Below, piece after piece: positions 1-62,411 of a DNA stretch of 62,411 nt. The notes below the pieces were generated by a model that was given only the letters and a program-made list of their open reading frames with translations, was not told the origin of the DNA and searched no databases. Both the position numbers and the translations under genes were made by a program. This stretch comes from Chloroflexota bacterium (GTDB lineage: Bacteria > Chloroflexota > Anaerolineae > DUEN01), in NCBI GenBank assembly GCA_013152435.1, contig JAADGJ010000003.1, forward strand, positions 1 to 62,411, in the 5' to 3' direction. Position 1 is the stretch's first letter, and every line of letters begins with the position of its first letter.

Positions 1-69
1 CTCTTGCGGCCCTGATTCCATACAACCATGAATCGACGCCAGGACAAACCATCGCCGCAAGAACCAGAA

Positions 70-92
70 GGGCCGAACTCTCCGTTCGGCCC
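70..92 (-). terminator. Intrinsic terminator of the sugar ABC operon
   Basis: A 9-bp perfect stem (70-78 with 84-92) with a 5-nt loop lies 27 bases past the stop of the last permease gene. On the minus strand it is followed by a T-rich but interrupted tract (TTCTGGTTCTTG). Position and shape fit a rho-independent terminator. The rest of 1-118 shows no coding signal. Confidence 0.6.
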
Positions 93-118
93 CTCAAGTC
101 CGGCACCCACGCGATCCG

Positions 119-1204
119 CTATCCCTTCAGCCCGGTCAGCTTCACCCCCTGGATAAAGGTCCGCTGGGCGAAGAAGAACAGGATCACGATCGGGACGGTG
201 AAGACGGTGGCCGCGGCCATGAGCAGGTTCCACGCCACCGTGTGCTGTCCCTGGAAGTCCTGCAACCCCAGCGCCATAGTGAACAGGCGCGGGTCCGTCA
301 GATAGATCAGCGGCCCCTGAAAGTCGTTCCAGGCCCACAGGAACGTGAACACAGTGATGGTCGCCAGCACGGGCACGGACAGAGGCAACACCACGTTCCA
401 GAAGATGCGAAACTCGGAGGCCCCATCCACCCGAGCGGCGTCACACAGTTCCTCCGGGATGGTGCGGAAGAACTGGCGCAGCAGAAAGATGTCGAACCCG
501 TTGCCGAAGAAGGTCGGGACGATCAGCGGCAGGAAGGTGTTCCCCCATCCGAGCTTGTCGGTGAAGAAGATGTACAGGGGGATCATGGTCACCTGGAACG
601 GCAGCATCATGGTGGCCAGCACAACCACGAAGACGAGGTCTCGGCCCGGCCAACGGATGCGGGCGAAGCCATACGCGGCCGGCGCACAGGAGATCAGGGT
701 GCCGATGATCGAGAAGATGGCGATGATCAGGCTGTTCTTCACGTAGGTCCAGAAGTTCACCCCCAGCCCCGGCCGGGTGGCACGGTTCATGGCATCCGGG
801 AAGTTGCGCCACCGAAAGCCGACCACCAACACCGGCTCCGCGTACTTCATGCGGATCTTCATGGTCGTCGCGGGGTCGGCAGGGTCCACGAACGTCCCAT
901 ACCCCTCGGCGATGTCCAGCAGCGCCAAGCGTTTCACCTGACCATCCATCTGCACCTCATAGATCGGCAGCTCCTGCCCATTGATGGTCACCCGCAGATT
1001 GTCATGAGGCAACCAGGAGGGCGGGACCCGGAACACATCCTGATCCGATTTCAGCGCGGTGGACAGCATCCACAGAAAGGGGATGAAGAAGAACATGCCG
1101 ACGACGATGATGGCCAAGTGCGCCGCAAGATGTCCCAGCTGGCGACGCAGTTGACGCCGCCACAGGGGACGGCGAGCAGTCGGTGATAGGACAGCCTGGG
1201 CCAT
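119..1204 (-). CDS. Carbohydrate ABC transporter permease (MalG type)
   Basis: Inner-membrane permease of a binding-protein-dependent sugar importer, 361 aa. One N-terminal membrane segment (about residues 30-50) is followed by a hydrophilic stretch of roughly 90 residues that ordinary MalG-type proteins (about 275-280 aa) lack, then five more membrane segments. The cytoplasmic EAA loop that docks the ATPase is clear (AARVDGASEFRIFWNVVLP). The ATG start is preceded by GGGAGGG. It follows the partner permease by 4 bases, so the two are translationally coupled. No ATPase gene is in the window, so a shared MsmK/MalK-type ATPase is likely encoded elsewhere. The substrate cannot be read from sequence. 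Confidence 0.92.
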   Translation of the reverse strand: MAQAVLSPTARRPLWRRQLRRQLGHLAAHLAIIVVGMFFFIPFLWMLSTALKSDQDVFRVPPSWLPHDNLRVTINGQELPIYEVQMDGQVKRLALLDIAEGYGTFVDPADPATTMKIRMKYAEPVLVVGFRWRNFPDAMNRATRPGLGVNFWTYVKNSLIIAIFSIIGTLISCAPAAYGFARIRWPGRDLVFVVVLATMMLPFQVTMIPLYIFFTDKLGWGNTFLPLIVPTFFGNGFDIFLLRQFFRTIPEELCDAARVDGASEFRIFWNVVLPLSVPVLATITVFTFLWAWNDFQGPLIYLTDPRLFTMALGLQDFQGQHTVAWNLLMAAATVFTVPIVILFFFAQRTFIQGVKLTGLKG

Positions 1205-1208
1205 CGGC

Positions 1209-2174
1209 TCACCCTCCCTCGTAATAGGTCCAATGCTCGGAAGAGCGCAGAAGCACCAACGTACAGATCATGATGACGATGAACAGGATCCAGGCCAGCG
1301 CGGAGGCGTACCCCATCTTCAGGTATACGAAACCCTGTTGGTAGAGATACACGCTGTAGAACAGGGTCGAGTTCAACGGGGCTCCCAGGCCGCTCCCCAC
1401 AGGGCTGACCCCCGCGCTGAGGACGTAAGCCTGGGCGAAATACTGGAAAGTGGCGATCACCCCGATGATGAGGTTGAAGAGCGTGATGGGGGACACCAGG
1501 GGGATGGTGACCGCCCACAGGCGCTGCCACCAGTTGGCCCCGTCCAGCTCCGCCGCCTCCATCAGCACCACCGGCACATCCTGAAGGCCGGACAGATAGA
1601 TCACGATGGTGTTCCCCACGCCCCACAGGCCCAGCAGGATCAGGGACGGCTTAGACCACGTCGGATCCCGCGTCCAGTTGGGGCCGCGAATGCCCACGTG
1701 GCTGAGCAGCGTATTCAGCAGACCGCTATTCGGGTTGAGGATCCACAGCCACAGCAACGTGCTCGCCACGGTGGGCACGATCGAGGGGAGGAAGTAGACC
1801 ACCCGGTAGACGGACTGCCCCCGGATCTTGATGTTCAACAGGAGGGCACAGACGAACGACAGCAGCAATGAGAGGGGAACGCCGATGACGACCATGTATC
1901 CCGTATTGTACAGCGACTTCCAGAACAATCGGTCGCGAAAGAGGCTCACATAATTGCTCAGCCCAATCCATTCCGGCGCCCGCTTGATGTGGTACTCGGT
2001 GAAGCTGTAGTAGAGGGACGCGGCCATGGGATATAACGTGAACGCGAAGAAGCCGATGATCCACAACGAGATGAACAGGATGCCGGTGATGAAGCGACGC
2101 CGAGTCTGTCGGCTCCATCCCCACCAAAGGGAAGACGATCCCGAGCGCGTGGAACGCTTCGTAATCGCCGTCAC
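1209..2174 (-). CDS. Carbohydrate ABC transporter permease (MalF type)
   Basis: The second inner-membrane permease of the importer, 321 aa, with about six membrane segments and an EAA loop (EAAELDGANWWQRLWAVTIP). I chose the GTG at 2174 because AGGAGG stands 6 bases upstream. The open frame continues to 2339, but that N-terminal extension is low-complexity, Arg-rich and overlaps the upstream binding-protein gene, so it is unlikely to be translated. It lies downstream of the binding-protein gene with a hairpin between them and is coupled to the MalG-type gene. Confidence 0.92.
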   Translation of the reverse strand: MTAITKRSTRSGSSSLWWGWSRQTRRRFITGILFISLWIIGFFAFTLYPMAASLYYSFTEYHIKRAPEWIGLSNYVSLFRDRLFWKSLYNTGYMVVIGVPLSLLLSFVCALLLNIKIRGQSVYRVVYFLPSIVPTVASTLLWLWILNPNSGLLNTLLSHVGIRGPNWTRDPTWSKPSLILLGLWGVGNTIVIYLSGLQDVPVVLMEAAELDGANWWQRLWAVTIPLVSPITLFNLIIGVIATFQYFAQAYVLSAGVSPVGSGLGAPLNSTLFYSVYLYQQGFVYLKMGYASALAWILFIVIMICTLVLLRSSEHWTYYEGG

Positions 2175-2271
2175 ACGCCACCTCCTCACACAGGATGTCG
2201 TCAAGGGATATCCGGCGATGAGCAGCCGGCGGCCATCCGCCTTTCGCCGCACGCCCGGCCCGGAAAAGGAC

Positions 2272-2298
2272 GAGAGCCCTGCTGGGAGCAGGGCTCTC
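2272..2298 (-). terminator. Hairpin between binding-protein and permease genes
   Basis: A perfect 12-bp GC-rich stem (2272-2283 with 2287-2298) with a 3-nt loop, followed on the minus strand by GTCCTTTTCC. It lies between the binding-protein stop and the permease start. In sugar importers such a hairpin typically causes partial termination or protects the 3' end, so binding protein is made in excess over permease. The U tract is short, so termination is probably partial. Confidence 0.65.
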
Positions 2299-2316
2299 GT
2301 TAAGCGTGCCGAAAGG

Positions 2317-3654
2317 CTAGTCCGAGAGCGCCTTGTCAAGCATGGGCTGCAATCTGGCCTGAGCCTCCTCCAGAAGCGGCAGAGGATCGGCGCATGTGTG
2401 CAGCACCTGCTCCTCGATCTGTCCCAGCTCGGTCTCCACCTCGGCGTTGATGGGGGTCAGGATAGGCGCTTTGGCGTTCGGATCCGCCATCAGCTTCAGG
2501 AAGACCTCGAACTTCTCGTTCTCATGGAAGCGCGGGTCCTCCGCCGCCTTCTTGCTGGACGGCAGGTTGAAGTTGGCGACCATCTCCTCGGCCACGATCT
2601 CCGGCGACATCATCCACGCCATCAGCTTCCAGGCAGCGGCCTTGTCCTTGACGCCGCTGGGGATCAACGCCACGGTGCCGCTCACCAGATTGGTGTTCTT
2701 GCGCTCGGGGTGATCCTGCGGCGGCGGGAAGGGTGCCACGCCGTAGTACAGCTCCGGCTTGTACTTCTGGATGAAGTTGGGGCCAGGCTGCCACTCACCT
2801 TCCACCATCATGGCCACTTTCCCGGCGTAGAAGCCGTTGTCCGGCGACATATAGCCACCGAAGGCGGAGGTGAAGCGCAGCACCTCGTCCACGTTATAGT
2901 CGCAATAGAACTGCTGCTCCCACTTCAGGGCGTTCACCACCGGATCGGACGTGAAGAGGATCTTCGTCCCGTCCTCGCTATACCAGTAGCCGCCCATCAT
3001 CGCGACGTACAGCCCCAGATGCGACCAGGAGAAGTCCGGGATGAAGCCCACCTGGACCATGTTGCCGTTCTCATCGAACTTGGTGAGCTTCTTGGCGTAC
3101 TCCACCAGCTCCTCCATCGTCTGCGGCGGCTGCTCGGGATCCAACCCGGCGTCCTCAAACAGGTCCTTGTTCCAGAAGAGCGCGTAGGTGTCCGTGCCCC
3201 ACGGCAGGCAGTAATACTTCCCCTGGTACTTGCACTGGCTCAGCGGGGCCTCGAAGATGTCGTTCAGATCCACCTCGCCGCCCGCCAGGAAGTCATCCAA
3301 TGGGGTGATCAGGCCCTCACGCGCCCAGGTACCCACGCTGTCAGGCCCGCCCAGGACCAGGATATCCGGCGGCTGGCTGCCGGAGAGGCCCGCGATGACC
3401 TTGTCGTCATCCACCGGGGAGTTCACCTCCACCCGGACGTTGTTCGCCTCCCCATACTTGTCGAACAGCGACTGGAGCTGCGCCGGGTTATCCCCCCAGG
3501 TGATCCACACCCGCAATACCTTCTGCTCAGCAGGAGGAGCAGCCTCCTCCCCACCTGGGGCCGGTGCCGCCGCTGGTGGCGCACACGACGCCAACAACAC
3601 CAGCACCAGAGTTCCCGCGACCAACAGGCTGAACCACCGTCCTTTACCCGACAT
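2317..3654 (-). CDS. Sugar ABC transporter substrate-binding lipoprotein
   Basis: Extracytoplasmic solute-binding protein of the ABC importer (SBP family 1), 445 aa. It starts with a lipoprotein signal peptide ending in the lipobox LLASC (Cys about residue 24), then an Ala/Pro-rich spacer and an SBP fold beginning LRVWITWGDNPAQLQ. The start is supported by AAAGGAGG 5 bases upstream. A promoter-like element lies about 280 bases upstream. It is the first gene of the importer operon. The substrate is unknown. Confidence 0.93.
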   Translation of the reverse strand: MSGKGRWFSLLVAGTLVLVLLASCAPPAAAPAPGGEEAAPPAEQKVLRVWITWGDNPAQLQSLFDKYGEANNVRVEVNSPVDDDKVIAGLSGSQPPDILVLGGPDSVGTWAREGLITPLDDFLAGGEVDLNDIFEAPLSQCKYQGKYYCLPWGTDTYALFWNKDLFEDAGLDPEQPPQTMEELVEYAKKLTKFDENGNMVQVGFIPDFSWSHLGLYVAMMGGYWYSEDGTKILFTSDPVVNALKWEQQFYCDYNVDEVLRFTSAFGGYMSPDNGFYAGKVAMMVEGEWQPGPNFIQKYKPELYYGVAPFPPPQDHPERKNTNLVSGTVALIPSGVKDKAAAWKLMAWMMSPEIVAEEMVANFNLPSSKKAAEDPRFHENEKFEVFLKLMADPNAKAPILTPINAEVETELGQIEEQVLHTCADPLPLLEEAQARLQPMLDKALSD

Positions 3655-3932
3655 CTCTGCCTCCTTTCTTCATGCACTCAATCGGGGGTCGTTTGGACGC
3701 AACGCGCCGGACATCACCATGAATGCGAGGAATACCGCCCCTGGCCCACTGTACTCGGCCCCGATGGCGAGCCAGGCCAGGCCCGGGCGGACAAAGGCAG
3801 AAGGAAAGGGAACTCGGAGGGAGCCATCTCCCATGCCTCCCTGGGAGGGCTCCCCGATGGCTACAGAGGTGCTCCCTTCACATTTGATCACCACACCGAA
3901 ATGCGATGCCATCCATCATAGCATCTACCGAT

Positions 3933-3961
3933 ATTATATCACTTTTTCACGCGTCTGTACA
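3933..3961 (-). promoter_or_regulatory. Probable sigma-70 promoter of the sugar ABC operon
   Basis: On the minus strand TATAAT (3933-3938) lies 17 bases downstream of TGTACA (3956-3961), a 6/6 and 4/6 match to the consensus boxes. It would give a leader of about 270 nt before the binding-protein gene. The leader carries a potential long hairpin near 3820-3860, and no known riboswitch was recognised. Confidence 0.55.
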
Positions 3962-4430
3962 TCAATGAGTCACGTGGGTGGCGCATCCAATTCGGCTCCG
4001 AACCTGCCCTCTCTCGGCCTAATTCGGGCGGATAAGGCCGGGCGAGGCGGGTAAGGGGCCGAAACAGGGAAGCTTCTTTTGAGAGGCTGTGCCTCTCAAG
4101 GCTCCCCGCCGTATTCCCACCGAAAAGATACACTACCGTCACATGGGTGGTGCATCCTTTCGATGGGCATCACGTGCGACCATCGTCGGAGTGGGAGGAT
4201 CGCAGGCGAGGGCCTCAGGGAGGGAGATCATGTGAAGCCAACGCAGAATCCCGGCCGGCTTCCTGCCACCGCGCGGCCGGACATGCGTCAGAGGCACGCC
4301 CTCCAGGATAGCGGAGGGACTTGCGGCGACACAACGGCGCTGCACCGCCGCAAACCCCTCTCACGAGCTCTTATCCTCCTCCCCTAAGCCCGGCCCATAA
4401 GGCCAGGCCGTCCCTCACTCCAATGCCCTG
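3962..4430. other. Intergenic region with hairpins, no gene seen
   Basis: No credible gene. It holds a palindrome at 4081-4097 (GAGAGGC-TGT-GCCTCTC) followed by AAGGCTCCC. This resembles the hairpin-plus-GGCTCCC pattern of the dispersed repeats near 38,800 and is probably a worn relative. Two further inverted repeats lie at 4299-4318 and 4321-4353, just past the stop of the cooC gene. They may end that operon, although neither has a clear U tract. Confidence 0.5.
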
Positions 4431-5231
4431 CTACGCCTCCTCCGCAGACGCCGTCAGCGCATCCAGCCGACGCTGCACCTCCTCGGCGGCCCGCACCAGG
4501 TCCGGAGCGCAGTCGAACACCGCCTGGCCGGTGAAGTCGGCCTCAACCACCTGGGGATCGGCGGGAAGATACCCCAGCACCTGAAAGCCCTCCGCCTGGG
4601 CCCGGGACTCGATGTACTCCCGATCGCGGTCGTTCCGCATCTTGTTCGCCACCAGGAAGACGCGACGCAGGCCGATGTCGCCGGCCAGCCCGCGGATCAG
4701 GCGCGCCGTGTCCAGGCTGCGCCGCCCCGGCTCGACGACGACGATCAGGGCGTCCACCGCCTGGGCCGTCGCCCGGCCCAGATGCTCCACCCCGGCCTCC
4801 ATGTCCATGATGACGACCTCGTCCCGCCCCAGGAGCAGATGCGTGACCAGCGCCCGCAGCAGCGCGTTCTCCGGACACAGACAGCCGCTGCCCCCCTGCT
4901 TGACCGTGCCCAGCCGCAGCAATCGGATCCCCCGATGCTCCGCCGAGAAGCGATCAGGGATGTCATCCACCCGCGGGTTGAGACGGAACCAACCGCCGAC
5001 GGTCCCCCTCTTCGCGCCGGTCCGCTCGTAGATCAGATCGTCCATCTCCGCGATGGGCACGATCGCATCGGCCAGCTCCGGCGGGAAACCCAGCGACAAC
5101 GCCAGATTGGCAGCCGGGTCCGCATCGATCGCCAGCACCCGCCGCCCGTCACGCGCATACAGATACGCGAGCACGCTGGACAACGTCGTCTTCCCCACCC
5201 CACCCTTTCCCGTAATCGCCAATTTCGTCAT
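4431..5231 (-). CDS. cooC: CooC/AcsF-type nickel-insertion ATPase
   Basis: Cytoplasmic MinD/Mrp-family P-loop ATPase, 266 aa, expected to deliver nickel to CODH or acetyl-CoA synthase. The deviant Walker A (GKGGVGKTT, residues 8-16), Walker B-like VIMDMEAGVEHLGR, and the CooC signature GSGCLCPENALLRALV with its C-x-C pair at the dimer interface are all visible. It ends the Hdr/Met transcription unit, 56 bases after hdrCB. A second CooC-like gene lies at 20593-21360. Which of the two serves CODH (CooC) and which serves ACS (AcsF) is not decidable here. Confidence 0.9.
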   Translation of the reverse strand: MTKLAITGKGGVGKTTLSSVLAYLYARDGRRVLAIDADPAANLALSLGFPPELADAIVPIAEMDDLIYERTGAKRGTVGGWFRLNPRVDDIPDRFSAEHRGIRLLRLGTVKQGGSGCLCPENALLRALVTHLLLGRDEVVIMDMEAGVEHLGRATAQAVDALIVVVEPGRRSLDTARLIRGLAGDIGLRRVFLVANKMRNDRDREYIESRAQAEGFQVLGYLPADPQVVEADFTGQAVFDCAPDLVRAAEEVQRRLDALTASAEEA

Positions 5232-5287
5232 GGACGTCCCCTATCCTCTCCTCACTTAAATCTATCCCTTCCCAAGCGCACATGCCC

Positions 5288-6685
5288 CTACGACAGGAGC
5301 CCCTTCTCCTCGAACAGCGGCCGAGGATCCACCATGTTCTTGTGCAAGGCGGATGTCTCCGGCCCCAAGCCAAAGGCCAGGCTCATCAACTGGGTCACGT
5401 AGAGGATGGGCATCTGGAAATCCAGATCGATCTGACCCTGCCGGGCGTCGAGGTTCACATGACACAGGGGGCAGACCGCAACGATCACATCCGCCCCGCA
5501 ATCCCGAGCGTTCTGCAGGACCCGCCGCGTCATCTCCAGGGCCAGTGACGTCTGGGTGATGCCCAGCGATCCACCGCAGCAATCGGTCTTGTAGGACCAG
5601 TCCACCGGCTCAGCCCCCAGCGAGCGCACCAGGTAATCCATGCGCATCGGATACTCGGGGTGCTCGGCCTGGGTGATCTTCGGCGGCCGGGTCACCAGGC
5701 AGCCATAGTAGCAGGCGACCTTGAGCCCGGTCAGCGGCTTCTCGACGCGGGCCTCGATCCGATCCAATCCCGCCCGCTCCACCAACGTGTCCAGCAGGTG
5801 CTGGATGGTCACCCGCCCCTGATAGGCATAGCCGATCTGCGATTCGACCTCTCGCGCCATCTCGTCGTCGTGCGTCACCGTGTGAACGGCCGCGCGCATG
5901 CGGGAGAAGCACGCGCTGCATGGGGCGGTCACCGTGTCCAGCCCCATCTGCTCGATGACGGCCAGCGTGCGCATGGGCAGAACCGTGGCCAGGACATGAT
6001 CCGTGGAATGGGCCGGACTGGAGCCGCAGCAGATCCATCCCGGCGGCTCGACCAGCTCCAGGCCGATCTCCCGGGCGACGGCCCGAACCGTCTGATCGTA
6101 CTCGGCGGCGGTGGAGTGAAGTGAGCAACCGGGATAGTAGGCGACCTTGCCCTCGGCCGGCTCCACCGGCTCCACCTTGCGGGGCGGCCGGACGAAGGAC
6201 GGGAGGAGCTTCAGCTTCCGCCGCTTCAACATCTCCAGCCCCATGTCCATGTCCTTCAACAGGTTCCCCGTCATCAGGTTCATCCCGGCCATCAGCCCCA
6301 CTTCATACAACCGCCCCAACAGCTTGATATCGCGCAGGAACAGATCGCTGAACTTCTCCACCTCGGGGACGGCGGGTGGGATCCCCCGTCGTCGAGCCTC
6401 GATGCGCAGCGTATCCATGATGCCCGCGATGTCCAACCCCTGTGGGCATCGCGTGGTGCAGGTCTGACAGGCCGCGCACAGCCAGATGGTCTTCGACTCC
6501 AGGACCCGATCCTCGCCCAACTGCAGCGCCCGCATCACCTGGTTGGGCAGCATATCCATATAATCGGCCAGCGGGCAGCCACTGCTGCACTTGGCACACT
6601 GATAGCAGAGATAGACATTCTGCCCGATCTCGCGCTGAACGATCTGGGCCAGCTCCTCCGCGGTGGCAGCTTCCAGGGTCGCCAT
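5288..6685 (-). CDS. hdrCB: Heterodisulfide-reductase-like HdrC-HdrB fusion
   Basis: Cytoplasmic electron-transfer subunit, 465 aa, fusing HdrC and HdrB. The N-terminal HdrC part carries two CxxCxxCxxxCP ferredoxin motifs (CYQCAKCSSGCP and CAACQTCTTRCP, about residues 25-85). The C-terminal HdrB part has two CCG domains (CCGSS...CSAC and CCGGS...CPLC), the type that binds noncubane [4Fe-4S] clusters. ATG at 6685 is preferred because GAGAGGTG precedes it; the frame opens 8 codons earlier, overlapping the metF stop. The neighbours metF, metV, mvhD and hdrA point to a MetFV-HdrABC-MvhD complex, in which HdrB probably exchanges electrons with the methylene-THF reductase side, not with a CoM-CoB disulfide. 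Confidence 0.92.
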   Translation of the reverse strand: MATLEAATAEELAQIVQREIGQNVYLCYQCAKCSSGCPLADYMDMLPNQVMRALQLGEDRVLESKTIWLCAACQTCTTRCPQGLDIAGIMDTLRIEARRRGIPPAVPEVEKFSDLFLRDIKLLGRLYEVGLMAGMNLMTGNLLKDMDMGLEMLKRRKLKLLPSFVRPPRKVEPVEPAEGKVAYYPGCSLHSTAAEYDQTVRAVAREIGLELVEPPGWICCGSSPAHSTDHVLATVLPMRTLAVIEQMGLDTVTAPCSACFSRMRAAVHTVTHDDEMAREVESQIGYAYQGRVTIQHLLDTLVERAGLDRIEARVEKPLTGLKVACYYGCLVTRPPKITQAEHPEYPMRMDYLVRSLGAEPVDWSYKTDCCGGSLGITQTSLALEMTRRVLQNARDCGADVIVAVCPLCHVNLDARQGQIDLDFQMPILYVTQLMSLAFGLGPETSALHKNMVDPRPLFEEKGLLS

Positions 6686-6708
6686 ATCACACCTCTCGAT
6701 CCCTACCA

Positions 6709-7707
6709 TCAGGCATCACTGCCGTTGACGGTCGGCCGGGGCAACAATCCCGCGCCCTCCACGATGGGCTTCACCGCCGCCTCCCACTCGATCGCCATAA
6801 TATGCACGCCAGCTACACCCTCGATCTCCCGCAACTGCTGTATCTGCTCAATGCAGATCTTGATCCCCTCCGCGCGCCATGCCTCTCGCCGCGCGGCCTT
6901 GTCCTCCTTGGGGATGCCCGCCACGGCCGCCTGCATCCGCTTCACGTACTCGTCGTCGACGATCATCCCCGGCACCTGATCCCGCATATACCGGGCCATG
7001 CCGCTGCTCTTCAGCGGCCCCACGCCGACCAGGATGGCCACCTTCTCGTGTAAGCCCATGTCGACCACGCGCTTCATGTACTCCTTGAAGCGCGGGATAT
7101 CGTACACGAGCTGGGTCTGGATGAAGTCGGCCCCGGCCGCCACCTTCTTCGCCAGCCGATACGGCCGGAAGTCGAAGGGGTCGCCAAAGGGGTTGGCCGC
7201 CGCGCCGATGAAGAAGGGCGGAGGCCCTCCCACGATCTTGTCCCCGCACTGGAAGCACCCCGCCTCACGCATCTGCGCGACCATCTGGATCAACTGGATG
7301 CTGTCGATGTCGAACACGTTCTTGGCGGTGGGGTGGTTGCCGAAGCTCTGATGGTCCCCTGTGAGGCAGAGCACGTTGCGGATGCCCAACGCGGCGGCGC
7401 CCAACAGGTCGCTCTGGATCCCCAGGCGGTTGCGATCGCGGCAGGTCATCTGGATGATCGGCTCCAGCCCCAGCTGCACCAGGATGCACCCGGCCGAGAT
7501 GCTGGACATCCGCACGATGGCCGTCTGGTTATCCGTGATGTTGACCGCGTCCACGACGCCCTGAAGCAGCTCCGCCTTCCGCTCGATGACCTCCCGCTGC
7601 CAGCCCTTCGGCGGGCCCAGCTCCGCGGTCACCACGAAATGCCCCGCCCGGATCAACCGCTCCAGATTGCTTCCCGACTTATACCCATTGGTCGAAACCT
7701 CGGCCAT
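6709..7707 (-). CDS. metF: Methylenetetrahydrofolate reductase MetF
   Basis: FAD-dependent TIM-barrel enzyme interconverting methylene-THF and methyl-THF, 332 aa, last step of the methyl branch. Family segments are clear: TAELGPPKG near the N-terminus, ITDNQ, and LCLTGDHQ. ATG at 7707 is chosen because GGAGG lies 5 bases upstream; the in-frame upstream ATG has no such site. It sits directly downstream of metV, as in acetogens where MetF works only with MetV and Hdr/Mvh-type subunits. The clade is therefore probably the ferredoxin- or NADH-linked multi-subunit type and not the NADPH-dependent free enzyme. Confidence 0.94.
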   Translation of the reverse strand: MAEVSTNGYKSGSNLERLIRAGHFVVTAELGPPKGWQREVIERKAELLQGVVDAVNITDNQTAIVRMSSISAGCILVQLGLEPIIQMTCRDRNRLGIQSDLLGAAALGIRNVLCLTGDHQSFGNHPTAKNVFDIDSIQLIQMVAQMREAGCFQCGDKIVGGPPPFFIGAAANPFGDPFDFRPYRLAKKVAAGADFIQTQLVYDIPRFKEYMKRVVDMGLHEKVAILVGVGPLKSSGMARYMRDQVPGMIVDDEYVKRMQAAVAGIPKEDKAARREAWRAEGIKICIEQIQQLREIEGVAGVHIMAIEWEAAVKPIVEGAGLLPRPTVNGSDA

Positions 7708-7735
7708 ATTCGCCTCCGCAGGATTAAGACGCATT

Positions 7736-7776
7736 ACGTGCCGCGTGTTGCGTGCCGCGTACTGCGCAATACTCTA
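7736..7776. repeat. Short degenerate CGTGTTGCGTGCC-like repeat
   Basis: The metF-metV spacer consists of imperfect repeats of the unit GCGTGYYGCGT (TTACGTGCCGCGTGTTGCGTGCCGCG pattern). The same type of spacer repeat occurs between acsV and acsC at 23349-23412. It is low-complexity and has no coding potential. Confidence 0.55.
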
Positions 7777-7779
7777 CGC

Positions 7780-8469
7780 TTACCCTTCCTGGTACTCCTC
7801 CGGCAGCCGCAAATCGTCTCGAACGATGCGGCGCGGGCCGCCATCCCGGCTGGTCGACCAATCCTTGGGCGGCTGTATCTCCAACAGCTGATCCAGCATC
7901 CCGAACGCGCTCATCCGCTCCCAGATCAGCTGCCACGCGCACGGGGTCTCCGGGTTGACCTCGCACTTCCCATCCTGCGAGCCACCGCACGGCCCGTTCA
8001 GCAGCTGCTTCGAGCAGCGCGCAATGGGGCAGATGCCGCCGGTCAGGTGCAAGATGCAGTTCCCACAACCCTGACAGCGCTCCTCCCATATCCCCTGCTC
8101 CACGGGCAGCCCCATGAACTTGGTGTTCAGGCCAGGAACCACCCGCTTCGTCGGGAACCGCTCGGCCAGCGTCTGCACCCCGACGCCGCAGCCCAGGGAG
8201 AGGATCAAATCGTAGTCATCCAAACGCGGCTTCAAGGGATCGATGTACTCCCATTCGCACTGACGTTGCACCGTCACCTCGTCGATCACCTTGCCGTTGC
8301 CGTCCAGCCGGGTGGCCATGCGCAGCGCGGAGCCCAGGATGCCGACCTCCTTGGTCCCCCCTGCGAAACACACGGTGACGCATGTCCCACAGCCGACGAT
8401 GAGCACCCGCTCGGCGTCCGCGATGAACGATTTGATCTCCTCCAACGGCTTCTGTTCCGCAACAATCAT
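7780..8469 (-). CDS. metV: MetV, iron-sulfur partner of MetF
   Basis: 229 aa, matching the 'methylenetetrahydrofolate reductase C-terminal domain' protein MetV. It contains an N-terminal GCGTCVTVC motif (about residues 26-34) and a C-terminal cysteine cluster with CQGCGNCIL, CPIARCSK and NGPCGG, expected to hold Fe-S clusters (and zinc). In Moorella MetV forms a core with MetF and links it to HdrABC-MvhD. The start is supported by GGGAGG 8 bases upstream. It begins 16 bases after the selenocysteine mvhD gene. Confidence 0.92.
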   Translation of the reverse strand: MIVAEQKPLEEIKSFIADAERVLIVGCGTCVTVCFAGGTKEVGILGSALRMATRLDGNGKVIDEVTVQRQCEWEYIDPLKPRLDDYDLILSLGCGVGVQTLAERFPTKRVVPGLNTKFMGLPVEQGIWEERCQGCGNCILHLTGGICPIARCSKQLLNGPCGGSQDGKCEVNPETPCAWQLIWERMSAFGMLDQLLEIQPPKDWSTSRDGGPRRIVRDDLRLPEEYQEG

Positions 8470-8484
8470 CGCCCGTTCCTCCCT

Positions 8485-8952
8485 CTAATCATCAACGTTT
8501 CCTTCTTTCCGGCGACCGGTCGCGGCCGACGGCTGCCCCTCCCGCAGCGGGGACGGCCCCAGCTTCTGCACGCGCTCGGTCATCTCCGCAGCGTACTGGG
8601 CGAACTGCGGCCCCATCGCCGAGGAGAGGTGGAACATCTCGATCCGATCGCTCTCCAGGCCGATCTGCGTCAGCAGATCCTGGATATATGCAACTCGCCT
8701 TCTGGCGTTTAGATTACCTTCCAGGTAATGGCAATCGCCGGGCAGTCAACCGGCCACCATCACGCCGTCAACGCCGCGCTCAAAGGCGTGGAGCACCTCG
8801 ACGACCTCCAGCCGCCCCGTGCACGGCACCTCCACGATCTTGATGCTGGGAGGGTACTGCATCCGCAACGAGCCGGCCAGATCCGCCGCGGCATAGGCGC
8901 AATGACGGCAGCAAAAGGCGATGATCTCGGGTAAGAAATCGATCCCGGACAT
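8485..8952 (-). CDS. mvhD: MvhD-type electron-transfer subunit with in-frame UGA (selenocysteine)
   Basis: 155-aa delta subunit of the F420-non-reducing hydrogenase/Hdr type ([2Fe-2S] carrier between HdrA and its partner). Codon 69 is UGA (8746-8748). Residues 1-68 (CCRHCAYAAADL, PCTGRLEV, GVMVAG) and residues 70-155 (LPGDCHYLEGN, SSAMGPQFAQYAAEMTERV) are both family sequence in the same frame, so there is no frameshift. The paralogue at 13839-14312 has Cys exactly at the UGA position (IVG-C-PIGNCHH against VAG-UGA-LPGDCHY). A SECIS-like hairpin follows. ATG at 8952 has AGGAGGTGA 7 bases upstream. Methanococcal VhuD is an established selenoprotein with Sec in this family. A standard caller would report only 68 residues. 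Confidence 0.9.
8713..8729 (-). promoter_or_regulatory. SECIS-like hairpin downstream of the mvhD UGA
   Basis: Minus-strand hairpin: a 7-bp perfect stem ATTACCT/AGGTAAT with apical loop GGA. The loop begins 23 nt after the UGA at 8746-8748. This meets the usual bacterial SECIS rules: loop 16-37 nt from the UGA and G among the first two loop bases. The hairpin is within the reading frame, as bacterial SECIS elements must be. Confidence 0.75.
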
Positions 8953-8997
8953 GAAATGGTCACCTCCTCACCGCGAACATCTCAAAAAGGATCACGA

Positions 8998-11900
8998 TCA
9001 CGCCATCTCAGCAACACGGGGCAACCCGGCGGGCGGGCCTCCGAACAGGGCGTCGAGCTTCGCCTCGATCTGGACGTCCCGATAATGCATGAGCTGGATC
9101 GCCTTCGCCGGGCACTCGGCGGCGCAAATGCCGCACCCCTGGCATTGAGCGGGCTCGATGTAGGCCGCCCCTTGAATCCCGCCGGCCCCCACAAGGTCCT
9201 CCCGGACCTGCGGGACATCGAAGGGACAGATGCGCACGCAGGTCAGGCACCCCACGCATTCCTCCGAGCGGACCTGCGCCACAATGCCCCCCACCTGCAA
9301 TGCATCTCGGGTCAGGATGGTCGCGGCCCGGGCCGCGGCCGCCTGCGCCTGAGCGATCGCCTCGTCCAGCAGTTTGGGGTAGTGGGCCGCGCCGGCCATG
9401 TACAACCCATCCGTGGGGAAGTCCACAGGCCGCAACTTGACGTGCGCCTCCATCAACCAGCCGTCCAGGTCCACCCCAACTTTGAGCCGGTTGGCCAGCT
9501 CCTCGGCCCCTTCCACCGGCACCATGGGCATGCTGAGAACCAACAGATCGGGATGCAACGTCATCTCCCGCTCCAACACGGGCTCCCAGACCCGCACCTC
9601 CGGCCGACCGCCCTCCCGCTCCGGCAGATGCACCTCCGGCTTGCGGTCGGCATCGTACCGGACGAAGAGGACGCCCCTCCGGCGCGCCTCCGTATACAGC
9701 CGCTCCTTGAAGCCATACGTGCGGATATCCCGGTACAGGACGGTGATCCGGGCGGCGGGATTGAGCTCCTTCAGCTTCAGGGCGTTCTTCAGGGCGATCG
9801 TGCAGCAGGTCCGGCTGCAATAACGCTCCGCCGGCCCCACACACTGAATCATCACCACGCTTTGGAGCGGGGACTGGAGATCAGCGGCCGACGAGCGCGG
9901 CGCCTCATCACCCTGGAGCCCCGCCGACCACGTCGCCAACAACGCCTCAAACTCCTGCTGGGTGAGGATGTGCGGATCGCTCCCATAGCCGTAATCCGTC
10001 CCCCGATACTCCTGCGCGCCGATGGCGATGATCGTGGCCCCGTGTCGGACGGAGAGCTCCCCCTCGGAGGTGCGCACGGTCGAGGTGAAGTTCCCCCGAT
10101 ACCCTCGGGTATCCAACAGCTCCGCGTTCAAATGGACGGTGATGAGCGGGTTCGCACGCACCTGCTCGATCAGGTCCCGGAGATAGGTCTGCGCATCACG
10201 CCATCGGAGCGAGACGCTCCCATTCCCGTCCCCCTCCGGCGCCCTGGCCTCCACCAGGAACCGAACATGCCGCAGGTTCCCGCCCAGCTCGGCCTCTCGC
10301 TCGATCAGGTCGACCTCGATCTGCTGCTCCGCCAACGCCAGCGCGGCGTGCATCCCGGCCACCCCGCCGCCGATGACCAGCGCCCGCTTCGTCACCGGCA
10401 CATCGATGGGATGCAACGGCTCCAGCCTGGCCGCCCGGGCGACCGCCATGCGCACCAGCTCCTTGGCCTTCTCCGTCGCCGCCTCCCGGTCGTGGGAATG
10501 CACCCACGAGCAGTGATTCCGGATATTGGCCATCTCAAAGAGATAGGGATTGAGCCCTGCCTGCCGGATGCTGTCCTGGAACAGCGGCTCGTGCGTCAGC
10601 GGCGTACAGGAGGCGACGACCACGCGGTTCAGCCCCAGCTCCTTCGTCTTCTCGGTGATGCGGCGGATGGAATCCTGCGAGCACGTGTACAGGTTGTGCT
10701 CCGCATGCACCACATAGGGGAGCGTCCTGGCGTATTCGGCCACGGCCGGCACGTCCAGGAAGCCGCCGATGTTCGATCCGCAATGACAGACGAAGACGCC
10801 GATGCGCGGCTCCTCGCCGCTCACATCCCGTTCCGGCGGATACTCCGGCGGCGTGATCAACGTCGCCCGGGCCGAGGCCAGCAGACCGCCGGCCAGCGCG
10901 GCCGCACCACTGGCCTCCACCACCGTCTCCGGGATATCCTTAGGCTCCCGGAACGGCCCCACCGCATAGATGCCCGGCTTGCTGGTCTGCAGGGGCTGGA
11001 ACTGGACTGTGTGACAGAATCCATATGGGTCCAGTTCGATCCCCAGCCGACGGGCCAGATCCCGCACCTGCGGCGAGATCTCCATTCCCACGGAGAGCAC
11101 CACCAGATCGAAGGGCTCCTCGACGATCCCTCCCTCGCCTCCGCCGTTCCGGCCATCGCCACGTACATAGCGCACGATCAGATCGTGCGTATGGGGATCC
11201 TCCTTCACCGAGGAGACCCGACAGCGGACATACCGGACGCCATATTGCTCCTGAGCCCGTCGATAGTAGCTCTCATACCCCTTGCTGAACGCCCGGATGT
11301 CCATGAAGAAGACGGTGATCTCCGCCTCCGCGTCATGTTCACGGGCCATGATCGCCTCTTTGGCCGCGTACATGCAGCAGACGGCGGAACAGTAGTCATG
11401 AGACTGATCGCGGGAGCCAATGCACTGCAGGAAGGCGATCTTGCGAGCCGGCCTCCCATCGGAGGGGCGCACCACGTGTCCCTCCGTGGGACCGGAGGCG
11501 CTCAGCAGCCGCTCGAACTGGAGCGCGGTGACCACGTTGGGATAGCGTCCCCACCCGTACTCCTCGGACATCTCGGCGTGGTACACCTCATATCCGGGCG
11601 CCAACACGATGCCCCCCACCCGGATCTGCTCGGTGCGAGGCGGCTCATCGTGATGAATAGCCCCCGCCTTACACTCATACCAGCAGCTCAAACACTCGGA
11701 ACAGATGCCACAGGCCAGACACCGGGCGGCTTCCTCCTGCGCCTGCTCCTCCGTGTACCCCTTCTCCACCTCGGTGAAGCCCCGAAGCCGCTCCTCAACG
11801 GGCACCATGGGCATCGGCACCCGGGGTGTGATCTTGACCTCACCCCGCTGCATGCGGTCCTGGATCTCGGCCTGGGTCAGATGGACGACGGGGAGCTCCG

Positions 11901-13623
11901 GCTTAGGCGCCGGCTCCAGCTCCTCGCCCCGCAGGTAGCGGTGGATGGATTCCGCCGCCCGGTGGCCGCTGGCGACGGCCTCGATCACGAAGGCGGTTCC
12001 CGTCGTCGCGTCACCGGCGGCGAAGACGCCCGGCCGCGTCGCCGCCAGCGTGTTGGGATTGACCGCGATGGTGGAGCGCGGCGTGATGCCCACCCCGCTG
12101 CTCTCCGGGATGAAGGCCAGGCCGGCCCGCTGCCCAATGGAGAAGATGACGATGTCGCAGGGGATCACGTGCTCCGACCCCGGCTCCGTCTCCAGGATCA
12201 GCCGCCCCTCCTCGTCGAACTCCATATACGTGACCTTCAGGCACTCCAGCCCGGCGACCCGCCCATGCCCATCATCCAAGATGCGTTTGAAGGAGCGGCC
12301 CGGGTGGATGATCACGCCCTCGGCCTCGGCCTCCTCGATCTCCCACGGGTGGGCGGGCATCTTCTCCCGCTCCTCCAGGCACGCCATGTGCACCTCAGCC
12401 GCTCCCAGCCGGACGGCCGTGCGCGCCACGTCGATGGCCACATTCCCCCCGCCCAGCACCATCACGCGCTTTCCGGAGAAGTCGGGAGGGTTGCCCAGCC
12501 GCACGTCCCGCAGGAAGACCGTGTTGACCAGCACCCCCTCCAGATCCACACCCTCGATCGGCAGCTTCCGCCCCTCGTGGGCGCCCACGGCGATGAGCAC
12601 CGCATCGAACCCTTCGGCGAAGATGTCGTCCAGGTTGTCCACCCGGGTGTTCAGACGCAGCTCCACGCCCAAGTCCACGATGTCCTGGACCTCCCGGTCC
12701 ACGATCCAGCTGGGCAGACGGAACTCCGGCACGCCCACCCGCAGCATCCCGCCGGCCATGGGCAGCGCCTCAAACACCGTCACGCTGTAGCCCATCTTGC
12801 ACAGATCCTGGGCCGCTGTCAGGCCACAGGGCCCCGCCCCGATCACCGCCACGCGCTCCTTGTACTTCCGCTCGGCCGGCTCCGGCGGAACCCGGGGGCG
12901 GCTGTACACCCAGTCCGTCACAAACCGCTTGAGGGCGTGGATGTTGACGGGATCATCCACCTTACCCCGATTGCAGGCATCCTCGCAGCGATGATTGCAG
13001 ATACGCCCGCAGATGCCGGGGAACGGATTGTCCTCCTTAATCACCCGCAGGGCGTCCTCATAGCGCCCCTCCCGGATCAGGGCGATGTACCCCTGGGCCC
13101 GCTGATGGGCGGGACAGGCATCGCGGCAGGGCGCGATGCCCCGCTTCTCGATGGCGTAGGCGTTGGGGATCGCCTGCGGATACAGCTTGTAGGCGGCCCG
13201 ACGCTGCGAGAGCCCCTCGTTGAAGAGATCCGGGATGACCACCGGACACACGCTGGCGCAATCCCCACAGGCGGTGCACTTCTCCGGATCGATGTAACGG
13301 GGGTTGCGCCGCACCGTCACCGTGAAGTCGCCAGCCCTTCCCTTCAGATCCAGGATCTCCGCGTTGGTCAGCAGCTCGATATTCCGATGGCGCCCGACCT
13401 CCACGAGCTTGGGGGAGATGGTACACATCGCGCAGTCGTTGGTGGGAAAGGTTTTGTCGAGCTGCGCCATATGTCCGCCGATGGCGCTTTTGGCCTCCAC
13501 CAGGTACACCTTATAGCCCGCATCGGCCAGGTCCAGGGACGCCTGCATCCCGGCGATGCCGCCGCCCACGACCATGACCGCGCCGACCACGTTTCCATTG
13601 CCCGAACGACCGTTGTCAGTCAT
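8998..13623 (-). CDS. hdrA: Giant HdrA with inserted GltD-like module and second HdrA module
   Basis: 1541-aa flavin/iron-sulfur protein. In order: a Rossmann FAD motif (VVGGGIAGMQ, about 18-27); a ferredoxin site (CTACGDCASVCP, about 115); a complete GltD/NfnB-like NAD(P)H module with its own Cys motif (CGRICNHRCEDAC), FAD motif (VIGAGPCGLTAAQ), NAD(P) motif (VLGGGNVAIDVA) and GVFAAGD; then the rest of HdrA (CLACGICSECLSC; FVCHCGSNIGG; VVASCTPLTHE). A second HdrA-like Rossmann domain (VIGGGVAGMHAA) and two C-terminal [4Fe-4S] sites (CVGCLTCVRICP, CQGCGICAAECP) follow. HdrA is the bifurcating subunit, and the GltD part would add NAD(P)H exchange. ATG at 13623 is chosen with GGGGGAG upstream. 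It lies 45 bases before mvhD. Confidence 0.9.
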   Translation of the reverse strand: MTDNGRSGNGNVVGAVMVVGGGIAGMQASLDLADAGYKVYLVEAKSAIGGHMAQLDKTFPTNDCAMCTISPKLVEVGRHRNIELLTNAEILDLKGRAGDFTVTVRRNPRYIDPEKCTACGDCASVCPVVIPDLFNEGLSQRRAAYKLYPQAIPNAYAIEKRGIAPCRDACPAHQRAQGYIALIREGRYEDALRVIKEDNPFPGICGRICNHRCEDACNRGKVDDPVNIHALKRFVTDWVYSRPRVPPEPAERKYKERVAVIGAGPCGLTAAQDLCKMGYSVTVFEALPMAGGMLRVGVPEFRLPSWIVDREVQDIVDLGVELRLNTRVDNLDDIFAEGFDAVLIAVGAHEGRKLPIEGVDLEGVLVNTVFLRDVRLGNPPDFSGKRVMVLGGGNVAIDVARTAVRLGAAEVHMACLEEREKMPAHPWEIEEAEAEGVIIHPGRSFKRILDDGHGRVAGLECLKVTYMEFDEEGRLILETEPGSEHVIPCDIVIFSIGQRAGLAFIPESSGVGITPRSTIAVNPNTLAATRPGVFAAGDATTGTAFVIEAVASGHRAAESIHRYLRGEELEPAPKPELPVVHLTQAEIQDRMQRGEVKITPRVPMPMVPVEERLRGFTEVEKGYTEEQAQEEAARCLACGICSECLSCWYECKAGAIHHDEPPRTEQIRVGGIVLAPGYEVYHAEMSEEYGWGRYPNVVTALQFERLLSASGPTEGHVVRPSDGRPARKIAFLQCIGSRDQSHDYCSAVCCMYAAKEAIMAREHDAEAEITVFFMDIRAFSKGYESYYRRAQEQYGVRYVRCRVSSVKEDPHTHDLIVRYVRGDGRNGGGEGGIVEEPFDLVVLSVGMEISPQVRDLARRLGIELDPYGFCHTVQFQPLQTSKPGIYAVGPFREPKDIPETVVEASGAAALAGGLLASARATLITPPEYPPERDVSGEEPRIGVFVCHCGSNIGGFLDVPAVAEYARTLPYVVHAEHNLYTCSQDSIRRITEKTKELGLNRVVVASCTPLTHEPLFQDSIRQAGLNPYLFEMANIRNHCSWVHSHDREAATEKAKELVRMAVARAARLEPLHPIDVPVTKRALVIGGGVAGMHAALALAEQQIEVDLIEREAELGGNLRHVRFLVEARAPEGDGNGSVSLRWRDAQTYLRDLIEQVRANPLITVHLNAELLDTRGYRGNFTSTVRTSEGELSVRHGATIIAIGAQEYRGTDYGYGSDPHILTQQEFEALLATWSAGLQGDEAPRSSAADLQSPLQSVVMIQCVGPAERYCSRTCCTIALKNALKLKELNPAARITVLYRDIRTYGFKERLYTEARRRGVLFVRYDADRKPEVHLPEREGGRPEVRVWEPVLEREMTLHPDLLVLSMPMVPVEGAEELANRLKVGVDLDGWLMEAHVKLRPVDFPTDGLYMAGAAHYPKLLDEAIAQAQAAAARAATILTRDALQVGGIVAQVRSEECVGCLTCVRICPFDVPQVREDLVGAGGIQGAAYIEPAQCQGCGICAAECPAKAIQLMHYRDVQIEAKLDALFGGPPAGLPRVAEMA

Positions 13624-13819
13624 ACCGCTCCCCCCGGTTGGTGACTTCACAGGCCTACCCGCCGAAAGCGCCCCGCAACAACCCGACGCGTCGTCCTCCG
13701 CGCCCGCGCACCTCGCGGGTAAGCCGATCCTATACGCCTGACTGACCGCCGATGATCTCTACCCGAACCTCATTCCCTCCTGCCCCGATGTAGGCCCCCA
13801 TGACACGCGAACGCTGGAT

Positions 13820-13838
13820 GGACGGGGAGTCCCCGTCC
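13820..13838 (-). other. Hairpin directly after the mvhD stop
   Basis: A perfect 8-bp stem (GGACGGGG/CCCCGTCC) with a 3-nt loop abuts the stop codon of the Cys-type mvhD. No U tract follows, so it looks like a processing or stability element, not a terminator. The remainder of the 215-base gap 13624-13838 shows nothing else. Confidence 0.5.
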
Positions 13839-14312
13839 TTACTTCGCCTCCACCTCCGGCACCCGGCGGGCGGCGCCTCCCTGTGCCCCCTTCAGCGGGT
13901 TCGGCCCCAACGCCCGGATACGCTCCGTCATCTCCTCCGCATAGCGGGCGAAGGTGGCCCCCATGCCCCCGGAGACGAAGAACATCTCCAGACGCTCACC
14001 GCCCAGGCCGATCTCGTCCAACAGCTTCTTGGCCCGCTCCACTCGCGCCTTTCCGCGCTCGTTGCCGCGCACATGGTGACAATTGCCGATGGGGCACCCG
14101 ACGATATACACCCCATCGGCCCCCTCCTCAAACGCCCGCAGGATATACCCCACATCCGTCTTGCCCGTGCACGGCAAGCGGACCAGCTTGATGTTCGCCG
14201 GATACTGCAGGCGCAGCGCCCCAGCGGTATCCGCACTCATATACCCGCAATAAATGCATGTAAAGACGGTGATCTCGGGTTCAAATGTTCCATTCCGCCC
14301 ATTGTCGGCCAC
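13839..14312 (-). CDS. mvhD: MvhD-type electron-transfer subunit (cysteine form)
   Basis: 157-aa paralogue of the selenocysteine MvhD at 8485-8952, sharing FTCIYCGY, PCTGKTDV, VGCPIGNCHHVRGN and GGMGATFARYAEEMTERI. All positions expected to be Cys are Cys, including Cys73, which aligns with the UGA-encoded residue of the other copy. I chose the GTG at 14312 because GGAGG lies 5 bases upstream; the open frame extends 4 codons further to a TTG. It is placed between two hdrA genes, so each large HdrA has an adjacent MvhD: two sets of electron-transfer modules. Confidence 0.9.
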   Translation of the reverse strand: MADNGRNGTFEPEITVFTCIYCGYMSADTAGALRLQYPANIKLVRLPCTGKTDVGYILRAFEEGADGVYIVGCPIGNCHHVRGNERGKARVERAKKLLDEIGLGGERLEMFFVSGGMGATFARYAEEMTERIRALGPNPLKGAQGGAARRVPEVEAK

Positions 14313-14437
14313 GGTTTCCTCCAACGGCTTGGAGATTGCTGTCCCCCAACTATCTCACGCACGAACGGCTCCCGCCCTAGACCTCTCGCCAAATCCCATC
14401 CGCCACTACCTCCGCCTCTTGCAGCACCCTTAAGCCC

Positions 14438-17400
14438 TCAAGAGACGCTGCCGCCCCCAATTCCCACTCTCTCGTTCTCTACCACCGCCCACGCTCCTAC
14501 GCCCTGGGCGAGGATCTGATCATCCGTGTACGCGACCAGCTGGATCGCCTTGGCCGGGCATTCGCCGGTGCACGTACCACATCCATGACACAGCGCCGGG
14601 TCAATATATGCGGCGCCGATGATCCCCCCCACCCCCGGGCGATCGGGCTGGATCTTCGGGATCCCAAAGGGGCAGGTGCGCACACAGGTCAGGCATCCCA
14701 CGCACTTGCTCTGATCCACGACGGCGACGTTCCCGCCGATATACAGAGGCTGCTTCGCCAGGATCGTGATGGCCCGCCCCGCCGCGGCCTGCGCGTGCGC
14801 GATCACCTCCTCGAGGAACTTGGGATAGTGCGCCATCCCGGCCACGAAGATCCCCTCCTCCATGAAGTCCATGGGACGCATCTTCAGGTGCGCCTCCATG
14901 AAGAACCCTTCCCGAGAGAGGGGCACGTCCAACACTCGCGCCAGCTCCGCCGTCCCCGGAGAGGGGGCGATGGCCGTGTTCAGCACCAGGAAATCCGGCT
15001 CGAAGGTCAGCGTCTCGCCCAACACCGGCTCCCGCACGTGGACCCGCAGCCGTCCGTCCACCTCCTCCACCGTCGGCACCGACTCATCGTCATAGCGGAT
15101 GAAGACCACGCCGCGCCGCCGGGCCTCGGTGTAATACGCCTCGCGGAAGCCATAGGTGATGATATCCTTATAGAGGATGGTCACCCGACAGTTGGGATTG
15201 AGCAGCTTGATCCGGATGGCGTTCTTGATCGAGTTCATGCAACAGATCCGGCTGCAATAGTCGGGCATCTCCGGCGAGCGCACGCACTGGATCATCACCA
15301 CGTGATCCAGACCGGTGATATCCTCCGGCCGATGGGCGATGCGATCCTCCAGCTCGGTCTCCGTGATGACGCGCTCGTTTCGGCCCAGCAGATAGACGTC
15401 CCCCCGCCACGTCTCACCGCCGGTGGCCACGATGGTGACGCTATGCTCCACCTCCGACTCCGTCGGCGGCCCGCCGTTCACCGGCTCGGTCCGGATGACG
15501 GCCCGGAACCGCCCCACCGAGCCGGAGTGCTCCACCACCTGGCTGCGGGTGAACACCGTCACCCGCTCGTGGCCGCGCACCCGATTGACCAGATCGCGCA
15601 GCAACCGCTGGGGATTCTGCCCCTCGGCCACATAGTAGACATGGCGCAGGTTGCCCCCCAGCTCGGCGGCGCGCTCCACCAACACGACGTCATAGCCGCT
15701 GTCGGCGATGGAGAGCGCGGCCGTCATCCCCGCCACCCCGCCACCGATGACCAGCGCCCGGCGAGCGGGATTCAACGCCGCCCGATGCACCGGGGAGGTA
15801 ACCCGCACACGCCCCACCCCGCCACGCACCAATTCCATGGCCTTGCGCGTGGCTTCCCGGGGGTAAGCGCTGTGGACCCAGGCGCAATGCTCCCGGATGT
15901 TCACCATCTCCAGGAGGTACGGATTCAGCCCCACCTCCCGCACCACCCGCTGGAAGAGCGACTCGTGGGTCCGATGGCTGCATCCGGCCACCACCACTCG
16001 ATTCAGCCCATGCTGCTCGATCGCTCGCTGGATCTGAGCCTGCCCCGACTCGAAGCACCCATAGCCGACCCGGGCGACATGAACGACGTCGGGCAGGCTC
16101 GCGGCGTACCGGGCCAGCGCCTCCGTGTCCACCACGCTATCGATGCTGGGATGACAGTCACAGACGAACACGCCGACCCGAGGCGGCTCTCCGGAGACAT
16201 CCCGCTCCTCGCCGAACCCGTTGTCGGAGATGAACGGGTACTCCCGGCTGGACTCCGCCTGGCCCAGAGCGGCCCGCATGAGCCGCATCACATCGCCGGC
16301 CGCCCCCGCCGCGTCGATGATCGTCTCGGCGATCTCCTTGGGCGACTGGAAGGTGCCGCACACGTACACGCCCGGCTGGCTGGTCTGCAACGGCGTGAAT
16401 TTATCCGTCTCGCAGAATCCATACGGGTTCAAATCGATACCCAACGCCTCCGCGGTGGCCCTGGACAGGGCGGGCGGCTGCGTGCCCACGGAGAGCACGA
16501 CCATGTCAAAGCGCTCCTCCACCACCTGACCGTCCGGCCGGACGTAACGCAGGAGGAGATCTCGCGTCTTCGGATCCTCCTTAACCGAGGAGATGCGGCA
16601 ACGCACGTAGCGAACGCCGAACTCCTGCTTCGACCGCTCGTAATAGGCGTTGAACTCCTTGTTGAAGGCCCGCTCGTCCATCATGAAAATGGAGCACTCC
16701 ACATCCGGCAGGCGCTGCCGCGCCAGGATGGCCTCCTTCGTCGCGTACATGCAACAGATGGACGAGCAATACGGATACCGCTGATCCCGCGAGCCCACGC
16801 ACTGCAGCCAGGCGATCCGCCGGGGCATCTGGCCATCGGAGGGCCGGACGACGATCCCCTCCGTGGGGCCCGAGCGGCTGGCCAGCCGCTCATACTGCAT
16901 ACTGTGCACCACGTTGGCGTAGCGCCCCCAGCCATACTCCTCGTACTGGCTGAGATCGGTCAGGCTATAGCCGATGGCCAGGATCACGGCGCCCACGTGG
17001 ATCACCCGCTCCACAGGCTCCTGATGAAGATCGATGGCTTCCGTGGGACACACGTCAACGCACAGCCCGCAATCCTCGCAATAAGGCCCCTTGTCAACCA
17101 CGTAGGCGTCAGGGATAGCGCGAGGGGCCGGCTTATAGATGGCCTTCCGCTGCGAAAGCCCCATCTGAAAGCCGCTGGGCAGCTCCACGGGGCAGGCCAC
17201 CGTACACAAACCGCAGTTGGTGCAGCGGTCTACATCCACGTAGCGGGGATGCTGACGCACGCGAACGGTGAAGTTTCCCGCCTGGCCCTCGGCGGAGACG
17301 ATCTGAGCGTTCGTCAGCACCTCGATATTGGGGTGCAGATTGTTGTCCAGAAAGACGGGCGAGATCGCCGGGCGTGTGCACCCATAGCCATGATCGGATG

Positions 17401-17623
17401 TCCCCCGACAGAGGACGCAATCGTGGGTGGGAAACATGAAGCCCAGCTGCGCCACGCGTCCACCCAGGCTCGGCAGGGACTCCACCAGGACGACGCGCAG
17501 GCCCGCCTCCGCCAGATCGATCGCGGCCCGCATGCCGCCCACCCCCCCGCCGACGACCATCACGCCAATGTGATTCCCCTCCGGATCGTCATAGATGATG
17601 TCTGCCATACGGGGATCCCCCAT
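14438..17623 (-). CDS. hdrA: HdrA-like protein with duplicated HdrA modules
   Basis: 1061-aa iron-sulfur flavoprotein related to the neighbouring giant HdrA but lacking the GltD insertion. It has an FAD motif (VVGGGVGGMRAA, about 23), ferredoxin sites CTNCGLCTVACP and CEDCGLCVDVCP, HdrA cysteine motifs (FVCDCHPSID, VVAGCSHRTHE), a second FAD motif (VIGGGVAGMTAA) and C-terminal CVGCLTCVRTCP and CHGCGTCTGECP sites. ATG at 17623 stands 6 bases from AGGAG; a GTG one codon upstream is too close. It is probably a second electron-bifurcating or confurcating HdrA paired with the Cys-type MvhD. Alternatively both HdrA chains sit in one complex. Confidence 0.9.
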   Translation of the reverse strand: MGDPRMADIIYDDPEGNHIGVMVVGGGVGGMRAAIDLAEAGLRVVLVESLPSLGGRVAQLGFMFPTHDCVLCRGTSDHGYGCTRPAISPVFLDNNLHPNIEVLTNAQIVSAEGQAGNFTVRVRQHPRYVDVDRCTNCGLCTVACPVELPSGFQMGLSQRKAIYKPAPRAIPDAYVVDKGPYCEDCGLCVDVCPTEAIDLHQEPVERVIHVGAVILAIGYSLTDLSQYEEYGWGRYANVVHSMQYERLASRSGPTEGIVVRPSDGQMPRRIAWLQCVGSRDQRYPYCSSICCMYATKEAILARQRLPDVECSIFMMDERAFNKEFNAYYERSKQEFGVRYVRCRISSVKEDPKTRDLLLRYVRPDGQVVEERFDMVVLSVGTQPPALSRATAEALGIDLNPYGFCETDKFTPLQTSQPGVYVCGTFQSPKEIAETIIDAAGAAGDVMRLMRAALGQAESSREYPFISDNGFGEERDVSGEPPRVGVFVCDCHPSIDSVVDTEALARYAASLPDVVHVARVGYGCFESGQAQIQRAIEQHGLNRVVVAGCSHRTHESLFQRVVREVGLNPYLLEMVNIREHCAWVHSAYPREATRKAMELVRGGVGRVRVTSPVHRAALNPARRALVIGGGVAGMTAALSIADSGYDVVLVERAAELGGNLRHVYYVAEGQNPQRLLRDLVNRVRGHERVTVFTRSQVVEHSGSVGRFRAVIRTEPVNGGPPTESEVEHSVTIVATGGETWRGDVYLLGRNERVITETELEDRIAHRPEDITGLDHVVMIQCVRSPEMPDYCSRICCMNSIKNAIRIKLLNPNCRVTILYKDIITYGFREAYYTEARRRGVVFIRYDDESVPTVEEVDGRLRVHVREPVLGETLTFEPDFLVLNTAIAPSPGTAELARVLDVPLSREGFFMEAHLKMRPMDFMEEGIFVAGMAHYPKFLEEVIAHAQAAAGRAITILAKQPLYIGGNVAVVDQSKCVGCLTCVRTCPFGIPKIQPDRPGVGGIIGAAYIDPALCHGCGTCTGECPAKAIQLVAYTDDQILAQGVGAWAVVENERVGIGGGSVS

Positions 17624-17700
17624 CACGCGCTCCTGTTCTCCTCACGTTTCTCTCCAAATCCCCCGGTATACACGTCAAACCTTATCCTGCTCTCACCCCA

Positions 17701-18354
17701 TCACATCTCACGTACATCCAGGATCTCCACCTCCGGCAGCTTCTGAACCGTGGCCAGCAACTGCTCTTTGGAGACCCGATCCACCCGCAAGACGATCCCC
17801 AACCGCTCCGGAGATCGTTCCACCGCCCAGGAGCCGAAAGCGGTTAGATTCCCGCCGATCTCGGCGATGGCCGCGGACAGCTTGGCCATCTCCCCTACCC
17901 GGTTGGGAACGATCACGGAGAGGCGAAGCCCGGGCTCGCGGGCCCCCAGCATCTCCATCATCGTGGAGAGCAAATCCACGTCGGTGATCAGCCCCACCAG
18001 CGTATCGCCGCGCACCACGGGCAGACATCCGGTCCCATGGTCCACCATGATCCGGGCGGCCTCCTCCACCGGCACATCCTCCGTAACGGTGACCACATCG
18101 CGCAGCATCACCTTATCCACCCGGATCTTGGAGAGGATGTACCGGGTCTCCAGGGCGCTCAGGGACACGGCCGACCAGGGAATGGCCTGGAGGATCGACT
18201 GGCGGGTGATCAACCCCACCAGATGATCCTGACCGGTCACCACAGGCAGGTGCCGGAGGCCATGATCCTGCATGAGCTGCTGCGCCTCCGTGAGAACGGT
18301 GTCCGGTGCGACAACGACCAAGGGCTGAGGCTTCATACGATCCTTGACGAGCAC
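17701..18354 (-). CDS. CBS-pair and ACT domain protein (AcuB-like)
   Basis: 217 aa, cytoplasmic, with two CBS motifs in tandem (about residues 7-60 and 80-135, each ending LVGLITR/LVGLITD) and a C-terminal ACT-like domain (SVIVPNRVGEMAKLSAAIAEIGGNL). CBS pairs usually bind adenosyl nucleotides and ACT domains small ligands, so this is a likely sensor of energy or metabolite state. It is the first gene of the Hdr/Met transcription unit, about 300 nt after a consensus promoter. GTG start with GGGAGG upstream. The target is unknown; regulation of the Hdr complex is an inference from position only. Confidence 0.85.
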   Translation of the reverse strand: MLVKDRMKPQPLVVVAPDTVLTEAQQLMQDHGLRHLPVVTGQDHLVGLITRQSILQAIPWSAVSLSALETRYILSKIRVDKVMLRDVVTVTEDVPVEEAARIMVDHGTGCLPVVRGDTLVGLITDVDLLSTMMEMLGAREPGLRLSVIVPNRVGEMAKLSAAIAEIGGNLTAFGSWAVERSPERLGIVLRVDRVSKEQLLATVQKLPEVEILDVREM

Positions 18355-18568
18355 GACTTTCCTCCCAGTCGTCCGCGTTGATGTTGTGCCCGTTTCAACA
18401 CGAGCGTGCCGCTTCTACCCATGACGGGCATCCGACGCCGCCCGCCATCGGAGAGGATCTGGCCCTGCGCACAATCCCAACACGAGGCCAACGCGACAGG
18501 GGCAAGGACCCCGGACGGGCCGCGCCTCCCATCCGCCTCTCCCGCGCGCCAGCCCTCAAGACAGCAAC

Positions 18569-18652
18569 GCCTTCCCCACCAGATGACGGCGGGGAAGGCG
18601 GCATCACCCGATCCCAGAGGCGCCATCTTCAGCGCCTCGTCATCACTTACCC
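18569..18652 (-). promoter_or_regulatory. Leader RNA motif of the Hdr/Met operon
   Basis: Transcript leader starting at about 18652. It contains GCGAAT, GATG, then a hairpin GGCGC-TGAAGATG-GCGCC (18619-18636), then a 9-bp GC-rich inverted repeat (18569-18577 with 18591-18599). The same arrangement heads the ald-fhs-acs operon (38076-38169), with loop TGAGGATG and a compensatory base-pair change in the stem. The second hairpin here lacks a good U tract. From its end to the CBS gene start (18355-18568) I see nothing else. Confidence 0.6.
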
Positions 18653-18658
18653 ATTCGC

Positions 18659-18687
18659 ATTCTAGCACTATGCCAGATCGATGTCAA
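18659..18687 (-). promoter_or_regulatory. Consensus sigma-70 promoter of the Hdr/Met operon
   Basis: Minus strand TTGACA (18682-18687), a 17-base spacer and TAGAAT (18659-18664). It lies just beyond the folD stop and separates the Wood-Ljungdahl cluster into two transcription units. The predicted start is near 18652. Confidence 0.8.
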
Positions 18688-18720
18688 TGGCTTTGCATCG
18701 CCCTCCGTGAGCACGCCATC

Positions 18721-19605
18721 CTATGTTTCAGGCAACGTGTACTTGAAGGCTCGCAGCGTGTTCTGCAAGAGCATGGCGATCGTCATCGGTCCCACACCGC
18801 CCGGCACGGGGGTGATGGCCGAGGCCACCTCCTTGACCTCATCAAAGGCGACATCTCCCACTAGGCGATAGCCAGACTTGCGGCTGGGATCGTCCACCCG
18901 GTTCACCCCCACGTCGATGACCACGGCGCCCGGCTTCACCCAATCACCCCGGACCATCTCCGGTCGCCCGACGGCGGCCACCAACACGTCCGCCTCCCGG
19001 GTCACCGCCGGCAAATCACGCGTGCGGGAATGGCACACGGTCACCGTGGCGTTGGCATGCAACAGCAGGAAGGACACGGGCAACCCCACGATGTTGCTGC
19101 GCCCCAGCACCACGGCTCGGCTGCCCTCCAATTTCACCCCGACCCGCTCCAGAAGCACCATGACGCCATAAGGCGTGCACGGGATGAAGAGCGGATCGCG
19201 CCCCTTCATGGCCAGCCGGCCGATATTGATGGGATGGAAGCCGTCCACATCCTTCTCGATGCTGATGGTGTTCAACACGGCTTCCTCATCCAGATGCGAG
19301 GGCAAGGGGAGCTGCACCAGGATGCCATGGATGCTGGGGTCCTCATTCAGCTCCCGGACCAGCCCCTCCACCTGCTCCTGAGTGGCATCGTCGGGCAGCG
19401 TGGGCTTCACGGAATGGATGCCCACCTCCTCACACGCCCGCCCCTTCATGCGCACGTACGTCTGAGAGGCCGGGTTGCTTCCCACCAACACCGTGGCCAG
19501 TCCAGGCACCTTCCCATACTGCGCCTTCAGCCGCTCAACCTCCGCCTTGATCTCCTGGCGGATCTCCGCAGCGATGGCCTTTCCGTCAATGATTGTGGCT
19601 GTCAT
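18721..19605 (-). CDS. folD: Methylene-THF dehydrogenase / methenyl-THF cyclohydrolase FolD
   Basis: 294-aa bifunctional enzyme converting formyl-THF through methenyl- to methylene-THF in the methyl branch. The diagnostic elements are all present: [11 protein letters not shown] (catalytic Tyr/Lys), [18 protein letters not shown], the dinucleotide loop [11 protein letters not shown], and [10 protein letters not shown]. Length is normal. The start has GGGAGGAG just upstream. It is the last gene of the ald-fhs-acs unit and is followed by the promoter of the next operon. Confidence 0.97.
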
Positions 19606-19649
19606 CTACTCCTCCCTTGCTCCATTGCCACCACGAAAGGATAGCCGGT

Positions 19650-20570
19650 CTACAACCGCAGGTAGGAATCCGTGTAGATCACCTTGTTCAGGAGGATCTG
19701 CACGGTCTTGTACACCGCCGCCTGCTCCGGGTCGTCCATGTCCACATCCTCGGGCTTCAGCTCCTCATCCGCCATTGTGGCGTCGTACAGCTTCAGCAGG
19801 AGCCGCCCCAGAGGTGTGCTGTCGTCCCGCTCCTCCACGATGCGGATGTACTCCTTCAGCTTCTCGTCCAGCGGATTGGCGATGGCGCAGTCCAGGCCAG
19901 CGGCCATCAACATCACCATGTATGTGCGATTGATGAGCGACCGATGCTCATTGGGCACCGCGTTGGAGACGTTGGAGAGGCCCACGGAGACCTTGGGCGG
20001 CGGATCAGCCACGAGCTTGAGCATCTTCACCGCCTGGATGCACTCCGGGCAATACTCCTGGCATCCGGAGACCGTGAGCACCAACGGATCGATCAGAAGG
20101 TCGTCCATGGGGATGCCCAGCTCTTGCGCCCGCGGGATCAGATACTCCAGGGCGATGCTGACCCGGGTATCCGCCTCCACCGGGATGCCGCCATCCCGCA
20201 TCGTCAGCGCGATCAGCTTGGCGTTGTACTTCTTGGCCAACAGCGGGACCTTCTCCAGACGCTCCGGCTGAGCCGACGTGGAGTTGATGATGGCCTGGTT
20301 CTTGGCCCGCTTCAGCCCCTCCTCGATCGCGGCCAGGTTCGTGGTGTCCAGCGAGAGCGAGACGTCCACCACCTCCTGGACGGTCTCCACCAGCCAGGGC
20401 ATGATCTCATGCCCGGCGCGCTTCTGCGGGCCGATGTTCAGGTCAAGCGCCTGGGCGCCCGCCTCCACCTGCTTCACCGCCAGCTCTTGGAAGAACTTCT
20501 TATCCTTCTCCGCCAGCGCCTTCTTCACGCGCGGGGAGATGATATGGATGTTCTCACCGATGATGTACAC
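19650..20570 (-). CDS. acsE: Methyl-THF:corrinoid iron-sulfur protein methyltransferase AcsE
   Basis: 306-aa pterin-binding TIM barrel that moves the methyl group between methyl-THF and the cobalt of the corrinoid iron-sulfur protein. Family segments visible: IIGENIHIISP at the N-terminus, EAGAQALDLNIG, SLDTTN, INSTSAQPER, and VSVGLSNVSNAVP. GTG start with AAAGGAGG upstream. It lies between cooC and folD, linking the methyl branch to the carbonyl branch genes. Confidence 0.95.
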   Translation of the reverse strand: MYIIGENIHIISPRVKKALAEKDKKFFQELAVKQVEAGAQALDLNIGPQKRAGHEIMPWLVETVQEVVDVSLSLDTTNLAAIEEGLKRAKNQAIINSTSAQPERLEKVPLLAKKYNAKLIALTMRDGGIPVEADTRVSIALEYLIPRAQELGIPMDDLLIDPLVLTVSGCQEYCPECIQAVKMLKLVADPPPKVSVGLSNVSNAVPNEHRSLINRTYMVMLMAAGLDCAIANPLDEKLKEYIRIVEERDDSTPLGRLLLKLYDATMADEELKPEDVDMDDPEQAAVYKTVQILLNKVIYTDSYLRL

Positions 20571-20592
20571 GTTGGCCTCCTTTCCAGGACGT

Positions 20593-21360
20593 TCATCGTC
20601 CGTTCAGTAGTCGATCGGTAATCGAGCGCACCGCCTGGTAGGCCGCGGAGGTATCCGGCAGCTCGGCGATGGGCCGGCCGGTGCTGTCGAACTCCGCGAG
20701 CACCGGGTCCTGGGGGATCGTCTCCAGGAGCTCCAGGCCGGTCTCGTCGATGGCCTGCTGCAACGGCGGCGGAAGCGAGCCCGCCACCCGGTTCAGCAAC
20801 AGGTACGTCCGTCCCACCCGGATGTGGAGCGACTCCGCCAGCCGGGCCATTTGGCCGGCCGCCAGCACCCCGCGCAGCGTGGGATCGCTCACCAGCAGCA
20901 ACACATCCACATCCCGGGTCGTGCGGCGGCTGAGGTGCTCCATCCCGGCCTCGTTGTCGATCACCACGTAGTCATACCCCTGCCCCAACGCGTCCACGAT
21001 CTGGCGCAGCAGGTGGTTGACCGCACAGTAGCATCCGGGCCCCTCAGGCCGCCCCATCGCCAACAGATCGACGTCGTCTCCCTCCTCCACCGCCAGACGC
21101 ACCGCGTAATCCAGCCAATCCCGGCGAGCCATCCCGGTCGGCAGCGCGCCACCCTGCGCCTCCTGCAACGTGTCCTCCCGGATATCGCCGACGGTCTGCC
21201 CCAACGGCAATCCCAGAGCCAGATGCAGGTTGCTGGCAGGGTCCGCATCGATCGCCAGGATGCTCCCCACACCCCGCTCTGTCAGGGTGCGAATGAGCAA
21301 CGCGGCGATGGATGTCTTTCCCGTCCCCCCTTTACCAGCTAACGCGATCGTCTTCGCCAT
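20593..21360 (-). CDS. cooC: CooC/AcsF-type nickel-insertion ATPase (second copy)
   Basis: 255-aa MinD-like ATPase with deviant Walker A (GKGGTGKTS), DADPASNLHLALG, VVIDNEAGMEHLSRR, and the CooC dimer motif GPGCYCAVNHLLRQIV with its C-x-C pair. It is likely to load nickel into ACS or CODH. Its place between acsE and acsV inside the acs operon suggests the AcsF role, leaving the copy at 4431-5231 for the other site, but this is inference. Confidence 0.9.
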   Translation of the reverse strand: MAKTIALAGKGGTGKTSIAALLIRTLTERGVGSILAIDADPASNLHLALGLPLGQTVGDIREDTLQEAQGGALPTGMARRDWLDYAVRLAVEEGDDVDLLAMGRPEGPGCYCAVNHLLRQIVDALGQGYDYVVIDNEAGMEHLSRRTTRDVDVLLLVSDPTLRGVLAAGQMARLAESLHIRVGRTYLLLNRVAGSLPPPLQQAIDETGLELLETIPQDPVLAEFDSTGRPIAELPDTSAAYQAVRSITDRLLNGR

Positions 21361-21412
21361 TCATCCACCATCCATATTGGCCACTTTCCTAATTCTCGAT
21401 CTTCCTCAACCC

Positions 21413-23335
21413 TCACGACACCCGGTCCGCCAGCGTCTCCGCCACGGAGGGGAACAGCGAGATATCCGTGTGCGGCAGGAACAACGCCGAGGTGAACCGC
21501 TCGTAGAAGCGGTTGTCCGCCGACAGCTCCACGTATGTGAGCTTGTGGGCGATATCCACCAGCCGTCGTCGCACATCCCGATGCAGGAGCACCATGTACG
21601 CCCCCAGGACGCTGGTATTTCCCAGGAATTGGAACCGATCCCAGGGGAGATCCGGCAACATGCCGATTTGGATCGCCTTTTCCACGTTGATGTACTGCCC
21701 GAACGCGCCGCCGATGAGCACCCGCTCCACATCCTGGATGCTCAGCCCGATGCTATCGCAGAGCACTGTGAAGCCGGCGTAGATGGCCGCTTTGGCCCGG
21801 ATCAGGTTGTCGATGTCCACCTTGGTGATCACGATGTCATGCCCGTGCTCCGTCTCCTCCCCCCAGGCCACCACGTACTCCAGGCCGTGCTCCCCCTCAC
21901 GGACGCGAGGAGTGCCCAGCTCGAGATGGAGATTCCCGGCCTTGTCCAACACGCCGGTGATGAACAGCTCCGCCAGCAGGGAGATCAGCCCGGATCCGCA
22001 GATCCCTCGCGGCTTCCCCCCGCCGATCACCCGGTATGTCGGCTCATAGGTCTGGCTGGAGATCCACACCTCCTCGATGGCGCCAGTGGTGGCCCGCATC
22101 CCGTGCTCCACGCCCGCCCCCTCAAAGGCGGGCCCCGCGGAGCAGGCGCAGGAGAGCATCCACTCGGACGTGCCCAGCACCGTCTCGCCGTTGGTCCCCA
22201 CGTCGATGAAGAGCGTCAGCTCCTCCTGCTCCTCCAGCCCGGAGCTGAGGACCCCGGCCGTGATATCCGCGCCCACATAGCTCGCCACGCCCGGCAGGCA
22301 GTCCACCGTGGCGGTGGGACAGATATTCAGCCCGACTTCCTCGGCGCGCAGCGTGGGCCAGTCGTTCACGGTGGGGATGTAGGGGGTCAGGCGAATGGGC
22401 TCCGGCGGCACCCCCAGGAACAGGTGCATCATCGTGGTGTTCCCGGCCACCGTCGCCTTGTAGATGTGCTCCGGACGGATTCGCTGCCGACGCGTCACGC
22501 GATCGATGAGCTGGTTGATGGTCTCCAGCACCTTATCCCGCAGGTCGGCCAGGCCATCCCCCTTTGAGGCGTAGATGATCCGGGAGATGATATCCTCCCC
22601 GCGAGCGATCTGGCCGTTGTACTCGGCCGCCTGCTGCACGACCTGGCCGCTGACCAGGTCCACGAGATAGGCGGAGACGGTGGTGGTGCCGATATCCACG
22701 GCCAGCCCCCAGCTCTCGCCGCTGAGGTCCCCCGGCAGGATATCGACCAGGCGCGGCGGCCCCTGGGGGCGATCCCACGTGTCCATCTCCACCGTCGCGG
22801 TGACCGCCCAGTCGGCGGAGCGCAACGTCGTGCCCAGGCGCTGCAGCGTCGCCAGGTCGGCCGTCAGGCCACGCACATCGTACTGCCGGGCCAGCTCCCG
22901 TTGCAGGCGCGCCCAATCATCCGTCTGATCATCCAGCGTAGGCGGCGTGAGCTGCACGAAGTAACGATGGATGGGCTGGTGTTCGCGCCATTGGTAGGGG
23001 AAGGGTACCACCACACGGCGGGCGGCCTTCTCCGTCGTCAGCCGCCGCTCGATGCGCTCCTGCGGCGGGATCTCGATGACGGCATCCCCCTCGATCACGC
23101 TCTGGCAGGCCAGCGCGTACCCGGCCGCCAGATCATCCTGGGACAGCCGGATCGTCACCCGCCGCCGCACATCGCCGTTCTGCACGATCACCGCACAGCG
23201 TCCACATCGTCCCTGGCCGCCACAGGGCATGTTCAGATCGATGCCCGCCCGTTGCGCGGCCTCCGTGACCAGCGTCCCGGTGGGAACCTGGACCGTCACA
23301 TCCGCGGGCAGAAAGCGTACTGTATGGAGAGCCAT
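21413..23335 (-). CDS. acsV: Corrinoid protein reductive activator (AcsV/RACo)
   Basis: 640-aa ATP-dependent reactivator of Co(II) corrinoid iron-sulfur protein. An N-terminal plant-type [2Fe-2S] ferredoxin domain (CGGQGRCGRC, residues 38-47, last Cys in ACQSV about 76) precedes a linker and an ASKHA actin-like ATPase domain (LAVDIGTTTVSAYLVD about 211; FIDVGTNGETVLG; IGGAFGQYINVEKA). Length agrees with RACo (about 630-650 aa). Its neighbours acsC, acsE and cooC fit the role. Confidence 0.94.
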   Translation of the reverse strand: MALHTVRFLPADVTVQVPTGTLVTEAAQRAGIDLNMPCGGQGRCGRCAVIVQNGDVRRRVTIRLSQDDLAAGYALACQSVIEGDAVIEIPPQERIERRLTTEKAARRVVVPFPYQWREHQPIHRYFVQLTPPTLDDQTDDWARLQRELARQYDVRGLTADLATLQRLGTTLRSADWAVTATVEMDTWDRPQGPPRLVDILPGDLSGESWGLAVDIGTTTVSAYLVDLVSGQVVQQAAEYNGQIARGEDIISRIIYASKGDGLADLRDKVLETINQLIDRVTRRQRIRPEHIYKATVAGNTTMMHLFLGVPPEPIRLTPYIPTVNDWPTLRAEEVGLNICPTATVDCLPGVASYVGADITAGVLSSGLEEQEELTLFIDVGTNGETVLGTSEWMLSCACSAGPAFEGAGVEHGMRATTGAIEEVWISSQTYEPTYRVIGGGKPRGICGSGLISLLAELFITGVLDKAGNLHLELGTPRVREGEHGLEYVVAWGEETEHGHDIVITKVDIDNLIRAKAAIYAGFTVLCDSIGLSIQDVERVLIGGAFGQYINVEKAIQIGMLPDLPWDRFQFLGNTSVLGAYMVLLHRDVRRRLVDIAHKLTYVELSADNRFYERFTSALFLPHTDISLFPSVAETLADRVS

Positions 23336-23348
23336 GATTTACTCGATT

Positions 23349-23412
23349 TGCGTGTTGTGTGTTACGTGTTACGTGTTGCGTATTGCGTGTTGCGTATTGC
23401 GTGTCGCGTGGG
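23349..23412. repeat. Short tandem GCGTATTGCGTGTT repeat
   Basis: The acsV-acsC spacer is built of imperfect 7-base units (GCGTGTT, GCGTATT, ACGTGTT), with one 14-base unit repeated twice. A similar but weaker array fills the metF-metV spacer (7736-7776). It is non-coding. Confidence 0.7.
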
Positions 23413-23418
23413 GCGTGG

Positions 23419-24768
23419 TCAGTTGGGCGACCAGAGCTTCAGGAAGCCCGGTAGATCCACCGCCTCACGCGGCCCGACCAGCACCTGCCAATCCGGCAAC
23501 TCCTCCTCCAGCTCGCCCAACAGCACGGCGACGTGGCCAGGGATGATGACCTTGCGATGGTTGACCTTGGACTCGATGCCGGTCCCCTTGACCGTCTTGG
23601 CGATCTTCTCGGCGTCGAACTTGCCGGCCGCCCACGCCGTGAGGACGCTCATGCCCTCTGCATCGGCCACCAGAAGCCACCCCGGATGGCCGCTGGACTC
23701 CACCTCGTTGGCCACGGCAAAGTAGGTGATGGAGAAGTTGGTGGTGACCATGACGGGCGCGTCCGGTCCCGGGTTGTTGATCTCGTAGATGCCCGGCTCC
23801 ACCTGGATCGGTTTCTGCGGATCGGTGAAGATGTTCTCCCGCCACACCAGCAGGCCATACGCCGAGGCCGGGGTGAAGCGATCCAACACGACGAACCCCG
23901 CATATTTGGCGATGTGCTGAGCCGCCAACAACGGCTCGTCCCCCGGATCGTCCACGCCCTCGCCGGGGAAGGCGATGATCGGGTAGCCCAGCGCCCGCAG
24001 GTTCTGCTTCAGCGCCAGCCGCCGGATGTACGTGAACGTCGTCAGCGTGCCCAGCGGATCGCGCGGCCCCGGATCCAGCACCAGGTCCTCCACGCCCGCC
24101 GACTTGATCTGTTCCGTCAGCTCGGCCAGGGCGGACAGATCGCCATCCCCCCGCACGGCCAGCGGCGCGCCGTGCGCCTTGGCCAGCTCCGCCAACGGCT
24201 GCCAGTTCTCCGCGGTAGCGCCCCACAGCAACGGGCGGACGCCCGCGGCCGCGTCCAGGCCGGCCTCGGCCGCCTTGGGATCAGGCGCCAACAGGATGAG
24301 CGGCCGTTCCGCCTGCATCGCCTGCTTCACCGCCTCCGCATATGTGGCCGGATCGCCCGAGGCCGCCTCCACCGCCACCCCGTCCAGGGTCAGGGAGATG
24401 CCAACATACTCAACCTCGTAGTCGCGCACCTGCTGAACCAGCGACTGGATCTCCTCGGCGGGCAGCGTGTCTCGGACCCGCACAAAGAGGCCGGGCTTGT
24501 GGTAAAAGGTCTTCTCATGGCGGAAGAGCACCGTCTCGTTCCCCGCCTCGACCTTGTACCCATCGCTGCTCAAGGTGATCAGGCGGATCGGTGGCGCCGC
24601 CGCCGCCGCCAGCTGCGCCTTGGCCTCCTCACTCACATACGGACAAGCGCTCAACTCGGCCTGCTTAGCCGCCAGCTTCATAGCGAAGGCCAGGCAGGTC
24701 GGGAAACCACACTCCTTGCAGTTCGTCTTGGGCAATAGCTTGTAGATCTGCAAGCCGCTTAATGCCAT
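23419..24768 (-). CDS. acsC: Corrinoid/iron-sulfur protein large subunit AcsC
   Basis: 449-aa gamma subunit (CdhE type) of the CFeSP. The N-terminal domain carries the CX2CX4CX16C [4Fe-4S] motif (CKECGFPTC...C, residues 18-43). The middle TIM barrel and C-terminal cobalamin-binding domain (GMSVLTAWAAGKFDAEKI, HRKVIIPGHVA) follow. It accepts the methyl group from AcsE and hands it to acetyl-CoA synthase. The partner small subunit acsD is three genes upstream. Confidence 0.95.
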   Translation of the reverse strand: MALSGLQIYKLLPKTNCKECGFPTCLAFAMKLAAKQAELSACPYVSEEAKAQLAAAAAPPIRLITLSSDGYKVEAGNETVLFRHEKTFYHKPGLFVRVRDTLPAEEIQSLVQQVRDYEVEYVGISLTLDGVAVEAASGDPATYAEAVKQAMQAERPLILLAPDPKAAEAGLDAAAGVRPLLWGATAENWQPLAELAKAHGAPLAVRGDGDLSALAELTEQIKSAGVEDLVLDPGPRDPLGTLTTFTYIRRLALKQNLRALGYPIIAFPGEGVDDPGDEPLLAAQHIAKYAGFVVLDRFTPASAYGLLVWRENIFTDPQKPIQVEPGIYEINNPGPDAPVMVTTNFSITYFAVANEVESSGHPGWLLVADAEGMSVLTAWAAGKFDAEKIAKTVKGTGIESKVNHRKVIIPGHVAVLLGELEEELPDWQVLVGPREAVDLPGFLKLWSPN

Positions 24769-24812
24769 CGTGACCTCCCGGGCCCTTCGGCCCTATATAG
24801 AATTCGGAAACC

Positions 24813-25055
24813 CTACACGGCGACCACGCGCTCCACTTCCGGGAAGTAGTGCCGGACGGCTCGTTCGATCCCCTGCGAGAGGGTGGCCTGCATGAACGGA
24901 CACCCCACGCAATGGCCGCCGAACCGCACCTGCACCTCCCCGTTCTCGTAACTCACCAGCTCCACGCTGCCGCCGTGGTTGGCCTCCAGGTATTGACTGA
25001 TCTGCTCGATGAGCATCTCCAGGGTCAACTCGACCGGCTGTTCCGCTTCGCTCAC
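24813..25055 (-). CDS. NifU C-terminal-domain protein
   Basis: 80-aa single-domain NifU-like (Nfu) protein with the CxxC motif GGHCVGCPF (C-terminal half), which binds a transient [4Fe-4S] cluster for delivery to apo-proteins. I chose the GTG at 25055 because AGGAGG lies 6 bases upstream; the frame opens 13 codons earlier but that would overlap the upstream gene. Its place between acsC and the membrane-protein gene suggests Fe-S supply for the many clusters encoded here. Confidence 0.88.
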   Translation of the reverse strand: MSEAEQPVELTLEMLIEQISQYLEANHGGSVELVSYENGEVQVRFGGHCVGCPFMQATLSQGIERAVRHYFPEVERVVAV

Positions 25056-25065
25056 GAAAGGCCTC

Positions 25066-25782
25066 CTATCTCCATCCAGCCCATCCGGCCTCACGCTGGA
25101 ACCGATACGCCAGCGTGAAGAAGGCGGGCATGATGAAGGCGCCGGAGAGCACGATCCCGTTCTCCAGCAAAGGGTTCTGTCCCAGATACCCGATGACGCC
25201 GATCAACCCGGCAGCCGCCGAGAGGATCAATAGCCCACCGGACACCAGGTCCACACCCCACTCACGCACCAACATCAGCCCAAAGCCCAGAAGGGCCATA
25301 CTGTACAACAGATACCCCAACAGATCCAGGGCGTAGGGAGCTGCGGACAGCCGACCGCTGTATCCCCAGGTCAGGTAGCCGCCCAACGCCGCCGTTCGCA
25401 GGACGGCGTCCTCGGAATGAGCGAAGAGATCGGCAAGCCCCCGGACGACCGTCAACTGCGTCCAATAGGCGAACAGGGAGAAGACGGCATAGAGCAGTCC
25501 CAACGCGCCCCACACGAGGGCCAGCCCTCCCCGCCTCCGGTAGCTCAGCACCGTCAAGGCGATGAGAAAGGGCACCTGGACCAGCGTCAACAGGAAGACG
25601 CCCGCGTACAACACCACATGGGCCGCCTCATGTTCGACGATGAACTGCAGCTCCTCGGCCGGCGTCGCCTCGGCCGGCGGGGCCGGCAATGCCAGCAGCA
25701 TGACCAGCCAGACCATAGTGAGGATGGCCGCCGCCAAAGCCGACGTCGCGCCGGCCCGCATGATACCTCGTTCGCCGAACAT
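25066..25782 (-). CDS. DUF4386-like integral membrane protein
   Basis: 238-aa polytopic membrane protein with about six or seven hydrophobic segments (first at residues 15-35). The order of segments and the extracellular stretch after the first helix (EELQFIVEHEAAHVVLY) resemble DUF4386 proteins, which have no established function. It is only 10 bases upstream of the NifU-like gene and 21 bases after acsD, so it is co-transcribed with CODH/ACS genes. Why a membrane protein sits in this operon is unclear. Confidence 0.7.
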   Translation of the reverse strand: MFGERGIMRAGATSALAAAILTMVWLVMLLALPAPPAEATPAEELQFIVEHEAAHVVLYAGVFLLTLVQVPFLIALTVLSYRRRGGLALVWGALGLLYAVFSLFAYWTQLTVVRGLADLFAHSEDAVLRTAALGGYLTWGYSGRLSAAPYALDLLGYLLYSMALLGFGLMLVREWGVDLVSGGLLILSAAAGLIGVIGYLGQNPLLENGIVLSGAFIMPAFFTLAYRFQREAGWAGWR

Positions 25783-25803
25783 GCGTCTGGCCCCCCTGGC
25801 GGC

Positions 25804-26790
25804 TTAGCTGGGCACCGGCTCGCCGGCCATAAGCCGCTCGATCATGCGCTTCACGCGCTGCACCGCCTCCGGGTGGCGCATGACCAGCACATCCGCCCCA
25901 GCATGCACCAGCGTGATCGCCGTCAGCGTCTCCCAAACGATGGCTCGCTCCTCCCAGTCACCCCAGGCGGCGGGCACCCCCTCACTGGCCCGAGCCTCTT
26001 TGGAGCGCCAGGCCTCCTCACCCGGGGTCACCAGCATCGGCGATTGGGTCATGACGTCGCCCTGCAAGGCCGCCAGACGCAGCCGCTCCATGACGGAGTA
26101 GCCGTACTCGATGCCATATCCCAGCGCCCCCGTGGTGGGATCCATGAGGATGCGATCTAGAGGGAGCCCCATGTCGTGGATCAGGATGATCAACTGCTTG
26201 GCCAGGTTCACGTCCATGGGAGTGCGGGAGTCCACCAGATGGCCATGGGCCAGCGCGGCCGCCACGATGGTGCGATAATTCTTCTCCTCGCACACACCCA
26301 ACACCAGCCGCTCGCCCTTGGCCTCCTCAGCCACCGCCACCAGCAGATCGTTGTCCAGGTCCGCCTGCCCCGGCCCGAACACCAGCAGGGGAAGCCCCGT
26401 GGCCTCCAGCACACGCCGCACCGTGGCCCGGGCCGCGTCAGGCGATGGCGGGGAGCCGTTCCCGCCCGTGGGCGCCGTCAGACGCAGCAGGATCAGATCT
26501 GCGCCCCGCTCCGTCGCCGCCTGCGCCCACGTCACCGGATCGTTCACCACATCCCCCCAGGCGTTCAACAGGGGAGCGGGCCACTCCTCCGGCCGGCGAT
26601 CCTGGATCTCGATAGCGATGCGTGGCGGATGCGGCATCTCCCCTTCATCGTGCAGGAAGGGCAGCGTCGATGCGCCCCCGATCGTGACGGTGTGACTGCG
26701 CGTACCACCTTCGGCCGCAGTGGCCCCCAACGTGATCTCACGCACCCGTCCCGTCCACGTCTCCTTTGGAATGGCTACTTCTGGCATCAT
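25804..26790 (-). CDS. acsD: Corrinoid/iron-sulfur protein small subunit AcsD
   Basis: 328-aa delta subunit (CdhD type) of the CFeSP, a TIM-barrel protein binding the corrinoid jointly with AcsC. Recognised by VREITLGATAAEGGTR, AIEIQDRRPEEWP, LVFGPGQADLDNDLL, MDPTTGALGYGIEYGYSVMER and GVPAAWGDWEERAIVWE. The family's usual length is about 310-325 aa. It is separated from acsB by the secreted repeat-protein gene. Confidence 0.95.
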   Translation of the reverse strand: MMPEVAIPKETWTGRVREITLGATAAEGGTRSHTVTIGGASTLPFLHDEGEMPHPPRIAIEIQDRRPEEWPAPLLNAWGDVVNDPVTWAQAATERGADLILLRLTAPTGGNGSPPSPDAARATVRRVLEATGLPLLVFGPGQADLDNDLLVAVAEEAKGERLVLGVCEEKNYRTIVAAALAHGHLVDSRTPMDVNLAKQLIILIHDMGLPLDRILMDPTTGALGYGIEYGYSVMERLRLAALQGDVMTQSPMLVTPGEEAWRSKEARASEGVPAAWGDWEERAIVWETLTAITLVHAGADVLVMRHPEAVQRVKRMIERLMAGEPVPS

Positions 26791-26811
26791 TCCCTCCTCG
26801 CGACGGCACGC

Positions 26812-29001
26812 TCATTTCCCGTCGCGCAGCAAGATTGGCAGATATACTCTCTGAGATAACAGACCATGGATCACGAAATCCGCGTGCGTCACATCCGGCG
26901 GCACCGTCACCCGCCGCTGCGGCGGGGTGCTGCTCGGATATCGCTTCGATGCAGGACGCACGAGGTAACTACCCGGTCCCACTCGCAACTCATACGCGCC
27001 CGCGCCCCAGCCGTACACCCGATCCGCCAGCGTCTCGGTCTCATAGGACACGTCCCCAGCCTGGGCGACCACGGGTACGCCACACGCCGGAGCGCCCCCG
27101 ACCAGGGTGACCCGCCCGCGTATCCGCTGGGAGAGCGGGTCGAGCGTCAGCGTCAGGGAGGCATCCGGCGGCACCGTCACCTGGCGCCGGGCGCTCGCAT
27201 AGCCGCACGCCTCCACCTCCACCTCATACGTGCCCGCCGGCAAATCGAACGCAAAGGACCCATCATAGTAGATGAGTTTGCTTTGCACGTACTCGTGGCC
27301 GGAATATTGGCCCGGCACCACATAGTACACCATCCCCTGGGTGATCGGCTGACCAGAGGCATCCCGCACCACACCGCTGACACGATACGTCGTCGGATAG
27401 GTGAAGTCAATGCCGGATATGTCCTGGGTCACCGTCACCACTTGCGAGGGGAACGGCACGTCGGCCACGGCCCGGAGCTCGTACACGCCCGCCGGCACGG
27501 TCAGCGTGTACGCGCCGCTGGCGTCGCTCTTCAGCGGCGTGGATTCCGCCTCCCCCGTGCCGACCGGCTGCGCCATGACCGTGGCCCCCGTCAGCGGCCC
27601 CCCGGACCGATCCAGCACACGGCCCGTCACCTGGAAGGCCTCCGGCGCCCGCAGCTCCACGTCGGTAACCGGCCCCGCGACGTCGACTACGACCGGCGCC
27701 GGATCCGGATACCCCTGGATCACAGATGCGAGCGAATACCGCCCGGCCATGAGCGTAAACGTGAACGCCCCCGAGCTATCCGGCCGCGTGTGAGCGACCT
27801 CCTCGCCGCCGGGCGTCAGCGCGACCACGTCGAACGCGCCGGACAGCGAGCCGCCGGAGTGGGTGCGCACGTTTCCACGCACCGGGTATACCTCAGGCAG
27901 CCGCAGGTCCAGGCCAGCGACGTCCGCTTGTGGCGAGATGGTGGTGGTCACCACCCCATAGATGGCATCCCCGGGCCACGTCGCACGCACCCAATAGGAG
28001 ATGCCCCCCAGGGAAAGGGCATAATTCCCTCCCCCATCCGTCTCGTCCCGGTCCGCCCAACGATCGACGTCACGACAGGCGCTCATGGGCCTCGCCCGCA
28101 CCCGGGATTTCCACACGGGCTGGTCACCATCCCCAATCACCCGGCCGGTCACCCGGTACGCGGCGGGCATCTGGAAATTCAGCGTCGCCGTCTGCGCCTC
28201 CCGGAGATCCACCCGGCGGGCCAGGGGCTGAGGCAGAGTCTCCACGGAGACCTCATACTCCCCGGCGGGCACCGAGAACTGATAGCTACCCGTCTCATCC
28301 GTGTAGGCCCGGTAGATGTTCCCCTCCGCGCACCTCAGCGCCTCCGCCGCCACCGAGGCGTTGCTCACCGGCTTTCCATCGGCATCCCGCACGACGCCGG
28401 TGATGAGACGATCGTTCTCCCTCACCACCAGGCGCACATCCGTGACCTCAGGCGGCACGTGCACCCAGACGGGGTCGGCGAAGCCGTGGTCGAACAACTG
28501 CTGTGCGACCACCAGCCAGTCCCCCGGCAGGTTCACCTGCAGCGAGAAGGCGCCGGAAGGGTCCGACAGCCCGCTGGCCAGCGACCCGGTCCGGAACTCC
28601 GTCGCCGAGACCCACGCGTTGGCGATGGGCGCCCCGCTCTGGCTGACCACCTGCCCGGCGATCCGATACGTCTCCAGGGCGCCCTCCTGCGGCCGGGCCG
28701 GGGCGGCCGGACGGACGTCCTCCACAAAAGGAAGCGCCGAGAGCCGCCGGGCAGCCGCATCATCCGCGCCGACCAGGAACAGAATCTCCGGATAGCCCGG
28801 GTGCGAGAGGACGTTCACGCGTCCCAGATCCTCCCGCGGCTCAAGCCGGGCACGCACCTCCCGGACATACGAGGCACAGCCATCCTCGCAGTGGAGGCGC
28901 ACGATCCACATAGAGGGCGGCAGGGCCTCTCGGGCGGCGCTTCCGCTCACCAACCCAACCCACGCGATCGCCACCAGCACCCAGGTGATATACTTCGGCA
29001 A
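26812..29001 (-). CDS. Secreted protein with seven carboxypeptidase-regulatory-like repeats
   Basis: 729-aa exported protein. The TTG at 29001 has AAGGAGGT 6 bases upstream and gives a clean signal peptide (PKYITWVLVAIAWVGLVSGSA). After a roughly 100-residue N-terminal region come seven beta-sandwich repeats of about 85-90 aa. Each opens with a V-x-G-x-V-x-(D/S)-x-x-G-x-P-(I/L/V) motif (GQVVSQSGAPI, GVVRDADGKPV, GRVIGDGDQPV, GNVRTHSGGSL, GRVLDRSGGPL, GVVRDASGQPI, GRVTLVGGAPA). No enzyme domain is seen. It is probably a surface or matrix protein. Its position between acsD and acsB is unexpected, and function is unknown. Confidence 0.8.
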   Translation of the reverse strand: MPKYITWVLVAIAWVGLVSGSAAREALPPSMWIVRLHCEDGCASYVREVRARLEPREDLGRVNVLSHPGYPEILFLVGADDAAARRLSALPFVEDVRPAAPARPQEGALETYRIAGQVVSQSGAPIANAWVSATEFRTGSLASGLSDPSGAFSLQVNLPGDWLVVAQQLFDHGFADPVWVHVPPEVTDVRLVVRENDRLITGVVRDADGKPVSNASVAAEALRCAEGNIYRAYTDETGSYQFSVPAGEYEVSVETLPQPLARRVDLREAQTATLNFQMPAAYRVTGRVIGDGDQPVWKSRVRARPMSACRDVDRWADRDETDGGGNYALSLGGISYWVRATWPGDAIYGVVTTTISPQADVAGLDLRLPEVYPVRGNVRTHSGGSLSGAFDVVALTPGGEEVAHTRPDSSGAFTFTLMAGRYSLASVIQGYPDPAPVVVDVAGPVTDVELRAPEAFQVTGRVLDRSGGPLTGATVMAQPVGTGEAESTPLKSDASGAYTLTVPAGVYELRAVADVPFPSQVVTVTQDISGIDFTYPTTYRVSGVVRDASGQPITQGMVYYVVPGQYSGHEYVQSKLIYYDGSFAFDLPAGTYEVEVEACGYASARRQVTVPPDASLTLTLDPLSQRIRGRVTLVGGAPACGVPVVAQAGDVSYETETLADRVYGWGAGAYELRVGPGSYLVRPASKRYPSSTPPQRRVTVPPDVTHADFVIHGLLSQRVYLPILLRDGK

Positions 29002-29126
29002 GATCAGACCTCCTTGTATGACTCCCTCACCGCCGAACCCTATCACCCAAAGTGTGCCATGAATGACGGCAAACGCGCAAGGCTTTGCCCTGCCGCCTCA
29101 TCACTCCGGTCACGCGTCCCGCCTGA

Positions 29127-31409
29127 TCAGAAGATCGGCGGCATGGTCAACGCCGGATGATCATGCTGCTCCAACCACGGCAGCAGCTCCTCCACCGTGG
29201 TCGCCACCCGCTCGTCTGCGATGCGGTCGATCAGGTCCGGCATCCCCTCCCGCTCGGCGACGGCCTTCAGCTCCTCAGCCATGGTCTCCTTCAGGATCGA
29301 GGACATCCACACCACCCGCTTAAAGCCGCCGTCGGCGGAGATGAACTTGGGACTGGTCAGGTAGAACTTCCCCACGCCCATGACCCCCGGCGTCTGCAGG
29401 CCGCCGCCCGCCATACCCGCCAGGGTGGAGAAGGTCATGCCGGCGGGGGTCATGCTGGGATCCTCTCGGCTGACGACCATGACGCCGTTGGCCTCGGGGA
29501 TCACCATGACGATGCACTCGAAGCACCCGCAGGCCGTCATCGGGTTCTCCATGATGGAGTACATGGCCACCTGCTCCACCGTGCCGTGAGAGGCCTGCCG
29601 GGCGTACTCATTCACCCCCGTGAAATATCCTTTCACCGGGTCCAAACATTCCTTCTTCGGGATCGGCTGATTGGGCCCCGTGGGGTTGATCTCATGGGAT
29701 GCCTTGCAGTCAAGCCAGTTATAGGCCCCACACAGCCCCAGCCGCTGCGGGCTGATGATGCAGACGTGATTCGGGGCGAAGGACTGACACAGCGTGCACG
29801 AGTAGAAGGCGTCGACCGACTCATCGACCATCCCAGCCAGACGGATGTTCCGCTCGTGATAAGCCTCGCGCGCTCGCGCCAGCCACGTCTGGATCTGCTC
29901 CGGATCGGTCAGGATCTTCACCTGGACCTTGTCCACGATGGCGCCGAAGTCGGCGTGGAAGCGAGCGTAGAGGATGTCACCGAAGTGCCGCAGCGAGAAC
30001 CCCTTCTCCGCCGCCTCCTTGCTGATGCGGATCCAGGTGATGTCCCGCTGGCCGATATGCTGGATGCCGGAGGCGCCGTTGATAAAGTAGTGGATCTGGC
30101 GCTCCAGGACCGGCTCGAAGTCGTGCTGCATCTTGCGGCCGGCCACCTCCACCACGATGCCCAGATCCATCGCGCCGCCCACCTCTGTCTCGGTGTACTC
30201 CGGGCCGATGACCTCGATCTTGCCGTCCTCCACCTCATCCCAGTCGGCCATGCGCAGGTACTCGAACGCCCGCGAGTACTTGCCGCCGAACTCCACCCGC
30301 ATGTCCTTACGGCGCACCACCTCGCCCTCGAAGGCGGAGCCGTACGGCACCGGGATGGGCACCTCGGTGATGCGCACCTTGACGCCGCGCACCTCGATGG
30401 CCCGCTGCACCAGCCGGGCCGCCCGCTCCTCCTCCGTCTCCGCGTCGATCTCGTTCCAGGGCATGGAGATGACGTGCTCGTAGCGGGTGACGCCGGTAGG
30501 CAGGATCTGCGGGATCACGGTGTCCGCAATGGTGGGGAACCCGTAGGAGATGGCACCGGCGGCGGCGGCGTACTTCAGGTCGTCCACCTCCCCCAGCGCC
30601 AACACGAAGGCGAAGACGCGGAACTTGTTGTAAAGGAGGATATCCCGCCACTGCCCCGGTTTCAGGCCGCCGAAGGTCAGCGCCGATCGCGTGGCGAACC
30701 CCAGCGCGTAGATGGCGGAGATGGTATCGCGCCCAAAGGGGACGATATAGGTATCGTAGCCCATCTCCACCCCTTCCTCATGCAACTGGTCGATGATGGA
30801 GCGTCCATTGACGTTGCCGGAGAGGAAGACCAGGATGTTCCGCTGCTGAAGTTCTCGCACCAGGGCGACGGCCGCCTTGTTGCTCCGGGCCGCGCCGACG
30901 ATGGCAGCGAAGCCGGGCATGCGGCCGTCCACCAGCTGGATTCCCCAGGAACGCAGCTGGATATCGTCAATGGGGCCGTTGAGATGCCCATCGGTGGCCT
31001 CGCCCTCGAACTCGGGGCTGGTAAAGGAGGTGCCACCGGCCAACTGGAACCCCGGATAAGGCTCTGGCTGCTCCCCCAGAGCAAAGCGGATCCCCTCGAT
31101 GGCCTCCATGGCCAGCAGGGTCGCCATACCGGAGTCCAGCGTCTCCCCCAGATAGGGCGTCCACAGGTTCCCGTCCGGCACCGGGTGCAGCAGCTTCTTC
31201 GCGTGCTCCAGCACCGGCGTCAGGTCATCCAGCTTGGTGACCTCCTGGCCCAACATACCGTAGATGACGGGCAGATAGTAAGCCGTATTGGGGAAGGCAA
31301 CCGGGGTATCCCCTCCCTTCTCGGCGATGGCTTTCTGGAGCAGCGCTTCCGCTTCCGCGACGAGGGCATTGGCCCCACGGATGGCTCGTGTCGCAATGTA
31401 TCGGGACAT
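29127..31409 (-). CDS. acsB: Acetyl-CoA synthase catalytic subunit AcsB
   Basis: 760-aa bacterial-type acetyl-CoA synthase. It joins CO from CODH, methyl from CFeSP and CoA at the nickel-containing A-cluster. The A-cluster ligands are visible: CTLCQSFAPNHVC plus the Cys in GLCGAYNW for the [4Fe-4S] cube, and CGCFEC (Cys-Gly-Cys for the distal nickel) near residue 600. The length includes the N-terminal CODH-contact domain absent from archaeal CdhC. ATG at 31409 is preferred over a GTG four codons upstream, which overlaps the GGGAGG site. It lies 17 bases after acsA. Confidence 0.96.
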   Translation of the reverse strand: MSRYIATRAIRGANALVAEAEALLQKAIAEKGGDTPVAFPNTAYYLPVIYGMLGQEVTKLDDLTPVLEHAKKLLHPVPDGNLWTPYLGETLDSGMATLLAMEAIEGIRFALGEQPEPYPGFQLAGGTSFTSPEFEGEATDGHLNGPIDDIQLRSWGIQLVDGRMPGFAAIVGAARSNKAAVALVRELQQRNILVFLSGNVNGRSIIDQLHEEGVEMGYDTYIVPFGRDTISAIYALGFATRSALTFGGLKPGQWRDILLYNKFRVFAFVLALGEVDDLKYAAAAGAISYGFPTIADTVIPQILPTGVTRYEHVISMPWNEIDAETEEERAARLVQRAIEVRGVKVRITEVPIPVPYGSAFEGEVVRRKDMRVEFGGKYSRAFEYLRMADWDEVEDGKIEVIGPEYTETEVGGAMDLGIVVEVAGRKMQHDFEPVLERQIHYFINGASGIQHIGQRDITWIRISKEAAEKGFSLRHFGDILYARFHADFGAIVDKVQVKILTDPEQIQTWLARAREAYHERNIRLAGMVDESVDAFYSCTLCQSFAPNHVCIISPQRLGLCGAYNWLDCKASHEINPTGPNQPIPKKECLDPVKGYFTGVNEYARQASHGTVEQVAMYSIMENPMTACGCFECIVMVIPEANGVMVVSREDPSMTPAGMTFSTLAGMAGGGLQTPGVMGVGKFYLTSPKFISADGGFKRVVWMSSILKETMAEELKAVAEREGMPDLIDRIADERVATTVEELLPWLEQHDHPALTMPPIF

Positions 31410-31426
31410 ATTTTCCCCCACCTCCC

Positions 31427-33424
31427 TTACTTAGCCACTTGCCCGTAAACCGCCTCGATCCGCTCCTCCAACGGGAGCTCCAGCAGTTCCGGCATGCGCC
31501 AATCACCGCTCTTCCCCCACCTGGACGGATCATACTCGGGCAAGCCCAAGGCAGCTCGCTTTTTATCGATATGCGCCAGCGCTCGGCGGACGATCTCCTC
31601 GGCCTCCGGGACGAACTCCAGCCTGCCGCCGACCTTCTTCTCCCAGCCCTCGCTGATGAGCCGGGTCACCTCCTCGCTTCCGCGCACGGGCCCTTCACCG
31701 CCCATGATCACGTAAGCCCCAGAGGCCACACAGTAGGTGGCGATGGCGAGAGCCTTCTCGCTCATCCACTCCGGCGCCATGCCCACCGCCGGGATATCGG
31801 CGATGTCCTCTCCAAGCCCGGTCTCGGTGGCCATCTGAGAGAGGACGGTGAGGATCCGGGAGTTGTCCACGCAGGAGCCCATGTGCAACACCGGCGGGAT
31901 GCCGATGGCCTCGCAGACCTCCCGCAGGCCGGGCCCGGCCAGCTCCAGCGCGGTCTCGGGGGTCATATACCCCTGCTTGGCGCTGGCGATGGCGCCGCAG
32001 CCGGTCTCCACCACCAGCACATCGTTCTTGATGAACTCCGTCACCACATAACGATGGAGCGAATCATGGCAGATCCGAGCGTTGTTGCAGCCGATGTTGG
32101 CCACCACGCCCCGGATGCGGCCCGCGATGATCGCGTCGTTGAGCGGCCGGAAGGAGCCCCGATAGAAGCCGCCCAGGGCATAGTCGATGTACTCGTGGGA
32201 GAAGCCCGGCACCAACGAACTGCGCACGTCGGGGATCACGGTCTCCCCGCGCTCGGGGAAGCGATCGATGGCCCGCCGGATGATCTCCTTGGCGATCTCC
32301 AGCGCGTTGCGCTCATCGAACTCGATGTGGGTGGCGCCGGTGATCCTCACCTTCGGCGAGGTGGTGATCAGCTCCGTATGGAACTGCTCCGCCACAGGCA
32401 CCAATCCCTGCATGATGCACTGGACATCCACCACCATCGCCTCCACCGCCCCGGTGAGGATGGCCAGTTCCTGCTGGAGGAAGTTGCCCGCCAGGGGGAC
32501 GCCCTCCCGCACCAACGTCTCGTTGGCGGTGCAGCAGATGCCCGCCAGGTTGATGCCCTTGGCCCCCTTGCTCTTGGCGTACTCGATCATCTCGGGGTCC
32601 TGCGCCGCGGCGACGATCATCTCCGACAGGGTGGGCTCATGGCCATGGATAATGATGTTGACCATGTCCTTCTGCAGCACCCCCAGGTTCGCCTCGGATC
32701 GGATCGGGGCGGGCGTGCCGAAGAGGATGTCCGAGAGATCGGTAGCCAGCATGGAGCCGCCCCACCCATCGGCCAGCGCGCAGCGCATCGCCTGGTCCAG
32801 CAGATGCTCGGCGTCCTGGTCGTTGCCGATGTGCGTACGGTGCAGCAGGTCCACCACCTCACGGTCGATGCTTCGAGGGGCAAGCCCCAGCTCACGCCAG
32901 ATCCTCTGTCGCTTCTCCGGGGCGCGCTTCAGGTAGAGGATCTCCCCCTCGATGCGTCCGAACTCCTTCAGAGCCGCCAGGGCCACATCCTGGGCGATCT
33001 CCGAGATCTCCCGTCCGCCGGTCTCGACGCCCAGATACCCGGCGACCTCCAGCAGCTTGTACGGATCACGGATCTTATAGTCGGGGGCGTCTCCTTTGGC
33101 CGCCTCCAACAAGGTGTAGGCCAGGTCACGGCCATGGTCTGAGTGGGAAGCGACGCCCACCGCCACAGCGCGGGCGAAGTTGCGGGCCACGATCGTATCT
33201 CGCGTCGCCCCGCACACGCCATATTCAGTCTTGCCCACCAGCCGGCAGGGGCCCATCGCGCAGTTCCGGCAACACAGCGACTCCGCGCCGATGGGACAGG
33301 GAACGATCTCGTCGGCCCGGGCGAAGGCGGTCTCCACCTCCAGCTGGAGCGCCCGCTCCAGAAGGGCAATCGCAGCCTCGTCTCGGCTGGCCTCCTCGGG
33401 CCTGCGTATCTTCTTCTTCGCCAT
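31427..33424 (-). CDS. acsA: Ni-dependent carbon monoxide dehydrogenase AcsA/CooS
   Basis: 665-aa anaerobic CODH interconverting CO2 and CO. The N-terminal cluster signature CPIGAESLCCRNCAMGPCR (about residues 43-61) with CGATRDTI serves the B and D clusters. The C-cluster ligand regions (GICCTANE, ETGCGAIASAKQGY, MGSCVDNSR) are intact. It immediately precedes acsB, as in bacterial CODH/ACS operons. The length is typical of CooS/AcsA. Confidence 0.96.
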   Translation of the reverse strand: MAKKKIRRPEEASRDEAAIALLERALQLEVETAFARADEIVPCPIGAESLCCRNCAMGPCRLVGKTEYGVCGATRDTIVARNFARAVAVGVASHSDHGRDLAYTLLEAAKGDAPDYKIRDPYKLLEVAGYLGVETGGREISEIAQDVALAALKEFGRIEGEILYLKRAPEKRQRIWRELGLAPRSIDREVVDLLHRTHIGNDQDAEHLLDQAMRCALADGWGGSMLATDLSDILFGTPAPIRSEANLGVLQKDMVNIIIHGHEPTLSEMIVAAAQDPEMIEYAKSKGAKGINLAGICCTANETLVREGVPLAGNFLQQELAILTGAVEAMVVDVQCIMQGLVPVAEQFHTELITTSPKVRITGATHIEFDERNALEIAKEIIRRAIDRFPERGETVIPDVRSSLVPGFSHEYIDYALGGFYRGSFRPLNDAIIAGRIRGVVANIGCNNARICHDSLHRYVVTEFIKNDVLVVETGCGAIASAKQGYMTPETALELAGPGLREVCEAIGIPPVLHMGSCVDNSRILTVLSQMATETGLGEDIADIPAVGMAPEWMSEKALAIATYCVASGAYVIMGGEGPVRGSEEVTRLISEGWEKKVGGRLEFVPEAEEIVRRALAHIDKKRAALGLPEYDPSRWGKSGDWRMPELLELPLEERIEAVYGQVAK

Positions 33425-33457
33425 GTCTTATCCTCCTCACACAGGGGGTCAACTCTT

Positions 33458-33793
33458 CTAGTATCTACGAAACTCTCCCGACATCTCAATATCCGCCTGA
33501 TTGGTCTCGGTCATCCGGAAGCCCAGCACTTCCCATTTCGGATCGCGACGCTTCTCGGTGGGTTGCACGAGGATGGGGGGCTCCCCTTCGCCCACCGGGT
33601 AGCCAGCATCGGCTAGGGCCTGCTCAATGGCCGCACGATCGATCTTGGCCGGATCATAGGTGACCAAGACTTGCTTCCAGGCCGAGCTGATGTAGAACTC
33701 CTCGACCCCGTCCAGGTCGGCCATCACGTCTCGCACCTTGAGAACATGATGGTCCGCCCAGAGGGAGGGGACATCCAACACGACCTTTTCCAT
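33458..33793 (-). CDS. HMA-like small protein lacking the CxxC metal site
   Basis: 111 aa. Residues 1-70 read as a ferredoxin-like heavy-metal-associated fold (VVLDVPS..., VRDVMADLDGVEEFYIS, VLVTYDPAKIDRAAIEQALADAGYPVG). Where metallochaperones have MxCxxC this protein has WADHHVLKV, so histidines and aspartate replace the cysteines. A roughly 40-residue charged tail follows. It is encoded directly upstream of acsA, 33 bases away, which suggests a role with CODH, possibly nickel handling, but that is inference. Confidence 0.75.
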   Translation of the reverse strand: MEKVVLDVPSLWADHHVLKVRDVMADLDGVEEFYISSAWKQVLVTYDPAKIDRAAIEQALADAGYPVGEGEPPILVQPTEKRRDPKWEVLGFRMTETNQADIEMSGEFRRY

Positions 33794-33896
33794 ATCATTA
33801 CCTCCTTGCGCCGTAGCTCTTAGGAAACATCCTGGGGACCTTTGTCTTCAAAAGCGTCCCTGCGCCACCCGATGCGGAGAGCATCGCGTCGCCCTC

Positions 33897-34700
33897 TCAC
33901 TCCGAGTCCGGGGACGCCTCAGCATCCGCGTCGTCATCCACCCGGCCGTGCGGTCGCAGGTAGACCGGCGGCGTGCGGTACGGAGCGGCCTGATCACGTA
34001 CAACGCCTCGCATGATATCACCGGAGACGTGCATGAGCGTGTCGTTGAAGTCCGGGTCGATGCCCATGCTCGCCAGGCAGGGATAATGATGATGAAACAT
34101 GCCCGCTTGATGTTCCGCCTCATCCACGTGCACGCCGACCAGTTTCTCCGCCACGAAGCGGGCGCACCCGCACGCGGCATCCCGGATCACCTCGACCGAT
34201 TCGATCGTTTTGCCGTCCTCCCCAACGTGGATGCGCAGATCAGGTCGGCCGAACCGCTTCGCGAAGGCGGCGATGACGGGGTGATCATACGAGCGCGCAT
34301 AAGAGCGCACGTTATAGCTGGATTCGGTGAGGGAGCAGAATGGTTTCGGGAAGACAGCAGCCACGCCCGCCTGTTTCAGCCAACTCGCTATCTGACGCGC
34401 CAGCCCCGAGGGGAGCCACTCCTCGCGATCGATGGGAGCGATGACCGCCTGGGCGCCCACCGCCTCGGCCAACTCCGGCAGCAACACGGCCGTCGCGGGC
34501 ACCTGTCCCAGCGACAGGATGAGATCGGCCGGCGGCAACCCCGGCGGCACAAACGCCTCGGGCTCATCCATCGCCTCGTCGAGAGAGATCGTGGCCGGCG
34601 CATTCCATATCACCAGACGCCAATCCAGCGGCATATGCCGCCGCACGTTCTCCGCAATCCGACGCCCATATTCCCCCTGAACAATCGCCAGAATACGCAC
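33897..34700 (-). CDS. DUF166 family protein
   Basis: 267-aa cytoplasmic protein resembling DUF166, a family known mainly from methanogens and acetogens and sometimes labelled thymidylate-synthase-like without proof. Conserved pieces seen: LAIVQGEYGRRIAENV, LILSLGQVPATA, FPKPFCSLTE, and a cysteine pair in RDAACGCARFVAEKLVGV followed by a His-rich stretch (FHHHYPCLASMGID). The Cys and His residues suggest metal or cofactor binding. It is located between fhs and the HMA-like gene in the acs operon. Function unknown. Confidence 0.75.
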   Translation of the reverse strand: MRILAIVQGEYGRRIAENVRRHMPLDWRLVIWNAPATISLDEAMDEPEAFVPPGLPPADLILSLGQVPATAVLLPELAEAVGAQAVIAPIDREEWLPSGLARQIASWLKQAGVAAVFPKPFCSLTESSYNVRSYARSYDHPVIAAFAKRFGRPDLRIHVGEDGKTIESVEVIRDAACGCARFVAEKLVGVHVDEAEHQAGMFHHHYPCLASMGIDPDFNDTLMHVSGDIMRGVVRDQAAPYRTPPVYLRPHGRVDDDADAEASPDSE

Positions 34701-34779
34701 GCTCGCAATCCCCTTCCTTACTCTTGAAAGCCTTCAGGGGGACGACGCGCGCGCCGTCCCCCTTCCCACCGCTCACAGA

Positions 34780-36522
<1,743 letters not shown>

Positions 36523-36584
36523 CGCTGGCTCCTCCTTTGCTACGAGTCTATCCTCTTCGAACGATACGGGGACAGGGCCCTCCT

Positions 36585-38000
36585 TTAGGCCGCCGTGTCC
36601 TCCGCCGTGGGCTGTCCTTCCACGATGTGCGGATGGAGCAATCGCCCACGCAAGACGTTGACGCCGCGCCGTAAAGCCGTGGAGCGCTCCAACGCCCCGT
36701 CGACACCGTACTGACCGATCAACAGGAGATAGGGCAGGGCCGCATTGGTCAGGGCATGGCTGGCACTGCGAGCCACCCGCGCCGGGGCATTCGGCACGCA
36801 ATAGTGCACAACCCCCTCCTCAATGTAGAACGGGTCCCGATGGGTGGTCGGCCGGCTGGTCTCCACACAACCGCCCTGATCGATGGAGAAGTCGATGATC
36901 ACCGCCCGCGGCCGCATGCTCTGTACCATCTCTCGGGTGACCAGCACCGGCGATCGGGCGCCGGGGACAAGCACGCACCCCACCAACACGTCGGCGAAAC
37001 GCACGACCTTATGCAGATTGTAAGGGCTGGTGAAGAGGGTGACGATGCGCCCCCGAAGCATGGAATCGACATGCTGCAAGCGCCGCGGGTTGTGATCCAG
37101 GACGGTCACGTGCGCTCCCAGCCCGGAGAAGCACCGGGCGGCATGGGAGCCCACCACGCCAGCGCCCAGGATCACCACCTCCGCCGGAGGCACTCCGTGC
37201 ATGCCGCTCAGCAGGATGCCACGCCCGCCCATGTGGCTGGACAGCAGCTCGCTGGCGATCATGGGGGCCAACCGACCGGCCAGCTCGCTGGTCGGCATCA
37301 GCACGGGAAGCGTGCCATCGTCCTCCTGAATCATCTCGTAGGCGATGGCCGTGACCTCGCGCATCTCCAGCGTCTCCGTCAGGTCTCGCGAGGCCACCGC
37401 CAGGTGCAGATAGCACAACAACGTCTGCCCGGACCGCAGCAGGTGATGCTCTGCTCGGGTCGGCCGTGTGGCCTTGACGATCACCTCGGCCCGGCCGTAG
37501 GTCTCCTCCGCGGAGTAGACGATCTCCGCGCCGGCCGCCCGATAGTCCTCGTCGGAGAAACCGGCCCCCAACCCGGCGTTGCGCTCCACATATACGGTGT
37601 GTCCAGCATCGACCAGGGCGTGCACGCCCGCGGGGGTCAGCCCCACGCGCATCTCCAGATCCCGCACTTCCTTCGGAACGCCAAACCGCATCGAGCGACC
37701 AGACATAGACGCCGGCTCCCCTTCCAGGGCATCGTAGGGCAAGGGGACGGTTCGCGCTCCCGGTGGTGTGGCAGCGCCCTGCCGTTGCTCCCGGAGGTCC
37801 TGCTGATGGATCAGATACAGCTCACAGAAGTCGCACGTGATATATGGAGGCGCGCAGCAGTGACGGTCGCCGTTCCCGAGCTCCCAGCACGGTGTACGCG
37901 AGAGGTAAGCCTCGCATCGCTCGCACGGCAAGGGCCATGAGGCGCTCTGGCTTCCCACGCGCAGCGCACACCAAGCTCGCACCTCCCAACACGGCCGCAC
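36585..38000 (-). CDS. Alanine dehydrogenase-like protein with N-terminal two-CW cysteine domain
   Basis: 471 aa. From about residue 95 it is an alanine dehydrogenase/PNT-type enzyme ([41 protein letters not shown] site, [19 protein letters not shown]). This predicts NAD-dependent alanine/pyruvate interconversion. The first about 65 residues form a cysteine-rich module with two CW motifs (PCWEV, PCWEL) and two CxxC pairs (CERC, CDFC), like 'two-CW' domains, joined by a linker. GTG at 38000 is chosen (GGGGGAGG 5 bases upstream); the enzyme alone could start at a Met near residue 97. It is the first gene of the acs operon, after an attenuator-like leader. Confidence 0.85.
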
Positions 38001-38070
38001 AGAAACCTCCCCCACTCCCGTTGACATTCTAAAGTACAGTGACCGGCGCGAGGACAAGGAGCGACGAAAC

Positions 38071-38114
38071 AAAAAGCGCCATCTGTCCCTTCCCACTTCG
38101 GGACAGAATGGCGC
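38071..38114 (-). terminator. Intrinsic terminator in the leader of the ald-fhs-acs operon
   Basis: A 14-bp stem with one bulged A (38076-38089 with 38100-38114) and a 10-nt loop, followed on the minus strand by TTTTTGTTT. It lies about 55 nt after the predicted transcript start and 70 nt before the first gene. This is the position of an attenuator, since nothing upstream on this strand needs terminating. Confidence 0.8.
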
Positions 38115-38169
38115 CCATCATCAGCAGGCGGTGCCATCCTCAGCACCGTAGCATCCGCTTCCGTATTTC
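38115..38169 (-). promoter_or_regulatory. Leader RNA motif of the ald-fhs-acs operon
   Basis: Transcript leader with GCGAAA, AAGCGGATG, then the hairpin GGTGC-TGAGGATG-GCACC (38130-38147). It shares layout, loop sequence (7 of 8 bases) and flanking GCGAA/GATG with the leader at 18569-18652. The third stem pair is U-A here and C-G there, which preserves pairing. No named riboswitch class was recognised. Confidence 0.65.
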
Positions 38170-38175
38170 GCTATC

Positions 38176-38204
38176 AATATACCATGCAGGTCCCCAGGTG
38201 TCAA
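38176..38204 (-). promoter_or_regulatory. Consensus sigma-70 promoter of the ald-fhs-acs operon
   Basis: Minus strand TTGACA (38199-38204), a 17-base spacer, TATATT (38176-38181). The transcript start is expected near 38169. It is the only strong promoter seen between the dispersed repeats and the Wood-Ljungdahl genes. Confidence 0.85.
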
Positions 38205-38299
38205 TAGTGGCACATGCGGTGACAGGGCTTTTCAAAAATCTAACGGAGACTCTCCCCGGGCACCTCAAACCAGCCTCGCCTCACTTGGGAAAGGGCGTT

Positions 38300-38609
38300 G
38301 TAGGGGCGCAACGGCATTGCGCCCTATTCGCATCCACTGAACAGCATGGGCGAGGCCCCCGCCTGTCGCTTTTTCCCTCCACAGGCGGCCGCACCTGAAA
38401 GGGAAAGCGCGGAGGGGAAGCCCCTCCGCAGAAAAACGCCTTTTCTCGCCTTTCACCTGCCCGGCTGGGGCTTTGGCCGGCGGCCTTCGGCCCCACGGGG
38501 CAGGTGAGGAGCTGAAAATAGATCTCTTCGGAGGGGCTGCCGCCCCTCCGAGCCACCCCAGAGATGCGGGACCACGCTTCCATATCGCTTAATCTGATAC
38601 CAATGGGGC
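38300..38609. repeat. Dispersed repeat, copy A
   Basis: The block 38321-38609 (289 bp) matches 53172-53460 without gaps, with about 37 mismatches by eye (about 87% identity). It is preceded by a palindrome GGGCGCAA...TTGCGCCC (38305-38321) and contains GC-rich hairpins (GGAGGGGCTGCCGCCCCTCC at 38531-38550). It ends GCTTAA...GATACCAATGGGGC. No open frame is conserved between the copies. Confidence 0.8.
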
Positions 38610-39016
38610 GATCAACGGGTCACCCCCATTCGCATCAACGGAAGGACTCTTCTCAATCTTGCCTTGCCCGGCTGAGGCAGGGGCTCTGGCCTATAGCCTA
38701 AGCTCCCGCCGGACAACAGTCCGGCGACACAGAGCGGACTGTTGTCCGCTTGGAGCACGCATGGACAGGTGCAAAGACTCGGGATATGACTCTATAAAGG
38801 GGCTGTGCCCCCTTGAGCCTCCCTGGGAACGTGGAAGCATGCCCTCGTGGGGCTTAAGTTGATACCCAAGGGACGCAACGGCGTTGCCCCCCTACCCAAT
38901 ACGCCTCTAGGAGCTCGGACATTACTTTAGATCTTGTAGAGGCAGTCCTTGTGGCTGCCTCAGGCGCCCACAAGGGGCGCCCCTAAAGATCCTTTTCCTG
39001 AGGACGCCGAGAAAGC
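38610..39016. repeat. Divergent repeat unit and flanking non-coding DNA
   Basis: Directly after copy A a second, diverged unit starts with the same motif (CCATTCGCATCAAC) and ends with the same GCTTAAGTTGATACC and a palindrome (GGGACGCAACGGCGTTGCCCC near 38871-38891). Inside are a perfect 14-bp inverted repeat (38710-38723 with 38735-38748) and a hairpin GGGGCTGTGCCCC near 38800. From 38900 to 39016 no gene is seen. Confidence 0.65.
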
Positions 39017-39045
39017 TGGACGCGCTCGCCCCCCAATGGTATGAT
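39017..39045 (+). promoter_or_regulatory. Probable promoter of the two-component operon
   Basis: TGGACG (39017-39022), a 17-base spacer and TATGAT (39040-39045), about 40 bases upstream of the response-regulator start. The match is 4/6 and 5/6. Confidence 0.6.
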
Positions 39046-39086
39046 GCAAACCGAGAGGCCGCTTGAACATGAGGAGAGGAGGATCG

Positions 39087-39779
39087 ATGTCGAAGGCAAC
39101 CGTGCTCGTAGTGGACGATGAACCCAACATCCTCAGCGTCGTCCAGGCGTACCTGCAACAGGAGGGCTTTACCGTCTACACCGCCGCCGACGGGCTCTCC
39201 GCCCTGAAAGCCGCCCGGGCATACCGGCCGGACCTCATCGTGCTCGACATCATGCTGCCTGGCCTGGACGGGATCGAGGTGCTTCGGCGCCTCCGCCAGG
39301 AGTCCAACGTCTACGTCCTCATGCTGACGGCCAAGGCCGATGAGACGGACAAGATCGTGGGCCTCACCATGGGAGCCGACGATTACCTGACCAAACCTTT
39401 CAGCCCCCGAGAGCTGGTCGCCCGGGTCAAGGCGATCCTGCGCCGCGGGCGCGGCGTCGGCCAGGACGAGGCCCCGTTGAACTTTCACCGCCTGCGCATC
39501 GATCCGGAGGCGCGCCAGGTCTGGAAGGACGACCGCCCCGTGGAACTGACCCCCATCGAATTCGACATCCTGTTGGCGTTGGCGCGCCATCGTGGCCGGG
39601 TGCTCAGCCGGGAGCAGCTCATCGAACACGTCTGGGGATACGATTATTACGGCGACGAGCGCGTGGTAGATGTCCACATCGGGCGCATCCGCAAGAAGAT
39701 CGAGGACGATCCGGCGCATCCCACATGGATCATCACCGCCCGAGGCATCGGATACCGGTTCGAGGGGGAACCCGCATGA
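39087..39779 (+). CDS. OmpR/PhoB-family response regulator
   Basis: 230 aa. The N-terminal receiver domain has VVDDEPN (acidic pocket), phospho-acceptor Asp in VLDIMLPGLDG (about residue 54) and Lys in YLTKPFSPREL. The C-terminal winged-helix DNA-binding domain shows LTPIEFDILLALARHRGRVLSREQL and VDVHIGRIRKKIE. ATG at 39087 is chosen because GAGGAGAGGAGG precedes it; eight upstream codons are open but unsupported. It overlaps the kinase gene by 4 bases (ATGA). Confidence 0.94.
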   Translation: MSKATVLVVDDEPNILSVVQAYLQQEGFTVYTAADGLSALKAARAYRPDLIVLDIMLPGLDGIEVLRRLRQESNVYVLMLTAKADETDKIVGLTMGADDYLTKPFSPRELVARVKAILRRGRGVGQDEAPLNFHRLRIDPEARQVWKDDRPVELTPIEFDILLALARHRGRVLSREQLIEHVWGYDYYGDERVVDVHIGRIRKKIEDDPAHPTWIITARGIGYRFEGEPA

Positions 39780-40891
39780 GGATACGGACGGCATTGCACC
39801 AGCGACTGAGCTGGAAGCTCTTCCTCTCCCACCTGGTCATCGTGGCTGTCGGCGTGGTGGTGCTGGCCAGCACGGCCGAATTCCATGCGCCGGCCGCGCT
39901 GGCACGCCACATCGCCCGGATGCAAGAGGTCCTGGGCGACGACCCGGCTCTGGCGGCCGACCTGCACGAGAACTTCATGGCTGCCGTTAACGAAGTCCTG
40001 GCGGTGGCCGCCATGATGGCCACGCTGGCGGCGTTGCTGGTGAGCATGTTCACCGCCCACCGAATCGTGCAGCCGGTCCGGGCCATGATGGAGGCCAGCC
40101 AGCGCATCGCCGCCGGCGAGTACCGGGAGCGCGTGCAGGTCACCAGCGAGGACGAACTGGGGGCCCTGGCGCAAGCCTTCAACCAGATGGCCGAGACCCT
40201 GGAGCGCACGGAGCAACGGAGGCTGGAGCTCATCGGGAACGTGGCTCATGAGCTGCGTACCCCGCTGAGCAGCATCCGGAGTATTATGGAAGGGCTGATG
40301 GACGGCGTACTGCCGCCGGAGCCCGCCACGTTCCAGAACGTCCTGCGGGAGGTCGCCCGACTCCAGCGCCTGGTCCACGACCTGGAGGAGCTCTCCCGCG
40401 CCGAGGCCGGGCAGATCCCCCTGGACCTTCGCCTCGTCTCCCTGACCGATCTGGTGCGCTCCGCAGCCGAGCGCCTGCAGCCGCAATTTCAGGACAAGGG
40501 CGTCGAACTCGTCCTGGATCTCCCCCCAGACCTTCCACAGGTATGGGTCGACCCCGGCCGCATCACTCAGGTGTTGATCAACCTGCTGGGAAACGCCCTG
40601 CAGTACACCCCCTCCGGCGGCCGCGTCACCGTGCGCGGCCGCGCGGATCACCGGGAGGTGACCATCGCCGTGCAGGACACGGGCATCGGCATCCCAGCCG
40701 AGCATCTGCCCCACATCTTCGAGCGCTTCTACCGCGTGGACAAGTCCCGGTCCCGCGCCGGCGGCGGCAGTGGGATCGGCCTGACCATCGCCAAACATCT
40801 GATCGAGGCCCATGGCGGGCGTATCCAGGCGGAGAGCCCCGGGCCCGGTCGCGGCAGCACCTTCACCTTCACCCTCCCTCGCGCCGCCTGA
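39776..40891 (+). CDS. Sensor histidine kinase
   Basis: 371-aa membrane kinase paired with the preceding regulator. N-terminal membrane helix (about residues 15-35), a short extracytoplasmic sensor segment of about 50 aa, a second helix, HAMP linker, HisKA with phospho-acceptor His in NVAHELRTPLSSIR, and a HATPase domain (GNALQYTPSGG, GIGIPAEHLPHIFERFY, GIGLTIAKHLIEAHGG). The stimulus is unknown; the compact sensor loop suggests an envelope or membrane signal. Confidence 0.94.
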   Translation: MRIRTALHQRLSWKLFLSHLVIVAVGVVVLASTAEFHAPAALARHIARMQEVLGDDPALAADLHENFMAAVNEVLAVAAMMATLAALLVSMFTAHRIVQPVRAMMEASQRIAAGEYRERVQVTSEDELGALAQAFNQMAETLERTEQRRLELIGNVAHELRTPLSSIRSIMEGLMDGVLPPEPATFQNVLREVARLQRLVHDLEELSRAEAGQIPLDLRLVSLTDLVRSAAERLQPQFQDKGVELVLDLPPDLPQVWVDPGRITQVLINLLGNALQYTPSGGRVTVRGRADHREVTIAVQDTGIGIPAEHLPHIFERFYRVDKSRSRAGGGSGIGLTIAKHLIEAHGGRIQAESPGPGRGSTFTFTLPRAA

Positions 40892-41036
40892 TCCCTCATT
40901 CATCAAACCTTTACACTTCCTTCAAGAGCCCGTCACGACGGTCGGATACAATGGAACTGACCTGAGAAAGATATCCCGCCCGGCCCCGAAACGGGCCACG
41001 GCGGGACACTGCAAGAGAGTGTAAAGGAGGCGGAAC

Positions 41037-41288
41037 ATGATGATGGGATTCGGCCTAGGCGGCTTCGGATTGATTTTCATGCTGTTCCTTTGGGTGGTGG
41101 TAATCGGCCTGGTGGTCTGGCTGGTAGGCGGGCTTTTCCCCCGGATCACCAACACGGCGTCGCCAGAAAGGGCCACGTCGCGCACAAGCACAGCGGAGAC
41201 CCCGCTGGAGGTCTTGAGACGACGATACGCCCGCGGCGAGATCAGCAAGGCGGAATACGAACAAATGCGCCAGGCCCTGGAGGCGTAG
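41037..41288 (+). CDS. Small membrane protein with SHOCT domain
   Basis: 83 aa. One strong N-terminal membrane helix (FGLIFMLFLWVVVIGLVVWL), a short linker, then a C-terminal SHOCT motif (PLEVLRRRYARGEISKAEYEQMRQAL). SHOCT proteins are often oligomerising or membrane-anchoring modules of unknown precise role. AAAGGAGG lies 8 bases upstream of the first of three Met codons. It follows the kinase by 145 bases. Confidence 0.9.
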   Translation: MMMGFGLGGFGLIFMLFLWVVVIGLVVWLVGGLFPRITNTASPERATSRTSTAETPLEVLRRRYARGEISKAEYEQMRQALEA

Positions 41289-41394
41289 CCACCCCCGGAA
41301 TGCGAAGGGGGATTTAACGGGGCCACGGTCGCCATAACAGCGGATGAAGCATGGAAGCTCCACCCGCTTAGAAGCGCACGGACAAGCGCAAACG

Positions 41395-41425
41395 AAGAGA
41401 GGCAACGCCAGGCGTTGCCTCTCTT
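41395..41425. terminator. Bidirectional terminator between SHOCT and rhodanese genes
   Basis: A near-perfect 15-bp inverted repeat (41395-41409 with 41411-41425) lies between two convergent genes. On the plus strand it ends CTCTCTTGCCGTCTT; on the minus strand it ends CTCTCTTCG. It can serve both genes. Confidence 0.7.
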
Positions 41426-41449
41426 GCCGTCTTAAAGGCCAGCGACCGC

Positions 41450-42106
41450 TTATGGCCCGCTCTCCACCGGATATCCGGCCTCCTCCCAGACGCGAAGGCC
41501 ACCCCGGATCGCTTTGACGTTCTTGTATCCCTTGTTCATGAGGATAAGCGCCGCACGGGCGCTGGATTCCTCGTTCGGTCAGGTACAGTAAGTGATGATC
41601 TCCGCGTCCCGAGGCAACTCCTGATAACGCTCGTCCAGCTCCGTCAAAGGCAGCGAGACCGCCCCAGGGATGTGGGCCGTGCGATACTCCTCCTGACTGC
41701 GCACATCTACGAACAACGCCGCCCCGGCATCGTACCGGGCTTTGGCCTCCGCCAGGGAGATACGGGGCACATCAGGATAGGGGATGCCGCTCTCATCGTG
41801 ATAATCGGGCAAGTCGGAACTGGTCGGCGCACTTCGATTCAAACTGAAGAAGACCAGGGCCACGACCAACACCACCACAACGCCGCCCACCCACGCCCAG
41901 GTCCTGGGCGTCATATACCAACGGCGTTGCACCCGGCGCGCCCGGCTCCGCTGAGAGGAGCGCTTGCGCGACTTTGAGGACCTAGCCGATCGAACCGGGG
42001 CGCCGCACGATGTGCAAAACCGGGCCCCCGGCTTTATCTTAGCACCACATTGCGTGCAAAACGCGGCCGCGCCGCCGGTGGCCGCTGAACCTGAACGCGA
42101 TCCCAT
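41450..42106 (-). CDS. Membrane-anchored rhodanese with zinc ribbon and in-frame UGA (selenocysteine)
   Basis: 218 aa if UGA at 41579-41581 is read as selenocysteine (residue 176). Order: double zinc ribbon (CTQCGAKI...CTSCGAPV, about residues 15-35), basic linker, one membrane helix (WVGGVVVVLVVALVFF), and a rhodanese domain (ISLAEAKARYDAGAALFVDVRS). The active-site loop reads YCT-UGA-PNEESSARAA. Many rhodaneses have YCxCPNE there, so UGA replaces the second Cys, two after the usual catalytic Cys. The same frame continues with GYKNVKAIRGGLRVWEEAGYPVE to a TAA, the canonical rhodanese C-terminus. A SECIS-like hairpin follows the UGA. AAAGGAG precedes ATG 42106. Confidence 0.87.
41547..41563 (-). 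promoter_or_regulatory. SECIS-like hairpin downstream of the rhodanese UGA
   Basis: Minus-strand 6-bp GC-rich stem AGCGCC/GGCGCT with loop CGTGC. The loop starts 21 nt after the UGA and has G as its second base. Spacing and loop fit the bacterial SECIS pattern. It is independent in sequence from the hairpin in mvhD. Confidence 0.68.
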
Positions 42107-42168
42107 CCACCACTCCTTTCCAGAAATCTGGCCATGCCAGGCATCATTCCATGAACACCCGTTCACAC

Positions 42169-42196
42169 ATTATCCACACAAGCCCGGGGCTGTCAA
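42169..42196 (-). promoter_or_regulatory. Promoter of the selenocysteine rhodanese gene
   Basis: Minus strand TTGACA (42191-42196), a 16-base spacer, GATAAT (42169-42174). The predicted 5' leader is about 55 nt. Confidence 0.7.
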
Positions 42197-42240
42197 AAAT
42201 CATGCGCGGGAGGAATGGATGCACGACCGCCCTCACCGCG

Positions 42241-42270
42241 TTGGGCAACCGGAAAAGTTTGCAGTATAAT
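42241..42270 (+). promoter_or_regulatory. Promoter of the 42326 gene
   Basis: TTGGGC (42241-42246), an 18-base spacer, TATAAT (42265-42270), divergent from the rhodanese promoter. The start codon follows 55 bases later. Confidence 0.65.
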
Positions 42271-42325
42271 ATAGTTGTAGGATGCTGCGCCTCATCCCGA
42301 TCGAATCCTTCGTAAAGAGAAGACC

Positions 42326-42712
42326 ATGCTCGACGAGTCAAGTGCCTCATCCACACCATCGGCCGCCCAATCCGTGCACATCCGGAGGGCGCGGCTCTAC
42401 CCCTATCCAGACCTGACCAAGCTCTGGCTGCGGGCAGAGCTCTCCCCATTCACCACCCCACCTAATCTGGAAGTGATCGTGCACGATCCCGACGGGGAGG
42501 TGGCGACCAGCATGTATCTGGTCGAATGGCGCGACCCCTACGTCTCGCTCACCCTGCACCTCCGCCGCGCGCCGCAACCCGGCGGCCGATATACCGCAGA
42601 GCTGATCCTCACCGAGAAAGGGGAAAAGCTCCTGGATCATAAACGTGTGGCCTTCGACCTGACCTTCGTCGAGCCCGATGCAGAGGACCTTGCTCCGGGA
42701 TCACCCGCTTAA
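42326..42712 (+). CDS. Conserved-looking hypothetical protein, beta-rich
   Basis: 128 aa, soluble, no signal peptide or membrane helix. The alternation of hydrophobic residues (LEVIVHDPDGEVATSMYLVEW, VSLTLHLR, YTAELILTEKGEKLLD, VAFDLTF) suggests an immunoglobulin-like beta sandwich. I do not recognise the family. It has its own promoter and a weak AAGAGAAG ribosome site, and lies 23 bases before the surface-protein gene, so the two may be co-transcribed. Confidence 0.75.
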   Translation: MLDESSASSTPSAAQSVHIRRARLYPYPDLTKLWLRAELSPFTTPPNLEVIVHDPDGEVATSMYLVEWRDPYVSLTLHLRRAPQPGGRYTAELILTEKGEKLLDHKRVAFDLTFVEPDAEDLAPGSPA

Positions 42713-42735
42713 CACCCCAGTTAGGGAGATTGCCG

Positions 42736-43842
42736 ATGCACTGGAAGCCACGTCGACGCCTGATATCCGTACGCACCTGGAACCTCGGCCTGATCCTGAT
42801 CGCCCTCGCGATCATCCTGCTCTTGAGCGTGCCCCATCTCGCGGCCGCCGAGACCTCCCTGGCGGCCCCCAACCCGCAGGAGACGCCGCCGCTCGTCTGC
42901 TTCACGGCGACGCCCACCCCGACGCTGCCGCCCCCGCCCACGGACACGCCGACGCCCACACCCACGCCGTACGTCCCGCCGCCCACGCCCTCCACCCCCA
43001 CGGCGACGCCCACCCCCTGTCCGCCGGGCGGATTCGCCTCCCTGGTGGGGTTCGTGTTCTATGACATCAACGGCGACGGCGTCCGCGACCGCTTCCATGA
43101 GCCGGGCATCGGCGGCGTGACCGTCCACTTGAGCGACGGGCGCTCCAAGACGTCCAACACGCCCAGCGGCTTCTGGGGCTTCCTGGTGCCGGGCGGCACG
43201 TACACCGTATGGATCGATGTCCCCCAGGGTTATCAGGCGACGACCGCCACGTCCTACACCTGGACGTTAGCCGCCTGCGAGTTCAACGATCAGACGGCAT
43301 TTGGGCTTCAACAATCCACGCCCACGCCCACATACACGCCGACGCCCCAGAACACGCCCACGCCCGTGCTGATCTGCTACACGGCGACGCCAACTCCCAC
43401 GCCCACCTGGACGAACACGCCGATCGCGACGGACACGCCCACTCCCATCCCGACGAGCACCCCCACCGCGACTACGACGGCGGTGACAACGGGAACACCC
43501 CCCGCAACCACGACGGGTACGCCCACCACCACGGCGACCGCCTCACCCACGACGCCTGCGAATACACCAACGCCCATAACGACCCGCCTGCCGCCCACCG
43601 CGACGCCGACTTACACGCCCATACCCACGGCGACCGGCACGCCGGCCACCGCGACATACACGCCCACCCCCACCAGCACCTCGCCCGTTCCCACGCCGAG
43701 CTACACGCCCGCCTGGGAGAGCACCCCCACGCCGGTGCCCGAGTCGCCGCCGGTGGAGATCCCCGAGCCCACTACACTGGCCCTGCTGGCCAGCGGGCTG
43801 ACGGGGCTGGCTGCCCTCGCCGCCCGGCGCCCCCGGCGGTAA
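42736..43842 (+). CDS. Secreted SdrD B-like / Thr-Pro-linker protein with PEP-CTERM-like tail
   Basis: 368 aa. Basic N-terminus plus hydrophobic helix (signal peptide ending near AAAETSLAA), a TPTPTP linker, and one SdrD/Cna-B-type beta domain (SLVGFVFYDINGDGVRD, NTPSGFWGFLVPGGTYTV, about residues 100-190). A second linker of about 140 residues, very rich in Thr and Pro, follows. The end is EIPEPTTLALLASGLTGL followed by AALAARRPRR: a PEP motif, hydrophobic helix and Arg-rich tail, the architecture of PEP-CTERM sorting signals. ATG at 42736 is preferred (AGGGAG 7 bases upstream). It is likely exported to the surface and heavily glycosylated. Confidence 0.82.
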   Translation: MHWKPRRRLISVRTWNLGLILIALAIILLLSVPHLAAAETSLAAPNPQETPPLVCFTATPTPTLPPPPTDTPTPTPTPYVPPPTPSTPTATPTPCPPGGFASLVGFVFYDINGDGVRDRFHEPGIGGVTVHLSDGRSKTSNTPSGFWGFLVPGGTYTVWIDVPQGYQATTATSYTWTLAACEFNDQTAFGLQQSTPTPTYTPTPQNTPTPVLICYTATPTPTPTWTNTPIATDTPTPIPTSTPTATTTAVTTGTPPATTTGTPTTTATASPTTPANTPTPITTRLPPTATPTYTPIPTATGTPATATYTPTPTSTSPVPTPSYTPAWESTPTPVPESPPVEIPEPTTLALLASGLTGLAALAARRPRR

Positions 43843-43861
43843 CGGGCGCAACGGCCGAACG

Positions 43862-43890
43862 AAAACGCCCCGGCCATGTGGCCGGGGCGT
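43862..43890 (-). terminator. Terminator between convergent surface-protein and L,D-transpeptidase genes
   Basis: A 12-bp perfect GC-rich stem (43865-43876 with 43879-43890), followed on the minus strand by a TTTT run. It is a classic intrinsic terminator for the LysM/YkuD gene, possibly also stopping the plus-strand transcript. Confidence 0.8.
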
Positions 43891-43921
43891 CGCCATTCCA
43901 TCTCGTATAAGCGTTCCGCCT

Positions 43922-44938
43922 TCAATAGTCGATGATGACGGGCATCCCGATGTACGCCATGTTCCATAGCATCCTGGCGTTCTCATCGCTCAACATGATA
44001 CACCCAAAAGTGATGGGCGTTCCCACCAGCCCCGACCACGTCTCCAGGCCGGTGGTGGCGTTCCACGGCAGCCCATGAAACCCGTTCTCCGTGCCACCCG
44101 CCCAATACACCCCCAACCAGTACGGCATCCAGATGTTCCAGGCCGACCCATATGCCTTGCGCATCTTGCTCTGCACGTAATAGGTGCCCGGCTTCGTGGG
44201 CGAGCTACGCCGTCCCGTGGAGCATACCCACTCGTACAGCAACGTATCGCCGTCATATACGTAGCATCGCTGGCGGGAGATGCTCACCTCCACCCGTTTG
44301 CCACCACCATAGGGCTGAGCCACCTTCGACTTGGGGATGATCAATCGCCTCCCGGGGAAGATCAACGACGGGCTGCTCAGGTTGTTCGCCCGCGCCAGCG
44401 AAGCCACGGAGGTCCCGAATTGGCGGGCGATCCCCTCCAGCGTGTCCCCCGACCGGACCACGTACACCTGAGGCTCCAGCTCCGGCTCCGGAGCGGCAGG
44501 CTGCGTCTCCGGGGACTCCGCCGCGGGGGCCTGCCCCGGGATCGTCAGCCGCTGCCCCACCCGCAGGATAGCGCTAACGGCGATCCCCGACGCATCCGCG
44601 ATCTCCTGAACGGTCACCCCGTACTGCGCCGCAATGGAGGACAGGGTCTCGCCCGGTTGAACGATGTGAACCCCGGGTGCGTTATCAGAGGAGGCCTCTT
44701 CCCCGGTAGTGCTGGGGATACGAAGCTTCTGCCCTACATAGATGGCGTTCGGATTTGCCAAGCGGTTGGCCCGCACGATATCCTCTACGTCGACGCCATA
44801 GCGCTGCGCGATCGTGGAGAGGGTCTCCCCCGGCTGCACGACATGGACTCCATCCTGGGCTTGCACGCCCGCGATCGGCGTCCATGCCAGCGCCAACACC
44901 AGGAGGAATCCTAAGACGAGAGGGGCAACAGAGCGCAT
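43922..44938 (-). CDS. LysM-repeat L,D-transpeptidase (YkuD)
   Basis: 338-aa exported peptidoglycan enzyme. Signal peptide (about residues 1-28), three LysM domains (each beginning V-V-x-(P/S)GxTL, about 30-75, 88-132, 155-200), then a YkuD catalytic domain (VEVSISRQRCYVYDG, STGRRSSPTKPGTYYV, NGFHGLPW, PITFGCIML). The catalytic Cys is in TFGC; the usual SHGC histidine next to it is Phe here. ATG at 44938 is chosen with CGGAGGT upstream. Its product should cross-link peptidoglycan or modify the wall. Confidence 0.92.
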   Translation of the reverse strand: MRSVAPLVLGFLLVLALAWTPIAGVQAQDGVHVVQPGETLSTIAQRYGVDVEDIVRANRLANPNAIYVGQKLRIPSTTGEEASSDNAPGVHIVQPGETLSSIAAQYGVTVQEIADASGIAVSAILRVGQRLTIPGQAPAAESPETQPAAPEPELEPQVYVVRSGDTLEGIARQFGTSVASLARANNLSSPSLIFPGRRLIIPKSKVAQPYGGGKRVEVSISRQRCYVYDGDTLLYEWVCSTGRRSSPTKPGTYYVQSKMRKAYGSAWNIWMPYWLGVYWAGGTENGFHGLPWNATTGLETWSGLVGTPITFGCIMLSDENARMLWNMAYIGMPVIIDY

Positions 44939-44989
44939 GACGACCTCCGTGCGGGGGATGATGTCCATCCGATTACACAAGCCCATCCT

Positions 44990-45018
44990 ACTCTACTGAA
45001 GGTGCGACCCTATGTCAA
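44990..45018 (-). promoter_or_regulatory. Promoter of the L,D-transpeptidase gene
   Basis: Minus strand TTGACA (45013-45018), a 17-base spacer and TAGAGT (44990-44995). It overlaps the first codons of the divergent Nudix gene. Confidence 0.65.
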
Positions 45019-45599
45019 GTAATCCAGATCACATCCCAGATTTCCAATGGAAGACGCTGCGACGGCAGCTCCTGCTCGACCGCCGGCCATGGCTCACATT
45101 GTGGGAGGAGGACGTGCTCCTCCCCTCCGGCTATCGAATCGATGGCTACCTGCTGGCCGAGGCCCGCCCATACGCCATGGTCTTCGCCGTCACGGACGAT
45201 GGCCACGTCCCCCTGGTCCGCCAATACAAGCATGGCCTCCGCCGGCTGGCCTACGACCTGCCGTCCGGATACCTGGACAGCGACGACGAAGATCCCCTGG
45301 CCTGCGCACAACGGGAGCTGGCCGAGGAAGCGGGCTTCCACGGTGGCGAATGGCATCACCTGGGCAGCCCGACCATCGACAGCAACCGAGGCACCACCCA
45401 GGCTCACCTGTTCCTGGCCCTCGGCGTTACGGGAGACGGAACGCAACATCTGGACCCAACCGAGCAGATCGAGGTGAGCCTGTTCCCCATAACAAAGGTC
45501 TCCGCAATGGCCCACGCAGGCGAGATCAGCGGCCTGGCCAGCATCGCGAATATCTTCATGGCGCTGGATCTCCTGCGTGATCGCGGATATCCGGTCTGA
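45012..45599 (+). CDS. Nudix hydrolase
   Basis: 195 aa, similar to ADP-ribose-pyrophosphatase-type Nudix proteins. The Nudix box is GYLDSDDEDPLACAQRELAE continuing EAGF, one residue longer than the consensus between the first Gly and Glu but with intact RELAEEAGF. Upstream, VPLVRQYKHGLRRLAYDLPSG matches the sheet that positions the substrate. GAAGGTG lies 7 bases from the ATG. It probably clears a nucleoside diphosphate derivative; the substrate is not determinable. Confidence 0.9.
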   Translation: MSSNPDHIPDFQWKTLRRQLLLDRRPWLTLWEEDVLLPSGYRIDGYLLAEARPYAMVFAVTDDGHVPLVRQYKHGLRRLAYDLPSGYLDSDDEDPLACAQRELAEEAGFHGGEWHHLGSPTIDSNRGTTQAHLFLALGVTGDGTQHLDPTEQIEVSLFPITKVSAMAHAGEISGLASIANIFMALDLLRDRGYPV

Positions 45600-45628
45600 G
45601 CCGAAATCCTTCGCTTTCGCACAATCAG

Positions 45629-45657
45629 TTGACGCTCCCCGGAGACGATGCTATCAT
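45629..45657 (+). promoter_or_regulatory. Promoter of the ABC exporter pair
   Basis: TTGACG (45629-45634), a 17-base spacer, TATCAT (45652-45657), 79 bases before the first exporter gene. Confidence 0.7.
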
Positions 45658-45735
45658 GCCCGCGCGGGCGCCATCGGGTGCCCTTCGCACTTCCATGCGG
45701 GGAGCACTCCCTGCCGCGATAGGACAAGGGGAGCC

Positions 45736-47523
45736 ATGGAGACGCTGATTCGATTGATCGCCTACCTGAGGCCCCACCGTAGGCGATTGATACTCACGTA
45801 CTTCTGCCTCATGGCCGTCACCGGGTTGAACCTGATCATCCCCTGGCTGATCAAGCAGGTCATCGACATCGGCCTGACCCGGGGCGAGCACCGATACCTG
45901 ATCCACGCAGCGCTCATCGTCGTCGGGATCAGCCTGGTCAGGACGATTTTCTCCTTCGGACAGCGCTACGGCGTACAGGCGCTATCACAGTGGGTCGCAT
46001 ACGACATACGCAACCAGCTTTACGACCACATCCAGCGTCTCAGCTTCTCGTTTCACACCCGCTCACAGACCGGGCAACTCATGTCGCGCACAGCCGAGGA
46101 TGTCAACTCGGTGCAACGCTTCGTTGGGATGGGCCTGCTGGACGCGCTCAACATCCTGCTGCTCCTGTTCGGCATCATCGCCATCCTGCTGCGCATGAAC
46201 TGGCGCCTGGCGCTCATCGCCCTTATCCCAATCCCCTTCCTGGCCGTCTTCGTGCTCTACTTCGCCCGTCACATGCGCCCCCTGTGGCGCCAGGTGCAGC
46301 AACAGTTCGCCGAGGTGAGCAGCGTGCTGCAGGAGAACCTCACCGGAGCCCAAGTCGTGCGCGCCTTCGCCCGTGAGCCCTTCGAGATGCGAAAGTTCGA
46401 CGAGACGAACCGGGAATACATGAAGTTGCGGCTGCGCGCCATCCGCTTCTGGGGCACGAACTTCCCCTTCATGATGTTCCTCATCTCGTGCAGCACGGCG
46501 CTCATCCTGTGGTTCGGCGGCCCCATGGTCGCCCGGGGGGACGTCACCCTGGGCACCCTGGTCGCCATCAACGGATACGTCCTCATGCTGGCCATGCCGG
46601 TACAGCGGCTGGGGTTCATCGTCAATCTGACGGCCGAGGCGCTGGCCGCCGGCGATCGCATCTTCGAGGTGCTGGATACCCCGCCGGAGATCCACGACGC
46701 CCCGGACGCGATAGAGCTGCCCCCCGTCGAGGGACACGTGCGGTTCGAGCACGTCGATTTTCAATACCCAGATGACAAGTACCCGGCGCTCCGGGATATC
46801 CATTTTCACGCCCGGCCGGGGGAGATCATCGCGCTGGTGGGGCACACGGGCTCCGGCAAGAGCACGCTGATCAACCTGATCCCACGCTTCTACGATGTGA
46901 CGGCCGGCCGCGTCACCATCGACGGCTACGACGTGCGCAAGGTCACCTTGAAATCGCTGCGCCGCCAGATCGGCCTGGTGCTTCAGGATACGCTGCTCTT
47001 CGCCACCACCATCCGGGAGAACATCGCTTACGGCCGCCCCGATGCTACCGAGGAGGAGGTGATCGCGGCGGCCAAGGCCGCCCATGCCCACGAGTTCATC
47101 ATGTCCTTCCCTAAGGGATACGATACGGAGGTGGGCGAGCGCGGCATCACCCTGTCGGGCGGACAGCGCCAGCGGATTGCCATCGCCCGGGCGCTGTTGG
47201 TGAACCCACGCATCCTCGTCCTGGACGACTCGACCTCCAGCGTGGACACGGAGACGGAGTACAAGATCCAGCAGGCCCTGACGACGCTGATGAAAGGGCG
47301 CACTTCCTTCGTCATCGCGCAGCGGCTGACCACGGTGAAGAACGCGGATCAGATCCTGGTGCTGGACCACGGCCGCATCGTGCAGCGGGGCACGCACGAG
47401 GAGCTGCTGCGCGAGCCAGGCCCCTACCGGGAGATCTACGATCTGCAGCTACGGGATCAGGAAGAGGCCGCGGCGGCGGTCGCCCGCACCGCACAGCCCG
47501 CCCGGGGAGGGAGGACACGGTGA
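45736..47523 (+). CDS. ABC exporter half-transporter (membrane-ATPase fusion), first of pair
   Basis: 595 aa: six-helix membrane domain (about residues 10-310), then an ATPase domain with Walker A (GHTGSGKSTLINLIPRFYD), signature LSGGQRQRIAIARALL and Walker B (ILVLDDST). The residue after Walker B is Asp where the catalytic Glu is normal, while the second half-transporter has ILDEATSS. The pair thus has one degenerate and one canonical site, as in asymmetric heterodimeric exporters (BmrCD/TM287-288 type). ATG at 45736 is used; an earlier open start overlaps the Nudix gene. The substrate is unknown. Confidence 0.92.
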   Translation: METLIRLIAYLRPHRRRLILTYFCLMAVTGLNLIIPWLIKQVIDIGLTRGEHRYLIHAALIVVGISLVRTIFSFGQRYGVQALSQWVAYDIRNQLYDHIQRLSFSFHTRSQTGQLMSRTAEDVNSVQRFVGMGLLDALNILLLLFGIIAILLRMNWRLALIALIPIPFLAVFVLYFARHMRPLWRQVQQQFAEVSSVLQENLTGAQVVRAFAREPFEMRKFDETNREYMKLRLRAIRFWGTNFPFMMFLISCSTALILWFGGPMVARGDVTLGTLVAINGYVLMLAMPVQRLGFIVNLTAEALAAGDRIFEVLDTPPEIHDAPDAIELPPVEGHVRFEHVDFQYPDDKYPALRDIHFHARPGEIIALVGHTGSGKSTLINLIPRFYDVTAGRVTIDGYDVRKVTLKSLRRQIGLVLQDTLLFATTIRENIAYGRPDATEEEVIAAAKAAHAHEFIMSFPKGYDTEVGERGITLSGGQRQRIAIARALLVNPRILVLDDSTSSVDTETEYKIQQALTTLMKGRTSFVIAQRLTTVKNADQILVLDHGRIVQRGTHEELLREPGPYREIYDLQLRDQEEAAAAVARTAQPARGGRTR

Positions 47524-49403
47524 AGGCATGGCTGAGGCGGCTATTCGGACCACGCGAGGCCCAGGAGCTGGACTTCGAGATCCCGGAGCATCTGCAACAC
47601 AAGCAGTACGATAGCCGGATCGCCCGCCGGCTGCTGGGGTATGTGAAGCCGTACTGGCGACAGATGGTGCTGGCGCTGCTGCTGATGGGCATGGTCACCG
47701 GCGCCACCCTCGCCGGCCCCTATCTGATCAAGTTCGCCCTGGACAATGCTATCGCCAAGGGGAACCTTCCGCTCCTGCGCTGGCTGGTGGCCGCCTACGT
47801 GGGCGTCAACATCGTCGCCTGGCTGGCCCGCGCCGCCCAGGTCGCCGTCGTGGCCGAGGCCGGCCAGATGAGCATCTATCAGATCCGCAAGCAACTCTTC
47901 GAGCACCTGCAGCGGCAATCGCTCAGCTTCTTCGATCGGGCGGACGTGGGCGTGCTCATGTCCCGGGTGACCTCCGACGTGAACCGGTTGCAGGACCTGG
48001 TGACCTGGGCCATCGTGGGAACGGCCGCCGACCTGTTCATGCTGGCCGGCATCATCATCGCCATGGTCTCCCTGAACGCTTACCTCTCCATGATCACCTT
48101 CACCGTCCTGCCGGTGATGTTCCTCATCACCGCCATCTGGCGGGTACGCGCCCGGGACAACTGGCGGCGGGTCCGTTACTATAACGGCCGCCTGCTGGGC
48201 TACCTGCAGGAGAACATCCAGGGCGTGCGCGTGGTCCAGGCGTTCACCCGGGAGGCGCTGAATCTGAAGCGCTTCGTGGAGGAGGTGAACCACAACTACC
48301 TGGACGCGCAGCTCCGGGCCGCCCGACTGTCCGCCATCTTCTTCCCAGGCGTGGACTTCCTGGGCTCCATGGCCATCGCGCTGGCCATCGGCTTCGGCGG
48401 CTCGGCCGTCCTGGGCGAGCAGATCACGCCCGGCGTGCTCGTGGCGTTCATCCTCTACATCGACCGGTTCTTCAACCCCATTCGCGACCTGGCGCAGCGC
48501 TACAACACGCTACAGGTGGCCATGGCCGCCGGCGAGCGCATCTTCAACTTGCTCGATCGACCGCCCGAGATCCAGAGCAAGCCCGGCGCCATCGAGCTCC
48601 CCCCCATCCGGGGCGAGGTGATCTTCGATCATGTCTCCTTCTCCTACGAGGAAGGGGTGCCCGTCCTGCAGGATATCAACCTCCACGTCCGGCCCGGCCA
48701 GATGGTGGCCTTCGTCGGGGCCACCGGCGCGGGCAAGAGCAGCCTGGTCTCGCTGTTGGGCCGCTTTTACGAGATCGACTCCGGGCGGATCCTGATCGAT
48801 GGATACGACATCCGGGATGTGGATCTGGCCTCCCTGCGACGCCAGATGGGTATCGTGCTCCAGGAGACGTTCCTGTTCCGCGGGTCGGTGATGGACAACA
48901 TCCGCTATGGCCGTCTGGACGCCACCGACGAGGAGGTCATTGAGGCGGCCAAGGCGATCGGGGCTCACGAGTTCATCGAGCGCCTGCCCAGCGGCTACTA
49001 CACCCAGGTGGAGGAAGGCGGCGCCATCCTCTCCGTCGGGCAGCGACAGCTGATCGCCTTCGCCCGGGCCTTGCTGGCCGACCCGCGCATCCTCATTCTG
49101 GACGAGGCGACCTCCAGCATCGACACGCAGACCGAGCGGCTGATCCAGGAGGCCATGAAGCGGCTGCTGAAGGGGCGGACCGCCTTCGTGATCGCCCACC
49201 GGCTGAGCACCATCGTGCGGGCCGACCAGATCGTGGTGCTGGAGCACGGCCGCATCGTGGAGAAGGGCACCCACGAGGAGCTTCTAGCCAGGCGAGGTGC
49301 CTATTACCGTTTGTACACAATGGGGTTCATGACCGTGCCGCTGGCCGAGCGATCGGGTGACAACGGTTGCTCACGCCTCCAGACCCAGCGACAGAAGGGC
49401 TAA
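47520..49403 (+). CDS. ABC exporter half-transporter, second of pair
   Basis: 627 aa, membrane domain (about residues 40-340) plus ATPase domain with Walker A (GATGAGKSSLVSLLGRFYE), Walker B with catalytic Glu (ILILDEATSS) and a signature altered to LSVGQRQLIAFARALL (Val for Gly). The altered signature pairs in trans with the first subunit's site, so only one composite ATP site is fully canonical. The GTG start overlaps the preceding stop by 4 bases, so the two are made in equal amounts. Confidence 0.92.
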   Translation: MKAWLRRLFGPREAQELDFEIPEHLQHKQYDSRIARRLLGYVKPYWRQMVLALLLMGMVTGATLAGPYLIKFALDNAIAKGNLPLLRWLVAAYVGVNIVAWLARAAQVAVVAEAGQMSIYQIRKQLFEHLQRQSLSFFDRADVGVLMSRVTSDVNRLQDLVTWAIVGTAADLFMLAGIIIAMVSLNAYLSMITFTVLPVMFLITAIWRVRARDNWRRVRYYNGRLLGYLQENIQGVRVVQAFTREALNLKRFVEEVNHNYLDAQLRAARLSAIFFPGVDFLGSMAIALAIGFGGSAVLGEQITPGVLVAFILYIDRFFNPIRDLAQRYNTLQVAMAAGERIFNLLDRPPEIQSKPGAIELPPIRGEVIFDHVSFSYEEGVPVLQDINLHVRPGQMVAFVGATGAGKSSLVSLLGRFYEIDSGRILIDGYDIRDVDLASLRRQMGIVLQETFLFRGSVMDNIRYGRLDATDEEVIEAAKAIGAHEFIERLPSGYYTQVEEGGAILSVGQRQLIAFARALLADPRILILDEATSSIDTQTERLIQEAMKRLLKGRTAFVIAHRLSTIVRADQIVVLEHGRIVEKGTHEELLARRGAYYRLYTMGFMTVPLAERSGDNGCSRLQTQRQKG

Positions 49404-49427
49404 ACCGGGCGTTTTGCGGGGATCGAG

Positions 49428-49952
49428 ATGGAGATACGACGGCTGACCCCACAGGATGCCGAGGCGCTGGCGCGATTCTACAACGGGCTCAGCGAGGAGT
49501 CGAAGCGGATGTTTCGTCCGCTAGGGCCGAAGACCACGCCGGAGATCTGTCGGGAGGTCGCTCGTGCCAACCGCCCGGAGGCGGACGAGAAGTTCGACCT
49601 GATCGCGCTGGCCGAAGGGGAGATCATCGGCTGGTGCTTCCTGTGGGACCTGAAATCCCCGGAGCCCACGTTCGGGCTCGCCGTCGCCGATGCGTATCAG
49701 GGCAAGGGCCTGGGAAGCACGTTGATGGACCGGGTGATGGCCGAGGCAAGGGCCCGTGGGCTGGCGACGGTGATCCTGACGGTAGTGACGGACAACGAGA
49801 GGGCGTGGCGCCTCTACCAGAAGCGCGGTTTCGTCCGATACGGCACGTTTCTGGGGGATGATGGGCTGTGGTACTACCGCATGAGGGCCAGGCTATCGCC
49901 GGAGGGATCCGACCGATCGGAGGAAGAACATGGATCTGCACGTGAATCTTGA
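49428..49952 (+). CDS. GNAT family N-acetyltransferase
   Basis: 174 aa. GNAT fold with the acetyl-CoA loop ([12 protein letters not shown], about residues 84-95) and C-terminal [12 protein letters not shown]. The start is weakly supported (GGGGATCGAG). The C-terminal 20 residues overlap the next gene by 23 bases. The substrate is unknown. Confidence 0.88.
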
Positions 49953-50730
49953 GGGCAAGGTCGCGCTCGTCACGGGGACGGGACGTGGGATCGGAACGGG
50001 ACTGGCGCGAGCCCTGGGGGAGGCGGGCGCCTGGGTCGCCGCGCACTACCACCGCAGCGCGGAGGGAGCCGAGGAAGTGGCGGAAGGTATCCGGCAGGCG
50101 GGCGGCCGCGCCATGACCGTGCAGGCGGATGTGTCCCAGTCGGCCCAGGTGAACGCCATGGTGGACGCCGTCGTGGCCGAGTTCGGCCGGTTGGACATCC
50201 TGGTGAACAACTCGGGCGTCACCATGCCCGCCCCATTCCTGGAGCTGACGGAGGAGGTATGGGACATCACCCACGGCGTCAACTTAAAGGGGGCCTTCCT
50301 CTGCGGCCAGGCGGCCGCCCGGGTGATGGTGCGCCAGGGGGAAGGCGGCCGGATCATCTACATCGGATCGGTGCATGGGGCGCGCACAGTGCCCCGATTC
50401 ACCCACTACGCGGCCACCAAGGGCGGGCTGAAGCTGCTCACCATGGGCATGGCGCAGGAGCTGGCGCCGTATCGGATCACGGTCAACAACATCAGCCCTG
50501 GCGCCATCGAGGTGGAGCGGTTTTGGGAGGACCCGACGTACGACCCGGAGGCGTGGGGCAAGCCGATCCCCTGGGGCCGGGTGGGGCAGCCGATCGACGT
50601 GGCCGCCGCGGTGTTGTTCCTGTGCAGCCAGGCGGCGGAATACATCACCGGGCAGACCATCTACGTGGACGGCGGGATCACGGCCATCCTAGGCGGGCAA
50701 CCGCCCCGCTCGCCCGATTCGCGCAACTGA
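49930..50730 (+). CDS. Short-chain dehydrogenase/reductase
   Basis: 266-aa NAD(P)-dependent oxidoreductase with TGTGRGIG cofactor loop (about residues 15-22), NNSGV, catalytic Ser in IGSVHG, Tyr and Lys in HYAATKGG, and C-terminal [12 protein letters not shown]. Closest in style to FabG and sugar/polyol dehydrogenases. The ATG has GGAGGAAG upstream and overlaps the GNAT gene. Confidence 0.9.
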
Positions 50731-50819
50731 AACGGGAGAGAGGGCCAGATGTCGGAGACGGGCTCGTGCCTTTTGCAGCGGATCGCCCGGCCGAGAGACA
50801 GTTACCAGAGGGACTAAAG

Positions 50820-51140
50820 ACCTATCCTGAGAGTGTGCCTGAGGAATGCCGTTGCTTCCGCTGTGGAGAGGCTCGGAGGGGCTCCGCTCCTCCGGAAAAA
50901 GCTCTTCTTTTGCCTTTGACCTGCCCGGCCTCGGCCCGAGTCCTTCGGGAAGGGTCGAGAAAGGCAGGTACAGGCCGGAAAAGTGGGGTTTCCATGGAGG
51001 GGAGGTCCCCTCCACACCTCCCCCTGTGGAGCTGACCGTTGAGGGAGACATCTCAGACATCTTGCCGGTAAATTTTCAGACACGCTTTGAATACCTGGGA
51101 ACGATAAGCGGTGCAACGCACTTTGGAAGTGCGTTGCACC
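50820..51140. repeat. Divergent relative of the dispersed repeat, with 14-bp terminal palindrome
   Basis: This 430-base gap (50731-51162) has no gene. Around 50870-50990 it shares the order of elements of copies A and B: hairpin GGAGGGGCTCCGCTCCTCC, then a stretch resembling AAAAACTCTTTTTCTCG, then ACCTGCCCGGC. It ends in a perfect 14-bp inverted repeat (51110-51123 with 51127-51140, loop TGG) reading GGTGCAACGCACTT, comparable to the boundary palindromes of the other copies. Confidence 0.6.
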
Positions 51141-51162
51141 CGCCATGACAGAGCAATGAGCG

Positions 51163-52971
51163 ATGACTCGAAGTGCACATGGGAGAAGTTCTCTGCCTCA
51201 ACTAACTGAGGCCATGATCCACGAATATGCCTCCCCTCAATCCTACGAGCGCGGCCTAGACTACTACGAGCAGGGCGCGGTGCTCTCGGTGATCCGCCGC
51301 GGGCAACAGCTCCTGGCCGAGGTGGAGGGCAGCCAGTATCTGCCCTATCAGGTGCGCATCACTTTCGACGCGGGCGGCATCCTGGATGCCGCCTGTAGCT
51401 GTCCATACGACTGGGGCGGCTGGTGCAAGCACATCGTAGCCACGCTGCTGACCTGTATCCACGCGCCGGAGGCAATCGAGGAGCGACCATCCCTCAAAAC
51501 CCTGCTGGCCGACCTGGACCGTGACCAGCTGCAGGCCTTGATATTGGAGCTGGCTGAACAGCGGCCAGAGCTCGTAGACCTTGTCGAAGCACATGTGCAA
51601 AGCCTCCGAGCCCAGGCGGAGTGGGAGGCTTCCCAGGACAGGCCACGCCAGCGCCGTACCCCGCTGAACCCGGAGGCCTTCCGCCGTCAGGTCCGCGCCA
51701 TCTTGCACAGCCTGGACTATATGCGCCCCTCTGAAGCGTACTGGCATGTCGGCGAGGTAGTAAACCAAGTACGCCGAGTCCTGGATCAGGCGTGGTCCTT
51801 CATCGAGGCAGGGGACGGCCACAGTGCCCTGGTCATCCTGGAGGCTATCACCGAGGCATACACGAAGGACTGGACGATGCTGGATGATTCCAACGGTGAA
51901 GCCAGCGGCTTCTTCTACGACCTGGGGCCCGCCTGGATCGAGGCCCTGCTGACCGCTGATCTGAGCCCCCAGGAGCGCAAAAAGTGGGCCGATCAGCTGA
52001 CGAGGTGGCAAGACGAGCTGGATGATTACGGCATGGAGGCGGTCTTTGACGCGGCTCAGGCGGCCGCGCTGCAAGGCTGGGACTATCCTCCTCTCCAGCG
52101 CGTGCTGCAGGGGGAGATCACCAAACTGGGGGCCTGGGAGGGAGAGGCGCCCTGGTACGCCGACGAACTGGCCATCGCCCGGCTCAACGTGTTGGCCCGC
52201 CAGGGACGTCACCAGGAGTACATCTATCTGGCCAAGGCGGAGGGCCAGATAGAACTCGGTCTGGCCATGCTGGCGCAACTAGGGCAGATACAGGAAGCGG
52301 TAGAGGAAGGGCTGCAATACTTATCGACGGCCGGGGAAGCACTGGCCCTGGCCCAGGCATTGCGAAAACGGGGCGCCATAAAAGAAGCTCTGCGCATCGC
52401 GGAGCATGGCCTCACCTTGCAAGGGAAGAAAGCACCACTGGCGCGCTGGCTGCGCGACCTCGCCACAAGCGTCGGGGAAACCGAGCGGGCACTCGACGCC
52501 GCGCTGATCGCCTTCCGGGAGAGCCCCAGCCAAGCCGATTACCAGGCGATCCAGGAGCTGGCCAGCGAGCACTGGCCAGAGCTGCGTGCGGAGCTGCTAG
52601 CTCACTTGCGCCAGGTCCCGGGTTACTCAGAAGCCCAGGTGGATATCTTCCTGCAAGAGGGACTGATCGACGACGCCATCGCCGCGGTGGAGAAGAGCGC
52701 AAACTACGCGGTGATCGAACGGGTGGTGAACGCGGCCGTCAAGAGCCGCCCTGACTGGGCCATTCGCGCCTGCCTCCAGCAGGCGGAACCCATCATCGAG
52801 GAGGGAAGGTCCCGGTACTATCACCACGCCGTACACTGGCTGGAGAAGGCCCAGGCGGCTTATCAGGCCGCTGGCCGCGAGGAGGAGTGGCGAGATTACC
52901 TGGAGCAACTCATCCGTCGTCATCAGCGTAAGCATAAACTGATGGGAATGTTGGAAATCCTGCGGCGGTAA
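51163..52971 (+). CDS. SWIM zinc-finger protein with helical repeats
   Basis: 602 aa. The N-terminal SWIM zinc finger is C-x-C...C-x-H (ACSCPYDWGGWCKH, about residues 79-92). The remainder is almost entirely alpha-helical with TPR-like pairs (VLARQGRHQEYIYLAKAEG, IEALLTADLSPQERKKW, IDDAIAAVEKSANYAVIERV). SWIM proteins of this build are widespread and mostly uncharacterised; binding to DNA or protein is presumed. The start is uncertain: no good ribosome site before 51163, and an ATG 17 codons on (TEAMIHEY) is an alternative. Confidence 0.8.
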   Translation: MTRSAHGRSSLPQLTEAMIHEYASPQSYERGLDYYEQGAVLSVIRRGQQLLAEVEGSQYLPYQVRITFDAGGILDAACSCPYDWGGWCKHIVATLLTCIHAPEAIEERPSLKTLLADLDRDQLQALILELAEQRPELVDLVEAHVQSLRAQAEWEASQDRPRQRRTPLNPEAFRRQVRAILHSLDYMRPSEAYWHVGEVVNQVRRVLDQAWSFIEAGDGHSALVILEAITEAYTKDWTMLDDSNGEASGFFYDLGPAWIEALLTADLSPQERKKWADQLTRWQDELDDYGMEAVFDAAQAAALQGWDYPPLQRVLQGEITKLGAWEGEAPWYADELAIARLNVLARQGRHQEYIYLAKAEGQIELGLAMLAQLGQIQEAVEEGLQYLSTAGEALALAQALRKRGAIKEALRIAEHGLTLQGKKAPLARWLRDLATSVGETERALDAALIAFRESPSQADYQAIQELASEHWPELRAELLAHLRQVPGYSEAQVDIFLQEGLIDDAIAAVEKSANYAVIERVVNAAVKSRPDWAIRACLQQAEPIIEEGRSRYYHHAVHWLEKAQAAYQAAGREEEWRDYLEQLIRRHQRKHKLMGMLEILRR

Positions 52972-53171
52972 GGTTTGGCGGACCATGAGGGAACGAGAGC
53001 GTCCGGACCTCGACACCCTGCCCCGATCCGCCGCAGAGCCGATTCCTCAAGCATGTATGGGCGTTGTCTGACCAGCGGCTTCCCCCGCTTCGGCGATATG
53101 AGCAATCCTAAGTCCGAGAATTCATCATCGCCGGAACATCTGTCTATCAGTAAGGGACACGGCGACACCGT

Positions 53172-53460
53172 GCCCTATTCGCATCAACTGAACAGCATGG
53201 GCGAGGCCCCCACCTGTCGCCTTTTCCCTCCGCGGGCGGTCGCACCTGAAAGGGGAGGTGCGGAGGGGCTTCCCCTCCGCAGGAAAACTCTTTTTCTCGT
53301 CTTTTCCCCGCCTGGTTGGGGCTTCGGCCGGTGGCCTCCGGCCCCACGGGGCAGGCGAGGGGCTGAAAATAGAGTTCTTCGGAGGAGCTGACGCCCCTCC
53401 GGGCCACCCCAGAGATGCAGAGCCACGCTTCCATATCGCTTAAGTCGATACCAATGGGGC
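53172..53460. repeat. Dispersed repeat, copy B
   Basis: 289 bp, aligned without gaps to 38321-38609 (about 87% identical by hand count). It is bounded on the left by GGGACACGGCGACACCGTGCCC and on the right by GGGGCACGGCGCCGCCATGCCCC, both imperfect palindromes. Internal hairpins tolerate changes on either arm. The gap 52972-53552 otherwise holds nothing recognisable. Confidence 0.8.
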
Positions 53461-53552
53461 ACGGCGCCGCCATGCCCCTATCAAAAACCAAGTTCTTTGG
53501 TATCTTTGAGGCTTAACAACAGCTTAGACGGCCTTTCTCAAACACATTCTAA

Positions 53553-54014
53553 CTAGTCCGCGGCCCTCTTGGAGAGATACGTCCGATACCAGGCCAGAAA
53601 ATCGCCCGGAGTGCCCATTGGGAACGGGATGGCCTCCTGCAAGGCGGTGTTCTCCAAGAAATGCTCCCGATCCAGTGTGACGAAGTAGTCCGTATGAGCG
53701 TCCCAAGCCGCCGCCAGTACCTGAGCATCGCCTGGATGTCCCATGAGTGCCTGACTCTCCTCCACCCGCTGAGGCGTAGGTGAAGGGACCACCTCCACTC
53801 GACCGCGATCCAGCAGCATCGCTAACAAGCCCAACAAAGCGGGCGCCTTCCGACGCAGGGCCCTCTCCATCTCTTCCAGCACCTGGGAACTGACCAACAG
53901 GCGGATAGCCTCGGCCTCGCCCAACTTCAGGATCATGCGAGCGCCTCCCTCGGCGGACCAAATGCCCGCGAAGAGAGCACTCGTGTCGAGGAAGACGTTA
54001 ACCCTGGTCGGCAT
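53553..54014 (-). CDS. PIN-domain ribonuclease (VapC-like)
   Basis: 153 aa, PIN fold: first acidic residue in FLDTSALFAGI (about residue 9), Glu in VLEEMERAL, and the conserved Asp cluster HPGDAQVLAAAWD and VTLDREHF. It is likely an RNA-cleaving toxin. It overlaps the upstream AbrB-type gene by 17 bases, the usual toxin-antitoxin arrangement with antitoxin first. Confidence 0.85.
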   Translation of the reverse strand: MPTRVNVFLDTSALFAGIWSAEGGARMILKLGEAEAIRLLVSSQVLEEMERALRRKAPALLGLLAMLLDRGRVEVVPSPTPQRVEESQALMGHPGDAQVLAAAWDAHTDYFVTLDREHFLENTALQEAIPFPMGTPGDFLAWYRTYLSKRAAD

Positions 54015-54261
54015 ATCGCTCGCGCTCCTCCCGCAAGGCCTGTAACATGCCCTCTAGGGTTTCACCACGCTCGATAAGAGCCTGGGTGATGCGATCGGCC
54101 AGCGCATCGACCTCTGAACGACGCGGGCTGAGCACGAACACGCCCCCCAAGTCGAGCAACGTCAGCATATCACCAGGGCGCAGATGATAAGCCTGACGCA
54201 AGGACTTCGGGAGAGTCACCACCCCGCGACTCGAGATCCGCAACACCATCGTATCCGTCAC
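53998..54261 (-). CDS. AbrB/VapB-type antitoxin
   Basis: 87 aa. N-terminal swapped-hairpin AbrB DNA-binding domain (ISSRGVVTLPKSLRQAYHLRPGD) and a charged C-terminal tail that would bind the PIN toxin. GTG start with GGAGGTG 4 bases upstream. The promoter 35 bases upstream is presumably self-repressed by this protein. Confidence 0.85.
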   Translation of the reverse strand: MTDTMVLRISSRGVVTLPKSLRQAYHLRPGDMLTLLDLGGVFVLSPRRSEVDALADRITQALIERGETLEGMLQALREERERYADQG

Positions 54262-54295
54262 GATGCACCTCCGTAAATCCGTCTATCAGAAAAGC

Positions 54296-54324
54296 AGTAT
54301 ATCGGAAGTCGGGCTGCATGTCAA
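54296..54324 (-). promoter_or_regulatory. Promoter of the toxin-antitoxin pair
   Basis: Minus strand TTGACA (54319-54324), a 17-base spacer, TATACT (54296-54301). Strong match, divergent from the promoter at 54347. Confidence 0.8.
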
Positions 54325-54346
54325 CCGACTGGATACTATCTCTCAA

Positions 54347-54375
54347 TTGCCTCCCCTCGTCCCATCGGGTACAAT
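54347..54375 (+). promoter_or_regulatory. Promoter of the heptose-phosphate adenylyltransferase gene
   Basis: TTGCCT (54347-54352), a 17-base spacer, TACAAT (54370-54375), about 20 bases before the GTG start. The leader would be only about 14 nt, just enough for the GGAGGTG ribosome site. Confidence 0.75.
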
Positions 54376-54395
54376 GCCGCCCGGAGGTGCCAACC

Positions 54396-54896
54396 GTGGG
54401 CGACGTGGTGACGCTGACCGAGGCCATCGAGCGGCGAGAGGACTGGCGCGGAAAGACGGTCGTCCTGACCAACGGCTGCTTCGACCTGCTGCACATGGGA
54501 CATGTGGATTACCTGGCCCGGGCGCGGGCGCTGGGTGACGCGCTGATCGTAGGCATCAACGGGGACGCCAGCGTGCGCCGCCTGAAAGGGCCCGGCCGCC
54601 CCCTGGTCCCCGCGACGGAGCGCGCGGCCCTGGTGGCCGCGCTGGCCTCCGTGGATCTGGCCGTCATCTTCGAGGAGGACACCGCCATCGCATTGGTGCG
54701 GGCGCTACGCCCCGATATTTACGCCAAGGGGGGCGACTGGGGGCAACCGGGCGGCAAGCGCCCGCCGGAGCTGGAGGCCGCTCAGGCCGTCGGCGCCGCC
54801 GTCCGCTATCTCCCCTACCTCCCCGGCTACTCCACCACCGCGCTCGTCCAGCGGATCATCCAGCACATGACGTCCGGGAGCGAGGCCGGTGAGTGA
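54396..54896 (+). CDS. rfaE2: D-glycero-beta-D-manno-heptose 1-phosphate adenylyltransferase (RfaE2 type)
   Basis: 166-aa cytidylyltransferase-fold nucleotidyltransferase. TNGCFDLLHMGHVDYLARAR carries the HxGH site. INGDASVRRLKGPGRP, PATERAALVAAL and YAKGGDW match the stand-alone RfaE domain II, which makes ADP-heptose. GTG at 54396 is chosen (GGAGGTG 6 bases upstream, promoter just before); 26 earlier codons are open but lie upstream of the promoter. The partner kinase domain is not in the window. It overlaps murJ by 8 bases. Confidence 0.9.
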   Translation: MGDVVTLTEAIERREDWRGKTVVLTNGCFDLLHMGHVDYLARARALGDALIVGINGDASVRRLKGPGRPLVPATERAALVAALASVDLAVIFEEDTAIALVRALRPDIYAKGGDWGQPGGKRPPELEAAQAVGAAVRYLPYLPGYSTTALVQRIIQHMTSGSEAGE

Positions 54897-56481
54897 GCTG
54901 GCCAGCGCGCCGGCGAGTTCCTCTCAGCCCGCGGCGACGGGGGAGATCGCCCGCTCGGCGAGTATCCTGGCGCTGGGCAGCGTGGCCAGCCGGGTGCTCG
55001 GCCTGGTGCGGGAGACGCTGATCGCCGACCTGTTCGGGGCGACGGGGCCGGTGAGCGCGTTCCGACTGGCCAGCCGGGTCCCCCTCATGACCTACGATCT
55101 GCTCATCGGCGGCATGCTCAGCGCGGCGCTGGTGCCGGTGCTCAGCGACTACGCCCGCCCCGAGCGACGCCGCGAGCTCTGGCCGGCCGCGTCGGTGCTG
55201 ATCAGCGTCCTGGGCGTCTCGCTGGCGCTGTTCGTGCTCATCCTGGAGCTGTTCGCTCCGCAGGTCGCCTGGCTCCTGGGCGGCGGGTTCGACGCCCCGT
55301 TGCTGGAGGTGCTCACCCGATCGCTGCGAATCCTGGCGCCCGCCGTGTTCTTCTTCGGCATGGCCGGCATTTTGATGGGCGTCCTCTACGCGCTGAAACG
55401 GTTCACCTTCCCCGCCTTCAGCGCCGCCGTGTTCAACCTGGGCATCGTGATCACGGTGATCCTCCTGTCCGGCCGGCTGGACGTGTACAGCCTGTCCCTG
55501 GGCGTGCTGCTGGGCTCCCTCGGCCAACTGGCGATCCAAACGCTGGGGCTGCGCGACGCCCGCCTGCAATTCCTATGGGACTGGCGCCATCCCGCGCTGC
55601 GCCGCATCATCCGGCTCTATCTCCCCATCGGGGCCGGGATGATCATCAGCCAGATCCAGGTCACCATCGATGGGAACCTGGCCTCCCGCACGGGGCCCAA
55701 CAGCGTGGCCTGGATGCAGAACGCGACCACCCTGATCCAGTTCCCGCATGGTCTGGTGGCCGTAGCGATCTCCATCGCCTCGCTGCCCTCCCTCTCCCAG
55801 CTGGCCGTCGCGGCGGACTGGGACGGCTATCGGCAGACGCTGGGCCGAGCGCTGCGCCTGCTGCTCTATCTGATCCTGCCCGCCACGGTTGGGCTGTGGG
55901 TGCTGGCGACTCCCATCGTGCGGCTCATCTTCGAACACGGCGCCTTCCGGCCCGAGGATACCGCCGCCGTGGTGGCCGCGCTGCGATTCTACCTGCTCGG
56001 CCTGATCTTCGCCGCCGTCGACTGGCCTTTGAACTACGCCTTCTACGCCCAACAGGACACGCTGACGCCGGCCAGCGTGGGCGTGGCCTCCGTGGGCGTG
56101 TATCTGGTCGTCGCGCTGATCCTGCTCCAGCCGTTGGGATACCTGGGGCTCGTGCTGGCCGACTCGGCCAAACACGCGGCCCACGTCACCATCATGCTCA
56201 TCCTGCTGCACCGCCGGATAGGCGGCCTCGGGAATCAGGGAGTCGTCCGGGTCGCCACGCGATCGGCGGGAGCCGCCCTGGTGATGGGCCTGATGGTGTG
56301 GCAACTGGTGAACAGGCTGGAGGCGACCCTGCCGGCCGGGACGCTGTTGGGGGATTTCGCCATCGTGGCGATGGGGGGGCTGGCGGCAGTGGCCGTCTAC
56401 GGGCTGACCACCCTGCTCCTACGGCTGGAGGAGACGAAGATGATGTGGGAGATGGCGACCCGCCGGCTGCGTCGCGATTGA
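54889..56481 (+). CDS. murJ: Lipid II flippase MurJ
   Basis: 530-aa polytopic membrane protein of the MviN/MurJ (MOP) family, with about 14 helices. It flips the peptidoglycan precursor. Typical N-terminus (ILALGSVASRVLGLVRETLIA, FGATGPVSAFRLASRVP) and central RRIIRLYLPIGAGMIISQ, then the ATPLVR-like segment here ATPIVRLIFEHGAF. GTG start overlapping the preceding gene. Its presence supports a peptidoglycan-synthesising bacterium. Confidence 0.93.
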   Translation: MSELASAPASSSQPAATGEIARSASILALGSVASRVLGLVRETLIADLFGATGPVSAFRLASRVPLMTYDLLIGGMLSAALVPVLSDYARPERRRELWPAASVLISVLGVSLALFVLILELFAPQVAWLLGGGFDAPLLEVLTRSLRILAPAVFFFGMAGILMGVLYALKRFTFPAFSAAVFNLGIVITVILLSGRLDVYSLSLGVLLGSLGQLAIQTLGLRDARLQFLWDWRHPALRRIIRLYLPIGAGMIISQIQVTIDGNLASRTGPNSVAWMQNATTLIQFPHGLVAVAISIASLPSLSQLAVAADWDGYRQTLGRALRLLLYLILPATVGLWVLATPIVRLIFEHGAFRPEDTAAVVAALRFYLLGLIFAAVDWPLNYAFYAQQDTLTPASVGVASVGVYLVVALILLQPLGYLGLVLADSAKHAAHVTIMLILLHRRIGGLGNQGVVRVATRSAGAALVMGLMVWQLVNRLEATLPAGTLLGDFAIVAMGGLAAVAVYGLTTLLLRLEETKMMWEMATRRLRRD

Positions 56482-56506
56482 CCGGGATCGACCTCTGCTA
56501 TATAAT
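56478..56506 (+). promoter_or_regulatory. Consensus promoter of the 90-aa protein gene
   Basis: TTGACC (56478-56483), a 17-base spacer and perfect TATAAT (56501-56506), overlapping the murJ stop codon. One of the strongest promoters in the window. Confidence 0.85.
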
Positions 56507-56541
56507 GACGACATCGTTCATCACCCATGCGGAGGATCTCC

Positions 56542-56814
56542 ATGGCCAAGCGATCACGGAAGGCACGCAAGGCAGCCCGGCCACAGCGATACAGCAAGCG
56601 ACGAGCGTCGAGTCAGCAGAAGCCGGCGGGCGCGCCCGCAGCCAGCGCCACCGCCGCGCAGGCCGCGCCGCCGAAGGCCGCCGCGACGGCGTCCACGGCG
56701 ACGGTGGACTTTGCGAAGGAGTACCACTACGTCATCCAGGATCTGCGCCGCCTGTTCACACTGGCCATCGCGCTGATGATCCTGCTTGTCGTGCTGGCTT
56801 ACTTCCTGACGTAG
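56542..56814 (+). CDS. Small Lys/Arg/Ala-rich protein with C-terminal membrane helix
   Basis: 90 aa: a strongly basic N-terminus (AKRSRKARKAARPQRYSKRR), an Ala/Pro-rich linker, then one membrane helix at the extreme C-terminus (LFTLAIALMILLVVLAYFL). The topology suggests a tail-anchored protein with a cytoplasmic, nucleic-acid-like binding tail. I do not recognise a family. ATG at 56542 has GGAGG 6 bases upstream. A strong promoter in front and a strong terminator behind mark it as a monocistronic, probably abundant product. Confidence 0.82.
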   Translation: MAKRSRKARKAARPQRYSKRRASSQQKPAGAPAASATAAQAAPPKAAATASTATVDFAKEYHYVIQDLRRLFTLAIALMILLVVLAYFLT

Positions 56815-56889
56815 ATCCGGGGAAATACATTCGGCGGCGCGAAGGGAAGCATCCCGTCGCCCCGCCGATGAACTGAATGGGGAAATGAT

Positions 56890-56918
56890 ACGGCCGCGAT
56901 CGGGATTCTCGCGGCCGT
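56890..56918. terminator. Bidirectional terminator
   Basis: A 10-bp perfect stem ACGGCCGCGA/TCGCGGCCGT with a 9-nt loop, followed on the plus strand by TTGATTT. It lies between the convergent small-protein and gyrA-like genes and can serve both. Confidence 0.8.
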
Positions 56919-56936
56919 TTGATTTCCGCAGAGCGG

Positions 56937-59900
56937 TCATCCTTTCCGCTGGGATAGCGGCACCGAGGTGACCACCATAGGCTTGCGTCGACCGGTACGC
57001 TGCGTCTTCGCCTTGGATTTCTCCGCCGATTCCGCCTGAGGCTTCTCCGCGGGCTTCGGCTTCGTCTCTGCCTTCGCCTCTTTCTTCCTCGTGCGGGTCG
57101 ATGTCTTCTTTTCGGCGCTGGCGGAGGTCTTCGACTTCGAGGCCGTCGTCTTCTTGCTCGCTCGTCGCGTCGTCTTCTCTACCTTCGCGCTGGATGACTC
57201 CGCAGTTCGGCGTCGCGTCGTCTTGGCCGTGCCCTTCTTCTCCGCCGATGCGGCCTCCGCCTTCTTGGCTGAGGTCCGTCGTCGGGATGAACTCGATGAG
57301 CTCCGGGCCTTCCCCGTCTCGCTCTGAGCGATCGCCTTCTTGGCCCGGGATCGCGTCGAGCTCGACTTCGTCGATGCCTTCGCCTTCGAACTCGCCTCCG
57401 CCTTCGCCTTGGTGGACGTCGATCGGCGGCGCGAGGTGCTCTTGGCCTTCGTCTCCGCCTTGGCCGCCGGCTCCGCCTTCGCCTTCGATGCAGCGCTTCG
57501 CTTCCGGGTGCGCGGCTTCGGCGGCGGCTCCTCGACGATCCCGTCGACCCCCTCCAGGCGCATCAGCGCCTTCACCACATCCCCCTGGGCCAGGGAGAGC
57601 ACGCTCTTACCCTGCGTGTTACGCCCCATCTCGGGCGCATCGCGAGGGGCCAGCGGCTTCACCGTGCCCCGCTCGGTGACGGCCGCCAGCGGGCCATGTC
57701 CCCGGCCCACCACGGCCGCGCCCACGATCAGGCCGGTCTTGCCCGTGGTCTTATGAGCGATCACGCCGAGGCCATATCTCCCCTGGGTGGGGAATTCGGT
57801 CAGGCTCGACCGCTTGGCGTATCCGGAGGCGGTGACCGTCAGCAAGGTCCCTTTGGCGTTCACCACATCGAAGGCGATCACCTGGTCGCCCTTCTGGAGC
57901 TTGATGCCCCCCACCCCGCCGGCCAGCAAACCCGTGGGGCGTACCTCCTCGATCTTGAACCGGATCGCCTGCCCCTTCTGCGTGACCAGCAGAACCTCCT
58001 CCCCATCCCGGATGATGCGAGCCCAGCCCAGTCCGTCGTTCGCGTCCACGTTCATCACCGGAGGCATCCCATTGGCGGCCAGAACCTCGGACAGAGCGAT
58101 CCGCTTGATCTGCCCCAGACGCGTGACCAGCGCCAGGTAGGCGTCGGATGGGGGATCGTCGACGCGCGGCATCGCCAGCGCGGCCGTGACCCGGTCCCGC
58201 CGGCCGAGATCGCACAGGTCCGCCCAGTGAGCGCCGCCGTTCTCCGGGATGCGATGGATGCCCACGCGGGCCATACGCCCATCGGCCGTGAACAGGAACA
58301 GCTCATCGCGGGTATTGGTCGCCAGCAACGCCACGTCTACGCCCTTCGCCGCCTGACGCAGATTGGTCTTCGTCACCTGCCCGGCCGGCGCCCGGGTGAT
58401 CGTGCCGTCCGAGCGGATCGCCACCCACACCGGCTGATCCTCGATCAGGTCCCGGGCCGTCAGCGTGCCCTTGGTGCGATCGACGATCTGCGTGCGTCTG
58501 GGATCGCCGTATTTCCTCTTAAGCTCGACGACCTCCTCCCGGATCAGCGCCAGGATCTTGGCCGGATGCGCCAGCAGATCCTCCAGGTAGGCGATGAGCT
58601 TGAGCTTCTCTTTGTACTCCTCCTTAATGCGATTCCGCTCCAGCCGGGCCAGCCGACGAAGTTGCATATCCAGGATGGCCTGCGCCTGCATCTCGGTGAG
58701 TTTGAACTTGCGCATCAGGCGGCCGCGAGCCGTCTCCGCATCGGGCGAGCGGCGGATGGTGGCGATGACCTCGTCGAGATGATCCAGCGCGATGAGCAAC
58801 CCCTCCAGGATATGCGCCCGATCCTTCGCGCGCTGCAAATCGTGCTCGGAGCGGCGCCGGATGATCTCCCGCCGATGCTCGATGTAAAGCTGCAACATGC
58901 GCTTCAGGGACAGGAGGCGTGGCTCGCCATCCACCAGGGCCAGCAGGGAGACGCCGAAGGTCTGCTGCATGGGGGTCAGGCGGAACAGCTGGGCCAGGAC
59001 ATCGCGTGGCTCCACCGTGCGGGTCAGCTCGATCACGATGCGCATGCCCTGGCGGTCCGATTCGTCGCGCAGGTCCGTGATCCCCTCCAGCCGCCCTTCT
59101 CGCACCAGCTCGGCGATGCGCTCGATCAAGCGCGTCTTGTTCGTCTGATAGGGCAGCTCGGTGACGACAATGCGATGCCGGCTGCGGCTCATCTCCTCGA
59201 TATGCGCCTTGGCCTGCACCACGAAGCGCCCCCGCCCCTGGGCATACGCGGCCGCGATGACGTCCGTCTCCTCCCCCTTGGCGCCGTTCCCGTTCATGGC
59301 CGAAGGATCACGGCCGTATCGATAGACGATGCCGCCGGTGGGGAAATCGGGTCCTTGGATGAAGCGCATCAGCTCATCCACCGTGACCTCATCCACCTCA
59401 TCGTACCGATCGATCAGGTAAGCCACGGCGTCGCACACCTCGCCCAGGTTGTGGGGAGGGATGTTGGTCGCCATCCCCACCGCGATCCCCGAGGAGCCGT
59501 TAATCAGGAGGTTGGGCAGCAGGGCGGGCAGGACGGACGGCTCCTGCAGGCTGCCATCGAAGTTAGGGGTGAAGTCCACCGTGTCCTTCTCGATGTCGGC
59601 CAGCATCTCCCGGGCCATCTCCGCCAGCCGGGCCTCCGTATACCGCATGGCCGCGGCGTTGTCCCCGTCGATGGAGCCGAAGTTGCCCTGGCCGTCCACC
59701 AGCGGATAGCGCATGGAGAAGTCCTGCGCCATGCGCACCATCGCGTCGTACACGGCCGTGTCGCCGTGGGGATGGTACTTGCCCAGGACCTCGCCCACGA
59801 TGCGGGCGGACTTCTTGTAGGGCTTATCGTGGGTCAGCCCCATATCATGCATGGCGTACAGGATCCGTCGCTGGACCGGCTTCAGCCCATCGCGCACGTC

Positions 59901-60005
59901 GGGCAACGCCCGGGCCACGATGACGCTCATGGCGTAGTCCAGGTACGCCTGCTGCATCTCCTGATCGATATCGATCTGCTTTACATTCCCTATCGATGCG
60001 CTCAT
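56937..60005 (-). CDS. gyrA: Type IIA topoisomerase subunit A (GyrA/ParC) with histone-H1-like tail
   Basis: 1022 aa. Residues 1 to about 820 form a normal breakage-reunion subunit and beta-propeller: [40 protein letters not shown], active-site Tyr in [12 protein letters not shown] (about 124). The GyrA-box position reads LRQAAKGVD, not RGGKG, so gyrase or topo IV is undecided. From about residue 825 comes a tail of about 190 residues made almost only of Lys, Ala, Ser, Thr, Arg and Glu (repeated KAK/SRRR/TKKA patterns) resembling histone H1 or AlgP. Such a tail should bind DNA nonspecifically. ATG with GAGGGT upstream. No gyrB neighbour. Confidence 0.9.
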
Positions 60006-60039
60006 GCTTCTACCCTCGTCCGTTTTCGGTCCCGGGGAT

Positions 60040-60111
60040 CAGATGGTTGGAGATCGAGGATTGGGGATTCGAGATCAGGGAATTGGAAAGTAAGGAATTG
60101 GGAATCAGAGA
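60040..60111. repeat. Degenerate GATTGGGGATTCGAGATC-type spacer repeat
   Basis: The spacer between the isomerase and topoisomerase genes is built from worn copies of GAATTGGGAATC/GGATTGGGGATTC and GAGATC. It is non-coding and low-complexity, a third example of gene-spacer microrepeats in this window. Confidence 0.55.
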
Positions 60112-60870
60112 TCAAGCTTTCCCCATCCTCCTCAGGTTCTCAAAACTGATCCGGGCGCTCTCCATGGAGGGGCGGCGACAGCGATCCTGTTCGACCACGT
60201 ACCAATGTACCTGAGCCGCCTCGGAGGCCTCGAAGATGGGCGCCCACTCGATGACTCCCTCGCCCACCTCGGCGAAGAAGCGCTCGTCCCCAGGCTCCAT
60301 GTCCTTGAGATGGATCAGGGCCATCCGGTCCGCATACCTTCGAATGTAAGCCGTCGGGTCCTGTCCGGCATATCGGACCCAGTAGACGTCCAATTCCGCC
60401 TTGACCAGGTCCGGATCCGTCAACTCATACAGCCAATCCAGGGCGAACTTGCCGTCAAACGCCTCGAACTCGAAGGCGTGGTTGTGGTAGCAGAACTGCA
60501 TCCCGGCCTGCTGCACATCCCGGCCGATCCGGTTGAACAGCTCCGCCAGGCGACGCCAGTCGTCCAGCGTCCGCCGCCGATCTTCCGGCACGGATGGCAG
60601 GATGATGAACGGATTGCCGATGGCCCGGTTGTACTCGATCACGCCGGGCAGGTCCTGCTCCAGCATGCTCAAGCCGATGTGACTCCCGGCCACCCGCAAG
60701 CCCAGATCCTCCAAGATGGCTTTCAGCTCGGCGGCCGACAGGCCGAAGGTGCCCGCCAGCTCGACGCCCGCGTACCCGATCTCCGCCACCTGCCGCAGCG
60801 CGGCGGTGAAATCCTTTTCTGCTACGTCACGAACGGTGTACATCTGCAATGCGATGGGGATGTTGGGCAT
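60112..60870 (-). CDS. Sugar phosphate isomerase/epimerase (xylose-isomerase-like TIM barrel)
   Basis: 252 aa. TIM-barrel AP-endonuclease-2 family: ALQMYTVRDVAEKDF, YAGVELAG, GSHIGL, FCYHNHAFEFE (metal His), KAELDVYWVRYAGQDP, LIHLKDM. It is expected to isomerise or epimerise a keto sugar or inositol derivative with a divalent metal. The normal family length is 250-290 aa. No pathway partner is adjacent. Confidence 0.88.
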   Translation of the reverse strand: MPNIPIALQMYTVRDVAEKDFTAALRQVAEIGYAGVELAGTFGLSAAELKAILEDLGLRVAGSHIGLSMLEQDLPGVIEYNRAIGNPFIILPSVPEDRRRTLDDWRRLAELFNRIGRDVQQAGMQFCYHNHAFEFEAFDGKFALDWLYELTDPDLVKAELDVYWVRYAGQDPTAYIRRYADRMALIHLKDMEPGDERFFAEVGEGVIEWAPIFEASEAAQVHWYVVEQDRCRRPSMESARISFENLRRMGKA

Positions 60871-60901
60871 GGGAACTCCTCTTTTTTAATGAATGAAGTC
60901 C

Positions 60902-61057
60902 TTACTCTTGCTGCGCAAGCTGCTCCAGCAGCTCAGCAAATGCCAACAGCTCACGTCGGACCTGGTCAAACGTCGGTGTCAATTGATCCACCAAACTTTG
61001 GAGACGCCCCGGATCGAATTGAAAGGCGTAAACGTTAGCCACATAGCGCCCGTTCAC
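60902..61057 (-). CDS. Small protein coupled to a nucleotidyltransferase
   Basis: 51 aa from GTG 61057, overlapping the nucleotidyltransferase stop by 4 bases (GTGA). Sequence: a short beta-like start (YVANVYAFQF) and a long amphipathic helix (VRRELLAFAELLEQLAQ). I do not recognise it. The overlap means it is translated with the upstream gene and may be its partner, although it is much smaller than HEPN proteins. Confidence 0.65.
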   Translation of the reverse strand: MNGRYVANVYAFQFDPGRLQSLVDQLTPTFDQVRRELLAFAELLEQLAQQE

Positions 61058-61434
61058 AGATCCACTCCCTCCCGTTCGATCACGGACCGCAGCCACTCCG
61101 GACAAGCGCCCATATCCACGAGATTTACCTCGATCTCATCATCGATGTCTAAAACGGCGCCGATAGCCCGAAACGTATCCTCAGGACGAATTCCCCAAGC
61201 CGCGACGTCCACATCCGACCACGGGGTGAAACATTCTTCATGCACCAGCGAGCCAAACACCACAATTCGAGTCGCTCCAAACCGATCTTTCAAGAGACGG
61301 GCGGCGCGTCGAGCGGCCTCCCAGGCCCGTCTCCGTCGGCGAACCAGAGCCTGGCGCTCATGCGCCCAACGGCGTCGAGTCGCCTCTCGATATGCTTCTA
61401 TCTCCTCTGGCGTTAGTTCTAAAGCTGTGAGCAT
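61054..61434 (-). CDS. MNT-type nucleotidyltransferase domain protein
   Basis: 126 aa. Pol-beta-superfamily minimal nucleotidyltransferase: FGSLVHEECFTPWSDVDVAA carries the GS and D-x-D motifs, with the third acidic residue in EIEVNLVD. The N-terminal helix is strongly basic (RRRRRAWEAARRAARLL). ATG 61434 has GGAAG upstream; a TTG five codons earlier is open. Such proteins often act in toxin-antitoxin or antibiotic-modification pairs. The downstream 51-aa gene is the only candidate partner. Confidence 0.85.
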   Translation of the reverse strand: MLTALELTPEEIEAYREATRRRWAHERQALVRRRRRAWEAARRAARLLKDRFGATRIVVFGSLVHEECFTPWSDVDVAAWGIRPEDTFRAIGAVLDIDDEIEVNLVDMGACPEWLRSVIEREGVDL

Positions 61435-61455
61435 AGCACTTCCGAACAAGCAGGT

Positions 61456-62247
61456 TTATCCTGCGGCGAAATGAAAGACCGGCCAGCCTGGATCTCTCAG
61501 ATAAGCGGCCATGTCAGCGAATCGGCGAAACTCCGCGCGGGCCAGGGAGAAGGGGATCGGCTGTCCGAACCACTCCCGGTTCAGCGCGATCAGCGTGTCC
61601 GCCAGCCGCTCGCGATCCTCCTCGCCCTCGAGGCCGCTCACATACGCCAGGGTGATGTGGCCGGTGAACGGCCCCGCCGGGTACACGCCCAGCGCCTGCA
61701 GCCGTTTGTCCTCATAGATGGCGGCACGCAGGGCGCACAGCCGGACGTAGTCCACCTCATCTGGGAAATCGACAACAGCCACGATGCCTGACACGAACGC
61801 GGTGACGCCGCGCAGGACGACCGCGATCGGCTTCTCCGCCAAACGCCCGTTACGTTGGAAGATATCGGCGATCGCCGCGATCAACCTCCCCTCGTAGCCG
61901 GGCAGGTCGCTCTGCCGAAGATACGTATCGCCCCACACCAAGTCGGCCACCGTCAGATGGAAGCTGGAGACAGGGACCGGCGCCAGGACGGTCGCCCCGG
62001 CTCCCTGCACGAGCGCCTGTTGGATATCCCCCAGCCGGGCGTACGCGGCCACGTTGGCCGTCTCCTCCAGGAACGGCGGCGTGATCACCGTGCACCCCGG
62101 GCAGGGGGTGGCCAGCCAGCGCCGCCTCTCCGCGTCCCACCGGAACCGATCGCTGTTGTAGACGCCCGCGGCCGCCTGACGAACTCCTTCATCGCTCACC
62201 ATTTGGGCGATGACATCCTGATATTCACGATAAGACCGATCTGGCAC
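61456..62247 (-). CDS. 2H phosphoesterase-like protein (DUF1868-like)
   Basis: 263 aa with two H-x-T/S-x motifs, FHLTVADL (about residue 96) and GHITLAYV (about 197), the hallmark of the 2H (2'-5' RNA ligase/cyclic phosphodiesterase) fold. The N-terminal part has GCTVITPPF, as in DUF1868 proteins. It probably hydrolyses a cyclic phosphate or 2'-5' bond; the substrate is unknown. It lies 21 bases upstream of the nucleotidyltransferase gene. Confidence 0.82.
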   Translation of the reverse strand: MPDRSYREYQDVIAQMVSDEGVRQAAAGVYNSDRFRWDAERRRWLATPCPGCTVITPPFLEETANVAAYARLGDIQQALVQGAGATVLAPVPVSSFHLTVADLVWGDTYLRQSDLPGYEGRLIAAIADIFQRNGRLAEKPIAVVLRGVTAFVSGIVAVVDFPDEVDYVRLCALRAAIYEDKRLQALGVYPAGPFTGHITLAYVSGLEGEEDRERLADTLIALNREWFGQPIPFSLARAEFRRFADMAAYLRDPGWPVFHFAAG

Positions 62248-62311
62248 GATGTATCTCCTCTGCTTATGCCGCGACCGCTTCGAAAGCGAGGAAGCTCCCG
62301 GGGTTTTGGAT

Positions 62312-62411
62312 CTACTTTCTCACGCCCAGCCGCTGCTTACGCTCGGCCCGCTCCAGCTCTCGCACCTTCTCCCACTCGGGCCGATCGTCCTCCAGGGCCA
62401 TCTGCTGTCGC
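62312..62411 (-). CDS. C-terminal fragment of a gene cut by the window edge
   Basis: From the window end an open minus-strand frame gives about 32 residues (MALEDDRPEWEKVRELERAE then KQRLGVRK) ending in TAG at 62312-62314. The composition is that of a charged, helical C-terminus. The product cannot be identified from this piece. Confidence 0.5.
   Translation of the reverse strand, partial: RQQMALEDDRPEWEKVRELERAERKQRLGVRK

Follow-up and report, generated by a model that had tools for sequence, protein, structure and literature searches.

Dual-hairpin leaders of Wood-Ljungdahl operons in an uncultured Chloroflexota bacterium as likely targets of an ANTAR regulator

Leaders and operons in the window

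The window, a stretch of 62,411 nucleotides from a Chloroflexota genome (G000), contains two minus-strand units which together carry the full Wood-Ljungdahl gene set. Leader 1 is located between folD (18721) and the CBS-ACT gene, and its unit (to about 4431) includes CBS-ACT, hdrA, flpD, hdrA/NAD(P) oxidoreductase, metV (MTHFR C-terminal protein), metF, hdrBC-like, and CooC-like genes. The unit behind leader 2 extends down to 18721 and consists of alanine dehydrogenase, fhs, DUF166, CopZ-like, cooS, acsB, cdhD, acsC, acsV, acsE, and folD. Features of both leaders are listed in table 1.

In the leader 2 unit, the Cys-rich extension of alanine dehydrogenase (37704-38000, minus) has no Pfam match; in G033, G130, and G192, the gene that comes first behind the leader encodes a similar Cys-rich protein. 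A 744-aa protein with repeated carboxypeptidase-regulatory-like domains (26812-29046, minus) occupies an unusual position between acsB and cdhD.

Table 1. Coordinates of the leader features and first genes in the window
Feature	Position	Strand	Description
Leader 1 promoter, sigma-70-type	18659..18687	-	TTGACA-17-TAGAAT, extended -10
Leader 1 hairpin P1	18617..18638	-	GAGGCGCU[GAAGAU]GGCGCCUC; compensatory changes among relatives
Leader 1 hairpin P2	18596..18609	-	GGGU[GAUGCC]GCCU; overlaps terminator 5' arm
Leader 1 terminator-like hairpin	18568..18600	-	14 bp, -27.6 kcal/mol; then weak U tract TTGCTGTCTT
First gene after leader 1	17701..18354	-	CBS-CBS-ACT protein
Leader 2 promoter, sigma-70-type	38176..38204	-	TTGACA-17-TATATT, extended -10
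Leader 2 hairpin P1	38128..38149	-	ACGGUGCU[GAGGAU]GGCACCGC
Leader 2 hairpin P2	38112..38126	-	UGCU[GAUGAUG]GGCG; overlaps terminator 5' arm; the most irregular of all the P2 hairpins
Leader 2 intrinsic terminator	38076..38115	-	then U tract TTTTTGTTT at 38075-38067
First gene after leader 2	36588..38000	-	alanine dehydrogenase, N-terminal Cys-rich extension

A search for consensus promoters returned the two promoters of table 1 as the sole consensus sites in their respective regions; both had been marked in an earlier sequence-only reading, and each matches the consensus at 11 of 12 positions, with TG ahead of the -10 hexamer. The 5-bp hairpins drawn in that reading (GGCGC/GCGCC and GGTGC/GCACC, with loops UGAAGAUG and UGAGGAUG) were found where it had placed them. 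As it had described, their third pair differs with pairing kept (C-G in leader 1, U-A in leader 2), and both leaders continue into a GC-rich inverted repeat. The GCGAA and 5' GATG that it regarded as shared are present in the window leaders but missing from leader 1 of the sister species G001, and are hence incidental.

Listing small hairpins 3' of P1 revealed a further hairpin, P2, which the earlier reading had missed. Both leaders thus have the same order of elements: sigma-70 promoter, P1, short linker, small hairpin P2, and terminator-like hairpin. In each leader, the 3' arm of P2 is part of the 5' arm of the terminator, so that P2 and terminator are mutually exclusive. A conserved antiterminator pairing between the P1 5' arm and the terminator 5' arm can be drawn, but spans no more than 5-6 bp. 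The U tract is good in leader 2 and poor in leader 1, whose counterpart in G001 has a better one (TTTGTCTT); a terminator scan of the leader 1 region did not pick up the terminator-like hairpin.

Both leaders are more stable than their shuffles (z = -3.1 for leader 1 and -3.9 for leader 2). Plain local alignment of the two was not significant, with 150 of 2000 shuffles scoring as high. A descriptor requiring a pair of consecutive hairpins, each closed by U.G and carrying G1 and G4 in its loop, was composed after inspection of the window leaders and the family f31 leaders; it matched the window exactly twice, at the two leaders, whereas shuffled windows gave a mean of 0.08 matches and never two or more. 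Reading frames across the leaders are not conserved between the window species and G001, which gives no indication of a leader peptide. The common motif on the two operons is therefore real, and richer than first described.

Recurrence in the sister species and across the class

In G001, the sole same-genus genome compared, both leaders lie at equivalent places and keep the promoter, the hairpin, the downstream RRUGAUG strand, and the terminator hairpin. The two G001 leaders align collinearly through the terminator with a score above all 2000 shuffles, indicating that both leaders are of one architecture. Among the four leaders of the two species, three of six stem pairs are altered on both sides. 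Their P1 loops read GANGAU, with one additional base in G001 leader 2, and their P2 sequences are GGGU[GAUGCC]GCCU, AGGU[GAUGCC]GCCU, UGCU[GAUGAUG]GGCG, and GGAGGU[GAUGAGC]GCCUUC, with U.G-closed loops that all start with GAUG.

Outside the genus, models limited to P1 and its flank (R1, built on 2 sequences; R2, built on 4) gave no matches other than weak ones inside long ORFs. A descriptor scan near genes of the ANTAR subfamily described below detected terminator-coupled matches at the expected places: in G092 and G130, both between the ANTAR gene and cooS-acsB genes, and in G033, shortly before a Cys-rich gene that is accompanied by cooS and acsB. A covariance model (R3) was then built from six of the seven sequences known at that point, with N inserted in the alignment to hold register where linker or loop lengths vary, and was searched against 396 genomes of the class; its E-values come from a short calibration and are rough. 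In total, R3 gave 19 terminator-coupled sites, which include both leaders in the sister species and a formate dehydrogenase operon in both species. In family f31, which is not that of the window genome, cooS/acsB operons with the element are present in seven genomes, and the non-training recoveries (G192, G065, G164, G202) lie upstream of the Cys-rich gene and/or cooS-acsB. Other non-training recoveries were G001 leader 2, G000:C140, G001:C207, and sites in families f39 and f43, and every non-training site listed is followed by a terminator-like hairpin.

When the filters were relaxed, R3 matched the window genome at three sites, beyond which E jumps from 1e-5 to 0.03. The third copy (G000:C140, E 7e-7 in the R3 search; counterpart G001:C207) precedes genes for NuoE-like, NuoF-like, and FdhA proteins. 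FdhA (G000:C140:496-3303, minus, L347) contains a single in-frame UGA at the expected selenocysteine position (CARLUHSPTVAG) and matches TIGR01591 with 835.7 bits, above the cut-off; it is a selenocysteine-containing NAD-dependent formate dehydrogenase alpha subunit. The element heads this operon in both species and thus stands before three units, for CO2 reduction to formate, fhs/acs, and hdr/metF.

Over the 19 sites, 97.8% of pair cells show standard pairing, and double changes occur at 8 of 12 pairs (47 cells); the underlying alignment (A10) was fitted to R3, and these counts are hence biased towards R3. None of 500 shuffles scored as high, and slid structures were 23-47% paired. Invariant positions are the C-G and U.G pairs beneath the loop in P1, and the U.G pair and the G-C pair second below it in P2. 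G1 and G4 are present in both loops of all 19 sites. Counting U.G as a pair, the P1 loop has six nucleotides in 18 of 19 sites; the P2 loop has seven in most sites and six in both leader-1 copies. The covariance search proposed by the sequence-only reading therefore yielded further instances upstream of C1 genes, with covariation beyond that of the controls, and neither an absence of such instances nor chance-level covariation was observed. Its suggestion that a single trans factor may co-regulate both operons through RNA is plausible.

Other R3 matches are gene-embedded, lack a terminator, and appear to be due to chance (G393, G175, G014:C95, G146, G278, G036, G007, G024, G269, G162, G368, G231, G126, G120, and G092:C115). 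No copy of the element precedes the acs/fhs operons of G003, a genome of the same family as the window's, of other genomes without this ANTAR subfamily, or of f39 genomes.

The f39 and f43 sites (L325, L330, L340, L382, L339) precede genes for collagen-like lipoproteins (f39) and cytochrome b (f43), and one f39 genome, G216, has two copies of the element 1.8 kb apart. In G117, an f39 genome that has the ANTAR, a weak site (L386, G117:C9:13634-13685, E 0.02) stands before a gene for a Tat-exported, formate dehydrogenase-like protein.

A linked ANTAR subfamily and its partner kinase

ANTAR domains were found in G000, G001, and G003. The protein of interest combines a receiver (PF00072, Response_reg) with an ANTAR domain (PF03861), matches PDB entries 1s8n and 6wsh, and keeps the phospho-acceptor Asp (D54 equivalent), as expected of an EutV-like regulator. 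In G001 its gene shares the strand of leader 2 and stops immediately ahead of that leader's promoter, with the kinase gene preceding it; the G000 orthologue, 95% identical, is encoded at 38890-39489 (minus) of contig C58, apart from the window contig. The kinase-ANTAR pair thus lies beside the acs operon in G001 (C209, L118) and on C58 in the window genome; either the pair or the operon has recently moved.

Within a set of 150 genomes, ten further ones encode orthologues of 62-76% identity, which share a contig with acsB in G117, G098, G092, G130, and G136; the remaining ANTARs, at about 61% identity or less, represent a generic paralogue. In four genomes (G001, G164, G092, G130), the receiver-ANTAR gene and its kinase gene immediately precede the leader; in G192 and G202, the receiver-ANTAR gene is within about 2.4 kb of it.

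Multiple alignment revealed that all 19 aligned orthologues have Q172 and N175 (EutV numbering); in EutV, Rv1626, and the generic paralogue of Chloroflexota, these residues are M172 and R175. Among the other RNA-contact positions, R142 and E160 are kept, Y164 is replaced by F (Y in G148), and position 173 is D, N, or E. A Q172/N175 ANTAR is encoded in seven of nine non-training genomes with terminator-coupled sites and in none of nine genomes having only gene-embedded matches (Fisher P = 0.001). The split into coupled and embedded matches was made by eye, prior to the ANTAR search, and G014, which has a gene-embedded match and the ANTAR, was omitted from the table as ambiguous; its inclusion gives 1/10. 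Two genomes have good sites and lack the subfamily, G065 (97% complete) and G291 (70% complete); the genomes compared are metagenome assemblies and possibly incomplete. In the f39 genomes, the Q172/N175 ANTAR adjoins acs genes, yet no leader is present there.

The partner kinases have a PAS-GAF-HisKA_2-HATPase organization. In the GAF domain (G000:C58, L271:4493-6259, minus, and orthologues), four cysteines (CLC...C...C) are kept in the six aligned orthologues having GAF, which suggests a redox or metal-cluster sensor.

Comparison with known systems and a proposed mechanism

Rfam comparison at gathering and permissive thresholds gave chance matches only, and no known riboswitch or leader covariance model was matched. 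The leaders also do not have the marks of a T-box, which we take to be a Stem I with a specifier loop and a UGGNACC antiterminator bulge: the distance from the -10 hexamer to P1 is about 20 nt, UGGCACC occurs in leader 2 alone, and again no Rfam model was matched. Fluoride, C/D-box, and CsrA likenesses were discarded on sequence grounds.

If the leaders were a small-metabolite riboswitch, P1 together with the GRUGAUG strand would act as the aptamer, and a C1, folate, corrinoid, or nucleotide ligand bound there would govern the terminator. The leader position, the terminator, and the C1-metabolism gene context would agree with this. However, the conserved bases are limited to two simple U.G-closed loops while the helices vary freely with compensation, a pattern that, together with the lack of an Rfam match, the linked RNA-binding regulator, and the copies before collagen-like lipoprotein and cytochrome b genes, for which no C1 ligand fits, makes such a riboswitch very unlikely. 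The ligand-binding RNA that the earlier reading offered as one option finds no support here; the architecture and the gene linkage point to a protein, a response-regulator/ANTAR antiterminator. Symmetric half-site changes would also be shown by a palindromic DNA site, and the inverted repeat, lying close behind the promoter, could in principle be the operator of a repressor that binds as a dimer. Yet the outer half-site positions take 2-5 pair types around a fixed non-palindromic loop, half-site spacing varies (8 or 9), and a second, terminator-overlapping hairpin is conserved, and we regard an operator as extremely improbable.

It is also conceivable that the leaders are ANTAR targets whose partner is a generic paralogue (G000:C50 or C146) and not the Q172/N175 subfamily. 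The generic proteins are widespread and keep the EutV contact residues M172, N173, and R175, and G065 and G291 have sites and only generic ANTAR. Nevertheless, they also occur in genomes without convincing sites (G003, G002, G018, G083), and linkage to the leader and Wood-Ljungdahl genes is confined to the Q172 subfamily; a generic partner therefore seems unlikely.

ANTAR targets consist of two hairpins, the second embedded in a terminator, with G4 in both loops (PMC3369931, PMC8934654). At all 19 sites, the leader forms a pair of small stem-loops separated by a short linker, within the 2-25 nt of known targets; the second hairpin overlaps and excludes the terminator (with the weak U tract of window leader 1), and G4 is constant. 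A presumed cognate ANTAR protein is encoded, linked or co-occurring, in most of the non-training genomes with such sites. Canonical loops have A1 and G4 in six nucleotides (PMC3369931), whereas A1 is replaced by G1 throughout, and the element is accordingly classed as a variant, not a canonical member, that would function in the manner of ANTAR targets. In the EutV crystal structure, G4 is the sole base specifically contacted and A1 is without contact (PMC8934654); G1 is thus no fatal difference, though still a difference.

Among the closest counterparts is EutV/EutW of the Enterococcus faecalis eut operon (PMC3369931, PMC8934654), which likewise comprises a kinase and a receiver-ANTAR regulator, leaders with two small hairpins, a short linker, a second hairpin overlapping an intrinsic terminator, and G4 in both loops, and a regulon of several operons. 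The present system differs in G1, the invariant U.G closing pair, and the mostly 7-nt P2 loop, in having Q172/N175 instead of M172/R175, and in its targets, which are Wood-Ljungdahl genes and not ethanolamine or nitrogen genes. NasR-nasF and AmiR-amiE share ANTAR-dependent antitermination at a leader terminator (PMC3369931), but have no separate sensor kinase, have canonical A1/G4 loops, and serve nitrate and amide metabolism. The order of domains is shared by Rv1626 (PDB 1s8n) and by the generic receiver-ANTAR paralogue of Chloroflexota, for which identity is 53-61%, but these proteins keep M172 and show no observed linkage to Wood-Ljungdahl genes. The fhsA motif (PMC11109978), another proposed structured RNA, likewise stands before a gene for formate-tetrahydrofolate ligase; in a comparison of source and gene context, it differs in having been described from Leptotrichia and environmental DNA.

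Based on the dual hairpins with compensatory changes, terminator overlap, recurrence at Wood-Ljungdahl operons, and ANTAR linkage and co-occurrence, it is quite likely that the leaders are dual-hairpin ANTAR-type antiterminators for Wood-Ljungdahl operons, switched by the kinase and ANTAR regulator. Points against this reading are G1 in place of A1, the 7-nt loop of most P2 hairpins (U.G counted as a pair), the weak P2 of window leader 2, the poor U tract of leader 1, the location of the ANTAR gene on C58, the two genomes (G065, G291) with good sites and no Q172/N175 ANTAR, and the f39 genomes that have this ANTAR beside acs genes but no leader. We infer binding, phosphorylation, antitermination, and the signal by analogy with work on EutV and NasR. 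By default, the nascent leader would fold P1 and then the terminator, with the 3' half of P2 in its 5' arm, and transcription would halt ahead of the Wood-Ljungdahl genes. A membrane-associated PAS-GAF-HisKA_2 kinase would phosphorylate the partner response regulator, whose phosphorylated ANTAR dimer would bind the U.G-closed loops, P1 first and P2 next, and keep P2 folded; the terminator would be blocked and polymerase would read the operon. One regulator may thereby turn on formate dehydrogenase, fhs-cooS-acs-folD, and hdr-metF, possibly in response to a redox signal because the kinase GAF domain keeps its four cysteines. We lean towards the broader view that the Q172/N175 subfamily, with an RNA code of its own (U.G-closed, G1 and G4), drives the whole Wood-Ljungdahl regulon by antitermination in Caldilineae/Anaerolineae, probably with redox gating through the Cys-rich GAF domain.

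ANTAR antitermination has so far been tied mainly to nitrogen metabolism (PMC3369931), and among the papers searched none contains both "ANTAR domain" and "Wood-Ljungdahl". If correct, the proposed mechanism would assign a specific regulator, a sensor kinase, and an RNA switch to an ancient route of carbon metabolism in uncultured Chloroflexota, and would name formate dehydrogenase as the third target operon of the regulon. It would also offer a natural case in which an RNA-binding domain and its loop code changed together (M172 to Q, A1 to G1).

In addition, a divergent gene pair for an OmpR-type response regulator and a HAMP histidine kinase (39063-40891, plus) is present upstream of the leader 2 promoter in the window. 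It is possible that this pair is a second input to the leader 2 operon.
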